This document shows, one piece after another, positions 1-64,000 of a DNA stretch of 64,000 nt. The position numbers were made by a program, and so were the translations under genes. The stretch spans positions 3,784,001-3,848,000 of the forward strand of contig OX485806.1 of the NCBI GenBank assembly GCA_950295325.1. The letters are read 5' to 3'. The first letter of the stretch is position 1. Each line of letters opens with the position of its first letter. The DNA comes from Polytrichum commune. Its lineage: Eukaryota > Streptophyta > Polytrichopsida > Polytrichales > Polytrichaceae. Under the pieces are notes generated by a model. It was not told the origin of the DNA. It saw only the letters and a program-made list of their open reading frames with translations, and ran no database searches.

Positions 1-803
1 CATCAGAATGTAAGGGGGACGACTTGATTACGCAACAAATGTGGTGAGAGGATGGCCAGGTACAGGAAGTGTCCACAGCCATTTGAGCAAGGTACAAGTT
101 GCAGGTACTCGATCAAGATGTTGAACTAAGTGCCGCGGATGCTTGTTCCTTTTTTTCTCAAGAGCATCACCATTTTGACGCTGTGGAGCCGCACCAACAG
201 CTGGCTCCAAGAAGGGTAAGAAGCGCATGGAATCATCCTTCTCTTTTCATAATGATCTCCATGATTGCAATGATCGCTCTATCTGTCTTTTAGTTCCAGA
301 GTGAGGTATTCTTACATTTAGGTAAGAAATTGAAGTTGAGTCAGAGAATTAAGCAAACCTTCTCCGATTGAGGTTTACGTGTAGAACTCACATTCTGTCC
401 CAAAAATGTATAAATCAATCGACGGCTTGAAACGTCTACTTTATTGCACCGGTAACAAGCCCTTGTAGAAGTACCCTCATCAAGTTGCAACCCCGACGTT
501 CGGAAATGCTGACATTCCCACAAATTCTCGATTCACTTGTATAGGTCATCTCCATGTGACAGATTCATGCATCCTGCTCCCCCTGTCACGACGCCTTCGG
601 TACTGAAAAGGGGCATCCATCAGCTGCATGATCAATGTAGAAAGTTCGAAAAGCTTCACATGTAGTACAAAAACGATCGTATGTTATACCACCTTAGGCT
701 TCTTCGTTGAACTGAGTCTGTAATGCTTGACAACAAGAACAAATCATAACTACACTAATAATATCCCACTAATGAGAAGCTGCAAGTTTGGTTGTGGGTG
801 TGG
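1..803. other. Left flank of the broken B3 locus, no resolved gene
   Basis: I see no conserved protein here. A short plus-strand open stretch (about 99-215) reads through a His-rich segment and ends next to a GT-AAG donor-like site. It sits where the first exon of the B3 gene downstream would be expected, because in the right-hand B3 locus exon 1 is a short Cys/His segment ending in a GTAAG donor. The resemblance is too weak for a call. Confidence 0.25.
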
Positions 804-1853
804 GAGATACCAATTCTGTTCGCTCGAGGACGCGGGGACAAGTTCACGAGGTGGTTGAGGTGCAGGGACCCTGTGACCAATCATATCTCATGCAGGTGAA
901 GGTATTGAAGTATAGACAATGCCGAGTCCTACTGGACCGAGGGTGGAAATAATTCGTGGATGACTACATTTTTGCATAAGGGTGATCATCTCATTTTCGC
1001 CCTCAATCATACCTCAAAGTTCAGTCTACATATTCGACGAGCTTGGAACCAAGAAAAGGCCACATTCGTTGCTGCACAAGGCAGGGTGCGAGGACCATAG
1101 CAACGCCGAAGAAAGAAGACCAACATCAAAGCCAGAACAGAGAGGCTTCTTCACCTGAATCACCGACTGTTGTGGGGAGTGTCCGAACTCCAGCTCCTTT
1201 CACTGACCTGAAGGACAGCTAGGTTAACAGCGAGAGGACACGCAGGCAATGACAATGTGTCACTAAATCTGCAGAGCGAAATCGAGTACAGAACCCCACA
1301 ACGCTCTCAGGGTTAGCAGATGTAGAGCCTTCTGATGACGAAACAAAGACGTATCCTGCCAAAACTGCGGTGACCAAAGAGTTTCATGACCCAGGCGAGG
1401 GAAGCAAAAGTGCGTTTTCACTGGGAACTCATACTTCACACTTGAACCACGTCTAGAGTCCGCAGTTCATGATCCAGATTCCAATGCATTCAACATGTCA
1501 TAAGTTTTAATCAGCTTGCATGATAAATTGCTCATTGTTTCCCAAACCTCTTATTCGTGCAGAAAATTCCACCTACTTTTACCTTTGAAGAGCTCTTTAA
1601 GGAACAAATGCACCTTCAAGGACCAACCGGGCGCATCCACTCGGTTTCTTGCCGAGTCTATCCTCCCCCCCTCACGTTAGAATAAAGCTCAAAGATGGGT
1701 GGCCGGAATTTGCTGACTATAGATTCATAATAAACACCCAGCTGTTGTTTATCCATACAGCAGAAGCACGCATCTTTGTCCAGGTAAAAGCACCTGGAAA
1801 AGTTGAGAGAAACCGACCTTATCCAGCACCAACAAAACATCAACTCCATCCAG
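804..1853 (+). pseudogene. REM-like two-B3-domain transcription factor, degenerate
   Basis: B3 domains are plant DNA-binding folds. The first copy starts at 804 with E-I-P-I-L-F-A-R and continues through G-D-K-F, R-V-L-L-D-R-G-W-K, F-V-D-D-Y and G-D-H-L-I-F-A-L to S-K-F-S-L-H-I-R. Reading it needs one base restored near 896, a TAA stop passed about 947 (after G-W-K), and one T removed from the T-run near 970. A polar linker (1258-1453, rich in D, E, S and T) follows. A second B3 exon starts after a good acceptor (pyrimidines then GCAG, ending 1562) with K-I-P-P-T-F and has G-P-T-G-R. It changes frame at the 7-C run 1665-1671, resumes with D-G-W-P-E-F, and ends at a GTGAGT donor after 1853. 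The B3-linker-B3 order matches REM-type proteins. Either this is a pseudogene or the homopolymer changes are assembly errors; the TAA stop favours decay. Confidence 0.72.
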
Positions 1854-3470
1854 GTGAGTAATTCATGCACCTTCGTCAATCTAACATTCATCTTCAAAAT
1901 TTCTCACAAGATATTACATAGGCAACCTAACAGCAGTAAAGGGCCCAAGATTCTTGGATTGTGATATTAATGACAATTTTCCTGGATGTTGAATCAATGA
2001 CCCATCTGGAGGCTGTAGCCATACCCTCAATGCACAATTGAAGTTCGTGAAGATGAATAGGTTGTTATTCATTTACTGATAGGGATGTGATATAATATTT
2101 CCATGACAAAGAGACAGGGAGGATAAGGTTCCATGACATGCACTGCAAAGCAAGGACAAATTGTCAAGATGAACCACCTTCCTTCGTACTTTCGAATGCC
2201 TGATAAGAGCAGAAGCCAACTTGGAAAGCCAAGTCGGCTTGTAAAGCTACCAGAGACTTCTCGGAAGCCAAGTCGGCTGCCCTGCATGACAAAGAAGAGA
2301 CCAGGACATAAATACACGGACGGCAAGAGGACTGACAAGATGGAATGGGGGCTGAGTCGCTCCTAAGATTGATGGAGAACAGGACTGACATAATGTCCAG
2401 AAGTAGTTGACACTTCTTGCCGTCGATCGATGGATCTCCAGTCTCCCTAGCTAGTGATACGCCTTAAATTTAAACTCTTCTGTGCAACTTGTAAGACTCA
2501 ATGCCAAAGGTATTCCCAAGTTCTTTTCTCACCACCATCAACACTGAAAGGAAATCGTAAAGACTAACTTTGGTATGTATAACAGATTTTAATTTATTTT
2601 ATCAATTTCAGTGTTTGTAAGAAGAAATCAATTGCAAGCAAAGGGCGTGTTTGAGACTAAAACAGCCAATTGCAGGATTGAAGATTACGCAGATGTCCTG
2701 TTCTTTCAAGCCTTTCTGCTCCACAATCAAGTTACAACTTTTAATCACCAATATGTGCACTCGAACTTTCGTATCGCACTCAACTGCAAAACATTCCCAC
2801 ACTAACACTGGGTGTGTCGAACATTTTAATTGAAGAAAAGCGCTTGCAAAGAAGCCTATCAAATATCATAATCGAGTGCAATAAACCGAGTAAATACAAC
2901 ACTACTCATTATAACCTGCCGCAGCTGCAATACATTATCACCTCAACAAATCCTAAACAAGAACCCTTGGTAAATGGACTATTCTTGATTCTAGATTGGA
3001 ATCTACACAGATATATCTGGTATTTTCATGAATAACCAACAGCCCTAATCCCCTGAAAACTGCAAAGTAAACAATCTCCGATGAGAATTGATGGTTCGAA
3101 TCAATCAACGTGAACCCTAACCCTACAGATAGTACACAGAACAGCTGATGACCACGATTCAAACGACTCAGAACCGACTCCCAAAGACTTACAATTCGAC
3201 AAAAAGAAGAGCTTTCACACACCAATCAGAAATGACAAGAATTATATGAAGGGTCTCAATTAGGTCAATCTGCTTTTGAAATTGGTTACAAACTTGCGCA
3301 TTCCACATGTTAAGTGCATTCTGCAACTCCGATCTACGTGCCACATTCCGTTCACAGGCTCCCCTATATGACCACCAAACCCTAGTGTATCAATATGCGA
3401 AAAAATAAAGCGTAGACCATGTCTCGCCTTCATAAAATTCCTGGAAACTCCACGACTACCATCCTGCTCA
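1854..3470. other. Intergenic, with a possible basic tail exon
   Basis: After the donor at 1854 I find no further B3 similarity. A plus-strand open stretch at 2133-2366 is rich in Lys, Arg, Ser and Pro (repeats of K-P-S-R-L). It could be the nuclear-localisation tail of the B3 gene, but nothing proves it is an exon. The rest (2400-3470) is AT-rich and has no supported feature. Confidence 0.3.
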
Positions 3471-3899
3471 TCATAGCATCATTTGTGCGGGCCCACGCCT
3501 GCACTCGTTCAACATGTCAACGTAGAACTGGCACTTTCCGATGTCACTTCCGTTGGCGTTCAGGCAGTCCTGGAATGCTTTGGACTGGTTAATGCAAGAG
3601 TCAGCCGCAACAGGCTGTGCCAAAGCGGCCGGTCCACCAGTGCTCTGCTCCTGACCACTGTGTTCATGCACCACGGTCCTTGGTCCCATGATGGAGTCCA
3701 CCGCCCTGTGTGCTACGGCTGATCCGGTTCCGAATGCCAAACCCTGAGCGATGGTGCTCCCGATGCCTGCAAGCATACCTCCTCCGCCCGATTGGCTCTG
3801 GTGCGGTGCGGGAGCGGGCGCATGATGTACTGGCGCCGGCGGCGGTGCCTGCCGCGCCACGGGCCGGGCCGCAGGACGCGAGGAGCGTTGGCGAGGCAT
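3471..3899 (-). CDS. Twin-CX9C protein, CHCHD2/CHCHD10/Mix17-like
   Basis: The 142-residue product has the layout of the CHCHD2/Mix17 family. Residues 1-35 are rich in Arg, Pro and Ala without acidic residues, as in a mitochondrial targeting segment. Residues 39-72 are a Gly/Ala-rich hydrophobic helix (about M42-A61). The C-terminal CHCH domain has two perfect CX9C pairs, C102/C112 and C123/C133. Family members are imported into the mitochondrial intermembrane space, where the Mia40 relay oxidises the two pairs. They affect cristae organisation and respiratory function and can act in the nucleus under stress in animals. The reading frame is uninterrupted and needs no intron. The start is the ATG that gives the basic leader. 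The length fits the family. The gene stands alone, and the nearest neighbour downstream is the decayed B3 locus. The family call is safe; the exact role in this organism is inferred. Confidence 0.93.
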   Translation of the reverse strand: MPRQRSSRPAARPVARQAPPPAPVHHAPAPAPHQSQSGGGGMLAGIGSTIAQGLAFGTGSAVAHRAVDSIMGPRTVVHEHSGQEQSTGGPAALAQPVAADSCINQSKAFQDCLNANGSDIGKCQFYVDMLNECRRGPAQMML

Positions 3900-4451
3900 G
3901 GTTGCGGGGCAGCTAGGGTTTCAGAGAGCGAGGTCTCTGGTGGCTATGGCGGTCGCGGGCAGAGAGTGTTTTGCAATGGACTGCTCGGAGAGAACCAAGA
4001 AGCGAAGTTCTTGTGTTGTTGGAAGCTGACAAACGAAGGACGTTCCAGAACCTTCGTTCTCCTAGCGGGAGGAACCAGGTAACATCCGAGGTGGAGCTGA
4101 GGAACGGCTGACGTGTCCTTTTACGCCTGCCCGGCCCCCTGTCTCCTTCCTTCCTTCCTGCCCAAGCAATCCAAGCACTTTCTTCTTTGGAATATTTCTT
4201 TAGATGCCCAAAGGAACACATTGTGTTAGGGGTAACGATATAAAGGGCCACTTGAGATGGGGGTCCACGGTCCAAGAACATAGGGACTAATTTGAAGCTA
4301 TTTGAGGCAAATTGAATCCTTGAATTGGACCCTCCCTTGGATCCCAGTACTTATCAAAAGATTCTTCAAAACATGAGCTCTCCTTTGAGCTTCATTTCTT
4401 AGTCCAAATCAATAATGTTTCCCTGCCAAATGATGCCATGTAGGAGATGCC
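3900..4451. other. Upstream region of the CHCHD gene
   Basis: This stretch holds the promoter and 5' leader of the minus-strand CHCHD gene. The first 180 bases are GC-richer than the surroundings. I see no clear TATA box. Short TTCC repeats lie near 4145-4160. Confidence 0.4.
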
Positions 4452-5709
4452 TCATGTTGCCTCTTCTTGGTCTTGGACCTCACCTAAAGGCCTCCAATCC
4501 AATTTACACCTCTTTTTCTCTTTTTTCTTTTTGCACAAATTGAAAAAACAATTGCAAGAAAGGAACCAAGAACAACCACCCAATCCTACCATAGTCCTAC
4601 AAAGTGTCCCAAATAACTTGATGTGTTTTCTCAATGAGCCATTGCAAAGCATTAAAATCCATATCATTCCAATGGTGCCAAATAATCCACAGAAGACCAC
4701 TCTTTAAGAAGAACCAGATGCGACTGAAGCATTTCAGTGTCTTGCACAGAGGTTGATCAAAGAGACATTGCATCAATGAAAAGGATTTTAGGGGATTAAG
4801 ATCATTTTTTTTAGCAAAAAGTTGCCACAAGATGTTAGGAGCATACCACCACACAAGATGTTGAGCAAGTGGGCAACTAAAGAACCTATGCTTCAGTGAT
4901 TTCATTGACTGTGGGCCACAATGAGGGCAACTCTTGTCAATCTCTCACGCCATTCATTCACCGCCACTGCCTTGTGGATAACCGACCAAAAAAACCAGCC
5001 CCTTTTTGTGCCTTAGCTTTGTGCCAAATGATATTCCATCTAAGAGAAGTGGATGGGGGAATTTCATTTCGCCACTTATGTGGAATCAACTTCTTGAGAA
5101 CCTCTTGCGTAGTAATCCATTTCCTCCTCATCTTGGTAGGGTAGGCAAAGAAGGAAGTAACCTCCGGCCATCACCAACGAGCAGGGTCAAAGAAGAGTTG
5201 ATCAAATTTTCCAAAGAACAACTTGAATTGGGTCTAGGTGCTTCCACATATCAATCTATCCACCCTGGCACACGACATCCATCCCGCTAGAGAGTTGTTG
5301 GTGGTGTCGCATTCTTAGTATTCGGTTTCACCTCTGTAAGAATGAAGTATTGCGAGCTAACGGTATACTTAGGGAAAGTGCTCATAAATTCCACGCCAAA
5401 ATGCACAAGACCATACTTGAATTCCTTGAGGTAACCAACACCAATCACCCATTTAGGCAGTGCGTCCTCTGTGTTTCTATATAGGCCGACCCATTCTTGT
5501 GAAGTAAGTTGAGCACTTTGTAGGCTAAGCATCCTATCACAAAAGGGTCCGTAAATGTCCAACAACTTAACCCAAAAGTCATGGTAAATCTCAGCGAGGG
5601 AGAATTTAACTCTGGAAATCTCCCATTTCAAGAATTCATATCTCCCAGGATCCCAAACATCACGGAAGTATCTCAATCCTTTCCTATAAAGAATAAGGGC
5701 CATGCCCAT
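4452..5709 (-). pseudogene. LINE-type (non-LTR) retrotransposon 3' fragment
   Basis: Read on the minus strand from 5709, the first open stretch carries the segment that follows the reverse transcriptase in plant LINEs (K-G-L-R-Y-F-R-D-V-W-D, then F-L-K-W-E and a W-V-K-L-L motif). After frame changes comes a zinc-binding RVT domain: F-F-W-S-V-I-H-K-A-V-A-V-N-E-W at about 4990-4935, then C-P-H-C-G, K-H-R-F-F-S-C-P-L-A around 4930-4870, and a Trp-rich tail (L-W-I-I-W-H-H-W-N). CxxC, His and CP spacing fit the zf-RVT family. The catalytic reverse transcriptase and endonuclease are absent, so this is a 5'-truncated, multiply frameshifted and non-functional copy. No poly-A tail or target-site duplication was found. 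Confidence 0.85.
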
Positions 5710-7310
5710 GATAATACCAAGGTATAAACCTCAGTATTATGTCCTCCACCAAAGACAAAGTATACTTTGTACACTAATACCTCAAATAATACCCCTTCTT
5801 ATACTCAAGTTAGTTGATACATGGCATGAAGAGTCCACACCCTGAGTTTGGCCACTAGTAGGTATTTAAGATTCAAATAAACTTTGACATCTCTGGTGGA
5901 TTTTAAAACAAAAGCTCAAAATTGATATGAGGCAATTAATGAATGGGCTATTTTTACATGGAACCATTTTTTACATGTTCAACTTAAAATAATAATGTTC
6001 AAGTCGCCTTAAACACCTCCGCATAATGTCTCAAGACCCATAATGGGCTTCTTGGATTGTCAAGGATACATGGTGATGGAAGTCAAGTCCCACACGTAAA
6101 CTCAGGACTTATCAAGACCTGCCAATTTACAACTAACCTTTGAGTAACGTAGATTCACTTGAGAGTCATCGCCCCTCAAAATGCCCAATTCCAAAAAAAG
6201 ACCGAATCAGTAATTTCATAGCCACTAACAATTTTTTTATTTAATCACAAAAATTGGACACTACTCAATTTCAGGGCCAAGTCGGATAATAATCAAAGGC
6301 CTGCTATCTGAAACTTGTCGAAGCATGTTGATTTTTATGTAGAGCAGAGGCGCCCATAACCAATCACTTAAGAGATTATGCGTCAAATCTGGAGAAGTAT
6401 AAGATAGTGTAATTTTTTCCTGTGAAGGAAGGTAGTAATTACCAAGACTGTATTAAAATTTGATAATTTTATTCCTTGAATTGAAATTATTATGAATTTT
6501 TGAAGCAAAAAGTTGGCCAGTACATATTGCCCATGTCTAGCATCTGCCATAACCACTCATTCCTCTTCATTTTTGCATTCAAAATCAGCAAATGTGTCAT
6601 GACACTATTGGTTCTAGCTTGATTGAAATTTAGTCCCATTGTGGCAATCTTGTCAAAATTTTGATACCTTATAGATTGCCAATGGGTCCCGATCGGGAAT
6701 AGGCGCCTCTTCTATACCAACAATTTCCCTGTAGTAACATCAGGAGTCATGACTTGTTTGTTGGTTCCAGAAGCTTCTAGTGATCAAAATTGCGCGAGCC
6801 TCACATCATACCTTCGAAGCCCTGTGGTTTAACGTAAAAGATTTTTTTTTAAATCATTGTTTAGAGTTTACACTTACAATCTCAGACAATGCAAGATGAT
6901 GTAAGGCAGTAATGGTGTAATACAATTGTGTAAGCATTTGTGTCCGATGTAAAGGTGTGTGTATATTGTTGCAGTAATGGCGTGATTTGTGTGTGCTGAA
7001 ATACAACAGTGTAAGGTTTGCCGACTTTAGTAGCATGTAAAGTACAGTAGTTGATTCCAAAAGGTTACGGGCCCACGCAGCTTCGTTGTGTGACTCTAAT
7101 TGTTAGATGGCATGATGGTTGATTCATGAGAGCTCAATCACATTGAGCGGTTTACCAGGCCAGATTGCAATATCTGGAAGTTTCAATTGTCCGCAGTGTT
7201 GCAAGGGAAGGAGTTGTATGGAATAGCAGATGCTTATGAGGCGCCACCCTTAGCTATCTACTTCCGGGATAGTTCTTTGCCTTCCTTGTTGTCCAAAGAA
7301 AAATATAAGG
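5710..7310. other. Intergenic, AT-rich
   Basis: I see no protein similarity or clear repeat here. The right part (about 7060-7310) lies just upstream of the Copia gag remnant and should contain its leader or LTR, but I could not find a primer-binding site or a matching second LTR. Confidence 0.3.
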
Positions 7311-10300
7311 ATGACTTCAAGTGACAATGATACTCTTCCTATCATTCTTAATGACGATGAAATGAATGAGTGCAAGACTAGAGTCAAGCTTTCTCCATCA
7401 TTTGTCAGACCGTTGATCGAAAGATTTTGCATCAGCTTGTCAATTGTAAGACAACCAAAGATCTCTAGGATAAACCATGAGCGAACTGCTCAACAGACAT
7501 TTGTATCAACATCAAGAGCGGTACTACAATATTTAATCATTGATGCAAATGACATGGCCACGTTTATTGGAGACATTGAGCTTCTGAACAACCAAATTAG
7601 AGAGCTCGGAGGAACCGGCTTTGAAGACAGCATGCTTAGTTCTAAATTTCTCGGTAATCTTCCAGCAACTTATGATCATCTTCAAACAATGTGGAAGAGT
7701 GTAAGCAAAGCTGAGCAGACTCTTCAAAACTCGCAAGTCTGGTCACTGGATGAAGAGCGTCTCATTTGTAAGCGATGCACTGAGTTTCTGTCAAATGGTT
7801 CAAGAATCTCTGAACCTGTATCAATGAGCGGAAGAAGGTTACATATTGCAGTAATTGTGGACAGCTTGGTCATTGGCATCCTGAATGCCCGCTCCCTCCA
7901 CAAGAGTGACGTCTCAGTGTCACTCAGTGTCTCCACAAGATGTCACGTCTCAGTGGTGACGTGACATTCCTAGTAGTGGCATATTGCCAAAGCTTGGTCC
8001 TTGTGCATTTGTGGCTGCTGGTGCAGATGTTGATGAAGATCCTTCAACCTGGTTTGCTGATAGTGGTGCTTCACATCACATGGCTGATCAGTGGCATTGG
8101 TTCTTTAATATTGTTGATAATCTTGCTGGCAAATGGCTTGTGCAAGTTGTTTCTGGACAACCTCTTGGGACTTTGGAGCGGGAGACATCAAAATTGAGAT
8201 TATCCTAAATGGCATCTGGCATCGAGGCGTGCTTAGGAATGTGTTGTTAATTTTAAATTAGCAGAAGAATTTGTCCTCTATATCATCTGTTGCTTTGTCG
8301 TGGTGTGAACGCATTACACACTAAGACCGGGTGTACTATGATGGTTGATGGCGATGTAGTCATGACAAGTGACTTATCCAGAATGTTATAAACTGCACAT
8401 GCGTGCCATTGCACCTCTCGCTATTGCTTTGTCTTATCAACCAACTTGGTCTGGCATCTGCAGCTGATGTCACCAAAAAGCCTTAACGTTTGGCATCACA
8501 TGCTCTGTCATCTTCATCAATCCATGATTACAACTATGGCTGCTTTTGAGACAGTTAACAAATTGCGTCTTTTGGATCAAACAACAAAATATTTGGTGCG
8601 GGCTGTGCATTTGGCAAGAGTCATCGACATTCATTTCCAGTCGATCCTGCTCATGAAAGTGCTAAGCTTCCTAGTGCTTGCATTGATGAGGATATTTGTA
8701 GACTGCTTCCTGTTCCATCACTTGGTGGTCCTTCTTTGTATCTGTTCATCAAAGATGATCATTCAAGACATTGACTGCTCTTTTGTCTGAAGCATAAGAG
8801 AGACGTTGAGTTGTTTCAAAGAGGTGATGCACACTATTTTCATGAATACCGGGAATCGTGTTCAGATTCTGCGCACTGACGGTGGCAGTGAGTTCATCAG
8901 CAAAGTTTTTGAAGCATTTCTCTAGGAGCACAATGTTTGTCATGAAGTTACTGCGCCCTATTCGCCTAAGTCCAATGCATTATGTGAGCGTGACAACATA
9001 ATCATTATGGAAGAAATTCGGTCTATATTACATATGGGTGGTTTTCCTTTTTCTTTTTGGAGGAGGCGTGTCAGACTGTGGTTTACACTTCTAATCTCGT
9101 GGCGAGTCATACTCTTGGTCATCAGACTCCTTATTCTCTTTGGTATACGGAAAACCGTGAGTAGAACACCTCTGTATTTTTGGTTGTCGCTCTTATGCTC
9201 ATATTGACAAGCAGTTTTGCAACAAGCTTGAGCCTGAGAATAAGCCCTGCTTTTTTCTTGGCCATTGCAGCCATACCAAGGCGTATCGCTGATGGGATGC
9301 AGTGTGCTCCAGTGTTTGCATTCAAGGGGGTGTCTTATATGATGAATCAATTCTGTATGGTCACGATTGTCCGGCTGCTGGCTCTCCCACACTTGTTCCG
9401 CGCGTTTCATGCGTTTTTCTTTTTTGATTCGTCGGGTAGCGGAAGCGTGGTGGATCCTCATGTGTCTCTTCCTCTGTCACCGTCTCTTCCTTGTGATTCT
9501 CTAGCTAGCAATATTCCTAAGGATTTACCTCGTCAATCCTCCTGCTCCGGTTTCTTCGCCTGTGTTTGCTCCTAAGGATGTTCATACTGGGTTTTTTTTT
9601 CTTGTTTCTTCCGATCCTGTGGATCACAACCCTGTCAAGATGAAACTTCCTGATAAGTTAATTGATGTGGATCCTCCAGCTCCGGCTATCTTTGGTATTG
9701 TCTGCTCTTCAGCCGGGTCACCTTTCTCTTCTCATGCTGATTCTTCTTCGAGCCTCGGGGTTCCAGCACCATCAAATTATGACCTTGATCTTCGTTAAAT
9801 TATATGGGAATATTCACATATGCTTCCCGGTCAAGACAAGGTGACCTATGCTTCTCATCCAGATGAGCCAAATACTTACTGGAATGCTAAGGCCTGTGAA
9901 GAAGCTATGGCTTGGGAATTGGCCATGAATGAGGAAATTTTGGCTTTAATGGACAACCATACCTGGGATCTTACTACATTGCCTCCTGATTGTACTGCTA
10001 TCAAAAAACAAGTGGGTGAATAAATTGAAGATTCATGCTGATGGTACAGTGGATCGTTATGAAGCAAGATGTGTGGCCAAGGGCTTTACGCAGCAAGAGG
10101 GAATTCATTATTCCGAAACTTTTTCCCTTGTGGTTTGTATTGAGACGATTCTTGCTGTTCTCAACACTATTGCAGCACATGATCTTAATATCATCACAGT
10201 TTGATATCCAAATTGCGTTTTTGATTGGGGAGCTAGAAAAAGAAATCTACATGGTTCAGCCGTTGGGTTTTGTTGATCCTGAGCATCCTAAGTACGTGTG

Positions 10301-10311
10301 TCGACTTTAAC
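7311..10311 (+). mobile_element. Ty1/Copia retrotransposon remnant
   Basis: The domains appear in Copia order across broken frames. The gag segment (about 7311-7790) ends with L-P-A-T-Y-D-H-L. A CCHC zinc knuckle with spacing C-x2-C-x4-H-x4-C lies at 7847-7888, in a different frame. The aspartic protease has D-S-G-A-S-H-H-M (8059 on). The gag-pre-integrase part has W-H-H-M-L-C-H-L-H near 8490. The integrase core has R-T-D-G-G-S-E-F (Asp at 8878) and C-E-R (Glu at 8986), exactly 35 residues apart, as in DD35E enzymes, but a TAG lies between them. The reverse transcriptase starts with W-V-N-K-L-K near 10005, then R-Y-E-A-R-C-V-A-K-G-F-T-Q-Q-E-G and E-T-F-S, and stops at 10311 before the Y-x-D-D catalytic motif. 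RNase H and both LTRs are missing or unrecognised. The element is dead. Confidence 0.92.
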
Positions 10312-13119
10312 ACAATCTAGCCAGCATGGAGTAACTTGACATGGCGACTACCTTAATTCTTTACGTGATTATATCATGACCAAACCAGCTTCCTGCGCGC
10401 ATGGTTAATCTTATCCAATATCGATGCCTCCACGACGACGGGGTGGAGACGTCGCCTACTCCTAATGTCATTGCTTCTGTTTGACAGGAGTCTGCATGTG
10501 GCTGACCATGCATCAAAATTATTAAACTGATGTAAATTGTTCTTCACTATTTTTTCTTAACATGGACACCTTCAAGAGCTAAATTCCTCTGGACAGAAGC
10601 TGAGACATCTTACTCCTCCAATTCATCTCATGCGGAGACGATGCGGAGGAGAGCTAGATCGCATCGTCAGAGTCGAGGTTGCATATGATCGCGGTAACTA
10701 GGGCTTTTTGTCATATATTTAACCACCAAACGTGTAGTCGCAGCCATGGTGGACGAAAGTAAAGGTCCGAGAACCTATTGCTGGGATCAAGAGTGAAAGC
10801 ATGGACTGCAGGATTAATTTTGACGGACATCATCACTTGCAATTGGGCATACACATTTAGGCCAGAACCTTCGTTGGCCATTTGGTGGTACTTGAAAGTA
10901 GTTGGCACGTGCTCGGCAGTTGCCCTGATACAATTATGCGTTTGCAGTTAAGTCGGAGTTGAGGCATTCAGTTTTTTGTCGAGAATTTTTGCGTGATGCT
11001 CGAACTAAATAAATTCTGCCGGTATATCAATGAAGTACTTAGATTTGCTGCCGATAATTCCGACAACTCTCAACAGTTTTGCAGAGTGCGTAACTCCTTA
11101 CCGACGTAAAGTCGTCTTCTCCTCCCATGCATGGATTCTTGTTACGGCAGCCAGTTCCTTGCTGGATCCAAGTCACAACTTCAATCTTCAAATTCCTCAC
11201 ATTCCCTGTGAGCCACATGATCTTGCCCGGCCCAAAACTTCATGTCAAAAATGTTTAAGTTAATTCATAGACGCTATAATAATTTGAACGCATGGTGGTG
11301 ATCAATCAGTGCCGGAGGAATTAATTGGGAATATTCCCCTGTCGGTGCAACCGAAAATTGGGAGAAATTTGAGGTTTGCGAAGTCCCTTATAACCTATCA
11401 TCATAGGTAAGAGATTTGGGCGTCCCTTTCACAAACAGAGGAATCTAGTACAATCCTGTTGGATAATTTTGAGCATCAGCTGCCTCCATCAATTGAATAT
11501 TTAAATGACCCTTGAATTAATGGTGACCTTCAAGGGGGCACGCTGGTCCTACAGAATTAACATTTCTCATGGTCCCACAGACTCCCCAAGGATACCGACA
11601 TGTCAGCACATGAGGGTTTAAAGTTTACTCAAAGGAAGACAGCACTATGTAAGATTTAAGTATTTTCTCAGCAGCAAAGATCAACGGATGTGACCAATAT
11701 ACTTTAAGAAATTTGGAATTTAAGCACATTTTGTACATTCCATTAGAACCTAAATTTCAACCTAGAGTACTTCAAGAATGGCATACCACCGACAGAATAT
11801 GAACCAACAGGGTTCTGATCAACCACAACTTGCAAGGTTCTAATTCACAGCATCACAATTTTGAGGGTTTTTAACCCGCATTCGATTGATTCAAGGTTTC
11901 TGATTCCCATTTGATTTGCAGCACGTTGTTGCATCATCTTTATAAATTAATGACTGGAACTTTTGGACCAACAAAGCTGTTGACAATTTGATAACCCAGT
12001 CCAGTGCAGTTTGGGATTGGTGTACCTAGTGTGCATCGTTACATATACAAATTCCAGGCATCTCCTGAGAAACATCAAGATATAACTACGCCCAGGAATT
12101 AATTCTCTTCTAATGCAAGCTGGCAATCTTTTCATCAGATATTCTGGAAGCTCCCTGGTTATTAAATGATTCAGTACAAGTTTGTACAGAAATTCTAACC
12201 AAGGTAATCTCTAGCTCTAGAGACTAGAATGGATTATGCCTGGGCTCCCAATGCCTTCACTGCTGATCAAAGGCACCAGCACATCAAATAAAAGTGCACA
12301 ATTTGCGATTCACCAGTTTCTGTTTACTTACAAGACTGAAAATTAAAATGTTATCTTTACCATTCATGGATCGACTCAAAATTACAACGTTGTCAATTGA
12401 AAATGTCTACGAAGATTTGATAGCACAAGCATGCATACGTTAACAGACTCGGAGACTCTGGTTCGCTGAATCATCTTCTGCTTCTGCTAGGTGAATTGAT
12501 CCATTCACTTGTGAGCATTACAATCAACTTTAGATGCTCAGGGTAGCCTCAAATTCCAATATTTATATCCATCGAATGGTAAGCCATTTATAATTGCATG
12601 CAATCTATATAAAATTCACTCATCAAGGTGAATCAACTTGAAATTAATTAGGTAAACTGTACACCATGATCAGCTACATCGTGAAAATACTAGCCGCATC
12701 ATGTACACACTATTTACACATGTCAAGTGACAATATAAACAAACTTGGCAATACCTGCAGGCTACGACTACATGGCACTCAACATTACCATGGTGAGGGT
12801 TCAACTTCAACATAAGATAAAACTGTACACCATGATCTACATCAGAAATATACATACTATCTACAAACTTGGCACCAGAAGACTAAAACTACGTAGCATT
12901 CAACATCACCAAATTTGACTTATAGAGGTAGACTGTACACCATAATCTACATCTGCGACGTACACAATATTCATAAAACTGGCAGATTCTAGTGCAGACT
13001 AGCATTACAGTGGTACTTGATGTCGCTGCATTCTTGGCTGCACCATGCATCCCCGTATATATTTACATATATACAAAGTTAAGCATATATACACGGTTAG
13101 TACTGCTCCAATTAGCCCC
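10312..13119. other. Intergenic, no supported gene
   Basis: I looked for conserved domains, RNA genes and repeats and found none. Around 12650-12960 a loosely repeated phrase (gtaaactgtacaccatgatc, then 'acatcg' and 'tacacactatttac') recurs about three times, at 12650, 12820 and 12930. It is a diverged tandem repeat with a spacing of roughly 110-170 bases. Confidence 0.35.
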
Positions 13120-13641
13120 TCACATGAGATCTGGCCAGCCAATTGAAAGGTCTTCCAACGGCATCATGGCGCCATGACCGCCCACCTTTGGAAGAAAGGA
13201 GACTGCAACTTGCCCTTCAAAGCCCCCATCAGAGTTGGTAACTGTCTTGGTCATGATAGCTGCAGCTGGAGCGCCGTTGTTGGCGACATGAGAATTATAT
13301 GAGATCGAGATCCTTTGCAATTCCGAGGGGAAGAAGGCTTGAGACCGAGTGGAAGACCTTGGTTCAAGCTTTTTCCCACATACTGTGCAAGGGAGGCTTT
13401 CGCACGAATGCGCACGATCGGGGAGGGATGAAATCGGAGCACCAACATGATGCTGGTGACGATGAGTCATCGGTGCTGCAATTATGTTGTTGTTGTTGTC
13501 GTCGTCGTCAGATGACTTAGTTATCCCGGTGGTACTTCCGCATGTGGGGCAGGGGTTGTCTTTTGAGCCATTGCACCGGTGTGTGGTGGGCTCTGGGTGA
13601 GAAATGGGCCGCACTGTCATCTTGAATGCAAACTTGTCCAT
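13120..13641 (-). CDS. Small protein with two CxxC modules, function unknown
   Basis: I do not recognise the family. The 173-residue frame is intact, starts with M-D-K-F-A-F-K-M-T-V and has two similar cysteine modules: C23 with C31-P-T-C34-G, and C80 with C85-T-V-C88-G-K. These could form one or two zinc sites. Between them is a low-complexity Asp/Asn run (45-52) and a His-rich patch (60-65). The C-terminal half (about 100-173) has alternating hydrophobic residues that suggest beta structure. There is no signal peptide or membrane segment. A plausible TATA box lies about 130 bases upstream, and the codon composition is GC-richer than the flanks. Both points support a real gene. It could also be one exon of a longer gene. 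A small zinc-ribbon regulator is possible but not shown. Confidence 0.6.
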   Translation of the reverse strand: MDKFAFKMTVRPISHPEPTTHRCNGSKDNPCPTCGSTTGITKSSDDDDNNNNIIAAPMTHRHQHHVGAPISSLPDRAHSCESLPCTVCGKKLEPRSSTRSQAFFPSELQRISISYNSHVANNGAPAAAIMTKTVTNSDGGFEGQVAVSFLPKVGGHGAMMPLEDLSIGWPDLM

Positions 13642-13766
13642 AGTTGCAGAGGATCAATGGAATGCGGTAGAAATGTCAACAATCGATTATCACAGTGACT
13701 AAGGACAGAAAATAGAGAGCAGTGATCGAGTAAAGTGTGGAGGAATTAGGCCTCGATGTTTAAGCA

Positions 13767-13773
13767 TTATATA
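13767..13773 (-). promoter_or_regulatory. Candidate TATA box of the CxxC gene
   Basis: On the minus strand this reads TATATAA within CTATATAATG, about 126 bases before the ATG at 13641. With the usual 30-base spacing the 5' leader would be about 95 bases. A second AT repeat (13796-13809) lies further upstream. Confidence 0.45.
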
Positions 13774-13899
13774 GTACAGATTGCGAAATGGCAGATTATA
13801 TATATATATTGCATCCGCCAACCTGATCTCATCATTTCGTGTTAATCCTTCACAATACTGGCGGCGTGGAAGAATGGCTGTCATTATCTCCTCGACCAT

Positions 13900-14842
13900 C
13901 CAGGTTGACAGTAAAGGAACCCAAACGTATAAGGGATAAAAGTTAGGAGGTCATTCATAAACAACCACAATTGGAGTTCCTCAAGTGGAGACCCTATCCT
14001 CCAATTCCTTCTTGGAAAACATTGCTTCTAGTGACTTAGTTCAGATTTTGATTAGAGGTTTGCAAATAGTAGAAAATCAGGGATTTTGAACGCTAGAATC
14101 ACTAAACACCAGTAACCACTGAGCCAGGGTCCATGCTCTGAACTCATTCGAATCAATTTCTCCCATTCTTTCGATCAGGGGCATATTTATTATTGACATA
14201 TTGAATCAACACATTTCCACAGATGTTCTGCGGCCCGAATTTCTGACCAAATAATTAATGCCAATAACTGTAGCCCCGGAGGATTAGCGTAATTATTTAT
14301 TATTGAAGACTTGTACTCACAATATCACCTCAGCAAGGTGTAATTAGTTAGGTTATAATCTGCAGTTATAGAGGATCTCATGATCCTCTTAGTAAAAAGG
14401 TGGTGATCAATCCATTCTCAGCATCAACCTAGAAAATTCCCAATGCCTGATCTGCAAGCGAACAGCAGTGGATCAACCATGTTGCGAAGATGATCAGCCG
14501 CACGGATACGCTTACCTCGAAGACCACTTCCGACATCCGCCGACAAATCACTGGTAAATTACTTCGAAGGGATGCTCCATGCGACGGCGGCTGTAGTACT
14601 CCATCGCATGATCATCTAGTGCACGCCGCAATTCTTGTGCTTCAGCTAGCTTGTTAATTATGCATACCGACTCGATCGGATGTTCGATATATTAGTACGC
14701 ATGGATTGAGTAGGGTCAGCACAATTTTCTGCCATTCTGATCAACCCGCCCTCGAGATTCTACTCCTATTCCTCCCATGTTACCCCTCCAACTTGGTGGT
14801 CCATCTTCCGGATGCATACGAAACTAGGAACGGGAGGCTTCG
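13900..14842. other. Intergenic, no supported feature
   Basis: No open frame of note, no domain and no repeat was recognised here. Confidence 0.3.
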
Positions 14843-14992
14843 ACCGGTTGAGTTTGAGAAATAACCGGTTCATTTTAGAGAGATCTATGGAATATACCTT
14901 AAATTAATAAAGGAAAACCGAAAGGTATGCAACATGTAACCGGTTGAACTTGGAAACACTTGAATCTCGACCGATTTCTGCCCAGAATTTTC
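14843..14992 (+). repeat. Dispersed repeat, ACCGGTTGAG family (copy 1)
   Basis: It starts ACCGGTTGAGTTTGAGAAAT and ends near a second ACCGGTTGAA-type motif. The same sequence is found at 23306-23775 (interrupted), 36121-36300 and reversed at 44545-44634. This copy lacks about 30 bases after the first AACCGGTT. It has no recognised ends or coding capacity. Confidence 0.7.
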
Positions 14993-17104
14993 CACTACTG
15001 GTCCGGATGCATACGAAACGTGTGCGACGTAATTTAACGTACTGCCGCTGCTGTACGTGCCGCCAACGTCAGTCATTCGATCGGAGTCGAAGACTTGTGT
15101 CGGGCGGGTGATCTGGTTCACTAGCTGGTTCAGAGCTGATCACTAACTGTCCACCCTAGTGCATTAAATTCTGCAAGGAGAGCCATGGTGCACTGATTCG
15201 TACACTTAGTATGAGCACTGAATCACTGTTGTTACAATCTGCATATTATATATAATATGGCCGCGCTAGCTTTCCGGATCATGGATCTGCAAGCAAAGTC
15301 CGTTAGAAGAGGAATACATGTTGATCCAGGGATTAGGGTTCGTGATGAGAATCATCACCTCCTCACCCTGTTGAGGGGGACTGAAGAATGCAGACATGAT
15401 GATGAGGTGGTGGCGGTGCAGCGCAGATCGAATTTAGGAACCTCCTGCTACCGATGGAGCGTCTACGAATCTTATTGAGCGACCGTTCTTCTCCGGATCG
15501 GTTTCGTAAAAGTGGGAGTTTTGGGCGCAGGTTGACCAGAATATTGACGTTGACTTTCGACTCAGCACCCAACTCCATCCTACCGACAACTCAATTTTTG
15601 TTGTGGGTCCCTTGAGAAACCCTTGTCAAAAGAAACATCCTTTTGGATATTTAATGAGATGGCCGCAAATAAGGTTTCCAACAAACTAATGTTAAAATAT
15701 TCAAAAAATGGACACAAATGAAACACTTTTAATTATTACATTGCCAACAAACCGACAAGGTCACCGGGACCATTAGTTTTGCTCCTTTTTTTCCAATTTT
15801 ACAAAGAAGTTTTCACCACGGTGTTTATTATTAGATTATATGTAGGGTTTTTTGCTCGTTGTCAACATCTTATTATGTTATTGAAGCATCCAAAGTGGAG
15901 CCGGTAACAAATTGCATCCCTATTGGATCATAAACTTTTAGAAACATGTATGTAGCATCGACCTAGCCCTTCATATGAAGGTGGCATTGGCCCAGATGCA
16001 AAGAGGACTTGTCACTTGTTTTCTCCTTGTTTCTTCAAGCCAACGCATATGCAGCACTTGCATAAGAGACTTACCAACACAAATTCTCATGACAACCATC
16101 ATGTACTTTTCAATGTTTGTCTTCTCTTGTTTTTGGCCAACCATTTCGAGTAGATCGATTCATTCCCATATCGAAAGAAACTCATCCAATGATGACCAAC
16201 TTGAAATGATCACGTCGACCAAATTTGGTTTTTAAGAATTAGAGACCAAGCTATAATAGTAACATGTTGGTCGCCATTTTGAGTTGGCAAGCCCTCCTGT
16301 ACATGTGTGGGTGCCAAGTGGTGTGAATCAATTTCTAGCATGCCAAGTGGATATAGTAAATATGTCTATAAGTAGTATTACAGCTAGGTCAGTGACTTAG
16401 AAATAAATTGGTCATAGTTGTGACAAAGCTCCCCTACATAGAATGATGCATGCAATATTGCTTATCAGCAAATCAGCAGTGACACATTCATTGGTATTTA
16501 TGATACATTCTCCATATACAGGTGGAAATGATAGTACTTAAGTTATTCGACAAATATTTGATAACATCTACCATTATTCATTTCTACATTGATCACTTCA
16601 TGAATGTAACATTTGGTGAAGGATTTTTAAAAGTGGGCCATGTTGTCTCTTCCCTCGCATGTTATATCTCCAAGTATTCAGGTTTCGAAGGTGACAACTT
16701 ACAAGCTTGTTTTCTGATTATTATTTTTTCTTGTTTTTTCCTCTCTTTTCTTTTTTTCTTTCAGCCACATTGGTGTGAGGCAGTGCTTGGTCCAAGCCAT
16801 ACAACTTGGACTGACAACCCCATCATTGCAAGAAATGTTTTGGTAGTGAAGGCTAAAGCAGAGAGTGAGGAATAAGGATCCTTCTGACTAACTTTGCAAC
16901 TACATTTTCGGAGGACAGATGTGCACCAAAAACTTACTCTTTCGTCGTTCTAAAACATGGAGCCACCTTCGCTTCAATCGCTCTGTGGATCCCAAAATTA
17001 AGTTAACCCAATATGAACTAAGGTATGTGCATGTAATTTGGTTAATTTATCTTGTCCTCCATCTTCTATTGATCAGATTTACGTCTTGAATTTTGTGTTG
17101 CACT
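14993..17104. other. Intergenic, no supported gene
   Basis: Short open frames at 15257-15578 exist on both strands and resemble no family. The rest is AT-rich. I found no RNA gene or repeat. Confidence 0.3.
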
Positions 17105-17370
17105 AGCAACTCTATGATGAAACATCACTAAAACTCGGATTGAAGATGCGACCTTCCCTTATATGATAATTATGGTTATCAAAAGCGTATCTATGTTGAT
17201 TCTTTAAATGAACACATAGGTACCCTTAACCGTGTTGATTATCGAGTGTAGAGTAGTTATTAAAATTTGAAGTCGTAGTGCAAGTCTCCTCTAAACATGT
17301 GTTTTTGTGGTATTTATTCTTTAATCCACATCATCTTACCACACATCACTCAAATATAGGTGTCTGATTC
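17105..17370 (+). repeat. Dispersed repeat family G, copy 1
   Basis: It shares a series of phrases in the same order with 38435-38820 and 60860-61155: 'ggttatcaaaagc', 'ttctttaaatgaacacata', 'gtgttgattatcg...gtagagtagt' and 'ctcctctaaacatgtgtttttg', then a Thr/Ile-type TTTGTTCT-like block. Reversed copies lie at 20741-21035 and 33395-33615. The unit is about 300-380 bases long. No terminal repeats or domains were seen. Confidence 0.65.
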
Positions 17371-17620
17371 AAAAAAATAGCCTCTTAACTCTCACACACA
17401 AGGCCACACGATATCTCATGTAATAAATGCAAGGAGCCATACCATAGGTGGTTGACCTACACACCCAGCCTAACAAGTCACAGTAATAAAGAGATAGAGA
17501 CTGGATGCCTACTATATTCGATAGGAGGGCAACACATGTCCAGTACTGAACATAGTGGTCATCCATTACATGGTGTTAATTGTACCTCGCTCATATCCAA
17601 TCAAGAATTGGCGCGTCAAC

Positions 17621-17810
17621 AAATTGCTTGGCTTGACTACTACGATTAATAAGCTGTCAAGAACAAAATTGCTTGGCTTGACTTCTACGATTCATAAGCT
17701 GTCAAGAACAAAATTGCTTGGCTTGACTACTACGATTAATAAGCTGTCAAGAACAAAATTGCTTGGCTTGGCCTGGCTTGGCTTCTATGATTATTGAGTT
17801 GTCAAGAATA
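17621..17810 (+). repeat. 45-bp tandem repeat
   Basis: Three near-identical 45-base units start at 17621, 17666 and 17711 (each begins AAATTGCTTGGCTTGAC and ends TCAAGAACA). A fourth, diverged unit follows (17756-17810) with an internal expansion of the GGCTTGGCCTGGCTTGG kind. As 45 is a multiple of three, a translated frame stays open across the array (15-residue repeat), but this does not make it a gene. Confidence 0.95.
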
Positions 17811-18599
17811 CTGAAGATTTGCAACTGCGTCAGCAAGCATTCGATATTCTTCCGAGCTGTGAGCAGCCCGCCCCCGCATCATGATTTTCATGGTATGTAT
17901 GTGTGTGTTGGTTTCACCTCCAGCATGATGAGCGGATCAAGATGAAAAATAAGTTGCACTGCAATTCGGAGCCTTCTCGATGAACCTTCTTGATCACCTC
18001 ATCACGAGGCAGTCGAGACTCGAGTGGCCAGAGTATTAATAATATAGTTATCGACCCTTTCCAGACAGTATGAGCAGAAGATCCTATGAGTGTGATGAAC
18101 CAGTGTTGGACTGGGATCGTCTATCTGATACCATTCAGGTCATGGTATCTATGATGATGACGATTTCGCTTTTTAATTTACACCAGCAGGATATGGATAT
18201 TTGGGGAATTTTTTTGTTTTTGATATCATTCGGGTCTATATTTCATGCATGAACCTTCATACCTGGTCTAGAGTGGTGGTGATCCAACTAATAACTTGTG
18301 GTGTACATAGATTCTTTCACCTTGAGATAAGTGTCCATTGGATATTAATATTTGACTGGTATTATCATTTTGATACCAACATGTAAGTTTTTTGATATCA
18401 TTGTTGATGTTGATTATTTGTGCTTTCACCTATACACCGGTCCAACATTGGTCAACAAAAACAAAATATGGCAAACTATGATGCCAATCTGTCGGGTATT
18501 GTTGTCTTAGCTAACAACACTTCAAGTCACAAGTGACAGAACAACCCTAGTGGAAAAATTCAATTTCGTAATTGAAGCCTCAGATTCTTGTGTTCACGA

Positions 18600-18814
18600 T
18601 AAAATGTACTTTAAGGGTTTAGGGTATACGGGCCTTACATAATCACACTCTTAATCAGATACCCATATTCAAGTGGTATGTGGCAATTAGGCACGTAGTT
18701 AAGAATGGACACCTAAGAGACATGTGTCACAATGACATTGGATTACGTGCTCAAAATACATGGATCATTTTAGGTTTAGTTTCGAGCACAATTGGGAGAG
18801 CCCATGTGATAACT

Positions 18815-18884
<70 letters not shown>

Positions 18885-19060
18885 CTTCACGTCTAGTTAG
18901 CCGCTTATGACTTGTGCATCTCAACTCCGATTCCAATACTGGAGATGACAAGCTCCATGATTTGCAATTCATGCTAATTGGATGAGGCAATCCTCGATTT
19001 GATCCAATGATCAAAATAGTTTATGGAGTTAGCAGTGTCCACAATAGAACCACCATATAC
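18600..19060 (+). repeat. Dispersed repeat family H, copy 1
   Basis: Phrases in the same order recur at 21930-22240: a 'gggcctta' block, 'ttgagtggtacatggca', 'gtgctcaa', 'gatttgcaattgctaagtgg' and 'gtcaaaattgtttttggagtt'. Shorter relatives are at 30780-30950. The (GA)n tract sits inside this copy only. A neighbouring stretch of about 90 bases (18522-18605) is also duplicated at 19258-19345. Confidence 0.6.
18816..18882 (+). repeat. (GA)n microsatellite
   Basis: An uninterrupted GA dinucleotide run of about 33 units lies inside repeat family H. It creates long Arg-Glu or Ser-Leu frames that are not genes. Confidence 0.98.
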
Positions 19061-19136
19061 TGTATTAAACATTAATATTCCTTATTTGCAAATACCGGTG
19101 CCTTTTCTACAAGGTTATGGTTGCCCAAAGAGTCAA

Positions 19137-19246
19137 TTTCCATGTAGGCCGCTCATGCCCACCAAATTCTAGTGGAAATGGAGATGCCACCATGTGGGAA
19201 TCTACATTTCCACTAGAATCCGGTGGGCGAGCGGCCTACATGGAAA
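19137..19246. repeat. Near-perfect 110-bp hairpin (miniature foldback or precursor-like)
   Basis: The left arm (19137-19180) begins TTTCCATGTAGGCCGCTC and the right arm (about 19205-19246) ends with its complement, GAGCGGCCTACATGGAAA. The arms pair over about 42 bases, with one 2-base bulge and two mismatches, around a loop of roughly 24 bases. I see no clear target-site duplication. It could be a small MITE or a small-RNA hairpin. Confidence 0.8.
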
Positions 19247-20740
19247 CTAATCGTAATGGTACTTCAAGTCATATGTGACAAAAACAACCCTGGTGGCGAA
19301 TTGGATTCGGTAGTTGAAGCTGAAGCCTTCTTGTGTTCATGAAAGCAGAGCACCATTGATGACGTTATAATTATAATAATAGAAAGGAGCAGAGATCGGA
19401 TGGCTCCATGGCTCGTCCAACACCACCGATCATTATATCAATTTTGTTGACGAGTCTTCGCTTCCAAGCTTGATTGTTGTAAGGCACATTGCAGCTTTTG
19501 GAATTTATTTCCGATGCCTGTTCGTCATCCCACCATCCACTCAAGTAAGGTAGAGGGTGCTATAAGGTAGAAATACCATAACCCGTGAAAATAAGGTGAT
19601 TCTCATTGAAGATATGGTCTTACAATCATGAGATGATCATCCAAGATAGACGAGAAGGATTCATGAAGAATGCAAGTTGTTTCATATTTTTTTGTCCTGT
19701 ACAAAAAATTCTACAATTTTTCAAAGTGAAAAGTTGTCAAAGCTCCTACTCGTTCACTAGATTCTCCCTACACCGAACATGGCAATCCGCATTTCCATAC
19801 AGAACATCACCTAAACTAGTTAACTCATGAGTACATTAAACTTGATCCGCATTGGCTACACTAAGGGTACATGCATTGAATTTGCCGCCGAGCCATGATC
19901 GGTTTCAGAAATGGCATTTCACTATTATGATGGCGGTCTAGTGCACGGGTAGAGGGTGGTTAACTAGTTTGGGGGGTAGTTCTACTTTAACCAACACGCA
20001 ATCCAAAAGCAACACCTATGCATGCGTCCTAATCATCCCATACTCAAAACACATATTGAGCTCCAACCATCCGAATGTCTCAAGCACAAAGGGGGAGTTT
20101 GGGGGGGGGCAGATCAAGTGAAAAGGAGGTGATTTTGAGAGAATGTGGGGTTTGTTTTGGGCGAAACTGAGATTGGATTTGGGCAAGCATCAGAACGTAG
20201 CTAGGGGTGGCTTACTTGTATGTATTTATTAAGATCCCGCAAGCAATTTTTATAAGGATGTTAATATTTTTATTGGTTGGAAAGTTAGTTTTAATGCAGG
20301 GCGGTTTTGAAAGAAAGCAAGGTTAATTTTGGGTGAAAAATGGGAGCAGTTTTGTGCGAGTGACAATTTTGGGAGCCGTTTGCAGTGGAAAAAGTGGACA
20401 TTTGGGGATTGAGTTAGAAAACTAGGGGTAAGTGATTTCAATAATTTGTAGTGTATTCATATGATGTGCGATTTACTTTCTTTTTTTACTATGTCTAAGC
20501 CGATTATGCATGCCACTTGTCCAAATGGACTCCAAAATAATTGCTTAAAGTGTCGGTTATGCACCCTTTACCTTACGTGCCCTCTTCCAATATCAATATA
20601 TATATATATATGAAAATATTTTGCCAAGGTGGTTTAGGTCCACAGGCACAAGAAAATGATGAAAATGCGAGTTACAATATCAAAATCGCTTCAAGATTGG
20701 TGTTATACAAAGCGTCTAAGGTATGTAAGTGTTATTTGGT
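19247..20740. other. Intergenic, no supported gene
   Basis: Apart from the short duplication at 19258-19345 and a 10-G run near 20101, nothing was recognised. An AT repeat lies at about 20595-20612. Confidence 0.3.
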
Positions 20741-21035
20741 TATGTGTCTTAGTTGAACACCTAGGTGAGGATCAAAAGAACAAACACCATAAAGTCGCAT
20801 GTTCAAAAGAATTGGACTACATCTTTCAAAAAATTACTCCACACCAAATAGTGAACATTATTGAGAGGACCTATGTATTCAACGAAGAAATCAACAAACA
20901 TGCACTTCCAATAACCACGAATCAATTAAGGGAGACCAGCTTTTCTATCCCACCTTTGTCGATGCTTCATTGTAGATTTCCTTTGTTTCACAACCGTCTT
21001 TCTTGCGTAAAGATAATCGGTAGAAGTTGGAGAAC
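20741..21035 (-). repeat. Dispersed repeat family G, reversed copy
   Basis: In reverse complement this matches the copies at 38435-38820 and 60860-61155, including the 'gttctccaacttctacc' and 'aaatctacaatgaagcat' phrases. The 177-residue open frame over it (20656-21189) is accidental. Confidence 0.65.
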
Positions 21036-21398
21036 AATGAAAACGGACCAAATTACACCCACATACCTTACTTCCATTGAAGGCCATCAGAGTCACTTGT
21101 TGCAAGGCAGGCTGCATGCATCATTGGTGACACAAACATCACGGTTTCTCTTGGTTAATTGGAGTCAAATAAAACCTTGGGAATCATAAGGTGAGAGTGA
21201 ACCCCAATTGAAGTTGCGGTAATTCCCTCTACATTAACTTATAGAAGTCTGCATACTCTGATCGAATATAGGATGCCATTTAATTGGCAATTAAAATTAT
21301 TAAGTCACTATGAGTGAGATTTCACTGCCAGACTACTTCCTCGATTTACAACTTTTAAGGAACTTGTATCAAGCATTTCTGGTCAATTATGATACTAA

Positions 21399-21906
21399 GG
21401 GCCACTTCACACACGAGACTGAGGGCCCGTGACCATTGCACCTCAAGCACTCTCATTGGTGGAAAACGCCGAGCCGGTCCAAGCTCACTGCTTCACACTA
21501 CGCTTGAGGGACCAACGGAGTATATAAGTGAATGCACGATGGATGTAAAGTCTACATGGATTCCTACATGATATCAAATGGATCAGGTTTCATGGTCACT
21601 TGGACTATTTTCAAAAACCACCTCTTGGGAGTAGGGTCTTACACAAAATTGGGAGATCATGGCACTCCGAATGCTCACAACCATTGATTGATTTTATTTT
21701 ATCATGTGTGAGGATCCCGCATGAATAGAAATTCATTGAAATGGTACATGGTTGAGTTCCCGGTTGCATATGACTTCACACTACACTTTAAGATCCGTGA
21801 CCACACTACATGATTTTGGAGGTGTCTTGGGACGGCCTTTGGACATTTTTGGGGGGGCTCTCACAATTTCATGGTCACAGCTCTTGGCTCATGTGTGAAG
21901 TGGCCC
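21399..21906 (-). mobile_element. PIF/Harbinger-like MITE, family A copy 1 (508 bp)
   Basis: Terminal inverted repeats read GGGCCACTTCACACACGAG at the left and, in complement, GGGCCACTTCACACATGAG at the right. A 3-bp TAA duplication flanks both sides (21396-21398 and 21907-21909). TWA duplications and GG-starting TIRs are typical of PIF/Harbinger (Tourist-like) MITEs. Its interior is in reverse orientation relative to copies 2 and 3. It encodes no transposase. Confidence 0.9.
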
Positions 21907-21929
21907 TAAGTAAGGCATGTGGGTATTGG

Positions 21930-22240
21930 GCCTTATGTGGTCACTCTTTTTAATCGAACGCCTATATTTGAGTGGTACATGGCAAGGCTTAGAGTCATAA
22001 TGTGTTGAGTTTGAATAATGTGCTCAATCTATGTTAATCCGTTTTTGGGAATAAGGGATTATGTGAGAACTTGAAGAAAAAAGGGGATTTTTTTTCACTC
22101 TGACCTCCTACAACTATTTCTGAAGCTTCGAATGACAAGTTGTGTGATTTGCAATTGCTAAGTGGATGAGACAATTCCTAGTCCAACCCAACAGTCAAAA
22201 TTGTTTTTGGAGTTGAAAGTGCCCATATTAGGGTTACGTA
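21930..22240 (+). repeat. Dispersed repeat family H, copy 2
   Basis: This is the second copy of the sequence at 18600-19060, without the GA tract. It directly follows MITE family A copy 1, so the MITE may have inserted next to or into this repeat. Confidence 0.55.
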
Positions 22241-22704
22241 CCTTAATGAGAGGACCAAAGTTCCTCACATCTTCAAAACGCCTTGTTTAATAGGGCTTGG
22301 GAGCCATGGCAAAGCTGCCCCTTATAATTTTACAACTCGGTCTCACTTGGTGATCCATCCTAACTTGAAGTCACTAAACTTATTCAGGTAAAAACTCCAA
22401 AAAAATCATATAACGGGTTTTCAATATAATCACATTCAACTTAACTAAGTTATTCTAAGCATGCATGCTAAGACTAACACCTAATCTTCAAAACCGATAC
22501 CCTAAACTGAACAATAAATCTATATATTCATTTTGAGGATTCCACCACCTTAATATTAGGCTTGTGTGTAAGTTTTGGGTCATCTACCAATTAAACTTTA
22601 AACCCCTCCAACTATTGCACACATAATTCAAATAACACATACTTTGGTGCGTTGGAATCCTCTTACAATCACTGACAAGAAACATCTAAGACTCTTTCAA
22701 TTTA

Positions 22705-22725
22705 ATGATAATAATAATAATAATA
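22705..22725 (+). repeat. (AAT)n microsatellite
   Basis: A run of about six AAT/ATA triplets. Confidence 0.85.
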
Positions 22726-23305
22726 TACAGTCAACATTAAATTGACGGTTTAGCACCATCCACCTTACATGGCTGCCACAAACCCTTGGTCCTTGGTTTT
22801 AAGTGCCCCTTACAAAAAAACAACATTGTACACATACATGCAAAGACGGGAATGAATACTACCTTTGGTTGCAAGAATAAAAGGCTCCCAAGAATCCGTG
22901 CATACCTTTTGTCCAAAGCATTGGACCTTTATAGAAACCGTAGTGCGAAAGGAAAACGCCGACTTCCGTTAATTTCACATTCTCCGAAACATGCAAGGAA
23001 CAAGTCCACATGCCAACACTGCCATTTCACTCCACCTACGCCAACGAACGGGGAGAATTGACCGCTACACTAACTTGTCCAATTAGTGTGGGTTACCATT
23101 TGGAGTTACGTGTTGCTATGATTATTTACCGACATTATCATTTTTTTTACCAACTAAGTTGTATCATATTTTTCAGTATGCATACTGACTACCTGTGTTA
23201 TTTGGGGTGAGAAATAATACTCCCAGTTTAATGTTATAGCACTGTGTAACTCCAAATGATAACCCACACTAATTAGACCAAAAAAAACAAAAAAATCGTT
23301 GCAGA

Positions 23306-23775
23306 TGGGTTGGTTGAGTTTGAGAAATAACCAGTTGAAGTTCAAGGCTTTGGGAAAACTACACTAAATATGGTATTTAGTGCTTTATGTCCCTATGGTA
23401 AATGTTCGGATGACACTCCTTATGAACAAGTGAACAAAACATTGTCACGGATGATGGATGAGTTCATCCATTGGCCAAAACCCTACGTTCTCTTGTCAGT
23501 AACTTGTGATGACATATTGTCATGGATGATTGAAATTTGGATGAAAAATCACTTGGTAAGTGATAGTGATTGCAGCATTGTAAATCTATAATCTCAAAAA
23601 AAAATTTACAAAAAATGACAAATAGTGTTGGGTTAACATTTAGTGTTGGTGACACTATACCCGGTTTATGATGAGTATTGAGCAAGACAATGAGAATTGG
23701 TGACACTAAATACCATATTCGTGTGCCTATCTTTTTAGAGGAATCTAGGGAATATACCTTAACTTAACGCCCAAA
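23306..23775 (+). repeat. ACCGGTTGAG-family repeat (copy 2), split by a MITE
   Basis: The left half (23306-23361) and right half (23726-23775) together match the uninterrupted repeat at 36121-36300 and 14843-14992. The 364-bp element between them inserted later, which dates the MITE as younger than this repeat. Confidence 0.75.
23362..23725 (+). mobile_element. MITE family B, copy 1 (CACTA-like ends)
   Basis: It begins CACTAAATATGGTATTTAGTG, itself a palindrome, and ends with a diverged complement of it. Relatives are at 49169-49543 (same orientation), 48331-48592 (reversed, shortened) and 41675-41844 (partial). Ends starting CACTA suggest the CACTA superfamily, but the expected 3-bp duplication is not clear. 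No coding capacity. Confidence 0.75.
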
Positions 23776-24616
23776 AACCTTCCCCGGACACTAACCCATG
23801 GGCATTAGAGATTAGAATTGAAAGGCCCAATTTTCTCACACCACCTTTGTCAAAGGAAAGGCTAAAGAAGCTGAAACAATGAGACCCGCCCAAAAGGTTG
23901 ATTGATTCTAGTAGCCCGAATGTAGACTCGTTCTTGTGAATGAGTTAATCCCTAAAGGCCAAGATGGACGTTTTTTTTTGTCCGGGCAATCATCGTTGCC
24001 CGATCACAAACGTTCATGTTTGTGTTTCGATTACTTGATCTCAAACATGCAGATGACTAAAAAAATTTGTGAACAATGTTGACTTTATAAAGGTGTCATC
24101 CATACGGTCAAAATCTATATGATGAGGTGTTGATAAACTTTAATAAGCTTTTGAATTGGATTGAGTTGTTTTAAGGAATTTGGGAGAGATTATGCTTGGC
24201 CTTTAAGGGTTAACCCCTAAAAGCCTAAGCAAAATCTACCCAAAAATTATCTCATGTCAATTTAGCAGCTTATTGATGGGCACTTTGTACTTCTAATGCA
24301 AAGATATCATACGGATGGTATCTTTGTAAAATTTGGATTGTTCACACAAAGTTTCAGGCATCCACGTGTCCCAAATCAAATGATCAAAACATAAATGTGT
24401 ATGTACGGTCATGCAAAGGTAGTTGTGCCCGAACAAAAACGTCTTTCTCGACCTTTAGAAGATAAACTACATGCATTTTTGTTTGACAATCCTCTTGTCA
24501 TTTTCTCGCCTGGAAAAAGCCACTACGGCAAGAACAAGCACCACCTTATCAAAGTGAAACTAGACTTTCGGCAAAGCCAAATTTTCCCATGACGATTCGG
24601 ACATATCCACACAAAA

Positions 24617-24677
24617 TATTTATTTATGAATTTATGAATTTATGAAATTATGAAATTATGAAATTTATGAAATTATA
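24617..24677 (+). repeat. Short AT-rich tandem repeat
   Basis: About six units of an 8-10 base motif of the type AATTTATGA. Confidence 0.85.
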
Positions 24678-25496
24678 GATTCATTGTTCTTGTGGACAAG
24701 AGATGTGCCCAAAAACAAACAACTAGGTTAGACATGCAAATTTGTTTAGAAAGTTAGTTACCTTAATACTAATTTCAATAATTGCATCAATCGTCCCAAC
24801 ATCATGTTAGCTACATGGTACTAATGGTTATTAGCTAAGTCCATGATCGGATTTTCAAACATAAAGTTCCACAATATAGTATACTTCATTGTCTTATCAT
24901 CTTGTTTGTGTACGGTAAGTGGCCATATTGGTGGCAACATCAACCCCGCATACTATTTTGGCCATTGGATTGGATCAAGAATTGTCTCTTCATGTTAGCA
25001 CCAAAAGTATCATTTCGAGTTTCATAGTCTTTCAAATTTGAGATGCAAAACTTATAAGATGTCAAAGGGAAGGTTCAGATTTTCTCTTCCTAAAGCACAT
25101 GGAAAATTGCTTGTAATCCATAGGCCCTCCCAATTGTACTAATAAGTAGTGAACATGGAGTGAATGATTTATTTTTAGCACATAATTCAATCTCAATGTA
25201 GAGACATGTGTTGTAGGATCAAGTTTGTATTAGTTACATCCTAGGAATGATAAGAATATAAATTAATAATAATAGAGTTCAATAACTTTCATAATGGAAA
25301 GTGAACGTGAATTGCATACGTACATAAAGACCCTATTTGTTTCATGACTTACATTATTTTGTATATGTGGTGGAGGAATTATCACATTCAAATTCAAAAA
25401 CCTTATTATGAATACATGAGTTTGTTATGACCTTTGTACATGAATATTCGAGTTTGTTACGAACCACTTAGTATGTACACTTTGGTCTTTATTTAT

Positions 25497-25498
<2 letters not shown>

Positions 25499-25527
<29 letters not shown>
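25499..25527 (+). repeat. (TG)n microsatellite
   Basis: An uninterrupted run of about 14 TG units. Confidence 0.95.
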
Positions 25528-25530
<3 letters not shown>

Positions 25531-28500
25531 CAAGGTTTTATTTTATAATCACCTACACATATCATTTAGAGATTCCAATAAAGAACATACCCCTCCGGAT
25601 AAATATAGGTGTTTGAATAATATTTAATGCAACATTTAGAGCACAAAAGACCTACATAGGATGAATGTTCACAACTCCTATCGAAAGGAAAGGCAAACCA
25701 AGGGAAGGAAGGATGACAACGTTGATCATCATTGTAGAGCACGGAGACTAATCATTTTTATCAAAATATAACCTCTAAATCAGGATGAGAGACCCCAATC
25801 AATCTAGTGAACTCAAATCGGGATAAATAAGCAACCAGCCTACAGGGGCATGTCTTTACTACCACCCACCAATAGAAGTAAAAAAAAACCAAACCAACCC
25901 ACATACCGTATGAATTCACATGATCATCTACCCCTCGAAATTGTCACAGTGGGACACGTGAGTATCCGTTTGTCCCGCAATACGTGGGTAGTGCTACATG
26001 TGGAAAACACCGTATGTTTATTTTATTGTCATTTCATTTCATTCACGTCGTAGTGCTACATGTGTCATACACTTATAGAGTTTGGCAGTGATAGGGTACA
26101 ATACCATGTTATTTTTTCCATGCAAAGGTGGCATACAATTGACGCTTTAAAAACGAGGCCAAGCTCTTGTCCATCATGTGATGTGGGTATCTTATGTACG
26201 AAGTTACGGCTAGCTATGTCACGCGCCGGTGACATAATATACTCCTTACAAATATCGCATGGGTTGTAGTCTTGTAGACTTGACGTATTAGAAAGGAACT
26301 AGGTGTGGCACCCAAGGCCCTAGTAAAGGTGGAGAGCGACCCATTTCCGTTACCCGTGAGCGATTCCGCATAAGTGTAGGATAAGTGTGAAGTCTAGTTG
26401 GAGTGATTTTTCAAAAGACTAGAAATTGATATCACAACATTTAACCCCAACAAAAAAATTTAAATTTTTTTAAAAAAAATCACAATTTGTTTCCATGTTC
26501 TGAAATATTTCCAAAGTTTCAAAGGCACGATTCTTTCCCAACCCATATTCTTAGCGTATGTTGACCTATTTCTAATAACTGGGAGACGAAAACTTGTGAA
26601 TGATGAGTGTCCTTTTCAAGGAAGCCAAATTGGTGCCCTTTTAACAAGTTTTTTTCCATCACGCCAAATGTGAAGGCAATATGTGTGATTCTTCACACGA
26701 TTTTTTTCCCATTGCGTTAGAAAATGACGGCTACATGTGTGGAACTGCATGGTGTCATGGAACTCTATGTAGTAAGATGGGGGGGGAGTATATCGGAAAT
26801 GGGTTTGTCTTCCATAGTGTGTGTATTATATGGGGCTCAAAAGGGGTAAACCACAAAGCCGCCTCCCAAATCGTGGATTAAAAAACATAGGAGTATAAGG
26901 CAGGGATGAGCCCCAAACTTTGTAAGATATGGAATTGATTGGGAAATTTACCCCTAAAGGTTGAGGTAAACGGTTTTTTTTTTCCCAAGCAATCATCGTT
27001 GTTTGACAATACCAATGTACATGTTTACATTATAATCTTTTGATTTTGAACACATGTATGACTAAAAAATTGTTTGAATAATCTTAGCAACATAGAGATG
27101 TCATCGGTATGGCTAGATCTCTTGTGTTTGCAACAATAATTACTATCCATATTTAAGGCTAGTTTCTACCATTTTAATCATACATAACAAATTTTTGGAG
27201 GCAAAATCATCAGTTACGTAAAGTAATAAATTTCTGAAATAAGATCATAAATTTCAAATAAAGTTGAGATATAATTGACTTTCCTCAGTTAATCTCTTTT
27301 TGTTGTGTGGCACATATATTAATTTATTACATCACACATCACTAAGAATTACACTATACACCATTTGGAAGTTTGTGATGTACGATTTGCCAATAAAAAT
27401 GCGTGTATGTCATGGGTGTACACTTGACCACGATTTATAAAATCCATGCATAAGTTTAGATTTACTTATAACCTAGTTTGATCCTTTTGACTGATATTGT
27501 TGTCAATTTATTCTTCATATTGATTCATTTAGGGATTACAAAATGTCCATTATACTCTCAAGTGAAATAAGTTACAGGGGTGTATCAAATCTTTAGCCTT
27601 TATCAAAAACCTGACTAATGTTAATAACAACGTCAACTTCCTACTAATATAAACATGAATGAAGAACATCTCCCTAAGCATGCTATCAACTATCTTTCTA
27701 TGACAAGCTTTGTGGTGCAGATTGACTTTGGCCAACACAATTTGACAAAACACCAAAAAATGAGCTTCATGAGGGGGATAGGGATTCGTGGTGTCTACAT
27801 AAACTCGCTCATTGGGAAGGCGAAAGCGTATAGTGAATAGTTCTATAACATGTGAACTAATGTTTATAGATAATTTGACTTCAAGAATAGTAGTAAAGAC
27901 CCCAAACAAGTGTAGTGGGATATTATTGGAATGAAATCAACCCTTGTCCCATAGCCCTGCTCAATAAACCTACTGCTTTATGTTCACATACGTGCTCATG
28001 ACTATAGTCAAGATGAAGCGTCCCTCATTCACGCCAACCTACGAGGTTGACGTCATCTGTCCCTCTCTTTCTCTCAAATGAAACGGTCCTAAACATATAA
28101 GAACCCCACGATGGATGAATTTACATAACTTAGACACAACGAACCCCAACACATCTTGAAGGTTGAGTGACTATAAGGTCTATGGATATGAGTACATTTT
28201 CATCGAATATTGACGAGAGCTCTCTACCCAACTCTAGTACATACTCCTCTTCTAGTTCATCTAGTTCTAATATGTTGATAAAATTTGGTGTAGAAAGTTC
28301 ACAATTGTTTGCATGACCGCCTTGCCGGCAAATCTTATGTTTGAGTGCACCTCACCTTCAAGACCCCAAATCCAAACTATGTGTCCACTTCCACTTGTAA
28401 AATAAGCAATTGACTATAATTTCATCCCCCAAAAATAAAACTAACAATAGTGAATTAATAATGATAATGGAAGTGTTTATAAATTATTTTGCATGAGGTG

Positions 28501-29929
28501 AGTTTTTCATGACTTATCATTTGAGTCAGCCTTCGAGTAATTTTGAGCACGGACTTGACTACATTGATTATCCCATCTAGTGCATGTTACTACTCGGAGT
28601 TACATAGTGCAATAACTATTTTATGAGAATGCAATATTTTACCAAGCAAAGTCATTTATGTTCTACAATGTGCAAACAACCTATTGAACTTTTATATATA
28701 AACATTGAACTCTCGAGGGAGACGCTAAGCCACTGTTTAACTCCAAATAGTAACACACACCAATTACAATAATCAATGTAGTGTTTAACATATCAACAAA
28801 CATCATCACAAATGAAACTCAATCATTCTCAAGCGAATGAACACTTGTAAAAGTTTACTTGTGAAAAAAAATTGTGCTAAATTAAACCATAGAAAAATAT
28901 AGATATTCTAAAACTAGTGGGAGAGCATGTGTAGGATCCCTAAATTTGAGGTCCATAGTCATGTCGTGGAGGGTGGGGTATAAATGAGCCACTCAAAGTC
29001 ACCCACAATGTAGTGGAGGTCTTTTTTTTTTCTTCTTCTTCTAATATCATGGTGAATGCTCGATGTCCAATATGATAATTATTGGACACCCGAACCACAA
29101 CTTTCATTGACACATGTGGCCCCTCTTTGCGGTTACTACATAGTGCGGATTATGGATGATTTATAGAGGGCTTGAATGAAAAGCATCGGGATGAGTTGTT
29201 GACGACACGTCATGGGTCAAAGCTCAATGATGTTGGGGGGCGAGCTTTGGGTTTTAGATGGAATCTAGAAACCTTGGACGACAATATATTGGTAGGCATT
29301 AGGCACACATCATGTGTCAAGAGTGTTGGACGGAGTGCCAATAAAGGGTATGGATGGGTGGGCATGGGTGCACTTTTAGTTGGGGCCCCACCAATCTTAC
29401 CTAAGGTGAAAATTGCGTTCGATTACACTAGTTGATTTGCCCTCCAGAATTAGTATTGGAGGCACCAAATTTATTAGAATGTAATTTTAGTTGGGATGAA
29501 TCGATGAATCAACCACAAATATATGTGGGTGACGTAGATGGGTCTGAAAATGGTTACTTTTTGCCAACCTGCCCACTTCTCATGGGATATGAAACAAGTG
29601 ATGAGTACGAGACATGTTAGCAAATCCAACTCGAAGTCGTCGCCACTTTCTTATGATATTTGGAGCTTGGATGAATACCATATTCATTGTGAAACTGAAG
29701 ATTCATGTGCTCATCAAATGGTCATATAGGTCCTCTCAATCACGTCGACTATTGAATCTAGAATGATTTATCATACTTCGAACACGTAGTCCAATTTCTT
29801 TCAAACACGTGTCTTTTTCATATATGTAATCGGAGTCACACCTAACCACGTACCACTCAAATATACACGTCCAATCAATATAAGGATTAAACCAGGTACG
29901 TCTATCTTACAAACTCACAACACCTATCG

Positions 29930-30110
29930 TAAGGGAGAGTGAAAACGATGATCCCTACATGAAACATGAAGGTTTAAGTTTAGCCAAATCAACACCTAAA
30001 CCACGGTGAAGACCCCAAATTAGTATCATCCTGATCAACATGAATCAACAATAAACTTGTAGGGCCATATTTTTGCTACACCCTCGATGGTAGGTGTTGC
30101 GAAACGAACT
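29930..30110 (+). repeat. Dispersed repeat family F, copy 1
   Basis: Phrases such as 'gtttagccaaatcaacacctaaa' (shared as 'aggtgttgatttggc' in complement), 'gaccccaaatta' and 'aacacctatcgtaa' recur reversed at 49725-49895. Confidence 0.55.
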
Positions 30111-30999
30111 CCCAAATCTATGGGAGGTAGGCTTCTCCTAGACTCCACTCATCGTGCCTCAATGAGGGGCCTACTTCAAAGAGCAAGACATCTACATAGC
30201 TTCTCGGTGGTGGGGATGGCCACCCATTTCCCACTCATGCATGAAGCCTTTCAAACACGGTTACCAAATATCTCATGGTTTGGATATGGTGGGGGCATCC
30301 CATCCCGTAATTTAGGGCATGGCCATGCATTGGTATTTGTAATAAGGTGGCCGCTTTGCAGACGAGGATCGTGTGCCTTGGTTTCATGTAGAAAAATGTT
30401 TCCATCACGGGTACGTCCATCTCAATTGTGGGGGGTTAGGGTTCGGGATCTAGTCGGGGAAAAGCCCCGTTATCGTATTGCACTTCTTAGTAGATTGTGT
30501 GCTCATTGCACTAATGGCAAAGGGTTTTTGAGGTTTAGATCTTCTTTAACGATGAGAAGGTGACACTAACTTAGCTGCTAGTTTCAATCCAATCGTAGCA
30601 CCTTGTCTATTATTTACAATCCCTTATTTATCCATGATTCATTTGGTACATTTCTTACATTCACGCCCGGCAGTTATTAGGGTTGGAGTTTAAGGTTAAG
30701 TTTTTTGACTCTCGAACATGTTTGGTTTCCTAACACCTACCAAGGGGGTGATAGTTAAAAAAACAAAAAATCCCCCCTATAAGTATACATGTCAAACATA
30801 TGTCGCTCTTCTTACTCGGATGCCCATAAAACAAGTGGCAAATGGCAAGAACTGTAGTAAAAGGAGGATACCATAAACACACGTGTTACAATGAGATTGG
30901 AATACGTGCTCAAAGTATGGACATCTTACATATTGACTCCAAGGTCGAGCACAACTGCAATGACCTATCTAAATACTTTCAAGAAACAAGGAAAACTCC

Positions 31000-31620
31000 G
31001 CTTTGACTTCCTCCTACGTTCTCACGCCTCGAGACTTTGTCGAACGGTGGAACCAAAATTGGACAATCTTCGTGATTCACGAGCCGTTCGAGAAACTCGC
31101 GCTCGCTCGATCCCATCCAACGGCCGACATTCGATGCGGACATGGAAGTGCTCCCAAAGGAAAGGGGGGGGGGGGCGCCACACACCCTTCTTATTAGGAG
31201 CTCCACCTAACCCTTTATTGATGAGTCAAGTTAACCTAACCGCCAACTCACCGAAGACACCATACGTCACCATATGCAACTTATGTGAACCGAGGATCCC
31301 TAGCCACAAAGCTTGAAAAGCCACCTCCGCACTTCCCGTGGCATTCCGGAAGCTTCCGGGCCCCTTCCGAAAAATCTCGGGACCAAAAGTAGGCCCTCCG
31401 GGGCCGCCACCATGTCGCCTTGGCCATTGGGTCCCAAACAACGGAGCGCCACGTGTGCACACCCAACCCCCCATGTGCGCTAGCCTGGCACCTTCCCAAA
31501 AGGGCACGATTCCTACCACCTCGCCACCTCACCGACCTACCATCCCCTCGCCCTTCCGTGGAGGCAAGCACCTTCCCTTTTCAATACCACTTGGGTATAA
31601 AGCATGCGCGTATTATACAC
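31000..31620. other. GC-rich island with a TATA-like site
   Basis: This stretch is far richer in G and C than its flanks. It contains a 12-G run (31164-31175), a perfect AAGCTT-centred palindrome region (CGGAAGCTTCCG at about 31348) and, near 31592, the sequence GGGTATAAAGCATGCG, which looks like a TATA box. It resembles the promoter end of an LTR, but no second LTR or LTR ends were found. No coding frame is convincing. Confidence 0.35.
31164..31175 (+). repeat. Poly-G tract (12)
   Basis: Twelve G in a row followed by CGCC. Confidence 0.95.
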
Positions 31621-32240
31621 ATTTAGGAGGCCACGACTATAGGGTGCCTTTTTTCCCGTCGACTAAACTTTGTAGTGTTAATTTACCTTCACGTTGTTTA
31701 TTATGATTGCGATGTTTGTAGAATGACATGTTTTAGGCCCGGTTTATTTTTGTAGTGAAGGGGAACTATGTGCATAGGCGGTGGGGTCCACGTGTGACTA
31801 GTGCTTTGGAGCGTCTAGGGGGGAAAAGTGTCGTGGAACATTGGGAACGTTTGTAGTGGGTGATGGGGAACTTTGGGGAACCTTGGAGAGCGTTGTGTAC
31901 TCGAGTTACTGTTTGGGTCACTATCATTCTCAACCATGTTGATATAATGTGACTTGATTTCTACCATCATGTGTATTCCGGCCGGCCATTATCATCAAGG
32001 GTCGAAAACCCCCAACTTTTTTTTCCGACTGATGCATTGGATTTTTTGTTTTAATGCAAAAAAAATCCGAATAAAACCGAATAAACTCGGATTTTGTTGG
32101 ACGTCAGATGATTGGGTTTTTTTTAACCCCCAAAAAAACTAATTGTAAAAAAACCGCGCGTTGCCAACCCTAATCTGGAGGCTTTATTCTCGAATCTACT
32201 ATGGGGCCCATGAACACAACTCATCAGCTGAGTAATGTTA

Positions 32241-32635
32241 GAGCATCCTCAGTTGGTCTAGGTAAAGCTCACTGCAAACCAAAACCTATCTTTTGACTGA
32301 CCTAAAATTAGAAACTGAAATTACCATCATTAGAAGCACACCTAAATAAACGTGAGATATTTCTCAAGAAAAAAGAATTGTAAAAATTTGACGTAGGTGA
32401 AATCCCTCATTGAAAACACCACATTTTCAAAATTTAGAGGGAGTCCACCAAATCTTGCTTAAAAATGGAAAGATCCTCCCACACTTCCTCCAAATTTTTG
32501 ACATTTAGAGGGAGTGTGGGAGGATCTGTCCATTTTTAAGCAAGATTTGGTGCACTCCCTCTAAATTTTGAGCAATTTTAAGCAAGATAGGTCTTGGTTT
32601 GCAGTAAGCTTTACCTAGACCGACTGAGGATGCTC
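32241..32635. mobile_element. PIF/Harbinger-like foldback MITE (395 bp)
   Basis: Both ends read GAGCATCCTCAGT(T/C)GGTC inward, and the terminal repeats extend for about 52 bases with a few mismatches. A TTA duplication flanks the element (32238-32240 and 32636-32638). A second, inner inverted repeat pairs 'aaatttagagggagt...aaatcttgcttaaaaatgg' (about 32435-32505) with 32508-32575, so most of the transcript would fold on itself. The GAGCATC start is typical of many plant PIF-type MITEs. No transposase. Confidence 0.92.
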
Positions 32636-32745
32636 TTATCCCAACAATGATGAAAACCCTCATTATAGACAATCTTTCGATGTGTTTGGTTGTGTGGAAG
32701 CGGAGCGGTTAGAAGGAAGGGGTGGGGCCCATGGGATCCCCAAAA

Positions 32746-32766
32746 GGCAGGGCAGGGCAGGGCAGG
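32746..32766 (+). repeat. GGCAG tandem repeat
   Basis: Four units of GGCAG, followed by a G-rich stretch. Confidence 0.85.
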
Positions 32767-33394
32767 GGCGGGGCCACTTGAAAGGGTGTATCTATGCCAC
32801 CACTTTTGCCGTATCGGGCAGGAGGCCGACCGCCCTTTTCTGTGAAAGTAGTTATTAGTGTCGTGGTGCCAGCCTAATGGGTCTTAAATGGATACTATTC
32901 CAAGTAGCCTGCTTCTCATACGCTATGAAACACACAAATAGTAAGGTCGAGGCGTCCAATGTCGACCAAGTTCATTGAGGCGCTCACTAGGCTCATATAA
33001 TGCCGACATAGATGATATTCATTTATATTTTTTTAGGCGAACTTACTTGAAGGTTATGTGGTGACAACTTGTGATCGATTATCCTCACGAGAATTTTGAC
33101 AATTATCGTAGCCAAGGAGTAGCATTGAGTATGTGTTACCCTAAAACTTGATGTTGTGGAGATTTGTAGTGGTTTTCGTATTTATGATTATAAGTTTTAA
33201 ATCATTTTCTGTAGAATTTGTTTCTCTTCGCAAAAACAATGATTCCATGCTATTACCCCTTCCAACTAGATGCAAATTCTCCTTTTTTATTGGTTATAAA
33301 TGTCTCAACATGACTTACTTGATGGGTAGCAAATCCGAATTGAGGCCATAGCCACTTTTCTCATTAGGTAGATGGGTCTTAAGTGGCTTGTTTT

Positions 33395-33615
33395 CTTAAT
33401 CGGACCTCTAGATTTGATTGATATGTGGTTCAGTGAGGATCAAAGACAAATGTCGTGAAGACACATGATTAAAAGAGATTGGAGTATGTCTTCAGTTATT
33501 AATAACTACTTTAAACTCGTCCTATTTTTGCATATGGTTCATTGTAGATTTGCTAATGCAAACACGAGCATTCTTGTGCAAATCTAAGAGGTAGAAGGTG
33601 GAGAACATGAAAATA
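33395..33615 (-). repeat. Dispersed repeat family G, reversed copy
   Basis: It shares 'gtgaggatcaaag', 'aaaagagattgga' and 'gtagatttgc...agaaggtggagaac' with the other family G copies in reverse orientation. Confidence 0.6.
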
Positions 33616-33977
33616 ACACCGGGCACAAGCATGGTCAAGTACACGACTTCATTACCCTACATAGGGTTAAGTGAAAGTGATTCAAAAATATATACTAACT
33701 TTGAATTTTGTGAAGGAAAAAATCATAAACATTTGAAAACCACTTTGTACCACAGTCATAAGTTTTAGGACTTCAAATGCAAGATACTAGTACATCAACT
33801 TCATTTTAGGTCATGTGCTAGTTTGGGGTAACTTATGCCTACCTTTGTCTTCAAGATGCACAATCTTTGACGTGTGTTGGAATGGAGTTCTAAGAATAAA
33901 GCAAATAAAAGAAATGCAACAACAATGACATGCTTGTAAATAACATAAACAAAGAAAACATCAATGATTTATTCATT

Positions 33978-34545
33978 GACGTGAATAGTTTAGGAGACCA
34001 TCTCCCCCCCCCCCCCCCCTTTACACATAACATATTCTACCAAGCTTTAGGGTAAGAATATTACTTTCCTTTTAGGAGGTAGATTCCATCGGTGTCTTGT
34101 TCACATACGTGAATAGAAGATTGCCCCCCTTACATTTATCATGTTTTACCAAGTTTTAGGGTAAGTACAAAATATTTTTCATTTCAGAGGGCAGACCCCA
34201 TCGGCTGAGTGTTATGTTCACCATCGTGAATAGAAAATTGCCCCTTTACACTTTTCATGTTTTACCAAGCTTTAGGATAGGAATAATACCATACGTTTTC
34301 GAAAGGTGGACTTGGTATTTTGTTCACCGACGTGAATAGAAGAATGTCTCCCTTACACTTGTCATGTTTTACCAAATTTTAGGGTAAGAATAATACTTTT
34401 TCCTTTTGGGAAGGTAGAGTCCTTTGATCTTTTGTTCACCAATATGAATAGTAGAATGTCACCCTTACACTTATCATGTTCTATCATGCTTTAGGGTAAA
34501 GAATAATACTTCCCTTTTGGAAGATGGGCTCCATCGGTGGGGCTT
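33978..34545 (+). repeat. Diverged satellite, five units of about 105-130 bp
   Basis: Units are anchored by 'cgtgaatag' at about 33978, 34108, 34224, 34329 and 34441. Each carries, in order, GTGAATAGAAGATTG, a C-run, TTACACTTATCATGTTTTACC, AAGCTTTAGGGTAAGAATAA, and a CCATCGGT...TTGTTCACC block. The short C-run of the unit has grown to 16 C in the first copy. The array ends about 440 bases before the assembly gap. Confidence 0.92.
34004..34019 (+). repeat. Poly-C tract (16) inside the satellite
   Basis: At the same place in the other four units there are only 3-6 C, so this tract expanded within the array. Confidence 0.95.
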
Positions 34546-34778
34546 AGGTTGTAACTTAAGGCATTTTGGCTAGCCTCGGTATTCTCACCTTGACGCTTGC
34601 TTCTTCATGTCGGTTCTTGGTCCGGGTGAATGATAGAGGCTTGGCGGCCGCTTTCTTTATTCTATGTGTTCTTCCAATGAATGGAGGACTTGTAAGAGTG
34701 AAGTTTTAAAAGGTGTGTGAACTTAAGGGTACTTCACACTCTACTTAGTTAAGGTTGTGTTTGCCCTCACATGTTTTA

Positions 34779-34915
34779 GGGCCGATTTACACACGATATG
34801 AGAAAAAAACGATTTAGGTTGTTTGTGGTCATGGTCGGCGGTTCAAAGATGATGACCAAAGAGAAATCTACATCATTTTTAGAGAGCCTTGGTATGAACA
34901 TAGTATAAAGTAGAC
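34779..34915. mobile_element. Short MITE-like element
   Basis: The left end reads TTA then GGGCCGATTTACACACGATATG. The right end, in complement, reads GTCTACTTTATACTATG. These resemble the TIRs of the elements at 51132 and 61297. A 35-base core (gagaaaaaaacgatttag, then gtggtcatgg) is shared with 43650-43790. The 3' duplication is not clear. Confidence 0.5.
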
Positions 34916-34984
34916 ATAGACTAACACATAGTTTCTATGATTTGAATTTTAACTAAAAGTCACATGTGTGCTTGATTACCCACA

Positions 34985-35184
34985 NNNNNNNNNNNNNNNN
35001 NNNNNNNNNNNNNNNNNNNNNNNNNNNNNNNNNNNNNNNNNNNNNNNNNNNNNNNNNNNNNNNNNNNNNNNNNNNNNNNNNNNNNNNNNNNNNNNNNNNN
35101 NNNNNNNNNNNNNNNNNNNNNNNNNNNNNNNNNNNNNNNNNNNNNNNNNNNNNNNNNNNNNNNNNNNNNNNNNNNNNNNNNNNN
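34985..35184. other. Assembly gap of 200 N
   Basis: A run of exactly 200 N, likely a scaffold gap of set size. Frames drawn across it mean nothing. It lies shortly after a satellite array. Confidence 1.
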
Positions 35185-36120
35185 CCCTAGAGAACCTTGT
35201 CATCAATGCCAACAATATTGGACAACATTGTAGTTCATGTGGTGTCACTCCAGCACATTGAGTTATAGATTGAGTATCTCTAGGGATATAGACAAGAGGA
35301 AATTGTATACATGTAGTTTTGTTGATGGTCTTATCATAGAAGATGTACAAATTTACCCTTAGATGTGGACCATGTTCTCATGTTGTGAAAGCGCATTTGT
35401 TGCATGTGCATTATGTCGTTTGTGAAGAATGTCTTATCTTCATATTGGTGTTTCCAACCACATTGCTATTGGAAGTTTATGTACATTATGTGGAGATGTC
35501 ATCAATTATTTTGGTTTATTTCTCTCAAATAACATGTGTTGCATTGTTCATGTATCGACGGTGCAAACAATGCTATGATATCTATTGGCATTCATGGACA
35601 ATTTTGTTGTCTAAACTTATTCAACTTCGCACTACAAAGAGATGAACATAATAATCACACAAAGAAACCCTCAAAATGTTGTTGTGAGATGATGTGACCA
35701 AGAGCCATTTTACTTCTTGATGGTCACATACATTTTCAACTTGGTATTCAACACTAAACCATCAATAACAACAAGCACCCCAATTGTCTTATAACATACT
35801 CAATGTACGGATAAATTCATTTGTCAATTGGATATGTTTACGAGCTAGAATCTCAACAAAGAGGTTTTATGATCCGTATTCATAAATCCAAGTCAATAAC
35901 AGCCGAACCCGATGATTGGGCCTTTTGCTTAATTATGAAGGAGCTCCACTTGGTTTGCATAATTGCAAGTTTGTTGCACATGGCGGACATGCATTTGAAT
36001 GCACTTGCAAAACATTATGAGGAAGTGAACCAAATCGCATGGGAGGTCAAAGTGTGGGTGGGTGTAATCCTTGCTCTCCAAGGCATTGATCGGGGAGAAC
36101 CGGCAGTTAGTTACAAATGA
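35185..36120. other. Intergenic, no supported gene
   Basis: Open frames at 35343-35645 and 35821-36120 resemble no family. Nothing else was recognised. Confidence 0.3.
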
Positions 36121-36300
36121 ACCGGTTGAGTTTGAGAAATAACCGGTTGAAGTTCGAGACTTCAAGAAAATTACCGATCATTTTAGAGGAATTTATAGAA
36201 TATACCCCAATTTAATAAAGGAAAATCAAAAGATGTCAACATGTAACTGGTTGGACTTGCAAACACTAGGATCTCATCCGATTAGTATGTCCAAAAACCT
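36121..36300 (+). repeat. ACCGGTTGAG-family repeat (copy 3)
   Basis: This is the most complete copy in the window. It carries ACCGGTTGAGTTTGAGAAAT, then 'ttttagaggaatttatagaa', and 'aacatgtaactggttgg'. It serves as the uninterrupted reference for the split copy at 23306-23775. Confidence 0.75.
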
Positions 36301-36421
36301 CTCCGATCACTGCTCCAAGGCTACCCGCCAATTCATTGACGAGTTGGAGAAGCAGTTTTGTGCACAAAAAGTAATGGCCTCCCTTGGGATTTGCAATCCA
36401 CATTACTGGTTAACACACACT

Positions 36422-36517
36422 CTAACGCCATTGCCCTAGGGCGTGGCCTAGGATGTTCTTTGAATAGACACTCTATTCGCTCCAGCCTCCTCTGGAGACC
36501 GGAGTTCTTCTTCTTCT
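36422..36517 (+). mobile_element. SINE-like short retroposon, copy 1 (96 bp)
   Basis: A perfect 12-bp target-site duplication, TTAACACACACT, flanks it (36410-36421 and 36518-36529). The 3' part (CACTCTATTCGCTCCAGCC, then a CTCCAG/CTGGAG stem and ACCGGAGTTC) ends in four TTC/TTCT triplets. A second copy at 50125-50195 shares the whole 3' part. Long direct duplications and a simple-repeat tail point to target-primed insertion by a LINE. There is no clear tRNA A/B box, so it may be 5'-truncated or of another origin. Confidence 0.85.
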
Positions 36518-36539
36518 TTAACACACACTAGTGAGACCA

Positions 36540-37827
36540 CATTTGCCGAACACATGGAAACTCTGAAGAGATACTATATGTGGGGCAACAAAGAAGGTGA
36601 TTGTGCACATGCAAGGAGAGGCAAAGGCATGCACAATGAAGGGGAACATCAAAATCCACACCCGCCTCACTCTTTATCATTATATAAAAGTGTGAGATTT
36701 CCATCATCTCCCTTCATGAATATGTGGATAGCATAGTTGGAAATAAATTTGGGAGGGAAACGACGGGAGTCCAAACCCCGCCACCCACACTTGCATTTGT
36801 GTAACATTAAAATACCATTCTCACACAAATGTTCTACTTTCAAGCATCCCAAAATGTTGAAAACAGTCGAGTCCCTTACGTTTCTACTCAAACTCTACAA
36901 TACTAAAGCATTAGAATATTAGAACATTGAATGTGTGTGATAATTGGTAAAATGTGAATATTTAACCACATTTAGTCTCCAAGGTGATATGCTTTTACCA
37001 TTTCTGACATAGCCGTAGTCAACTGATGCATTCAAGACTAGTGTCGGAAACTAAGTTAGGATAATTAGTGTAGGTTAGTTTTGGACACGTGCTTCCAATT
37101 TTGGCATCATCGCCAATTGGTGTACTCAATAAAGAAAAAAAATTAGCCATTATAAATACTCGTGGGTTCCTTTCCATGGCCACTTTGTACCACATGGGGG
37201 GTAGGTAGGCCGTACTGCTTGCCCCCATTGGCCGAGCCCACCTACCACTTACCACACCAAGGGCAGGCAGGTGAGAGGCTATCCCCGGTGGCATCCCCGA
37301 GCGGCAGGGAGACTCTACCAGGGAAAATACACTGGCAGCGCTCACCTGCCGTGCCACATCAGATGGCGGGACCACCATATGGCGTCTCCTCCAGCACCCT
37401 CACTCCCCGCTCCTGCTCCGAGCTCCCGAGCTCCCCGGCAGAGTGTGGTGGGGGTCAGGGGCAGCGGCTGACGTGCCACCCCCCACCCTAGGCTTTACCC
37501 TAGGCTTTACCTCCTCCCAGGCTGCCACTCATGTGGTATCGGCCTTAGTTGTTGTCCATCTCTTGCTCCATCGCAACTGTTGGGCCTCACTTTGTCTCCG
37601 GCTTAGCCATATCAAAATTCCTTGACCATGTTATTAGTAGCCATATAAGGATCCCTTTCTCCGCCCCCTTGCAAACACAACCTACTATGTTTGAGTCCAC
37701 GTGGCCACACATTGTATCCCAGGCATTCCCACCTAGCCACTCAACCTTCACATAATTGGAGGTTTTAAATAATTACTTTAAAAAAATGAAACTCTCGAGA
37801 AATCGGGCAAGAAAAGGGTCCTACTTA
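36540..37827. other. Intergenic with a GC-rich block
   Basis: At 37170-37500 the sequence is GC-rich and simple in places, with a direct 14-base duplication (CCCTAGGCTTTACC) at about 37487-37513. I find no supported gene. Confidence 0.35.
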
Positions 37828-38326
37828 GTGCCACTTCACACACGAGCCAAGCGCCGTGACCATGAAATTGTTAGAGCCCAAAAGAAAGTGTCCAAATGCC
37901 GTCCCAACTCATCTCCAAAATCATGTAATGTAGTCATGGACCCTCAAGTGTAATGTGAAGTCATACATGACTGGGCCCTCAACCAAATGCTATTTCAATG
38001 AATTTTTATTCATGTGGGTCTTCACACACGATAAAATAGAATAAACCAACGGTTGTGAGCGTTTGGAGTGCCATGGTCTCCCGGTTTTGTGTCAGGCCTA
38101 CCTCCAAAAGATGATTTTTGAAAATAGTCCAAGTGACCATGAAACACGATCTATTCGATGCCATGTACGAATCCATGTGGACTTTAAATCCATCTTGCAT
38201 TCACATACTCAGTTGGTCCCTCAAGCGGAGTGTGAAGCGAACTTGGACCGCCTCCGTCTTTTCTACCAATGAGAGTGCTTGAAGTGCCATGGTCACGGGC
38301 TCTCAGTCTCGTGTGTGAAGTGGCCC
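37828..38326 (+). mobile_element. PIF/Harbinger-like MITE, family A copy 2 (499 bp)
   Basis: The ends read GTGCCACTTCACACACGAG and, in complement, GGGCCACTTCACACACGAG. The left duplication is TTA (37825-37827) and the right is TCA, one mismatch. It aligns over its full length with copy 3 at 47062-47560 (same length, high identity by eye). Confidence 0.92.
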
Positions 38327-38434
38327 TCACGCATTCTCTTCAATGACTGTGGCGTGTGCCGCCTTGGACGTAGTGAGACCACATGTGGTTGGTCATGATT
38401 GAGTGGCATTGTGTCAGACCAAGTTTCATTTTTC

Positions 38435-38820
38435 AAGTTCTCCAACTTCTACCGGTTGGATTTACACATTTTGCAAATCTTGTGTTGAATTAGAGAATCT
38501 ACAACAAAACATGGGGAAAAATAAATAAATAAATAAATAACGGAATAAAAACCGGACTTTCCTCGACTTACTCGACTTACTCGACTTAGTTATGATTGTC
38601 AAAAGTGCACATTTATTGATATTCTTAAATGAATACATAAAAGTCCTCCCAGTTGTGTTCACTGTAGATGATGGAGTAGAAGTCATGGTCCAACCTCTTT
38701 TAATCGCGTGTTTGCATGTTGTTTGTTCTTTTTCTTTGATCCTCGCTTAACCACACACACCAATCAAATCACAGGGGTACGAGTAAGAAAAGGTAACCGA
38801 ATAACACATGCATACCTTAC
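38435..38820 (+). repeat. Dispersed repeat family G, longest copy
   Basis: It matches 17105-17370 and 60860-61155 in the same orientation. An (AAAT)n run of about five units (38520-38540) and a 10-base tandem (CTCGACTTAC, three times, about 38562-38590) lie inside it and are specific to this copy. Confidence 0.65.
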
Positions 38821-39972
38821 GAAACATTACTTAGCGTTGTGCTTCCGTAATGTTGGCCATGAGAATCTAACCTTGGGATGACTAGGAATCAAATTGAGCT
38901 CCCAACATCCCATGGCTATATTCCCAAGGCCCACATAACGACACATAATGTTGAGTAATGTTATGTATATGAGTGTTGGTGGGTGAGTTTAAATGAATGA
39001 CATCTTCATGTAATGAACTCTAGCATTGAGTTTTGATTAAATTGGACTCTTCGTCCTAGCACAACTACTAGGCACTTATAATTTGAAAAATGCATTGACC
39101 TACTTAAAGTTGTTACTTGGGATCTCAATATACTACATTGGCCAATATTTTCTTAAGTTAGTGGTCATTAACATTATTTGTGTGCACAAAATTATCAGGG
39201 TTTGTCGTGGTGGATTCCGCTATCAAAGTTTGTAGATCTTCGCAACGTACAACAAGGATGGGTGGGCGCCAACTTAGTCACCATTTCAGAGTTCCAAAAC
39301 GGCCAGCTACAGATGGTTGCATGTTGAGCAAACTATTCAACCATTGCCTTGGACATTAATTTAAATGCACAATGGTGAATTGGGATGGGTTGGCTTGTTT
39401 CCAACCTAGTCAAATGTATGTATTACATGATGTACCAAATCAAACCCTGCATATGCAAGAATCCTGGAAGTTCGGTGGTTGCATACAAATGGTTCGATGA
39501 CAAGTTGAAGTTTAAAAATCAAGACACCTAAATAGAAACGATATTAACATTTTAATGATTAATATATATATTTAATTATTTCATATGAGAACATAACAAT
39601 GTCTCAACAAAAGTGGTTTAAACCTTAAATATAGTATGAAACCTAGTTTGGATTGTGCAAATTTATATTTGAATACCTTCGTTGTCAATTAATCACATAA
39701 TTTTCTCCAAATTGAGCGTAAGTTTTAACAAATTATAAAACATAAGAAATAGAACATGTTGAGTTTTTAAAATCAAAGAAAATTAATATATGGGCTCATC
39801 TTTTTTAATAAAAATAGTACAAACATGATGGAAGTCTTCACGATGTCTCAAATGTAAGAGGTTACCAATACCACCCCTTTACCACCAAGTCTACTACCCT
39901 GATCACTCGAGGATCTTTCACTTCACATCTTAACCCATAAGGTTCGAAGAGGCTGAGATTAGGCCTTTCTAA

Positions 39973-39985
39973 CCCCCCCCCCCCC
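39973..39985 (+). repeat. Poly-C tract (13)
   Basis: Thirteen C, then TT, then seven more C and an A-run. Confidence 0.95.
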
Positions 39986-41208
39986 TTCCCCCCCAAAAAA
40001 ACAAAGTGTTTGAGCTACATACGTTCAGTTTTGGCTAATCACATCAAAGTGATCTTAATCTAAAATCAACTTATTTTTCAAGTGCAGTATTTGAATAAGG
40101 TTAACATTGTAAAGTTATTGAAAATGAAAGTTTAAATATGCAACTTGGGTGTCCTTGGATGCAAATACATATGTTATGTTTTAATCATCAATGTCTAGTG
40201 GTGCATATATTTATTTTCTCCTTGACATATGTAAGACAATGTTCATTATAAGTTTTCAATCGTATAAATATATAAAACAATATTCATGAACTTGATGATG
40301 CATGTATAAATGATGTATATGGTTGTGTTTGAAGAACCCACGTCCTTTAAAGGTTACACTTGTTAATTAGAAAGTGACTCACAATGTCAAGTGGCCACCA
40401 AGCCATCTTTACAATTCACACTAGATTGTCCTATAAGTGTGGTACACAATAGTTTTCTAATAGGAATTAATGAAGAGCCACGTTCATTTTCAACCCACAC
40501 CAATCCTGTACTTTAAAAACGTTGTTGGCCATCTTATTATGTAGTAAATTCATGCATGTGATTGATTAATTTTTAATATATTTTATGACACTTTTGTCAA
40601 GGGTCATCTAAAATTCAATTGCATTGGTTGAAAATCCCCAAGAAATCTTTGGGAAGACCCGAGCCCTGAACCCACATTACTTTCACCTTGGCTGAACAAT
40701 TGGGGTAGCCCAAATATATTGTATCCACGTTAACTTTTCATCCACACAAGCATGACATCTTGGTGTTACAGTTTCATCGCTACCTAAGAAATTAGAACAT
40801 GGGAAATAAATTAAAAGTGGGTCATGTTTAAACTATCTATAAGAATCAACAATGTGGGTACCTATTCAAAGTTACTTAAAACATGCACTAATTGAAGAAA
40901 CTTCTATAGGCTCCCCATAGGCTTGGTGCTAAAACACCACTTGATGTTTATTGACAAGTAACATAGATCAAGAGGAGATGTCTAATTAAGAGGAATTATA
41001 CTCAAGATCCCATTCTCTAGATTTGAGTGTTCCAAATGACCTATAATTATATGTGGAAGCTTAAAATATGCACTACTTGTGTTTGCATTATGTGGGCAAC
41101 ACCACATTCCTTCATTTTGAAAGATAAGACTTCAAATTGTATCAAAACAATTTGAATTTTTAGTATGTACAAGTTGAATCATGATTCATGAAGTGGCCAT
41201 GTAAGGGA

Positions 41209-41227
41209 GGGGGGGGGGGGGGGGGGG
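41209..41227 (+). repeat. Poly-G tract (19)
   Basis: The longest mononucleotide G run in the window. Confidence 0.95.
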
Positions 41228-41674
41228 ACTTTAGAGGTTCAATTGTATTGATAATGCCATATATGTGCATCATATGTTGTTTTGAACTCACAAAAGCATG
41301 GCAAACCAAGAGAAGGTGTTGTGATTGAAGCTTATATTCGTTAATTAGAGACTTTGGAAAGTCTCAAAATAAATGCAAATGGAGTAATATCTAGTTCAAT
41401 TTCTTGTTGGGATGACACGTATTTGTGCCAAATTGATTAGTGCCGCTCATGCAAATCACTTTATTAAGTCACATTGAATATGTTTTTGTGTAGTTCTTGT
41501 TCTTTATTTGGAAAACCACGTCCTTAAATAGTCTCAAAATCATGAAAAAATCTCCAATTATTGAATATAGTGATTTTGCCTATGAGACACTTTGCATAAT
41601 ATACGTGGACGTGTTCCCAATATGGTACCCTGAAAAAATTCAAAATAATAGTGTATTCAGCTTTGTTTACAAAA

Positions 41675-41844
41675 ATGCAAGCTTGCAATTACTACCACTT
41701 ACGAAGTGATCTTTCATCCAAATGCCTTTTTTTTACAAGGAATAAAAATAATGTTAGATTTACGTTATTTTTATTGATGACACTACACGGACAATGTACA
41801 ATTAGACAAAATCAAATTGGTGACACTAAATACAATATTTAGTG
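41675..41844 (+). mobile_element. MITE family B, partial copy
   Basis: The right end (GACACTAAATACAATATTTAGTG) and the preceding 'ttttacaaggaata...aatgtt' match the right half of the copies at 23362 and 49169. Left of that, a stretch near 41685 matches the family in reverse, so this copy is rearranged. Confidence 0.6.
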
Positions 41845-43649
41845 TAGTATGTGCATGTGTTGTTTTTACCCTTTGCACTTGTACACAATACATACTACTT
41901 CAACGTGGTCCCATGTCATGTGGTCCCCCTACCTCCATGGACTGATGAAGAGTTGATGGAGATGTGGTCATGAAGGTAGAAAACTGAAAACCGTGAATGG
42001 GCACCACTGGTGCACTAGACTAGGGGTAGAATGATTATTGTGTGGACTCAAAATGGCTAGTTGCAAAAGTGGTGGCACGAAAAGGATACAGTGATAGGTG
42101 GGATGCAATGATTGGTTGGGTAGGAGTTGTTTCACACCACTTGTGATCATTTTCGGGTGTCATTGAGTTAACCATGTTGTGTGCATTCGTGTGCATAGCA
42201 GGATTCTTTGATGCTTAAATTAGAAAGACTCTCGTGTACAAGTAAGGAGGTCAACTTACTTGCCTCTTTGAAAAAACGTAACTTATTATTTACAAGGAAT
42301 GAAATTACGAAACAACTTGCATTCCTCGTCATTTCCTCTACTCCATCTCTGGAAAATATTACACAAATTTCAAACCATTCTTTTGCGTTGAATCAACTTA
42401 TTCTCATCATTTTCCATATAGCAACCTTACCACCACCACCACCACCAAGTTGTCCATTGTAGAGAGATGGTTGGATGGTGATGAGAGAAACACCACCAAC
42501 TCTTTGAACTCAAAGAACATATTACCTACTTTTAAAGCTATGAAGTGAGAATCACTTGGCCATGTCGAGGTGGTCAATGCATGGACCGTTTATAGGGTTG
42601 ACGGGTCAATTCTTTGACCGGGAAGACGAGAAAGAGGCCATTGTAAATTGTAAGCACCTTTTGGGAAGGCACCTCCCTCTCACACACACTCAAGTGACCC
42701 TCCAAAGAATGAAAGAAAATCGAAAAGTTAAAATACACTTTGCAAGTGTCCGGTTGAAATTTTCAATGGCTAGTCTATTGGTCGTACCCTTCCCAAGTAC
42801 GTCGTAAGATACACCTCACCCAAATATTGCATGGATGGATGGGTCACGGGTCACCGTGACCCTATTAGGTTATTAAAGTTATGTGTAAAGCCCGTCATAG
42901 AGGTGGGAGTTTTGTGCTTCTTTGAAGGACTTTACCACGTTATTGAGAGCCGACCCATTTTTACGGTACCATAGCCTAACCGGAACTTATTGAAGAAGTT
43001 TAGAAGATATCATTTTGAAAAAGGGAAAATTGTCAAAGGGGTTAATTAATGTCTTCAAAATGGGCCATTTCGAGTCATGTTTACAATAGCGATCACAAAC
43101 TCTGTAACATCACATAGTAGGTTGAGTATGTTATGTGGGCCTAGGAATGAAACACCGAGATCCATGACATGCCCTAGAGCTTTCAGTATGAATATTTAGT
43201 TCAACATAGAGATATCAACGATGGCTATAATTTAAGTGTTTGTAGAGCACGAAGGTCGTACCCGATAGTGGAAAAGAGAACAAGACTCCACCTTTTAGTA
43301 ATGTCATGTCATGAACACAATTTTCTAAATTCCCTCTTTGGTTGAGAAACGGGTTTTTTTTTTTTACACGAGTTCATCAAACATGAGATTGATCATGGCA
43401 GAACATGGACGAGACAATGACATGAAATGTTAAATGTCCATAAGTGAATAACGTTTGGTGGTCATTTCAAAATGTGCGACGAAACAACCCAAAGAAGTTT
43501 TCTCAACCAAAAAAAAAAAACAGAAGGTGACCGTGTCATATATAATTTGTTTTTGGTAATGCATTTGAAAAACCTTCAATATTAGCGAACCATGTTTTTA
43601 GCAGTTTTCCTCCATAAAAACAAAACTATCTTGTGGTCTAAGTCCACTT
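41845..43649. other. Intergenic, no supported gene
   Basis: A short CAC/ACC triplet run at about 42429-42449 is the only simple repeat. Open frames at 42208-42807 match no family. Confidence 0.3.
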
Positions 43650-43790
43650 TACACTATGTCCCATGTCTAGGGTTTGCAAGAAAAAACGATTTAGTATTTC
43701 TCGTGGTCATGGCTCCAGACCACCGACCATGACCATGAGAAATCCTAAATCATTTTTTTCTTCTCACAACCCTCGGTAGCATGCATAAAA
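43650..43790. repeat. Inverted-repeat element related to 34779-34915
   Basis: The two arms, 'gatttagtatttctcgtggtcatgg' split as GATTTAGTATTTCTC / GTGGTCATGG and its complement at about 43727-43760, form a hairpin of about 35 pairs. The left flank TAAGTCCACTTTACAC resembles the TIR of the element at 51132. Confidence 0.55.
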
Positions 43791-44544
43791 CGACCCTCAC
43801 ATGGAACGTCAAGAAACCAAACCCCCTCCCCCCTCCCCGATAATATTGGCAAATACCACCATGCATTTGCTGAGAGGTCTACAAATTTCCATCGATATGT
43901 GCCAATAAGTCGCCTTTGCAAATAGGTTACCTCTTTACCCATGCAGATTGCATTTGGTCAAAATCAAATTACAAAAACCTTTAACTTCGTTCATTTCACT
44001 TGTGTTGCAACCACCGTAAAAAAGAAAAGAAAAAACGGAGGTGTATTTTGTTACCGTGGTGATAAATTTTTGACGTAGCGTGCAATGTCGATGAATTAGT
44101 GTGGGTCTACCTAATCGCACATATCGGTGTTGGTTGTGTGTGAAGCATGAGTCCCGATAGCTCGCTTGAACTAGTTGTTTGCGGCTAGTTGAAACTTGAC
44201 ATGTCAATGCCATCTCCAATTCCTAAGAGGCACAACATCCCAAGACTTTGGGCATAGGTTTCCACACCCGCCTTTAAAATACTCACGCCGGCTTTTTCAT
44301 GCCGAGACTTTTAAGAGTGGGTAAGTTGTATTCAACTAAAATTGGACGAACTCGTAGTCAAGAATAGTTACAATCCCCTCAATTTGCATGGGTGGATCCA
44401 TTGAACTGCACGCGTAGATAAGATTATGATCGTCATGAAGCAAGGGTTAGGATTATAGATTCGTGGTTCATAAACCGATCACAAATTTAGCATTGAAATT
44501 CGATCCATAATATTTTCGTTCATATTCCAAGTGTGATCTTTCAA

Positions 44545-44634
44545 ATGTTTCCTTTGATAATTTGAGGTATATTCTATAGATTCCTCTAAAACGACGGGTA
44601 ATTTTCATGCCATCTTGAACTTCAACCGGTTCAT
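44545..44634 (-). repeat. ACCGGTTGAG-family repeat (copy 4), reversed
   Basis: In complement it reads AACCGGTTGAAGTTCAAG, then a 'gaaaattacc' block and 'ttttagaggaatctatagaa', as in copy 3. Confidence 0.65.
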
Positions 44635-45012
44635 ATGCAACCTAGTGGTCGCCGGTTCTCCTCGTCCATTGACTCTTATGCTACGGCAAGGCCGGAATTT
44701 GGAATGATCAATAACATATAACAAACTATATTCATGATATTCAACCTTCTCCTCGTTTTGTGTCAACTTCGGGATAAATATGGCCGGGATGGTGCTAGGA
44801 AGTTGTGTTCATAATTTGAACAATTGTATTTTAGTTGTTCGTAATAGAGTTAACCGAAACGTATGGGGATCAATTGGGGTTGAAATGTCCTAATGGTCCC
44901 TTGTTTGAGTGCAACCGAAAAGTCTCAGAGGACTACTTTGAGTTTTCAGGGCCCACACGCATTATCTTATATCATTGAGAAACTTCTTATTTTCTCTGCC
45001 ACCTATGTGCAC

Positions 45013-45617
45013 GTGTGGGGCTAGAGCTCATGCCAAACCGCATGGGCCCTGCCTTGCCGAGCCATGACCCCATCGTATTTTTGATCCCAACTAAAAACAA
45101 CCATCTGCCCCGCCCGAAGTTTGATAATCAAGATTGCCCTTGCATTCTTGAAGGTTGCTTGTCCACAAACCCAAAATAGGTGCACTTCACCTTCAAGGTC
45201 CAAAATGCAATATCTATATACATATATTCACTTCCCCTTAGTAAACAAACAATTTATTGGGATTTCGATTTGAAGTGAAACCATCAATAAAGCATGTAAT
45301 TAACTTGAAAATAAGAATATTACAAAACCCTCACTAGCATTGTAGACCTTATAATTTATGTGACTTACCATTTGAAAGGGTCTTTGTCAGTTTCGTGTTT
45401 TTAGTTAGTTTATCTTATAACAATTTAGGTAATTCCCTCTACTTACACAAGTGTTCATACACATTCAAACGAATTCAACGTGACTAAATTTGATTAGGTG
45501 TATTTAGCCTAATTAAATAAAAAAGATGCTTACCAAAGTAGTTAATCCTATTTTGGGATTAATCTAAAGCTTAGCAAACCGGGGCCCATGCGGTTTGGCA
45601 TGAGCTCTAGCCCCAAC
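45013..45617. mobile_element. Mutator-like foldback MITE (605 bp)
   Basis: The terminal inverted repeats (GTGTGGGGCTAGAGCTCATG and, in complement, GTTGGGGCTAGAGCTCATGC) pair for about 37 bases with essentially one indel. A perfect 11-bp duplication CCTATGTGCAC lies on both sides (45002-45012 and 45618-45628). Duplications of 9-11 bp are the mark of Mutator-like elements. The interior is AT-rich with no transposase. Confidence 0.9.
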
Positions 45618-45993
45618 CCTATGTGCACATGCATCTCTTTGCTCCTCTCACCACTTGCGTACTCCTTGAATAGATGAAATCCAAGAAATAACTCAAAATT
45701 TTCTTATAGTGTTTTTGCCCCAAAATAGAGTTACACAACTTCCCTCCCCAAATTTATTTTCAAGTTACTAACACGAGTGTTGGAAGTGGCAAATCTGGAA
45801 CGTTCCATCAAAAAACTCGAGTCAATCCCCACTTTTGGTGACTTTTTAGTTAACTCCAATATTCTTCATATAATAAGCTAGTCAAAGTTTCTCTACAACC
45901 ATGTGCATGTGACATTGTTTTTTTTTTGGAAAATGTTAAGAAAGAGTCCATCATAACTTGAGGAAAGAGTATAAAGCGCATTAGCTTACTTCA

Positions 45994-46238
45994 AAGAGAG
46001 AGAATTATCACATACAAGTGCACCACTCTCATTCATCCGACATAGAAGCCTTGAAATAGTTTACATCATGAGGAATTGCTCTCCTAAAATTTAACTTGAC
46101 AGAGGAATTAGCGTTAAAAGACCCTGAATTAGTGAACACGAGGTCATTTGGATAAATCAACAACAAAGTTACATGGGGTTCTGATTTTCTTTTGGATGAA
46201 TGAGAGGTATGCTCATGTGCGACAATCTCCTCTCTCCC
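45994..46238. mobile_element. MITE family E, copy 1
   Basis: The left end has AGAGAGAGAATTATCACATA and CTCATTCATCC, and the right end has the complementary GGATGAATGAGAGG and TGTGCGACAATC...CTCTCTC. It is a diverged relative of the element at 48613-48868. Confidence 0.65.
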
Positions 46239-47061
46239 ATTGCTTCTACCTCGATGGCTCCTGTTGTCACAAAGTCAACAAAAACCACCAAAATGACAAA
46301 ATTTTGAACCCCCTTTCACATAAAAGTGTGTGTTAATGTTCCATGGAAACTAGAATCAGTGGCCAGAGGTTGTAGGGGGCAAAGCCAATTCTTCTTCTTT
46401 TTTCTTATTTTCAAAATTATTTTAAAACAAATTTCCTTCTTTTGTTTCTTTCTTAAATCTATAACACTACCTAAGAATCATGCATTTGAAACTATACATT
46501 AATAGATGTAATTAGGTTGCCTTTGCAAATAGATTGCCTCTTTATCCATGCAAATTACCATGGGTTAAAATTAGATCGCAAAACTCATAACTATGCTTTC
46601 CATCCATATAACAACGAGATAGCAACCACAATTTAAAATTTAATTAATGAATTTTTACTTTGGTATAAAATATTCCAAGTAGTGTGGAATGTTAATAAAT
46701 TAGTGTGGGGCAACACATATCAGTTTACATTAGCCCACCCCAAAGTCTTGAGAGGCTATCTTAGACGACTAACGTACTGCCTTTACCACTATAGGAAAAT
46801 AATAATAATAACTTCTAATTTTACATTCGTGAATACCGGATATCAAGGTAAAATCGTTTATTCCTATTTATATTTTAGAATTAAATTTCCAATTTTGTTG
46901 GTTTTTGTAAATACAGTTTAATTAGTGCCCAAGTGGTAAAGGCACTACAGTAGTATGCAATTCGTCATGCCTTACATGGAATATTCTTTCCCTTTCGAAC
47001 AAAGACTCGATTTCATGAAAATCAAATCAGGAAAGTTCGTCACAGTTCTATAAGATTCTTA
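46239..47061. other. Intergenic, no supported feature
   Basis: AT-rich, nothing recognised. Confidence 0.3.
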
Positions 47062-47560
47062 GGGCCACTTCACACATGAGCCAAGAGCCGTGACCATGAA
47101 ATTGTGAGAGCCCAAAAGAAAGTGTCCAAAGGCCGTCCCAACACACCTCCAAAATCATGTAGTGTGGTCACGGACCCTCAAGTGTAGTGTGAAGTCATAT
47201 GTGACTGGGCCCTCAACCAAATGCTATTTCGATGGATTTCTATTCATGTCAGTCCTCACACATGATAAAATAGAATAAACCAACAGTTGTGAACATTAAG
47301 AGTGCCATGCTCTCCCGGTTTTGTGCTAGGCCTACCTCCAAGAGATGGTTTTTGAAAATAATCCAAGTGACCATGAAACATAATCCATTCAATGCCATGT
47401 AGGAATCCATGTAGACTTTACATCCATCTTGCATTAATATACTTCGTCGGTCCCTCAAGCATGGTGTGAAGTGCACTTGGACCAGCTCCGCCTTTTCCAC
47501 CAATGAGAGTGCTTGAAGTGTAATGGTCACGGGCTCTCAGTCTCATGTGTGAAGACACCC
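47062..47560 (+). mobile_element. PIF/Harbinger-like MITE, family A copy 3 (499 bp)
   Basis: A TTA duplication flanks it (47059-47061 and 47561-47563). The left TIR is GGGCCACTTCACACATGAG; the right one is slightly diverged (GGGTGTCTTCACACATGAG in complement). It is nearly collinear with copy 2. Confidence 0.93.
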
Positions 47561-48330
47561 TTAGTTTGAAAACCGTCCATGTAGAACAATATGTGCAATA
47601 GATGCAGTGGTCCATAACCCGGTTATAGAAAGACAATTTGGATCCCCCCCCAAACTTGGAATGAAAACACACTACTTATTTAATATCATGAATTCACCTA
47701 TATACCAGTCCAATATCGGTCCATACCTACACTGATATGTGCAATTAGGTGGCCTTCAGAACTAGGTTGCCTAGGTATCCATGCAAACTACGTTGGGGTT
47801 GAAATAAGATCACACAAACTTATAATGTTGTTTGTTCATTCAAATAAGAAATCAAAGTTAAAACATAGTTCATGTATTTCGCAACCGTGGTTATAATAAT
47901 TCAAAAAAAAAAGCGTGAAACATCGATAAATTAGCATGGGGCAACCTAATTGCACATACCAATGTACATGGGCAGTGGCAATGCCACGTAGGCATCCATG
48001 ACCACAAAATTGATATCTCGTTGACGATGCTGCATCATTTATTGTATTTAGTGCCACATGCGTAATAGTGTCAGTTACCATGTTTTGAGGCGTATGCTAG
48101 GTTACACAAATGATCAACAACTTCATGATTCATGTCACGTCATGACACTTTGTGTTCAAGTGTGCTTCCTAACATCTTGGCATGAGTGTGTTCGATAATG
48201 ATATGAGGTGTATGCCTATGTTACACAATGGCCTGAAATGCACACAAATGACACTCAACATTAGTATGCTCAATAATATCTTCCTCTTGCATAGTAAGAC
48301 ACATAACTATCATCTCAAGTATCCCAATGT

Positions 48331-48592
48331 ACGACACTAAATGTCATTATGAATTGGTTATGATTTTTCATCCGACGTAATGTTTACTAGGAGATTTTTT
48401 CATCCAAGTTTCAATCATCCATGACAATATTTCATCACGAGCTGTTAACACGGGAAGGTAGGGTTTTGGCCAATGGATGTACTAGTCCACCATCCATGAC
48501 AACATTTGTTCACTTATTCGTAAGGAGTGTCATCCAAAAAGTTATCATAGTGACATAAAAATACCATAAGACACTAACTACCATATTTAGTG
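48331..48592 (-). mobile_element. MITE family B, reversed and shortened copy
   Basis: In complement it starts CACTAAATATGGTAGTTAGTG and carries the same internal 'ggatga...ttcatcc' phrases as 23362-23725. It lies only about 20 bases left of a family E element. Confidence 0.7.
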
Positions 48593-48612
48593 CAGTTAGT
48601 TGGTACCGAAGT

Positions 48613-48868
48613 GGGGAGAGAGAGGGAATTGTCACATACAAGTGTAAGTTACCTCTCATCCATCCAACACAAAAGCCCTTAAATAGTGTATAGTCTAGAG
48701 GCTCATCACTTTTAGTCGATTTAACACCGGAATTAGTGTTGGAGACTCTTAATGAATCCACACCAAATCAAAATTTAGATGAATTAGCCACAAACTTATC
48801 TCGGGGGTCAAGATTTCTATGTTGGATGGATGAGAGGTATGATCATATGTGACAATTCCCTCTCTCCC
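48613..48868. mobile_element. MITE family E, copy 2 (256 bp, best preserved)
   Basis: Terminal repeats of about 50 bases: GGGAGAGAGAGGGAATTGTC at the left, and GGGAGAGAGGGAATTGTCAC in complement at the right, extending to CTCTCATCCATCCAACA. I could not fix the target-site duplication, so the superfamily is open. A further, more decayed relative lies around 50205-50720. Confidence 0.8.
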
Positions 48869-49168
48869 TAAAGTGAACCTTATGTTGACTTCTTTAACGT
48901 GATTAGAAACTTACTAATAATTTGTCGGGATGCCACGTAAATATTTAACCCTAAACCCGAAACCCTCACATTACAAAGCCCCGTGTATCTAAATAAATGC
49001 TCTTACACTTCTTGAGATGTGGAGAAAATGTCCAGTCCAAGGGCATGTTCGAGAGAACTTTCCATCGAACCAACATACCTCTCATTCATTCGACATAAGA
49101 ATAAATGAAAGTAAAATGCACTATTGGCATCACACGTGTTGTTAGAGTTGGCTCTAGCTACATAACTA

Positions 49169-49543
49169 CACTACACATGGTATTTAGTGTCGTATGGTAT
49201 TTAATGTCACTTATTGTAACTTTTCCGATGACATTTCTTATGAATAAGTTTAGAAAATGTTATCATGAATGATGGATGAGTTCATCCGTTGGCCAACACC
49301 ATACCTTCTCTTGTCACCAACTTGTGATGAAATATTGCCATGGATGATTAAGATTTGGATGAAAAACTACGTGGTAAGTGAGAGTAATTGTAAGACTGTA
49401 AATCTACAATCATCTAATCTTTTTTACAAGGAATGACAAATAATGTTGGTTTAACATTTAGTGTTGGTGACACTATACGGCAGTTTGCAATTAGTATTGG
49501 GCAAGCCAATTAGAATTGGTGGCACTAAATAGCATGTTTAGTG
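49169..49543 (+). mobile_element. MITE family B, copy 2
   Basis: The ends read CACTACACATGGTATTTAGTG and, in complement, CACTAAACATGCTATTTAGTG. The interior is collinear with copy 1 (shared 'gatgaatgatggatgagttcatcc'-type phrases). Non-coding. Confidence 0.8.
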
Positions 49544-49724
49544 TAGCTTGAAAAACATGCTCAAGGGTCACTATCTTATGCCATATTTGGTGAGGTACTT
49601 CTCTCACCTATAATGAAAGTTATCCCCACTCTTTACATGTCACGATAGTTCCTTGACCCATTAACTTGATTGATACATGGCCTTCTTTGGACAACATTGT
49701 CATGCAGTGCAAGCTGGCCCCCTA

Positions 49725-49895
49725 GATGTTTATTGTTAATTCATCCTAATTTAACCTTAACAAAGTAATTTGGGGTTTCAAACCTTGATTTAGGTGTTGA
49801 TTTGGCAAAAGTAAACATTTTCAAGTTCTATGTAGCCATCACTGTTTTCACCCTCCCCCCCTTGGCAAGTGCTATGAAACATCACTCACCTTCCT
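49725..49895 (-). repeat. Dispersed repeat family F, reversed copy
   Basis: It is a reverse-complement match of 29930-30110. Shortly after it lies an 11-G run (49932-49942). Confidence 0.55.
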
Positions 49896-50124
49896 CTTGG
49901 ATTTTGTTTCCCAACACCCATCGTTAAAGTCGGGGGGGGGGGAGGGGGAGCTACAAACACCCACATCCTAGTATTTTGTTGCTATTTCATCCTAGTTTAG
50001 CCCCTACAAATGAATTTGAGGTCTTAAAATACTGATTCAGGTGCTACTATGGACTAAAATAGCAACCCTCATGCACTACATAGCAATCAACGTTTCACTC
50101 TCTCCATTGTATGTGTTGTAAAAC

Positions 50125-50195
50125 AAGGATGTTTTACGAACATACACTCTATTCACTCCAGCCTCCTTCGGAGACCGGAGTTCTTCTTCTTCTTT
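50125..50195 (+). mobile_element. SINE-like short retroposon, copy 2 (71 bp)
   Basis: A perfect 11-bp duplication, TGTTGTAAAAC, flanks it (50114-50124 and 50196-50206). The sequence from AGGATGTT to the TTC-repeat tail matches copy 1 at 36422-36517. It is shorter at its 5' end, as expected for incomplete reverse transcription. It has inserted into a family E relative. Confidence 0.85.
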
Positions 50196-50748
50196 TGTTG
50201 TAAAACTTCACTCATCCAACATAGAAAGCCTTAAAATGGTATGAACCCATAAGGTTTATATCCTTTAGAAGATTCGACACCAAAATTAGCTTGTGAGACC
50301 CCAAATTAGTCTACAATGTATTTGGTGAATATTATGGACCGCACTATAAATGAGGAAAATAATACTAAATACATCGCGGATACTAATGTGGGTGCACACT
50401 ATATTCCAACCCACAATGTACAACATCGGAGGTCTATGTTGTAGGTTATAGTATTTTTAGGGGACAAACAATAATGTGGATTTGAGAGACTTCCAACAAA
50501 GTGAGATTCAATCCATACTTGTCATATGTGAGAGGTTTCCAATTTAAGATTCAAATATTCAACATTTTTCCTTGAAATAGAAACCAACAAAATTGAAATA
50601 GTCAGTGGGGGGTCATGTTTTAATGTTGGATGGATGAGAGGCACGCACATATGCGATAATTCTTTCTCTCTTAAGTTTATATGTTGGATGGATGAGAGAT
50701 ACGCCCTCTCTCCCTAAAAATAACTTGAATGCTTGGGGGGGTTAATAA

Positions 50749-51071
50749 GGGCCGCTTCACGAACGAGATTGAAGGCATGTGACCATTGCATTCTAAAATC
50801 TCTTATTGGTCAAAAGGTTGAGACCATCCAAGTTCACTTCACACTAGAAGGTGAAGGCCTAAGGGCCCAAAGAAAATATCACAAATGAAAAGTCTACACG
50901 GATTCCTACAAGGAAGACACTAAATATTGTTTCATGGTTTGTTGTAATTTGTGTCAGGCCCACCTCGCAGGCATATTCTGGCATACCATGTCAATGGTAC
51001 AACCTTTGGATAAGAATCAAGGGCCCTCACATTACATGGTGATGGCCCTTGGCTCGTGTGCGAAGTGGTTC
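50749..51071 (-). mobile_element. PIF/Harbinger-like MITE, family A copy 4 (323 bp)
   Basis: TIRs GGGCCGCTTCACGAACGAG and, in complement, GAACCACTTCGCACACGAG. TAA duplications at 50746-50748 and 51072-51074. It has the orientation of copy 1 and about 180 bases of internal deletion. Confidence 0.88.
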
Positions 51072-51131
51072 TAAGCATTAGGAGAAAGCCTCACCCCCAA
51101 GGGAGGAAGAAATTAAGCTGAAAGTGACTAA

Positions 51132-51601
51132 GGTCCACTTTATACACAACTTGGGGCTGGCCCCAACACTGGTCCGATTCATGTGCATTAAGCCCTCAAT
51201 CCAACCCAACTCTCTCAACTCTTTGTGGGCCCAACTTTGCCACATGTAAAGTGATGAGACCCAATTTTAGGTCCCCATGTTCTTGAGGGGAAAATTTAAT
51301 GAAGACAATCAACCTTTCATGAACCGACAATAGAGATGTTGATTATCCAATGAATGTGCCCAATCCAACCCATGTTGAGAGTTCGGGCTGAGGAGAAGCT
51401 CGTCCTTATTTTTTCAAGTTGGCCCGAAGGTTTGACGCCAATATTGTGCCACCTAGGACGCCACGTAAGATGAGTGAATGTTCAAACCCATTCCTAATAT
51501 AAAACCCTTGGACTGGATTCAATGAAACCGAGTGATCCTATTGGCGCAAATTTAAAGAGTTTGGGTCGACCCTCAATCCGGCCCTACGTATAAAGTGGGC
51601 C
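51132..51601. mobile_element. PIF/Harbinger-like MITE, second family (470 bp)
   Basis: TIRs GGTCCACTTTATACACAAC and, in complement, GGCCCACTTTATACGTAGG. A TAA duplication lies on both sides (51129-51131 and 51602-51604). It lies only about 60 bases from copy 4 of family A and about 1.2 kb upstream of the desaturase ATG. Confidence 0.88.
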
Positions 51602-51660
51602 TAAGTATAGCAACCACTGCCACATGCAAAATATCTGCACAGACCTTAAACCCTGCTTAA

Positions 51661-51692
51661 ACCCCACCCTACCCCACCCCACCCCACCCCTT
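51661..51692 (+). repeat. CCCCA-type short tandem repeat
   Basis: About six units of ACCCC/ACCCT in a row upstream of the desaturase. Confidence 0.85.
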
Positions 51693-52087
51693 CCCAACCC
51701 AAATGTACCCAAGCAGCAAGAACCGGAAAGCACCAGAAAGCACAACAAGACGAAGAACAAGAAAGAATCCTCCCAAATCACACAGGGTCGCCCTCGACAT
51801 TCTTATTTTACTTACTTTTTATTACCTGCCACATTGTAACTCACATCGTCCGACGATCTCGATGCCTGGAAACTTAACTTCCACTGATCATCGCAGCAGC
51901 GGCATGGTGTCATAGCCATAGCTAAAGTTATGGTGGTGATGCTCATGGTGAGGGAACGTCGCTCCGAACTTGGCTGCTGCAGCACATGAGTCCATGACTC
52001 ATCACCATGAAGTACTTGCATATAGTACTCGGATGGGATCACTCGACTGATGAGTGGGTTAGGTCGGTGCGCTGTTTGAAATAGCAA

Positions 52088-52845
52088 AAGCTAAGCTACA
52101 GTGTGTAGGTGGGGGGTCGTGTCCGGCGGCGACGATTTTTGTTGTTCAGTTGTTGTTGCTGCTACTGCTGCTGCGTACGTGGCCATTGGTAGGTCGCTGG
52201 CTCGCTGCTGGGATGGTGCGCGGCACTTGCCTGGTTGTAGATCGGTAGGAGGAGGCTCGCAGGCTGGTGATGAGTCTTTGGGGAGGAGTCGGTGTCTGTA
52301 GGTTTATGGCTGTTTTGAGAGTTTCCGGGGGGTGATATGTTTTGTCTTGTTGTGTTCTGTTTTGGTTTGGTTGGATTTGACTCTGGGTTTTAGTGCGAGG
52401 TGGGTTGGTATTGTGGGTTTTGGGTGTGGGAAGATCAGGGGGGTGGGTGGTTAAGCTAGAGCGCCGAGCTGAATGTGGCGACGTGTTGTATGTGGTAGGT
52501 GATATGTTGAAGAGTATTTTTGCCATATCAACAAGCTGGGCATTTGGTTCCCGCCCTCCTGGAGGTCCGCCCACTTGATGCGAATGCATTGCTGCGAGAC
52601 GAGCTTTGTGGTGTGGTAATCTTTCTTGGAGGGGAAAGATTCAGGAGGATCGGGTTAGGAAGTCGAATGTGTGAAGGAGGGTCGGAGGTTTTGTGAAGAG
52701 GAAGCAGAGGGAGAGAGAGAGAGAGGAAGAGTGAGAGAGAGGGGGCGGGGGAGGGTAGGCAGGCAGGGGAGTTGGGTTGGGATCATCGAAAGTGGACGGA
52801 GAAAGAAAGATTACAGGTTAAGGCAGTTGTAGTCATCCTGCTGCT
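52088..52845 (+). promoter_or_regulatory. Upstream region and probable 5' leader of the desaturase
   Basis: The composition changes sharply from AT-rich repeats to a G/T-rich stretch with CTG/TGT triplet runs (52140-52172), and then to a purine tract at 52688-52755 (GAGAGAGA and GGGGGCGGGGG). Long GA tracts are common in plant 5' leaders. I could not identify a TATA box or the transcription start. Short open frames on either strand here show no family similarity. Confidence 0.5.
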
Positions 52846-54279
52846 ATGGCGGAGGCAACCGAGGACACATCGAAGGATACATTGAAGGTGGTGAAAAGCA
52901 ACAAGCCAGGGATCATAGGCAGACCAGATCTATGCTTACCATCGTTGACTCCATTCCTGGCACCTAAACCTACAAAGCTCCTCACCAAGATCCACGACAA
53001 ATGGTACGACTTGACCGAATTCGAGAGGCATCATCCAGGAGGGCCAGTGGCGTTAGGCTTGGCAAGGGGAAGGGACGCTACCGTGATGTTCGAGAGTCAC
53101 CATCCATTCACACAACAGAAATTCCTGTACGCTATTTTGGAGAAGTACGAGATCGAGGCATCCGATGCGAAGCACCTGCGGACGTTGGAGGAGCAGCATG
53201 GCATCGAGGAGCACAAGTTTGAATGGGGGACTGCATTCGGCGCAGCTTTGAAGTTCCAGGTGAAGGAGTATTTTGAAGTGGAGGCGAAGAGGAGGAATGT
53301 GAACCTGCGGGAGGCAACGAAGGCAACTCCTGCAAGATGGGCGGAGATTGCGATCTTGGCGTTGATTTATATGTGCACCATCCCAGGGTTCTTTCGAGGA
53401 GATTGGAAATTCTTGTTCCTTTTTCCGTTAGCTGCGTGGCTTGTGGGGGTTAACACTTTCCATGACGCCACACACTTCGCTTTGACAAGCAACTGGAGAG
53501 TAAATGCTCTGTTGCCTTACGTTTACCCTTTCTTCTCCAGCCCATTTGTGTGGTACCACCAGCATAACATCGGTCACCATAGCTATCCGAATGTTGGTGA
53601 CCGGGATCCGGATGTGTTGCATCATTACTGGATGAAGAGGGAAGTGAAGAGTGTGAAGTGGACACCGGAGCATCAGAAACAGAGGACTGTGTGGTATATA
53701 GCTTTCTGGTGGTGTGTGGCTGTGGAGTTTGGGTTGACAACCATGGAGGATCTGTGGATGTTGCAGAGCAATCTTTACAATGAAGTTGTACCCATGATGG
53801 CCATCAGTGGGAGGCGGAGGTTGATCCATGTGGTGGGAAGGACATTCACCATAGTTGCCATCCATGCGTGGCCGTTCTTGCTGTTGGAGTCTTGGGGCAA
53901 GTGCTTTGCATTTGCTCTAATTCCTTACCTCTGGTTCAGTGTTCTGTTTATGATGAATACTCAAATCAACCATCTCCTTCCCCACACCGCGCACGCCACT
54001 GACTCAGATTGGTACAAGCATCAAGTCATCACTGCCCAAGATTTTGGCGTAGCTAGCAAGTTTTGCTTTATTTTGAGTGGAGGGCTGAATTACCAAGTCA
54101 TTCACCACCTGTTTCCCACAGTCAACCATTGCCATCTCCCAAAATTGCAACCCATTGTTGCACGCCTATGTGAGAAGTACGGTGTAAAGTATACGACAGC
54201 TGGGGGATACGTAGACGCGATCAGGGCTCACCACGAGCACTCTGTAAATATGTCCAAGGATTCAGAACACCAGGATTAG
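52846..54279 (+). CDS. Front-end fatty-acid desaturase with fused cytochrome b5 domain
   Basis: This is an intact, intronless gene for 477 residues. Residues about 45-105 form a cytochrome b5 domain with the haem motif H63-P-G-G66 and a second candidate haem ligand at H86. The desaturase domain has the three histidine boxes: H206-D-A-T-H210, H240-N-I-G-H244-H245, and the variant third box Q417-V-I-H-H421, in which Gln replaces the first His. That Q-x-x-H-H box plus an N-terminal b5 defines front-end desaturases, which insert a double bond between an existing one and the carboxyl end (Delta4, 5, 6 or 8). Hydrophobic stretches near 167-182, 189-205, 283-298, 336-347 and 353-371 fit an ER membrane enzyme. 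In bryophytes such enzymes make arachidonic and eicosapentaenoic acids. Which Delta position it attacks cannot be read from sequence; Delta5 or Delta6 are the leading options. The b5 part is shorter and unlike that of seed-plant Delta6/Delta8 enzymes. The start ATG follows a GA-rich leader. Confidence 0.96.
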   Translation: MAEATEDTSKDTLKVVKSNKPGIIGRPDLCLPSLTPFLAPKPTKLLTKIHDKWYDLTEFERHHPGGPVALGLARGRDATVMFESHHPFTQQKFLYAILEKYEIEASDAKHLRTLEEQHGIEEHKFEWGTAFGAALKFQVKEYFEVEAKRRNVNLREATKATPARWAEIAILALIYMCTIPGFFRGDWKFLFLFPLAAWLVGVNTFHDATHFALTSNWRVNALLPYVYPFFSSPFVWYHQHNIGHHSYPNVGDRDPDVLHHYWMKREVKSVKWTPEHQKQRTVWYIAFWWCVAVEFGLTTMEDLWMLQSNLYNEVVPMMAISGRRRLIHVVGRTFTIVAIHAWPFLLLESWGKCFAFALIPYLWFSVLFMMNTQINHLLPHTAHATDSDWYKHQVITAQDFGVASKFCFILSGGLNYQVIHHLFPTVNHCHLPKLQPIVARLCEKYGVKYTTAGGYVDAIRAHHEHSVNMSKDSEHQD

Positions 54280-57200
54280 AAACAAAAACAGTCTGTTACT
54301 CTCAAAAAATGTTTGATTAGTTTTTCCGGCCAAGAGCCGATATACGAACCGTCTCTCTGAGATGACATTCATTTCCGAAAGCGTGTCCTCCCCTCCTTAC
54401 CCTGCTTGTACCTCTTCTTCTGTCTTGATAATTTTGTGCTCTCAAGTTGGGTATCATATCTGGTTCCCTACTTCTTTCGTGCTCTTTTTTCTCGATGTTG
54501 TCGAAAGCGAGCCACTGAGTGTTGCTCTGCTCTTCTGTCCCGAACCCTAAATCCCGGGGCCGCAAAATGTGTCTGCAGCGCTTAGCAAGTGAAAGATGCT
54601 TACAAATTGTATAAACCCAGGATAAAAATATACATGGTCGAATTCTACGAACATGTTGCTTAGCGGAGAATCAGAAGACAATTGAAGCTTGGACATCATC
54701 AAAGCACCTTGTGATCACAAAATATGGTAAGAACTTAATATCCTACTTGAAGCATCTCTTACTATAGAAAGAGACTGTTGTCCAGTGATGGTGAAGTACT
54801 TTATAGTGTGTATGAAATTTGCACTGCCCTTGGGAACATTTTGCTTTCTAGGTTTGAGAAGAATAATTGCACTCTGGGTGTCTATGGTACTGCTGCGAGA
54901 AGAGACTTGATAGTCATCTCACAGGTATAGATATCAGTTGGCAGCCGGTAGAAGATCTTGGGTGTCAGTTATGCCAACACTCTTGAGTAACTTATAGTCT
55001 GACTTCAGAGTACTGACAAGCATTTCGCAAGCCCACCTGTTTTACAGGAGCCATTTAATCCTATCATGGTAACAGGATGGGGGAGGAAATCTCATCTGGT
55101 AACATGCCTCAATGTGGTGATGAGCAGATTTTGGAAGTGACGAATGATACTTTGTGGTAAGATTGTTCCACACCTTTAGTTAATTACTCCGCTTTCCTTT
55201 GGTATTCAAACGATGGGCCTTAGAAGTATTTAATTAAATGGCCAGGGATGTCTGTGGGTAAGCTGACGTTGTTACCTGGAATTCCTGACATACTTCAAAG
55301 GTGTCCCAGCAGTGATTTGTTGTGATACTCAGCTTGTCAGTAAGTACACTGAACATAGCCCATTATTTACGATGCCGAGTGGACTGCTTGAATCTCTATG
55401 TCATTGACAGCTACAGTAGGCATTTTCTAATCAAATAATACATACTAATAATAAATATTAGAAATGATCGATATTAAATTAGCACTTTTGTCTTGACGAT
55501 TTTATTGTTCTTTCAAATATAATGAAATTATATTCCACACTAATTTTCATTATCCAGAAATGGGATTCATAATTGGTGTGGTTATTCATATTTTGCACAA
55601 CTTGAATTGTTCATGAATTTTTTAAAGGTTCTTCAATTCACAAGTAATGTGGGCCACACTAACTTAGTGGCGATATCCAGTGTAGTTGTCTATGATTTAG
55701 CAGAATTTTATGCTTCTACTGTATAATTAACTCTGCAAAATGATTCCAAGCTACTGGCAATGTTGTTTATAATTGTCAAGCATTGCCACACGAGGACTTT
55801 ACATTATTTAGTATATGTCTTTCCTTCTAAACTCAATATAATAATCAGCAGTTTTTTAAATCAACAGTGAACTTGATCATGTCTTCCTGCAGGTTTTCTT
55901 ACAATTTGTGTGCTTTTTTGCAGTTCAGGGGAATTAGTGTTTTTTAAATCTTTCTGTGCAAAAAACCTATTTCTGCCTTGTGGGCAGCCCTAAAGAATCT
56001 TCCAGCCTGCGTGCATGGACTTTTGTGCATTTCCCATTTTGTTTTCCCATTTTGGGGAAACATGCACATTGCACATTACCTTGAGGTAGTTTACTGACGA
56101 CGACTCTGCAGGGCAGCATGCCTTCCCATTCTGCCACTGCTTGAGAAATTGGGAGATTTGAATTATCTTCTTAACAAAGTGACAAGGAACAGATTATAAA
56201 CTGGTAAATTCAAGTGAGTGATGGAGAGGTCTCCAAAAAGATCCACATCTGCTAATACTAAAAAAAGAATACATTCAAGTGTTATGCATAGTCAAGATTA
56301 TTACCAAATGCTATAGAAAATGCAAGTGAAGTTTACACCAAAACACAAAAGCATCAACAAGTCACTGCAATGATCATAATTAATAGTTGGGAATTAGAAC
56401 CGTTTAATTGTGAAAAGCATAGTGATTCACCATGAGACATCATCCATAACCAGGACCATAAAATTTTGACTTACTTTCTGCCTATTGCTGTACCCTGACA
56501 TCTCTTTTGACTCAGTTCTATCCAGCACATTGCATACATGTGCCACCACCTGTTGGCCCAGAGCTGATCTCTGAATTGTCAATACTTGGAGCCAAGAGTA
56601 ACAGTACAAGAATTGAAAGGATTTAGTCCTAGTAGATTGTCAAGTCGGAGCAGACTGGGTCAAATTATCACCAGGACATGACCCCTTGAGCAGCATAACT
56701 AATGGTAACATTTGTATTCTTGAGTAAGTTAGAGGTCAATCATCTCCTCCGAAGGTGATGTACTTGTTAGACTCAATCTAAGGACAGATACAGGAAAAAC
56801 CTTGCATAGACTTTGTGTAGATGTGTACTTTGATAGTAAAGTGCATTCACATAAAAAATTAAATTTGAACTATCTAAGTAGACACAAACAGTGAAGAAGA
56901 TTTGTCAATTTCTGTGTATTGGCAAGGGTCATGACAATCGCTTGAAAAGTATCTTCAGTATTAGAAGTCCATCACATTTGAGAGTTGGAACAATTGTCAA
57001 ATTGAATACTATGTTATCTGTGTACAATCTTAAATAATGCAACATATTGAAGAGGTAGTACTGGTAAGTCTTGCTTCAACTGCACTGTACATATTCCAAA
57101 GCCAATGTGACTCGAGTGTATGGAGATTCAACCTCACCATCCATCCATCAACCCATTTTGCATTATTGTCCTTTCATAAATTAGAAGCCTCTTCCATACG

Positions 57201-57374
57201 CATAATCTCAACCTTGGGTTGAGATTCTAATTCCTTTTTCTTTTCGTCTGAGGTCACTTGATTGAAGGTTGACTGAAGAGTATGATGACCAAAAGTAAAT
57301 CGAACGTCGTCAGTCCACAAATCTCGATGCATGGTGCGTTACTGCAGTGCTTTTGGAAGAAGTAGATTGTCGTT
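54280..57374. other. Desaturase 3' region and intergenic stretch
   Basis: The 3' UTR follows the TAG at 54277; an AATAAA-like site is not obvious, though GATAAAAATA lies at about 54621. The remaining 2.5 kb hold no repeat or domain I recognise. A minus-strand open stretch at 56427-56640 (ending with a Ser/Arg/Lys-rich part) could be a linker of the B3 locus to its right, without proof. Confidence 0.35.
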
Positions 57375-58711
57375 TCAGCTTGTACGCTGATCTGCAGGAG
57401 CTATGCTGTCGATTTGATTTGATGAAGGTTTTTCTGTGAGCACGTTATACTGTTCTGGCTCTCTCTGCAACTTTCTGACGACGAAGAACAAAGGTGCCTT
57501 GAGAGTAAAAACGAGCTCCTGTCCAAGATGTAGCTGATTTTGGTGCACAAAGTCACCCCGGTTTGAGGTGAACTCTAGGACGCTGCATAGTTTTAGTAAA
57601 CCTAACAGTGCAATCAACATTTCGCACAGGGGAACCTTCATATACCCCTCTGAGTCTGACAACTTCAATCTGGTCGATATGTTTCCGGAGGAATTCACAA
57701 GGGAGTTCCTATGGCCAAGACCATCAAGACTCGTGGATGTTCTTTAGTTTATAAGATGTGGTCAGTCTGCAAATCTTGAGAGGAAGAAAGAATTATAAGC
57801 AAGTCGCCTAAAATGCCAAACTAGGGCACATGATTCTTCCTGCGATTCTCCACTACAGAAAAATAGACATAACGATTTCTGAACTAACCAGGAAGCGTTG
57901 CTTGCATTCCGATGAACATTGAACACTCCTAGAACCTTTGAGAAGCTTGCAGATGAACTTAACCTTGTCTTTGAAGGGATGCAGTTGGAAATAAATCATC
58001 CTCTTCGGAATGCTCACTTATGGGTTGGTTATACTCTTGGCCTTTGAGACATTGGTTTCGCTGGCCATTAGAGAGGTTTTTTCCATGTACTTTGATGTGT
58101 GATTACCCCTTCTCGAAAGACCTTTGGCTGTTAGACAACAACGCAATTCGCGAACACTTTGTTGATGGCAGCGTCATAACATACATACAACATGTGTGTA
58201 AAGGATTTTCGAAATTTCTGGAGCATCAGGAAGTGAGAAGAGAAATTATGCAGCATACCTTGTCATAAAGAATTGAATAATCTGAGTCGGAAGATGGTCT
58301 TCCAGGACAACCATGGTCTGAGTTCGAGGTGAAATTATAATCAGTGCTTGGAGAAACTCTCTTGTTCGCAAAAACTGGGTTGATTTCACTCGCTACGTCC
58401 GGTTTTTGATCGTCGTTCTCATCATCATCAGCAGCCAGATTAATATAGTCTTTCTTCTTGGACAAGAACCTCACTCCTCCTCAAGCTACGGTGGCAGCCA
58501 AGGTTTCACCCGAGGGTTTTTCAACTAGTGTAAGCTTGAAGTGCGCTGGAAGTGCAAATTCTTCATCAGACGAGCTGTCACTGAATTTTGGCTCGTGAAT
58601 ACCTTCGGAGGCAACTGATTCCGGACGGCCGGTATAACTTTGTTGGCCAAAGGTCTGTTTCCTTGTCTTCAGCTCAGACAACAGAGGATCATTAAGGTAA
58701 TCCGGTGTTAA
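57375..58711 (-). pseudogene. REM-like B3 gene, second half, degenerate
   Basis: Read on the minus strand. A linker exon (58711-58259) is acidic and Ser-rich (D-S-S-S-D-E-E, then D-D-D-E-N-D-D) and holds one in-frame TGA at 58481-58483; it ends at a GTATGC donor. A short exon near 57999-57889 (F-I-C-K-L-L-K-G) may be the first B3 strand and ends at GTTAGT. After the acceptor CATAG, the main B3 exon starts at 57708 with E-L-P-C-E-F-L-R-K-H and runs to R-P-R-V-H-L-K-P-G, where G-W becomes GGG-TGA. The domain resumes in another frame with D-F-V-H-Q-N-Q-L-H-L-G-Q-E-L-V-F-T-L and F-F-V-V-R-K-L. So the domain is complete in content but broken in frame at the conserved G-W. Together with 59173-59834 this is probably one two-domain gene. 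Not functional as it stands. Confidence 0.68.
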
Positions 58712-58740
58712 TCAAACATAGCAAATATGTAAACACCAAT

Positions 58741-58860
58741 ACTTGAGTGCTGCGTGGTTAGGTGTGGGTGTAAGAACAAACACCAAACAGGCACCATGTC
58801 TTAAAGAGACTGGACTACGTGCTCAAAGTTTGTCAACCATTTAGACTCAATAGTCAACCC
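58741..58860 (-). repeat. Dispersed repeat family G, partial copy
   Basis: It shares 'aacaaacaccaa', 'cttaaagagactggactacg' and 'tgctcaaagtttg' with the reversed family G copies. It lies between the two halves of the B3 locus. Confidence 0.5.
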
Positions 58861-59172
58861 ATCTGCTCATTCAACCAAGAAAGAGAATCTTGACATTGAC
58901 ATGAAGAATGAGATATTCATACGAGCTCCGAAAATGGTAAGGAGAATGGCTACGGGCATGGTTTGGATTAGTTTTGGATTTGCTACCTGACCATCTATCA
59001 CTAATTGCGATGTTTTTCATATCCTACGAGGTTGAAGTGGGTGCAGAGCTAATTCACGTGTCCGTTGAAGACCTGCTTACCTTATTCCAAGTTTCGCAGT
59101 AATTAATTCTTCTTGTTGCAGGCCCGGAATTAGCACGAGAAGCATTGATTGCTCTTGTGAACATCCTCTTGG

Positions 59173-59834
59173 TCAGATGTACACCACGAATTTGGACACC
59201 GCCTTCAAGGAAAAGATCAAACGGTCACCTGCTCTGTGGTCATTGGAAATGGCAATGGTCTTCCACCCTCCACTAAACATCACTCTCGGTTTGACGAGTT
59301 CTCCAGAAACAAAGAGGCGAGCGGGCCAAACTCTCCCGGAGGCTCCACATTCTAGAGTAACGATTCGGTGGAACTCGTCACCCTGTCACGTACAAACCAT
59401 GCAGGTAATGCCTGCAATCAATCAATGTATAGCATCAACCATATCCATGATCAATTCCAAAGAAACAAATCGCATACATAATCCATCGAAATTAGCAAGT
59501 CTGTGATGCTTGATTACCAGTTGACAAAGAGTACTCCTACTGGATGCACCAAGCAACCAAATAGGGTACTTAAGCAGTCAACTATATCCATGATCACTTC
59601 CAAACGAACACATACTTAGTTGCAAGCATACAAATATCAGATATCAAAGTCATACAAATTTAGCTCTGATTAATTCTAAGCAAGTAGACTTGTGATGATG
59701 CTTACCAGTTGACAAGGACTACTTCTACTGGGTGCACCGAGCATCCAAACATGTGTGCCTTTCAATACTTTCTCAAAGTAGACATGGCCCTCGCAATGCA
59801 GACATTTGAGGACATCGGCCTCGCGTCGCTCCAT
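59173..59834 (-). pseudogene. REM-like B3 gene, first half, two exons with a frameshift
   Basis: Exon 1 (59834-59706) is 43 codons: M-E-R-R-E-A-D-V-L-K, C-L-H-C, then H-V-Y-F-E-K-V-L-K-G (the first B3 strand), ending in a perfect GTAAG donor. The intron ends TTGATTGCAG. Exon 2 (59411-59173) begins A-L-P-A-W-F-V-R-D-R. One G is missing in a G-run (about 59390), after which D-E-F-H-R-I-V-T-L, S-G-R-V-W, P-R-V-M-F-S-G-G-W-K, A-G-D-R-L-I-F-S-L and S-K-F-V-V-Y-I follow to a TGA. Both splice phases are 0. The B3 fold is complete apart from the single missing base, and the TGA comes right at the end of the domain. It is likely the amino-terminal half of the gene that continues at 58711. A one-base assembly error would restore the domain. 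Confidence 0.78.
59438..59760. repeat. Local tandem duplication of intron and exon-1 end
   Basis: 59438-59562 and 59579-59760 are diverged copies (shared 'tatccatgatca' and 'taccagttgacaa', 'actcctactggatgcacc'). The duplication lies within the B3 intron and includes the last part of exon 1. In the inner copy the donor has decayed (GTAATC instead of GTAAGC). Confidence 0.75.
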
Positions 59835-60446
59835 CTCGTCATGATTTCCACCTAAATGTTGTTACTGCTGCAGCTTTCTGATGGCCCGCGGCAACATTGA
59901 TCAACAGTATGATCCTCCGGAGGTTCTGACGTCGAGGATAGGATTTTGTCTGCAAGGAAGGCGATCAGGAGATGATATCCACATAAAAGCCCTATATCAT
60001 CAGCAGCTGCGTTGGCTTGACTACACCAGAATGTGCCTGCACCACAAATTAGGATCGTGTAGGGTACTCATACTGGAGTGATTGATGCATACAGATGATC
60101 ACTGTCTATGTCACCATTCGATTCCTACTTCAGACGGGATCTTAGTATTGAGCAAGATGCCACAGAATACGGAGACTAGGTCGTCTTAAAGTTAGTGATC
60201 CTCGGAGAAGGGATGTCTGACGTGGTACTCTATGCTTATAGCTGGTTTTTATAAGTCATAGGGAAGACAAATCTAACCTAGTGTTCCATGTCAGAAAGTA
60301 TGTGTGCATCTGTTCATTAGATCCTCCGCCTTCAATTGGGTCTCATAATGCCGAACACTTGATTCTTCACAGGTGAGAGTTGATGGTGGGTTGAGGACGA
60401 ATCCTTGCATTCATTTCTGCAGTCCGATCTGATAAAGATAACTTAC

Positions 60447-60567
60447 CAGTCGATTCAATCTCCCCCGGTTTTGGTTCTATGTATGCTTCTCTGACAATTA
60501 TCGTCAAGGTTTCTGAAGCTTGTGGTCTAAATTCTTGGAAATTTTTGGTTGATAAAGCTTCAGACAA
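60447..60567 (-). other. Possible isolated exon with a strong donor
   Basis: The minus-strand frame from 60567 stays open and ends (K-P-G-E-I-E-S-T) at a perfect GTAAGT donor at 60446-60441. It resembles no domain. It could be a linker exon of a further B3 gene in this cluster, or chance. Confidence 0.3.
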
Positions 60568-60859
60568 TTTCTATTTTCTGCTGGTGAGTAATAAGTATCG
60601 TTGAAGCTTGGGCTATTCAAAAGCAAGGTATCTACAAATTTTTTGTGGAGAATTTAAAACCAGTTTGTGTAATCTTGCTGCATACTTAGCCGTGTTTGAA
60701 TTGTGAAGCATAATATTCTTTCACAGGCAGATTGTACACAACTTTGCTTGTGTGCTATGTTTTGCAATTGCCTGATATCTAAGGTATGTGGGGTATTATT
60801 TGGTTGGCTTTTCATGATCTCCATCTTCAACCAGCTAGATTTATACAACGAACGTTGTC

Positions 60860-61155
60860 TTGCATTTGCAAATCTACAATGAAGCATCGGCAAAATTCGG
60901 ACCTCCCCTGATTATTTCACAATGGTTTTCAGAAGTACATGTTTGTTGATTTCTTAATTGAATACTTACATAAGTCCTCCCAATTGTGTTTTCTATTGAA
61001 TGTGGAGTAGTAAATAAAATTTGAAGACATAGTCAAATCTCTTTTAAACATGTGTGTTTTATGATGTTTGTTCTCTGATCCTCACCTAATCTCATACCAA
61101 TCAAATACAAGTGTCCCATTAAGAAAACTAACCGAATAACACTTGCATACCTTAT
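60860..61155 (+). repeat. Dispersed repeat family G, copy near the B3 cluster
   Basis: It shares 'aaatctacaatgaagcatcg', 'cataagtcctcccaattgtg', 'ttttaaacatgtgtg', 'tttgttctctgatcctcacc' and 'aaccgaataacac' with 38435-38820. Confidence 0.7.
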
Positions 61156-61296
61156 TCTTACCCGGCCCAATTTACACTTCCAATTGTCATTGTAGCATAT
61201 ACAATATAGCCATCATCACTCTTCGTAAGAGTTAAGTTGGGTAGCCTTGATTTCTTCAAGATGGTGCATCAATAAATTTGCAGAACATATAAGTAA

Positions 61297-61875
61297 GGGG
61301 TTGTTTACACCATGGACCATGAAGTTGTCCCAAGGCCCTGTAAAATCTGTGATTGGCTGTTGAACTTGTCCCGGGACCACCTCGGTTTACACCAAGGAAA
61401 AAAATGTGAGATTGACCATGGAGTTCGAGGTCCCCAAAAGACATGTTTTGAGGCCTACATTATGCACTGCCATGGTCCAACGGGTTTTGCGGTGGGGAAG
61501 GCAAAAGAGGTGCTCTTGTAGGAAAAGGCAAGGGGCCCATGACAGAGAAATGTTCTTATAATCAACTTTTAATGATTTTTTTTAGAAGTGAAAAGAAAAC
61601 AAGAAAAAAACATGGTTAGACTTGAATGTTTTTTTCCTTTCAAAATTGCCATATTTGGACATATATATATATATATTAAAAAATCAGCACATTCACTTTT
61701 TGGTGCATGGTCATTTCTCTTGGTCCACGTTCGGTTCACACCTAGTGAGGTCCCAAAGGCTTTGTAAATTGATTTTTTAAGAAATCGGAGCATGGAAGTT
61801 GGACCATCAAGTCGGACCATGGAAAAAGGCCATCTTCCATGGTCCGACTTCATGGTCCATGGTGTAAACCGGCCC
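61297..61875. mobile_element. PIF/Harbinger-like MITE, third family (579 bp)
   Basis: TIRs GGGGTTGTTTACACCATGGA and, in complement, GGGCCGGTTTACACCATGGA, extending through CCATGAAGT. The duplication is TAA on the left (61294-61296) and TAG on the right (61876-61878), one mismatch. Repeated ACCATG/CATGGT words occur inside. An (AT)n run at about 61659-61676 is internal. Confidence 0.85.
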
Positions 61876-61878
61876 TAG

Positions 61879-63067
61879 CTAATATGACAAAAAGATTACT
61901 CCTTAAGTTTTGAAATTGGGATTTCCATGCCAGAATACCAAACACTTCCTCAGACTAACCTTGTACTTCCCAATTCATGTGCACTAGCTTTAGAGCAGCC
62001 AATTTACCATCGACAAGCATCATTTGGTCTCATCAGTGCATCATCATCACAACCCATCAATGCAGCATACGAAGATGTACACGGAGTTATTTTTAGCGGC
62101 AGTGGACAGGTACTTCAGAATTGACAATCATCATAAATAGGGTCATTGAAAATACTAACTCACAAGCCTCTCATAAATTAGTACTCTAGCAGACGGCAAG
62201 TGAAATAGGATGGAAAGAAGTCAGTACAGGAGGACACTTGATTTGATTGAGGAGTTACTTGACCAAAGTTAATATTGTTAGGCTAAGTGAGTTTCTGTAC
62301 TGGCTAACTTTCACAGAACTTCAGTGTTGTCCTGCTTGACAAACTATCAAAACATTGGATGGAATGTCAAGTTTCGAAGGCTAGAACACAATATATGTAT
62401 ACATGATATTCTGAAACTCTTACTGCTGTTAAATCTTGATCACTGGGAAATTTTTTATTCGTTTTGAGTGATTTAGAGCTGTGTGTGACCTAGTCAATCT
62501 GTTCCATAATCTTCAGTCACATACTCAATGGGTCTAAGCAAAATTCGTTTACTTAATTAGTTATCTAAAAACAACATAAAAATGAATCTCCTTGCCGGGA
62601 GAATAACAAGTGTTTTGTGGTTACCTTCAATTGACCATCAAATACTGCCATTACAGAACACTTTAGGAAAACTAAGATAGGCAGTAGAGAGATCTAACTG
62701 CACATAACTCGAATCAATGTACAGCTGCTATTTCCCTACTTGCATGTGGTGATCAATTCCAAGGACAAGAAGTACTAACCCTAAGTGAATTACAGAATTG
62801 CATGTATGCAAGTATCCAGGCTCGTGGTCCTACTAAACTAATCTGAAATTTTCGATGTCAACTCATTATCGAGTCTCACCAAATCCTTCAGAATCAAAGA
62901 ACCTTGCAATTAGGTATAGAGAGAGCTTCAAAATCAGTCTAGTCATCTATGTATACACATCGACATGCAGCTCTGATCTCATGTCAAGGAGGAAGTACTT
63001 GACATTCTCCATCGGTCATATTGTTGTGCAAAGACTGCTTACATGATTTGCTTATTTGGAAGTTTTT
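61879..63067. other. Intergenic, 3' of the right-end B3 gene
   Basis: No supported feature. It should contain the 3' UTR of the minus-strand B3 gene. Confidence 0.3.
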
Positions 63068-63913
63068 TCAATGCCCTTGCTTGGGCTTAAACAGGTCCAG
63101 CCAGGTTGGCCACCTATCGTTATCATCGGCACTTTGATCACTGTCCATATCAAAGTTAGAGATGTGATCCGAACTTGCAGGAAATGTTTCAGTAGTTTTG
63201 GAATGCTCATCGATGGCTGGATCATCTTGCCAGGTTGCTGATGAACCTGTAGTCTTATGCATTGGCTCCCACTTGACGATCTTGCCATCGACAATGTGAG
63301 ATTTAGTACCGTGGTTTCTTACAATCTCCTCAAACTTTGAGAAAGCCTCAGATTGAGAGTATAGCCCTGTGCGAGCTGCTTTTGCTTTGCGTCTCGAAAT
63401 TGCAAGTCGAGGTTTGCACTTTGATCTACGGTCTCTGGGCTTTTCACATTTGTGGTGCCCTTCGGACAAAGATTTGCTTGACTTTGTAGAGTGAGGCTTG
63501 AACATCTCAGGGTTAATTCGAACGGGATACTTTTCCTTGTTGGAGAACTCATCACCTGTGCAAATAGTGCGCATTGGAAACTTGGCGACATGATCATCAC
63601 AAGTACGGTGACCAATTTGACCCGAAGTAGAAGTCGTCTTGATGTGGCGTTTGAGAAGGGTGCCGGCATGTGAGTAAATGTAAACCACAAATTTTGAGGG
63701 AGCGACCACGGAGAAGATGAGGAGGTCGCCTGTTTCGAGTTTATTGTCTCTTGCGAAAGCTCGCCACCCGACTCCGAAGCTCACCCGTGCTTGGATTTCG
63801 GAGACTTGCACGAGCAATCGAACATTCCACACTTGGCCTGACGGTCCAGTTTGCAGACTTGCACGCCTGTAAAACTTGTCGCCATGTTCGCGCACAAACT
63901 TGGCAGGCAGCTC
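63068..63913 (-). CDS. REM-like B3 transcription factor, 5' part outside the window
   Basis: The B3 domain is open and complete from its second strand on: E-L-P-A-K-F-V-R-E-H-G-D-K-F, G-P-S-G-Q-V-W-N-V-R-L-L, F-G-V-G-W-R-A-F, D-N-K-L-E-T-G-D-L-L-I-F and S-K-F-V-V-Y-I-Y. B3 domains bind DNA in the major groove, so the product should be a nuclear regulator. A long tail follows (about 190 residues) with a basic cluster around K-P-R-D-R-R-S-K-C-K-P-R and R-R-K-A-K-A-A-R that fits a nuclear-localisation signal, then an acidic, Trp-ending C terminus. An ATG exists at 63931, but I place the exon start at 63913, right after TGCTGCAG, because the paralogous exons at 57708 and 59411 begin at exactly this residue. 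Exon 1 would then lie beyond 64000. No stop or frameshift is seen. It is the only intact B3 copy here. Confidence 0.82.
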   Translation of the reverse strand, partial: ELPAKFVREHGDKFYRRASLQTGPSGQVWNVRLLVQVSEIQARVSFGVGWRAFARDNKLETGDLLIFSVVAPSKFVVYIYSHAGTLLKRHIKTTSTSGQIGHRTCDDHVAKFPMRTICTGDEFSNKEKYPVRINPEMFKPHSTKSSKSLSEGHHKCEKPRDRRSKCKPRLAISRRKAKAARTGLYSQSEAFSKFEEIVRNHGTKSHIVDGKIVKWEPMHKTTGSSATWQDDPAIDEHSKTTETFPASSDHISNFDMDSDQSADDNDRWPTWLDLFKPKQGH

Positions 63914-64000
63914 CTGCAGCATTAATTCCATTGCAATAATTTATAAATCATCACGTCAGCCGACCCAGACCCTCATAATTTCATCTCTGAACCTCTACCT
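63914..64000. other. Probable intron end of the B3 gene
   Basis: On the minus strand this is an AT-rich stretch (TTTATAAATTATTGCAATGG) ending in the CAG acceptor before 63913. If the exon instead starts at the ATG at 63931, it would be leader sequence. Confidence 0.5.

Follow-up and report, generated by a model that had tools for sequence, protein, structure and literature searches.

Two short repeats in the moss Polytrichum commune are very probably severely 5'-truncated copies of a LINE that encodes a PCIF1-like domain

Dualen/RandI LINEs have been described from Chlamydomonas. In the portions of two papers available to us, Dualen is stated to code for both types of endonuclease and RNase H is reported in Dualen/RandI (PMC3636483, PMC4640811); the second of these also cites the position of the dual-endonuclease Dualen as a sign that LINEs with an apurinic endonuclease arose from restriction-like ones (PMC4640811). 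The available part of a further paper tabulates the LINEs of flowering plants as L1 and RTE only, in a passage that does not extend to mosses, and lists RandI for green algae only, in tables devoted to flowering plants and green algae (PMC3747384). Among the titles found in a literature search on RandI there was no relevant report. Here we describe two short repeats of P. commune, both of which we take, with a probability of roughly 0.92, to be insertions of a single LINE family with severe 5' truncation, that is, stubs of abortive reverse transcription and not a family of their own. As read from its sequence, this LINE appears closest in domain order to the Dualen/RandI LINEs of green algae.

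The window, a stretch of 64,000 nucleotides, carries both elements on the forward strand. The first (36422-36517) consists of the last ~84 nt of the LINE 3' UTR and a (TTC)n tail, matches the 3' ends of three ~7.3-kb copies (L050-L052) at 79-85%, and is bounded by the two copies of a 12-bp target-site duplication (TTAACACACACT; 36410-36421 and 36518-36529). Likewise, the second (50125-50195) consists of the last ~57 nt of the 3' UTR and a (TTC)n tail, matches L050-L052 at 82-91%, and lies within an 11-bp duplication (TGTTGTAAAAC; 50114-50124 and 50196-50206). The part common to the two is 94% identical over 50-52 bp, and its 3' word, GGAGACCGGAGTTCTTC, occurs at 2 places in the window, where 0.03 would be expected if up to 3 mismatches are allowed. 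The sequence-only reading had reported this common 3' part with its tail and a separate perfect direct repeat for each element, and both can be read directly; its treatment of the elements as whole units does not hold, both being 3' fragments of something longer. The compact stem that it had placed in the common part is supported by fold prediction, with hairpins predicted in both window copies (z -2.3 and -1.8). In the first copy, these are a 3'-UTR hairpin at 36427-36447 (GCCATTGCCC...GGGCGTGGC) and the last 3'-UTR hairpin at 36479-36505 (CTCCAGCCTCCTCTGGAGACCGGAG), each predicted from the fold and from paired changes. At least one double change is present in 6 of 23 consensus pairs among 52 aligned sequences; because these were picked by the exact 17-mer, the last hairpin has a 3' arm that is unable to vary in the alignment. 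A tRNA gene scan of the window found none, in keeping with the suggested absence of a tRNA-type promoter, and an Rfam scan of the window gave 0 matches.

We observed the exact 17-mer GGAGACCGGAGTTCTTC at 175 places in the genome and its reversed word at 0; the family is genome-wide. All 40 of the places scored from 700 first-look candidates match the query. Perfect duplications of at least 9 nt flank 28 of the 61 measurable (uncensored) copies, compared with 1 of 610 mismatched flank pairs, confirming that the flanking duplications recur elsewhere in the family. These duplications are 9-20 nt long, 23 of the 28 begin with T, and the insertion sites are unrelated. An exact duplication of at least 9 nt is missing from the other 33 uncensored copies, 12 of them among the 27 in the odd half of the sample and 21 among the 34 in the even half, a lack that age could explain. 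Taken with the spread of 5' ends in a sample of 91 copies, the duplications bear out the proposal of target-primed retroposition with 5' truncation.

A LINE ending in the same TTC tail had been predicted, and the 3' end of the window elements is indeed found on ~7.3-kb copies elsewhere in the same genome. Three such copies (L050, L051 and L052) can be aligned to each other along 7.2-7.4 kb, and no direct repeat was found between their two ends; further copies continue upstream up to the limit of the examined loci at 1.5 kb. With a reverse transcriptase, 5' truncation, target-site duplications and no terminal repeats, the element is a LINE (non-LTR retrotransposon). The N-terminal part of its long frame bears a 2A-like motif; the APE endonuclease, reverse transcriptase, PCIF1-like domain and RNase H follow in that order, with a zinc-knuckle/KPD region at the C-terminus. 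Downstream of the frame come a short, hairpin-bearing 3' UTR and then the (TTC)n tail. Above the curated Pfam cut-off, the TTC family yields RVT_1 (1.7e-25, L052), RNase_H (1.2e-13, L050) and PCIF1_WW (9e-11, L052), while L141, a member of a related family with an uninterrupted frame of 2919 aa, yields Exo_endo_phos (1.3e-5), RVT_1 (3.9e-27), PCIF1_WW (2.9e-12) and RNase_H (1.5e-14). The APE endonuclease upstream of the reverse transcriptase (PF03372) scores 25.5 bits against a cut-off of 24.5 in L141, and Exo_endo_phos stays below the cut-off in the TTC family itself (23.4 bits in L050, 17.7 in L052). RNase H (PF00075) is matched at 1.2e-13, 2.8e-12 and 1.5e-14, and Ribonuclease H1 chains in the PDB at 0.0011. 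The C-terminal region is known from its motifs (CxxC...H....C, TKRHN and KPD...QFIEFTY...KYQ) and reads like a putative restriction-like endonuclease; sequence searches of the PDB, which returned one unrelated chain at 0.47 in one case and none in another, lend this no support, and Pfam gave no match for the region. A PH_2 match in one fragment fell below its cut-off and was dropped.

PCIF1 is a cap-adenosine methyltransferase with a catalytic NPPF motif. We found PF12237 above the Pfam cut-off at all 150 places scored from 697 candidates, as well as in L052 and L141, and solved PCIF1 chains in the PDB are matched at 7.5e-6 and 4e-4. No PCIF1 match was obtained for the piece of L050 that carries RNase H; in L050 the domain is interrupted by a stop. 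While the LINE domain resembles PCIF1 in its Pfam similarity, it differs in sitting inside a LINE and in having HPxx instead of NPPF: the corresponding column reads HP[HPY][NT] in all 20 of the places read, selected from the 150. Titles and abstract openings retrieved for PCIF1 and retrotransposons contained nothing on a retrotransposon-encoded PCIF1 domain. Six of the 150 places lie in frames of at least 2000 aa, and a plant with such frames could give a workable system.

2A-like peptides occur near the start of non-LTR retrotransposons in trypanosomes and animals. The present LINE resembles these in carrying a DxExNPGP motif in its N-terminal part and differs in its plant host and in its LINE type, and its 2A is a putative one, recognised by motif. 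GDIExNPGP is found at 255 exact places in the genome, and reversed at 0. Within the TTC family, the motif is exact in L051 (the same as L053) and L054, reads DIEPHPGP in L055-L058 (L058 being L052), is degraded in L059 and was not found in L060.

The present LINE shares with Dualen/RandI an APE endonuclease, RNase H and a short tandem-repeat tail, and its C-terminal region is a candidate counterpart of the restriction-like endonuclease. It departs from RandI in belonging to a land-plant genome and in a tail of (TTC)n or (TATC)n rather than the (ATT)n and (CTATTT)n given in the part of the source available (PMC3747384). A MIR166 match just above its gathering score (61 against 60 bits) and a B3 gene point to a land plant, and a cytochrome-b5 front-end desaturase, together with seven large contigs, suggests a moss. 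The PCIF1-like domain and the 2A-like motif may be further differences from Dualen, whose features are taken here from descriptions in other papers. R2-group LINEs have a reverse transcriptase followed by a PD-(D/E)XK-like endonuclease, and when the present reverse transcriptase was compared with the PDB, three R2 sequences came out best (7.7e-34 to 3.4e-30), with LINE-1 behind at 1.9e-19. However, two further PDB entries, presumably silkworm R2, score below LINE-1 (1.8e-17 and 3.3e-16), indicating that the enzyme is not near R2 as a whole; this ranking does not decide placement in the Dualen clade. Unlike the R2 group, the present LINE has APE and RNase H, unrelated insertion sites and duplications of 9-20 nt. 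It shares APE and a reverse transcriptase with plant L1 and RTE LINEs, but differs from them in the additional PCIF1-like and C-terminal domains and in a best reverse transcriptase match other than LINE-1.

We measured the distance of the 5' end from the tail in 91 copies located by the exact 17-mer on three chromosomes (contigs C1-C3), a sample that requires the 17-mer to be intact. The 5' end lies within 140 nt in 50 copies, at 141-300 nt in 6 and further away in 35, and the ends per 100 nt at risk are 0.24, 0.34, 0.78 and 0.65, then 0.12 and 0.07. An apparent tight cluster at 79-91 nt in the odd half of the sample was not repeated in the even half, where only the excess below 140 nt recurred; we therefore claim that excess and no precise hot spot. 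That two unrelated repeats should look alike through chance or assembly artefact is refuted by the 17-mer counts (175 against 0 reversed) and the recurrent duplications, and we give it practically no credence. LINEs in general leave truncated copies, and the scatter of the 5' ends would suit ordinary truncation in which the rate is constant and the 3' structures play no special part. If such a rate is fitted over the first 140 nt, however, ~24 of the 41 copies still at risk should end at 141-300 nt; 6 did so, and we regard this explanation as unlikely.

Slightly less probable still, in our judgement, is a genuine ultra-short SINE, a separately transcribed RNA of ~80-130 nt that ends in the LINE 3' hairpins and owes its mobility to the LINE. 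The excess of copies of at most 140 nt over those at 141-300 nt would fit such an RNA, since a short RNA with ragged 5' ends, once retroposed, would equally give a change of truncation rate at ~140 nt; RandI LINEs of algae are, moreover, tabulated as SINE partners in the part of the source available (PMC3747384). Against it, the 5' ends of the 50 short copies are scattered over 15-136 nt upstream of the tail and have no common start. Nor was a common body found upstream of the LINE homology in 56 short copies, in which 2 of 1540 flank pairs were alike, 1 of them adjoining the element; a SINE with a tRNA head was rejected on this ground and for the lack of a tRNA gene in the window. When the short copies of at least 79 nt (32 of the 50) were compared with 39 long copies, the two were intermixed: nearest neighbours shared a label at 0.562, compared with 0.498 after shuffling (permutation p 0.165), which rejects a lineage of short copies, and no base differed in frequency by more than 0.3. 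Because their 5' ends are scattered and they have neither a non-LINE body nor a lineage of their own, the short copies look like abortive reverse transcripts. The new SINE-like family thus falls away, the LINE itself being the family.

The common 3' end, the upstream coding region, the duplications and the spread of the 5' ends are observations; the course of events behind truncation to stubs is what we infer from them. The reverse transcriptase would be loaded at the structured 3' UTR and would often dissociate before ~140 nt of template had been copied, producing stubs, while complexes that pass this stretch would go on copying over hundreds to thousands of bases. Such stubs would be dead ends and not a separate parasite family.

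A supposed new SINE is thereby removed and its LINE source put in its place, and the two-phase truncation curve would show, at the level of the genome, where reverse transcription aborts. The cap-methyltransferase-like domain within a LINE suggests an element that may act on the 5' end of its own RNA. More tentatively, and as a picture that we think more doubtful than probable, this land plant may house a radiation of dual-endonuclease LINEs, large and in part still intact, which acquired a PCIF1-type domain between the reverse transcriptase and RNase H and in which a 2A skip operates near the polyprotein start. The HPxx PCIF1-like domain might act on the element's own RNA by binding or modifying its 5' cap, for instance keeping the RNA with the enzyme or marking full-length templates, and the structured 3' UTR might be a checkpoint that most reverse transcription fails.

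The two elements at window positions 36422-36517 (96 bp) and 50125-50195 (71 bp) and their flanking duplications of 12 nt and 11 nt, respectively, were confirmed by direct reading of the window, at the positions where the sequence-only reading had placed them. They have 50-52 bp in common at 94% identity, and the 17-nt word shared by their 3' ends occurs in the window more often than chance expects. This word is found exactly at 175 places in the genome, and the same word read backwards is found at none. When the first element was used as a 99-nt query against the window's own 408-Mb genome, 700 first-look candidates were obtained; all 40 that were scored matched, and the best other copy among these 40 stands at 93%. 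At many of the 30 loci that we read, similarity between loci extends upstream of the shared 3' end, for some of them up to the edge of the 1.5-kb stretch, and this upstream sequence codes for pieces of protein. Following these pieces led to three copies of approximately 7.3 kb (L050, L051, and L052) of a LINE family with a (TTC)n tail, whose mutual alignments span 7.2-7.4 kb at 86-93%. A LINE with a matching 3' end had been predicted from the window alone, and a search for longer copies had been proposed; these three loci answer to both. No direct repeat was found between the two ends of any of them. Aside from the two elements, L050-L052 share with the window just one 40-bp and one 27-bp weak stretch, and four LINE protein pieces found no match there. 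The two window elements are dead LINE stubs, ordinary in kind; the observation was good, their reading as a SINE mistaken.

The window also carries a 477-aa open frame for a cytochrome-b5-fused fatty-acid desaturase (52846-54279, plus strand; PF00487, 5.4e-30; PF00173, 6.1e-10) and, on the minus strand, a B3 DNA-binding protein (63068-63931; PF02362) and a CHCH-domain protein (3471-3899; PF06747). A match to MIR166, at 61 bits, just exceeds the gathering score (60). This match and the B3 gene mark the host as a land plant, probably a moss.

Truncation was measured in 91 of the 100 listed exact places of the 17-nt word (positions 1-90 and 92, out of 175), each with the exact word and all on contigs C1-C3; 80 of these were joined by 9 from earlier reads and by 2 (positions 8 and 20) entered as long. 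The 5' end lies at most 140 nt from the tail in 50 of the 91 copies, 141-300 nt from it in 6, and more than 300 nt from it in 35. Expressed per 100 nt of template over the copies at risk, the ends amount to 0.24, 0.34, 0.78, and 0.65 in the four bins to 140 nt, and to 0.12 and 0.07 in the two bins to 300 nt. The flanking duplications recur in other copies, as had been proposed for checking: of the 61 copies that start within the stretch read, 28 (odd half of the sample, 15/27; even half, 13/34) carry exact duplications of 9 nt or longer and 33 do not, against 1 of 610 mismatched pairs in which flanks were taken from different copies. Twenty-six of the 28 duplications lie within 7 nt of where LINE similarity starts, and 23 begin with T. 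A previous run, on a set that overlapped this one in part and in which one insertion was entered twice, agrees (29 of 52 rows with at least 9 nt, against 0 of 416).

The sequence-only reading took the two elements for a very small SINE-like retroposon and proposed looking for a common 5' end. Instead, the short copies end 5' at many different points. Any common upstream sequence was detected in just 2 of 1540 pairs of short-copy flanks, one of which adjoins the element, and the short copies do not cluster apart from the long ones (p 0.165; 32 of the 50 short copies, those long enough, and 39 long copies). The SINE reading is therefore rejected. Reverse transcription would start on a structured 3' UTR and would often halt inside it or just past its end, and such halting is the most economical account of the short copies. 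Folding prediction supports the hairpins of the 3' UTR, and paired changes add modest support (6 of 23 pairs, with the 3' arm of the final hairpin kept constant by how copies were selected); this structure may be what causes the stops.

From 5' to 3', the LINE consists of a 2A-like motif, a region that matches no Pfam entry, an APE endonuclease, a reverse transcriptase, a PCIF1-like domain, an RNase H, a region with a zinc knuckle and KPD, a short 3' UTR, and the tail. In the TTC family, RVT_1 (1.7e-25, L052), RNase_H (1.2e-13, L050; 2.8e-12, L052), and PCIF1_WW (9e-11, L052) exceed the curated Pfam cut-offs, and Exo_endo_phos (5.7e-5, L050; 0.0032, L052) falls under its own. A locus of a related family, L141 (G000:C1:40942000-40951500), has a single uninterrupted 2919-aa frame in which all four domains exceed the cut-off, Exo_endo_phos with 25.5 against 24.5 bits. 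Its 3' UTR has a similar terminal hairpin and its tail is (TATC)n, so tail units vary between families. Compared with solved structures, the L141 reverse transcriptase matches three R2 sequences best (7.7e-34 to 3.4e-30), followed by LINE-1 (1.9e-19) and by entries at 1.8e-17 and 3.3e-16, which we take to be silkworm R2. Because LINE-1 ranks between R2 entries, this reverse transcriptase is closest to some R2 proteins rather than to R2 overall. The C-terminal ~280 residues are kept between the two families and might be read, as a reading and not a result, as resembling an R2-type zinc knuckle plus restriction-like endonuclease; two PDB sequence searches with this region gave no support for the endonuclease. 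The frame changes in the same proline-coding stretch in two of the three near-complete copies (L050, ~2845; L052, ~2736) and continues there in L051, consistent with either a slippage-prone site or a shared mutation. A piece of another reverse transcriptase, L1-like by eye (FEKAYDRVNW, QGCPLAPYLF), adjoins the near-complete copy at 1289-1669 of L051, which seems to be located inside or beside another LINE.

Two components of the LINE, the PCIF1-like domain and the 2A-like motif, were not expected. The PCIF1-like regions of L052 (7.5e-6 and 4e-4) and L141 (4e-4 and 0.003) match solved PCIF1 chains. A PF12237 search of the same genome gave 697 candidates, and all 150 that were scored exceeded the cut-off, places being counted by this domain alone; none of 14 control genomes matched. 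Frames of at least 2000 aa occur at 6 of these 150 places, the longest being 2924. At all 20 places hand-picked among the 150, the residues aligned with the NPPF motif of PCIF1 are HP, then H, P, or Y, then N or T. Since this HP-type motif is conserved, the domain probably retains a function, and since NPPF is altered, that function is unlikely to be ordinary adenine methylation.

A DNA pattern for the 2A-like motif GDIExNPGP is found at 255 places in the genome and its reversal at none; the 100 places listed include several synonymous codon variants. Of the 54 such places on C1, 26 are followed on their own strand by a listed PCIF1 place no more than 9 kb downstream, and for 21 of these 26 the spacing is 4.66-4.80 kb; the control arrangement gave 1 of 54. 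Members of the TTC family differ in this motif: L051 (also L053) and L054 carry it exactly, L055-L058 have DIEPHPGP (L058 and L052 being one place), L059 has a degraded form, and none was found in L060. An aligned motif is present in 20 of 20 more distant relatives, as GDIHPNPGP in 9, one-change variants thereof in 8, and the GDIET type in 3 (one exact, L173). One LINE relative, L177 (G000:C3:1007170-1007410), has tandem motifs, an extra exact GDIELNPGP lying just upstream of GDIHPNPGP; in L179 the first copy is possibly present in degraded form. An open frame of 577 residues precedes the motif in L141. In one search, 16 of 40 matches start no more than 8 nt before the motif, as would happen if subfamilies each had a leader of their own; our guess is that a leader removed by 2A skipping would fit such starts.

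By published description, the order APE, reverse transcriptase, RNase H, and restriction-like-endonuclease-like region is closest to that of Dualen/RandI LINEs, for which the passages available describe dual endonucleases and RNase H (PMC3636483, PMC4640811) and a location in green algae (PMC8226300, PMC3747384). Among titles, abstract openings, and passages of the open-licence literature, from which print may differ, we found no report of Dualen or RandI in mosses or of a retrotransposon with PCIF1. The LINE behind the window stubs is an unusual variant that deserves specialist attention.
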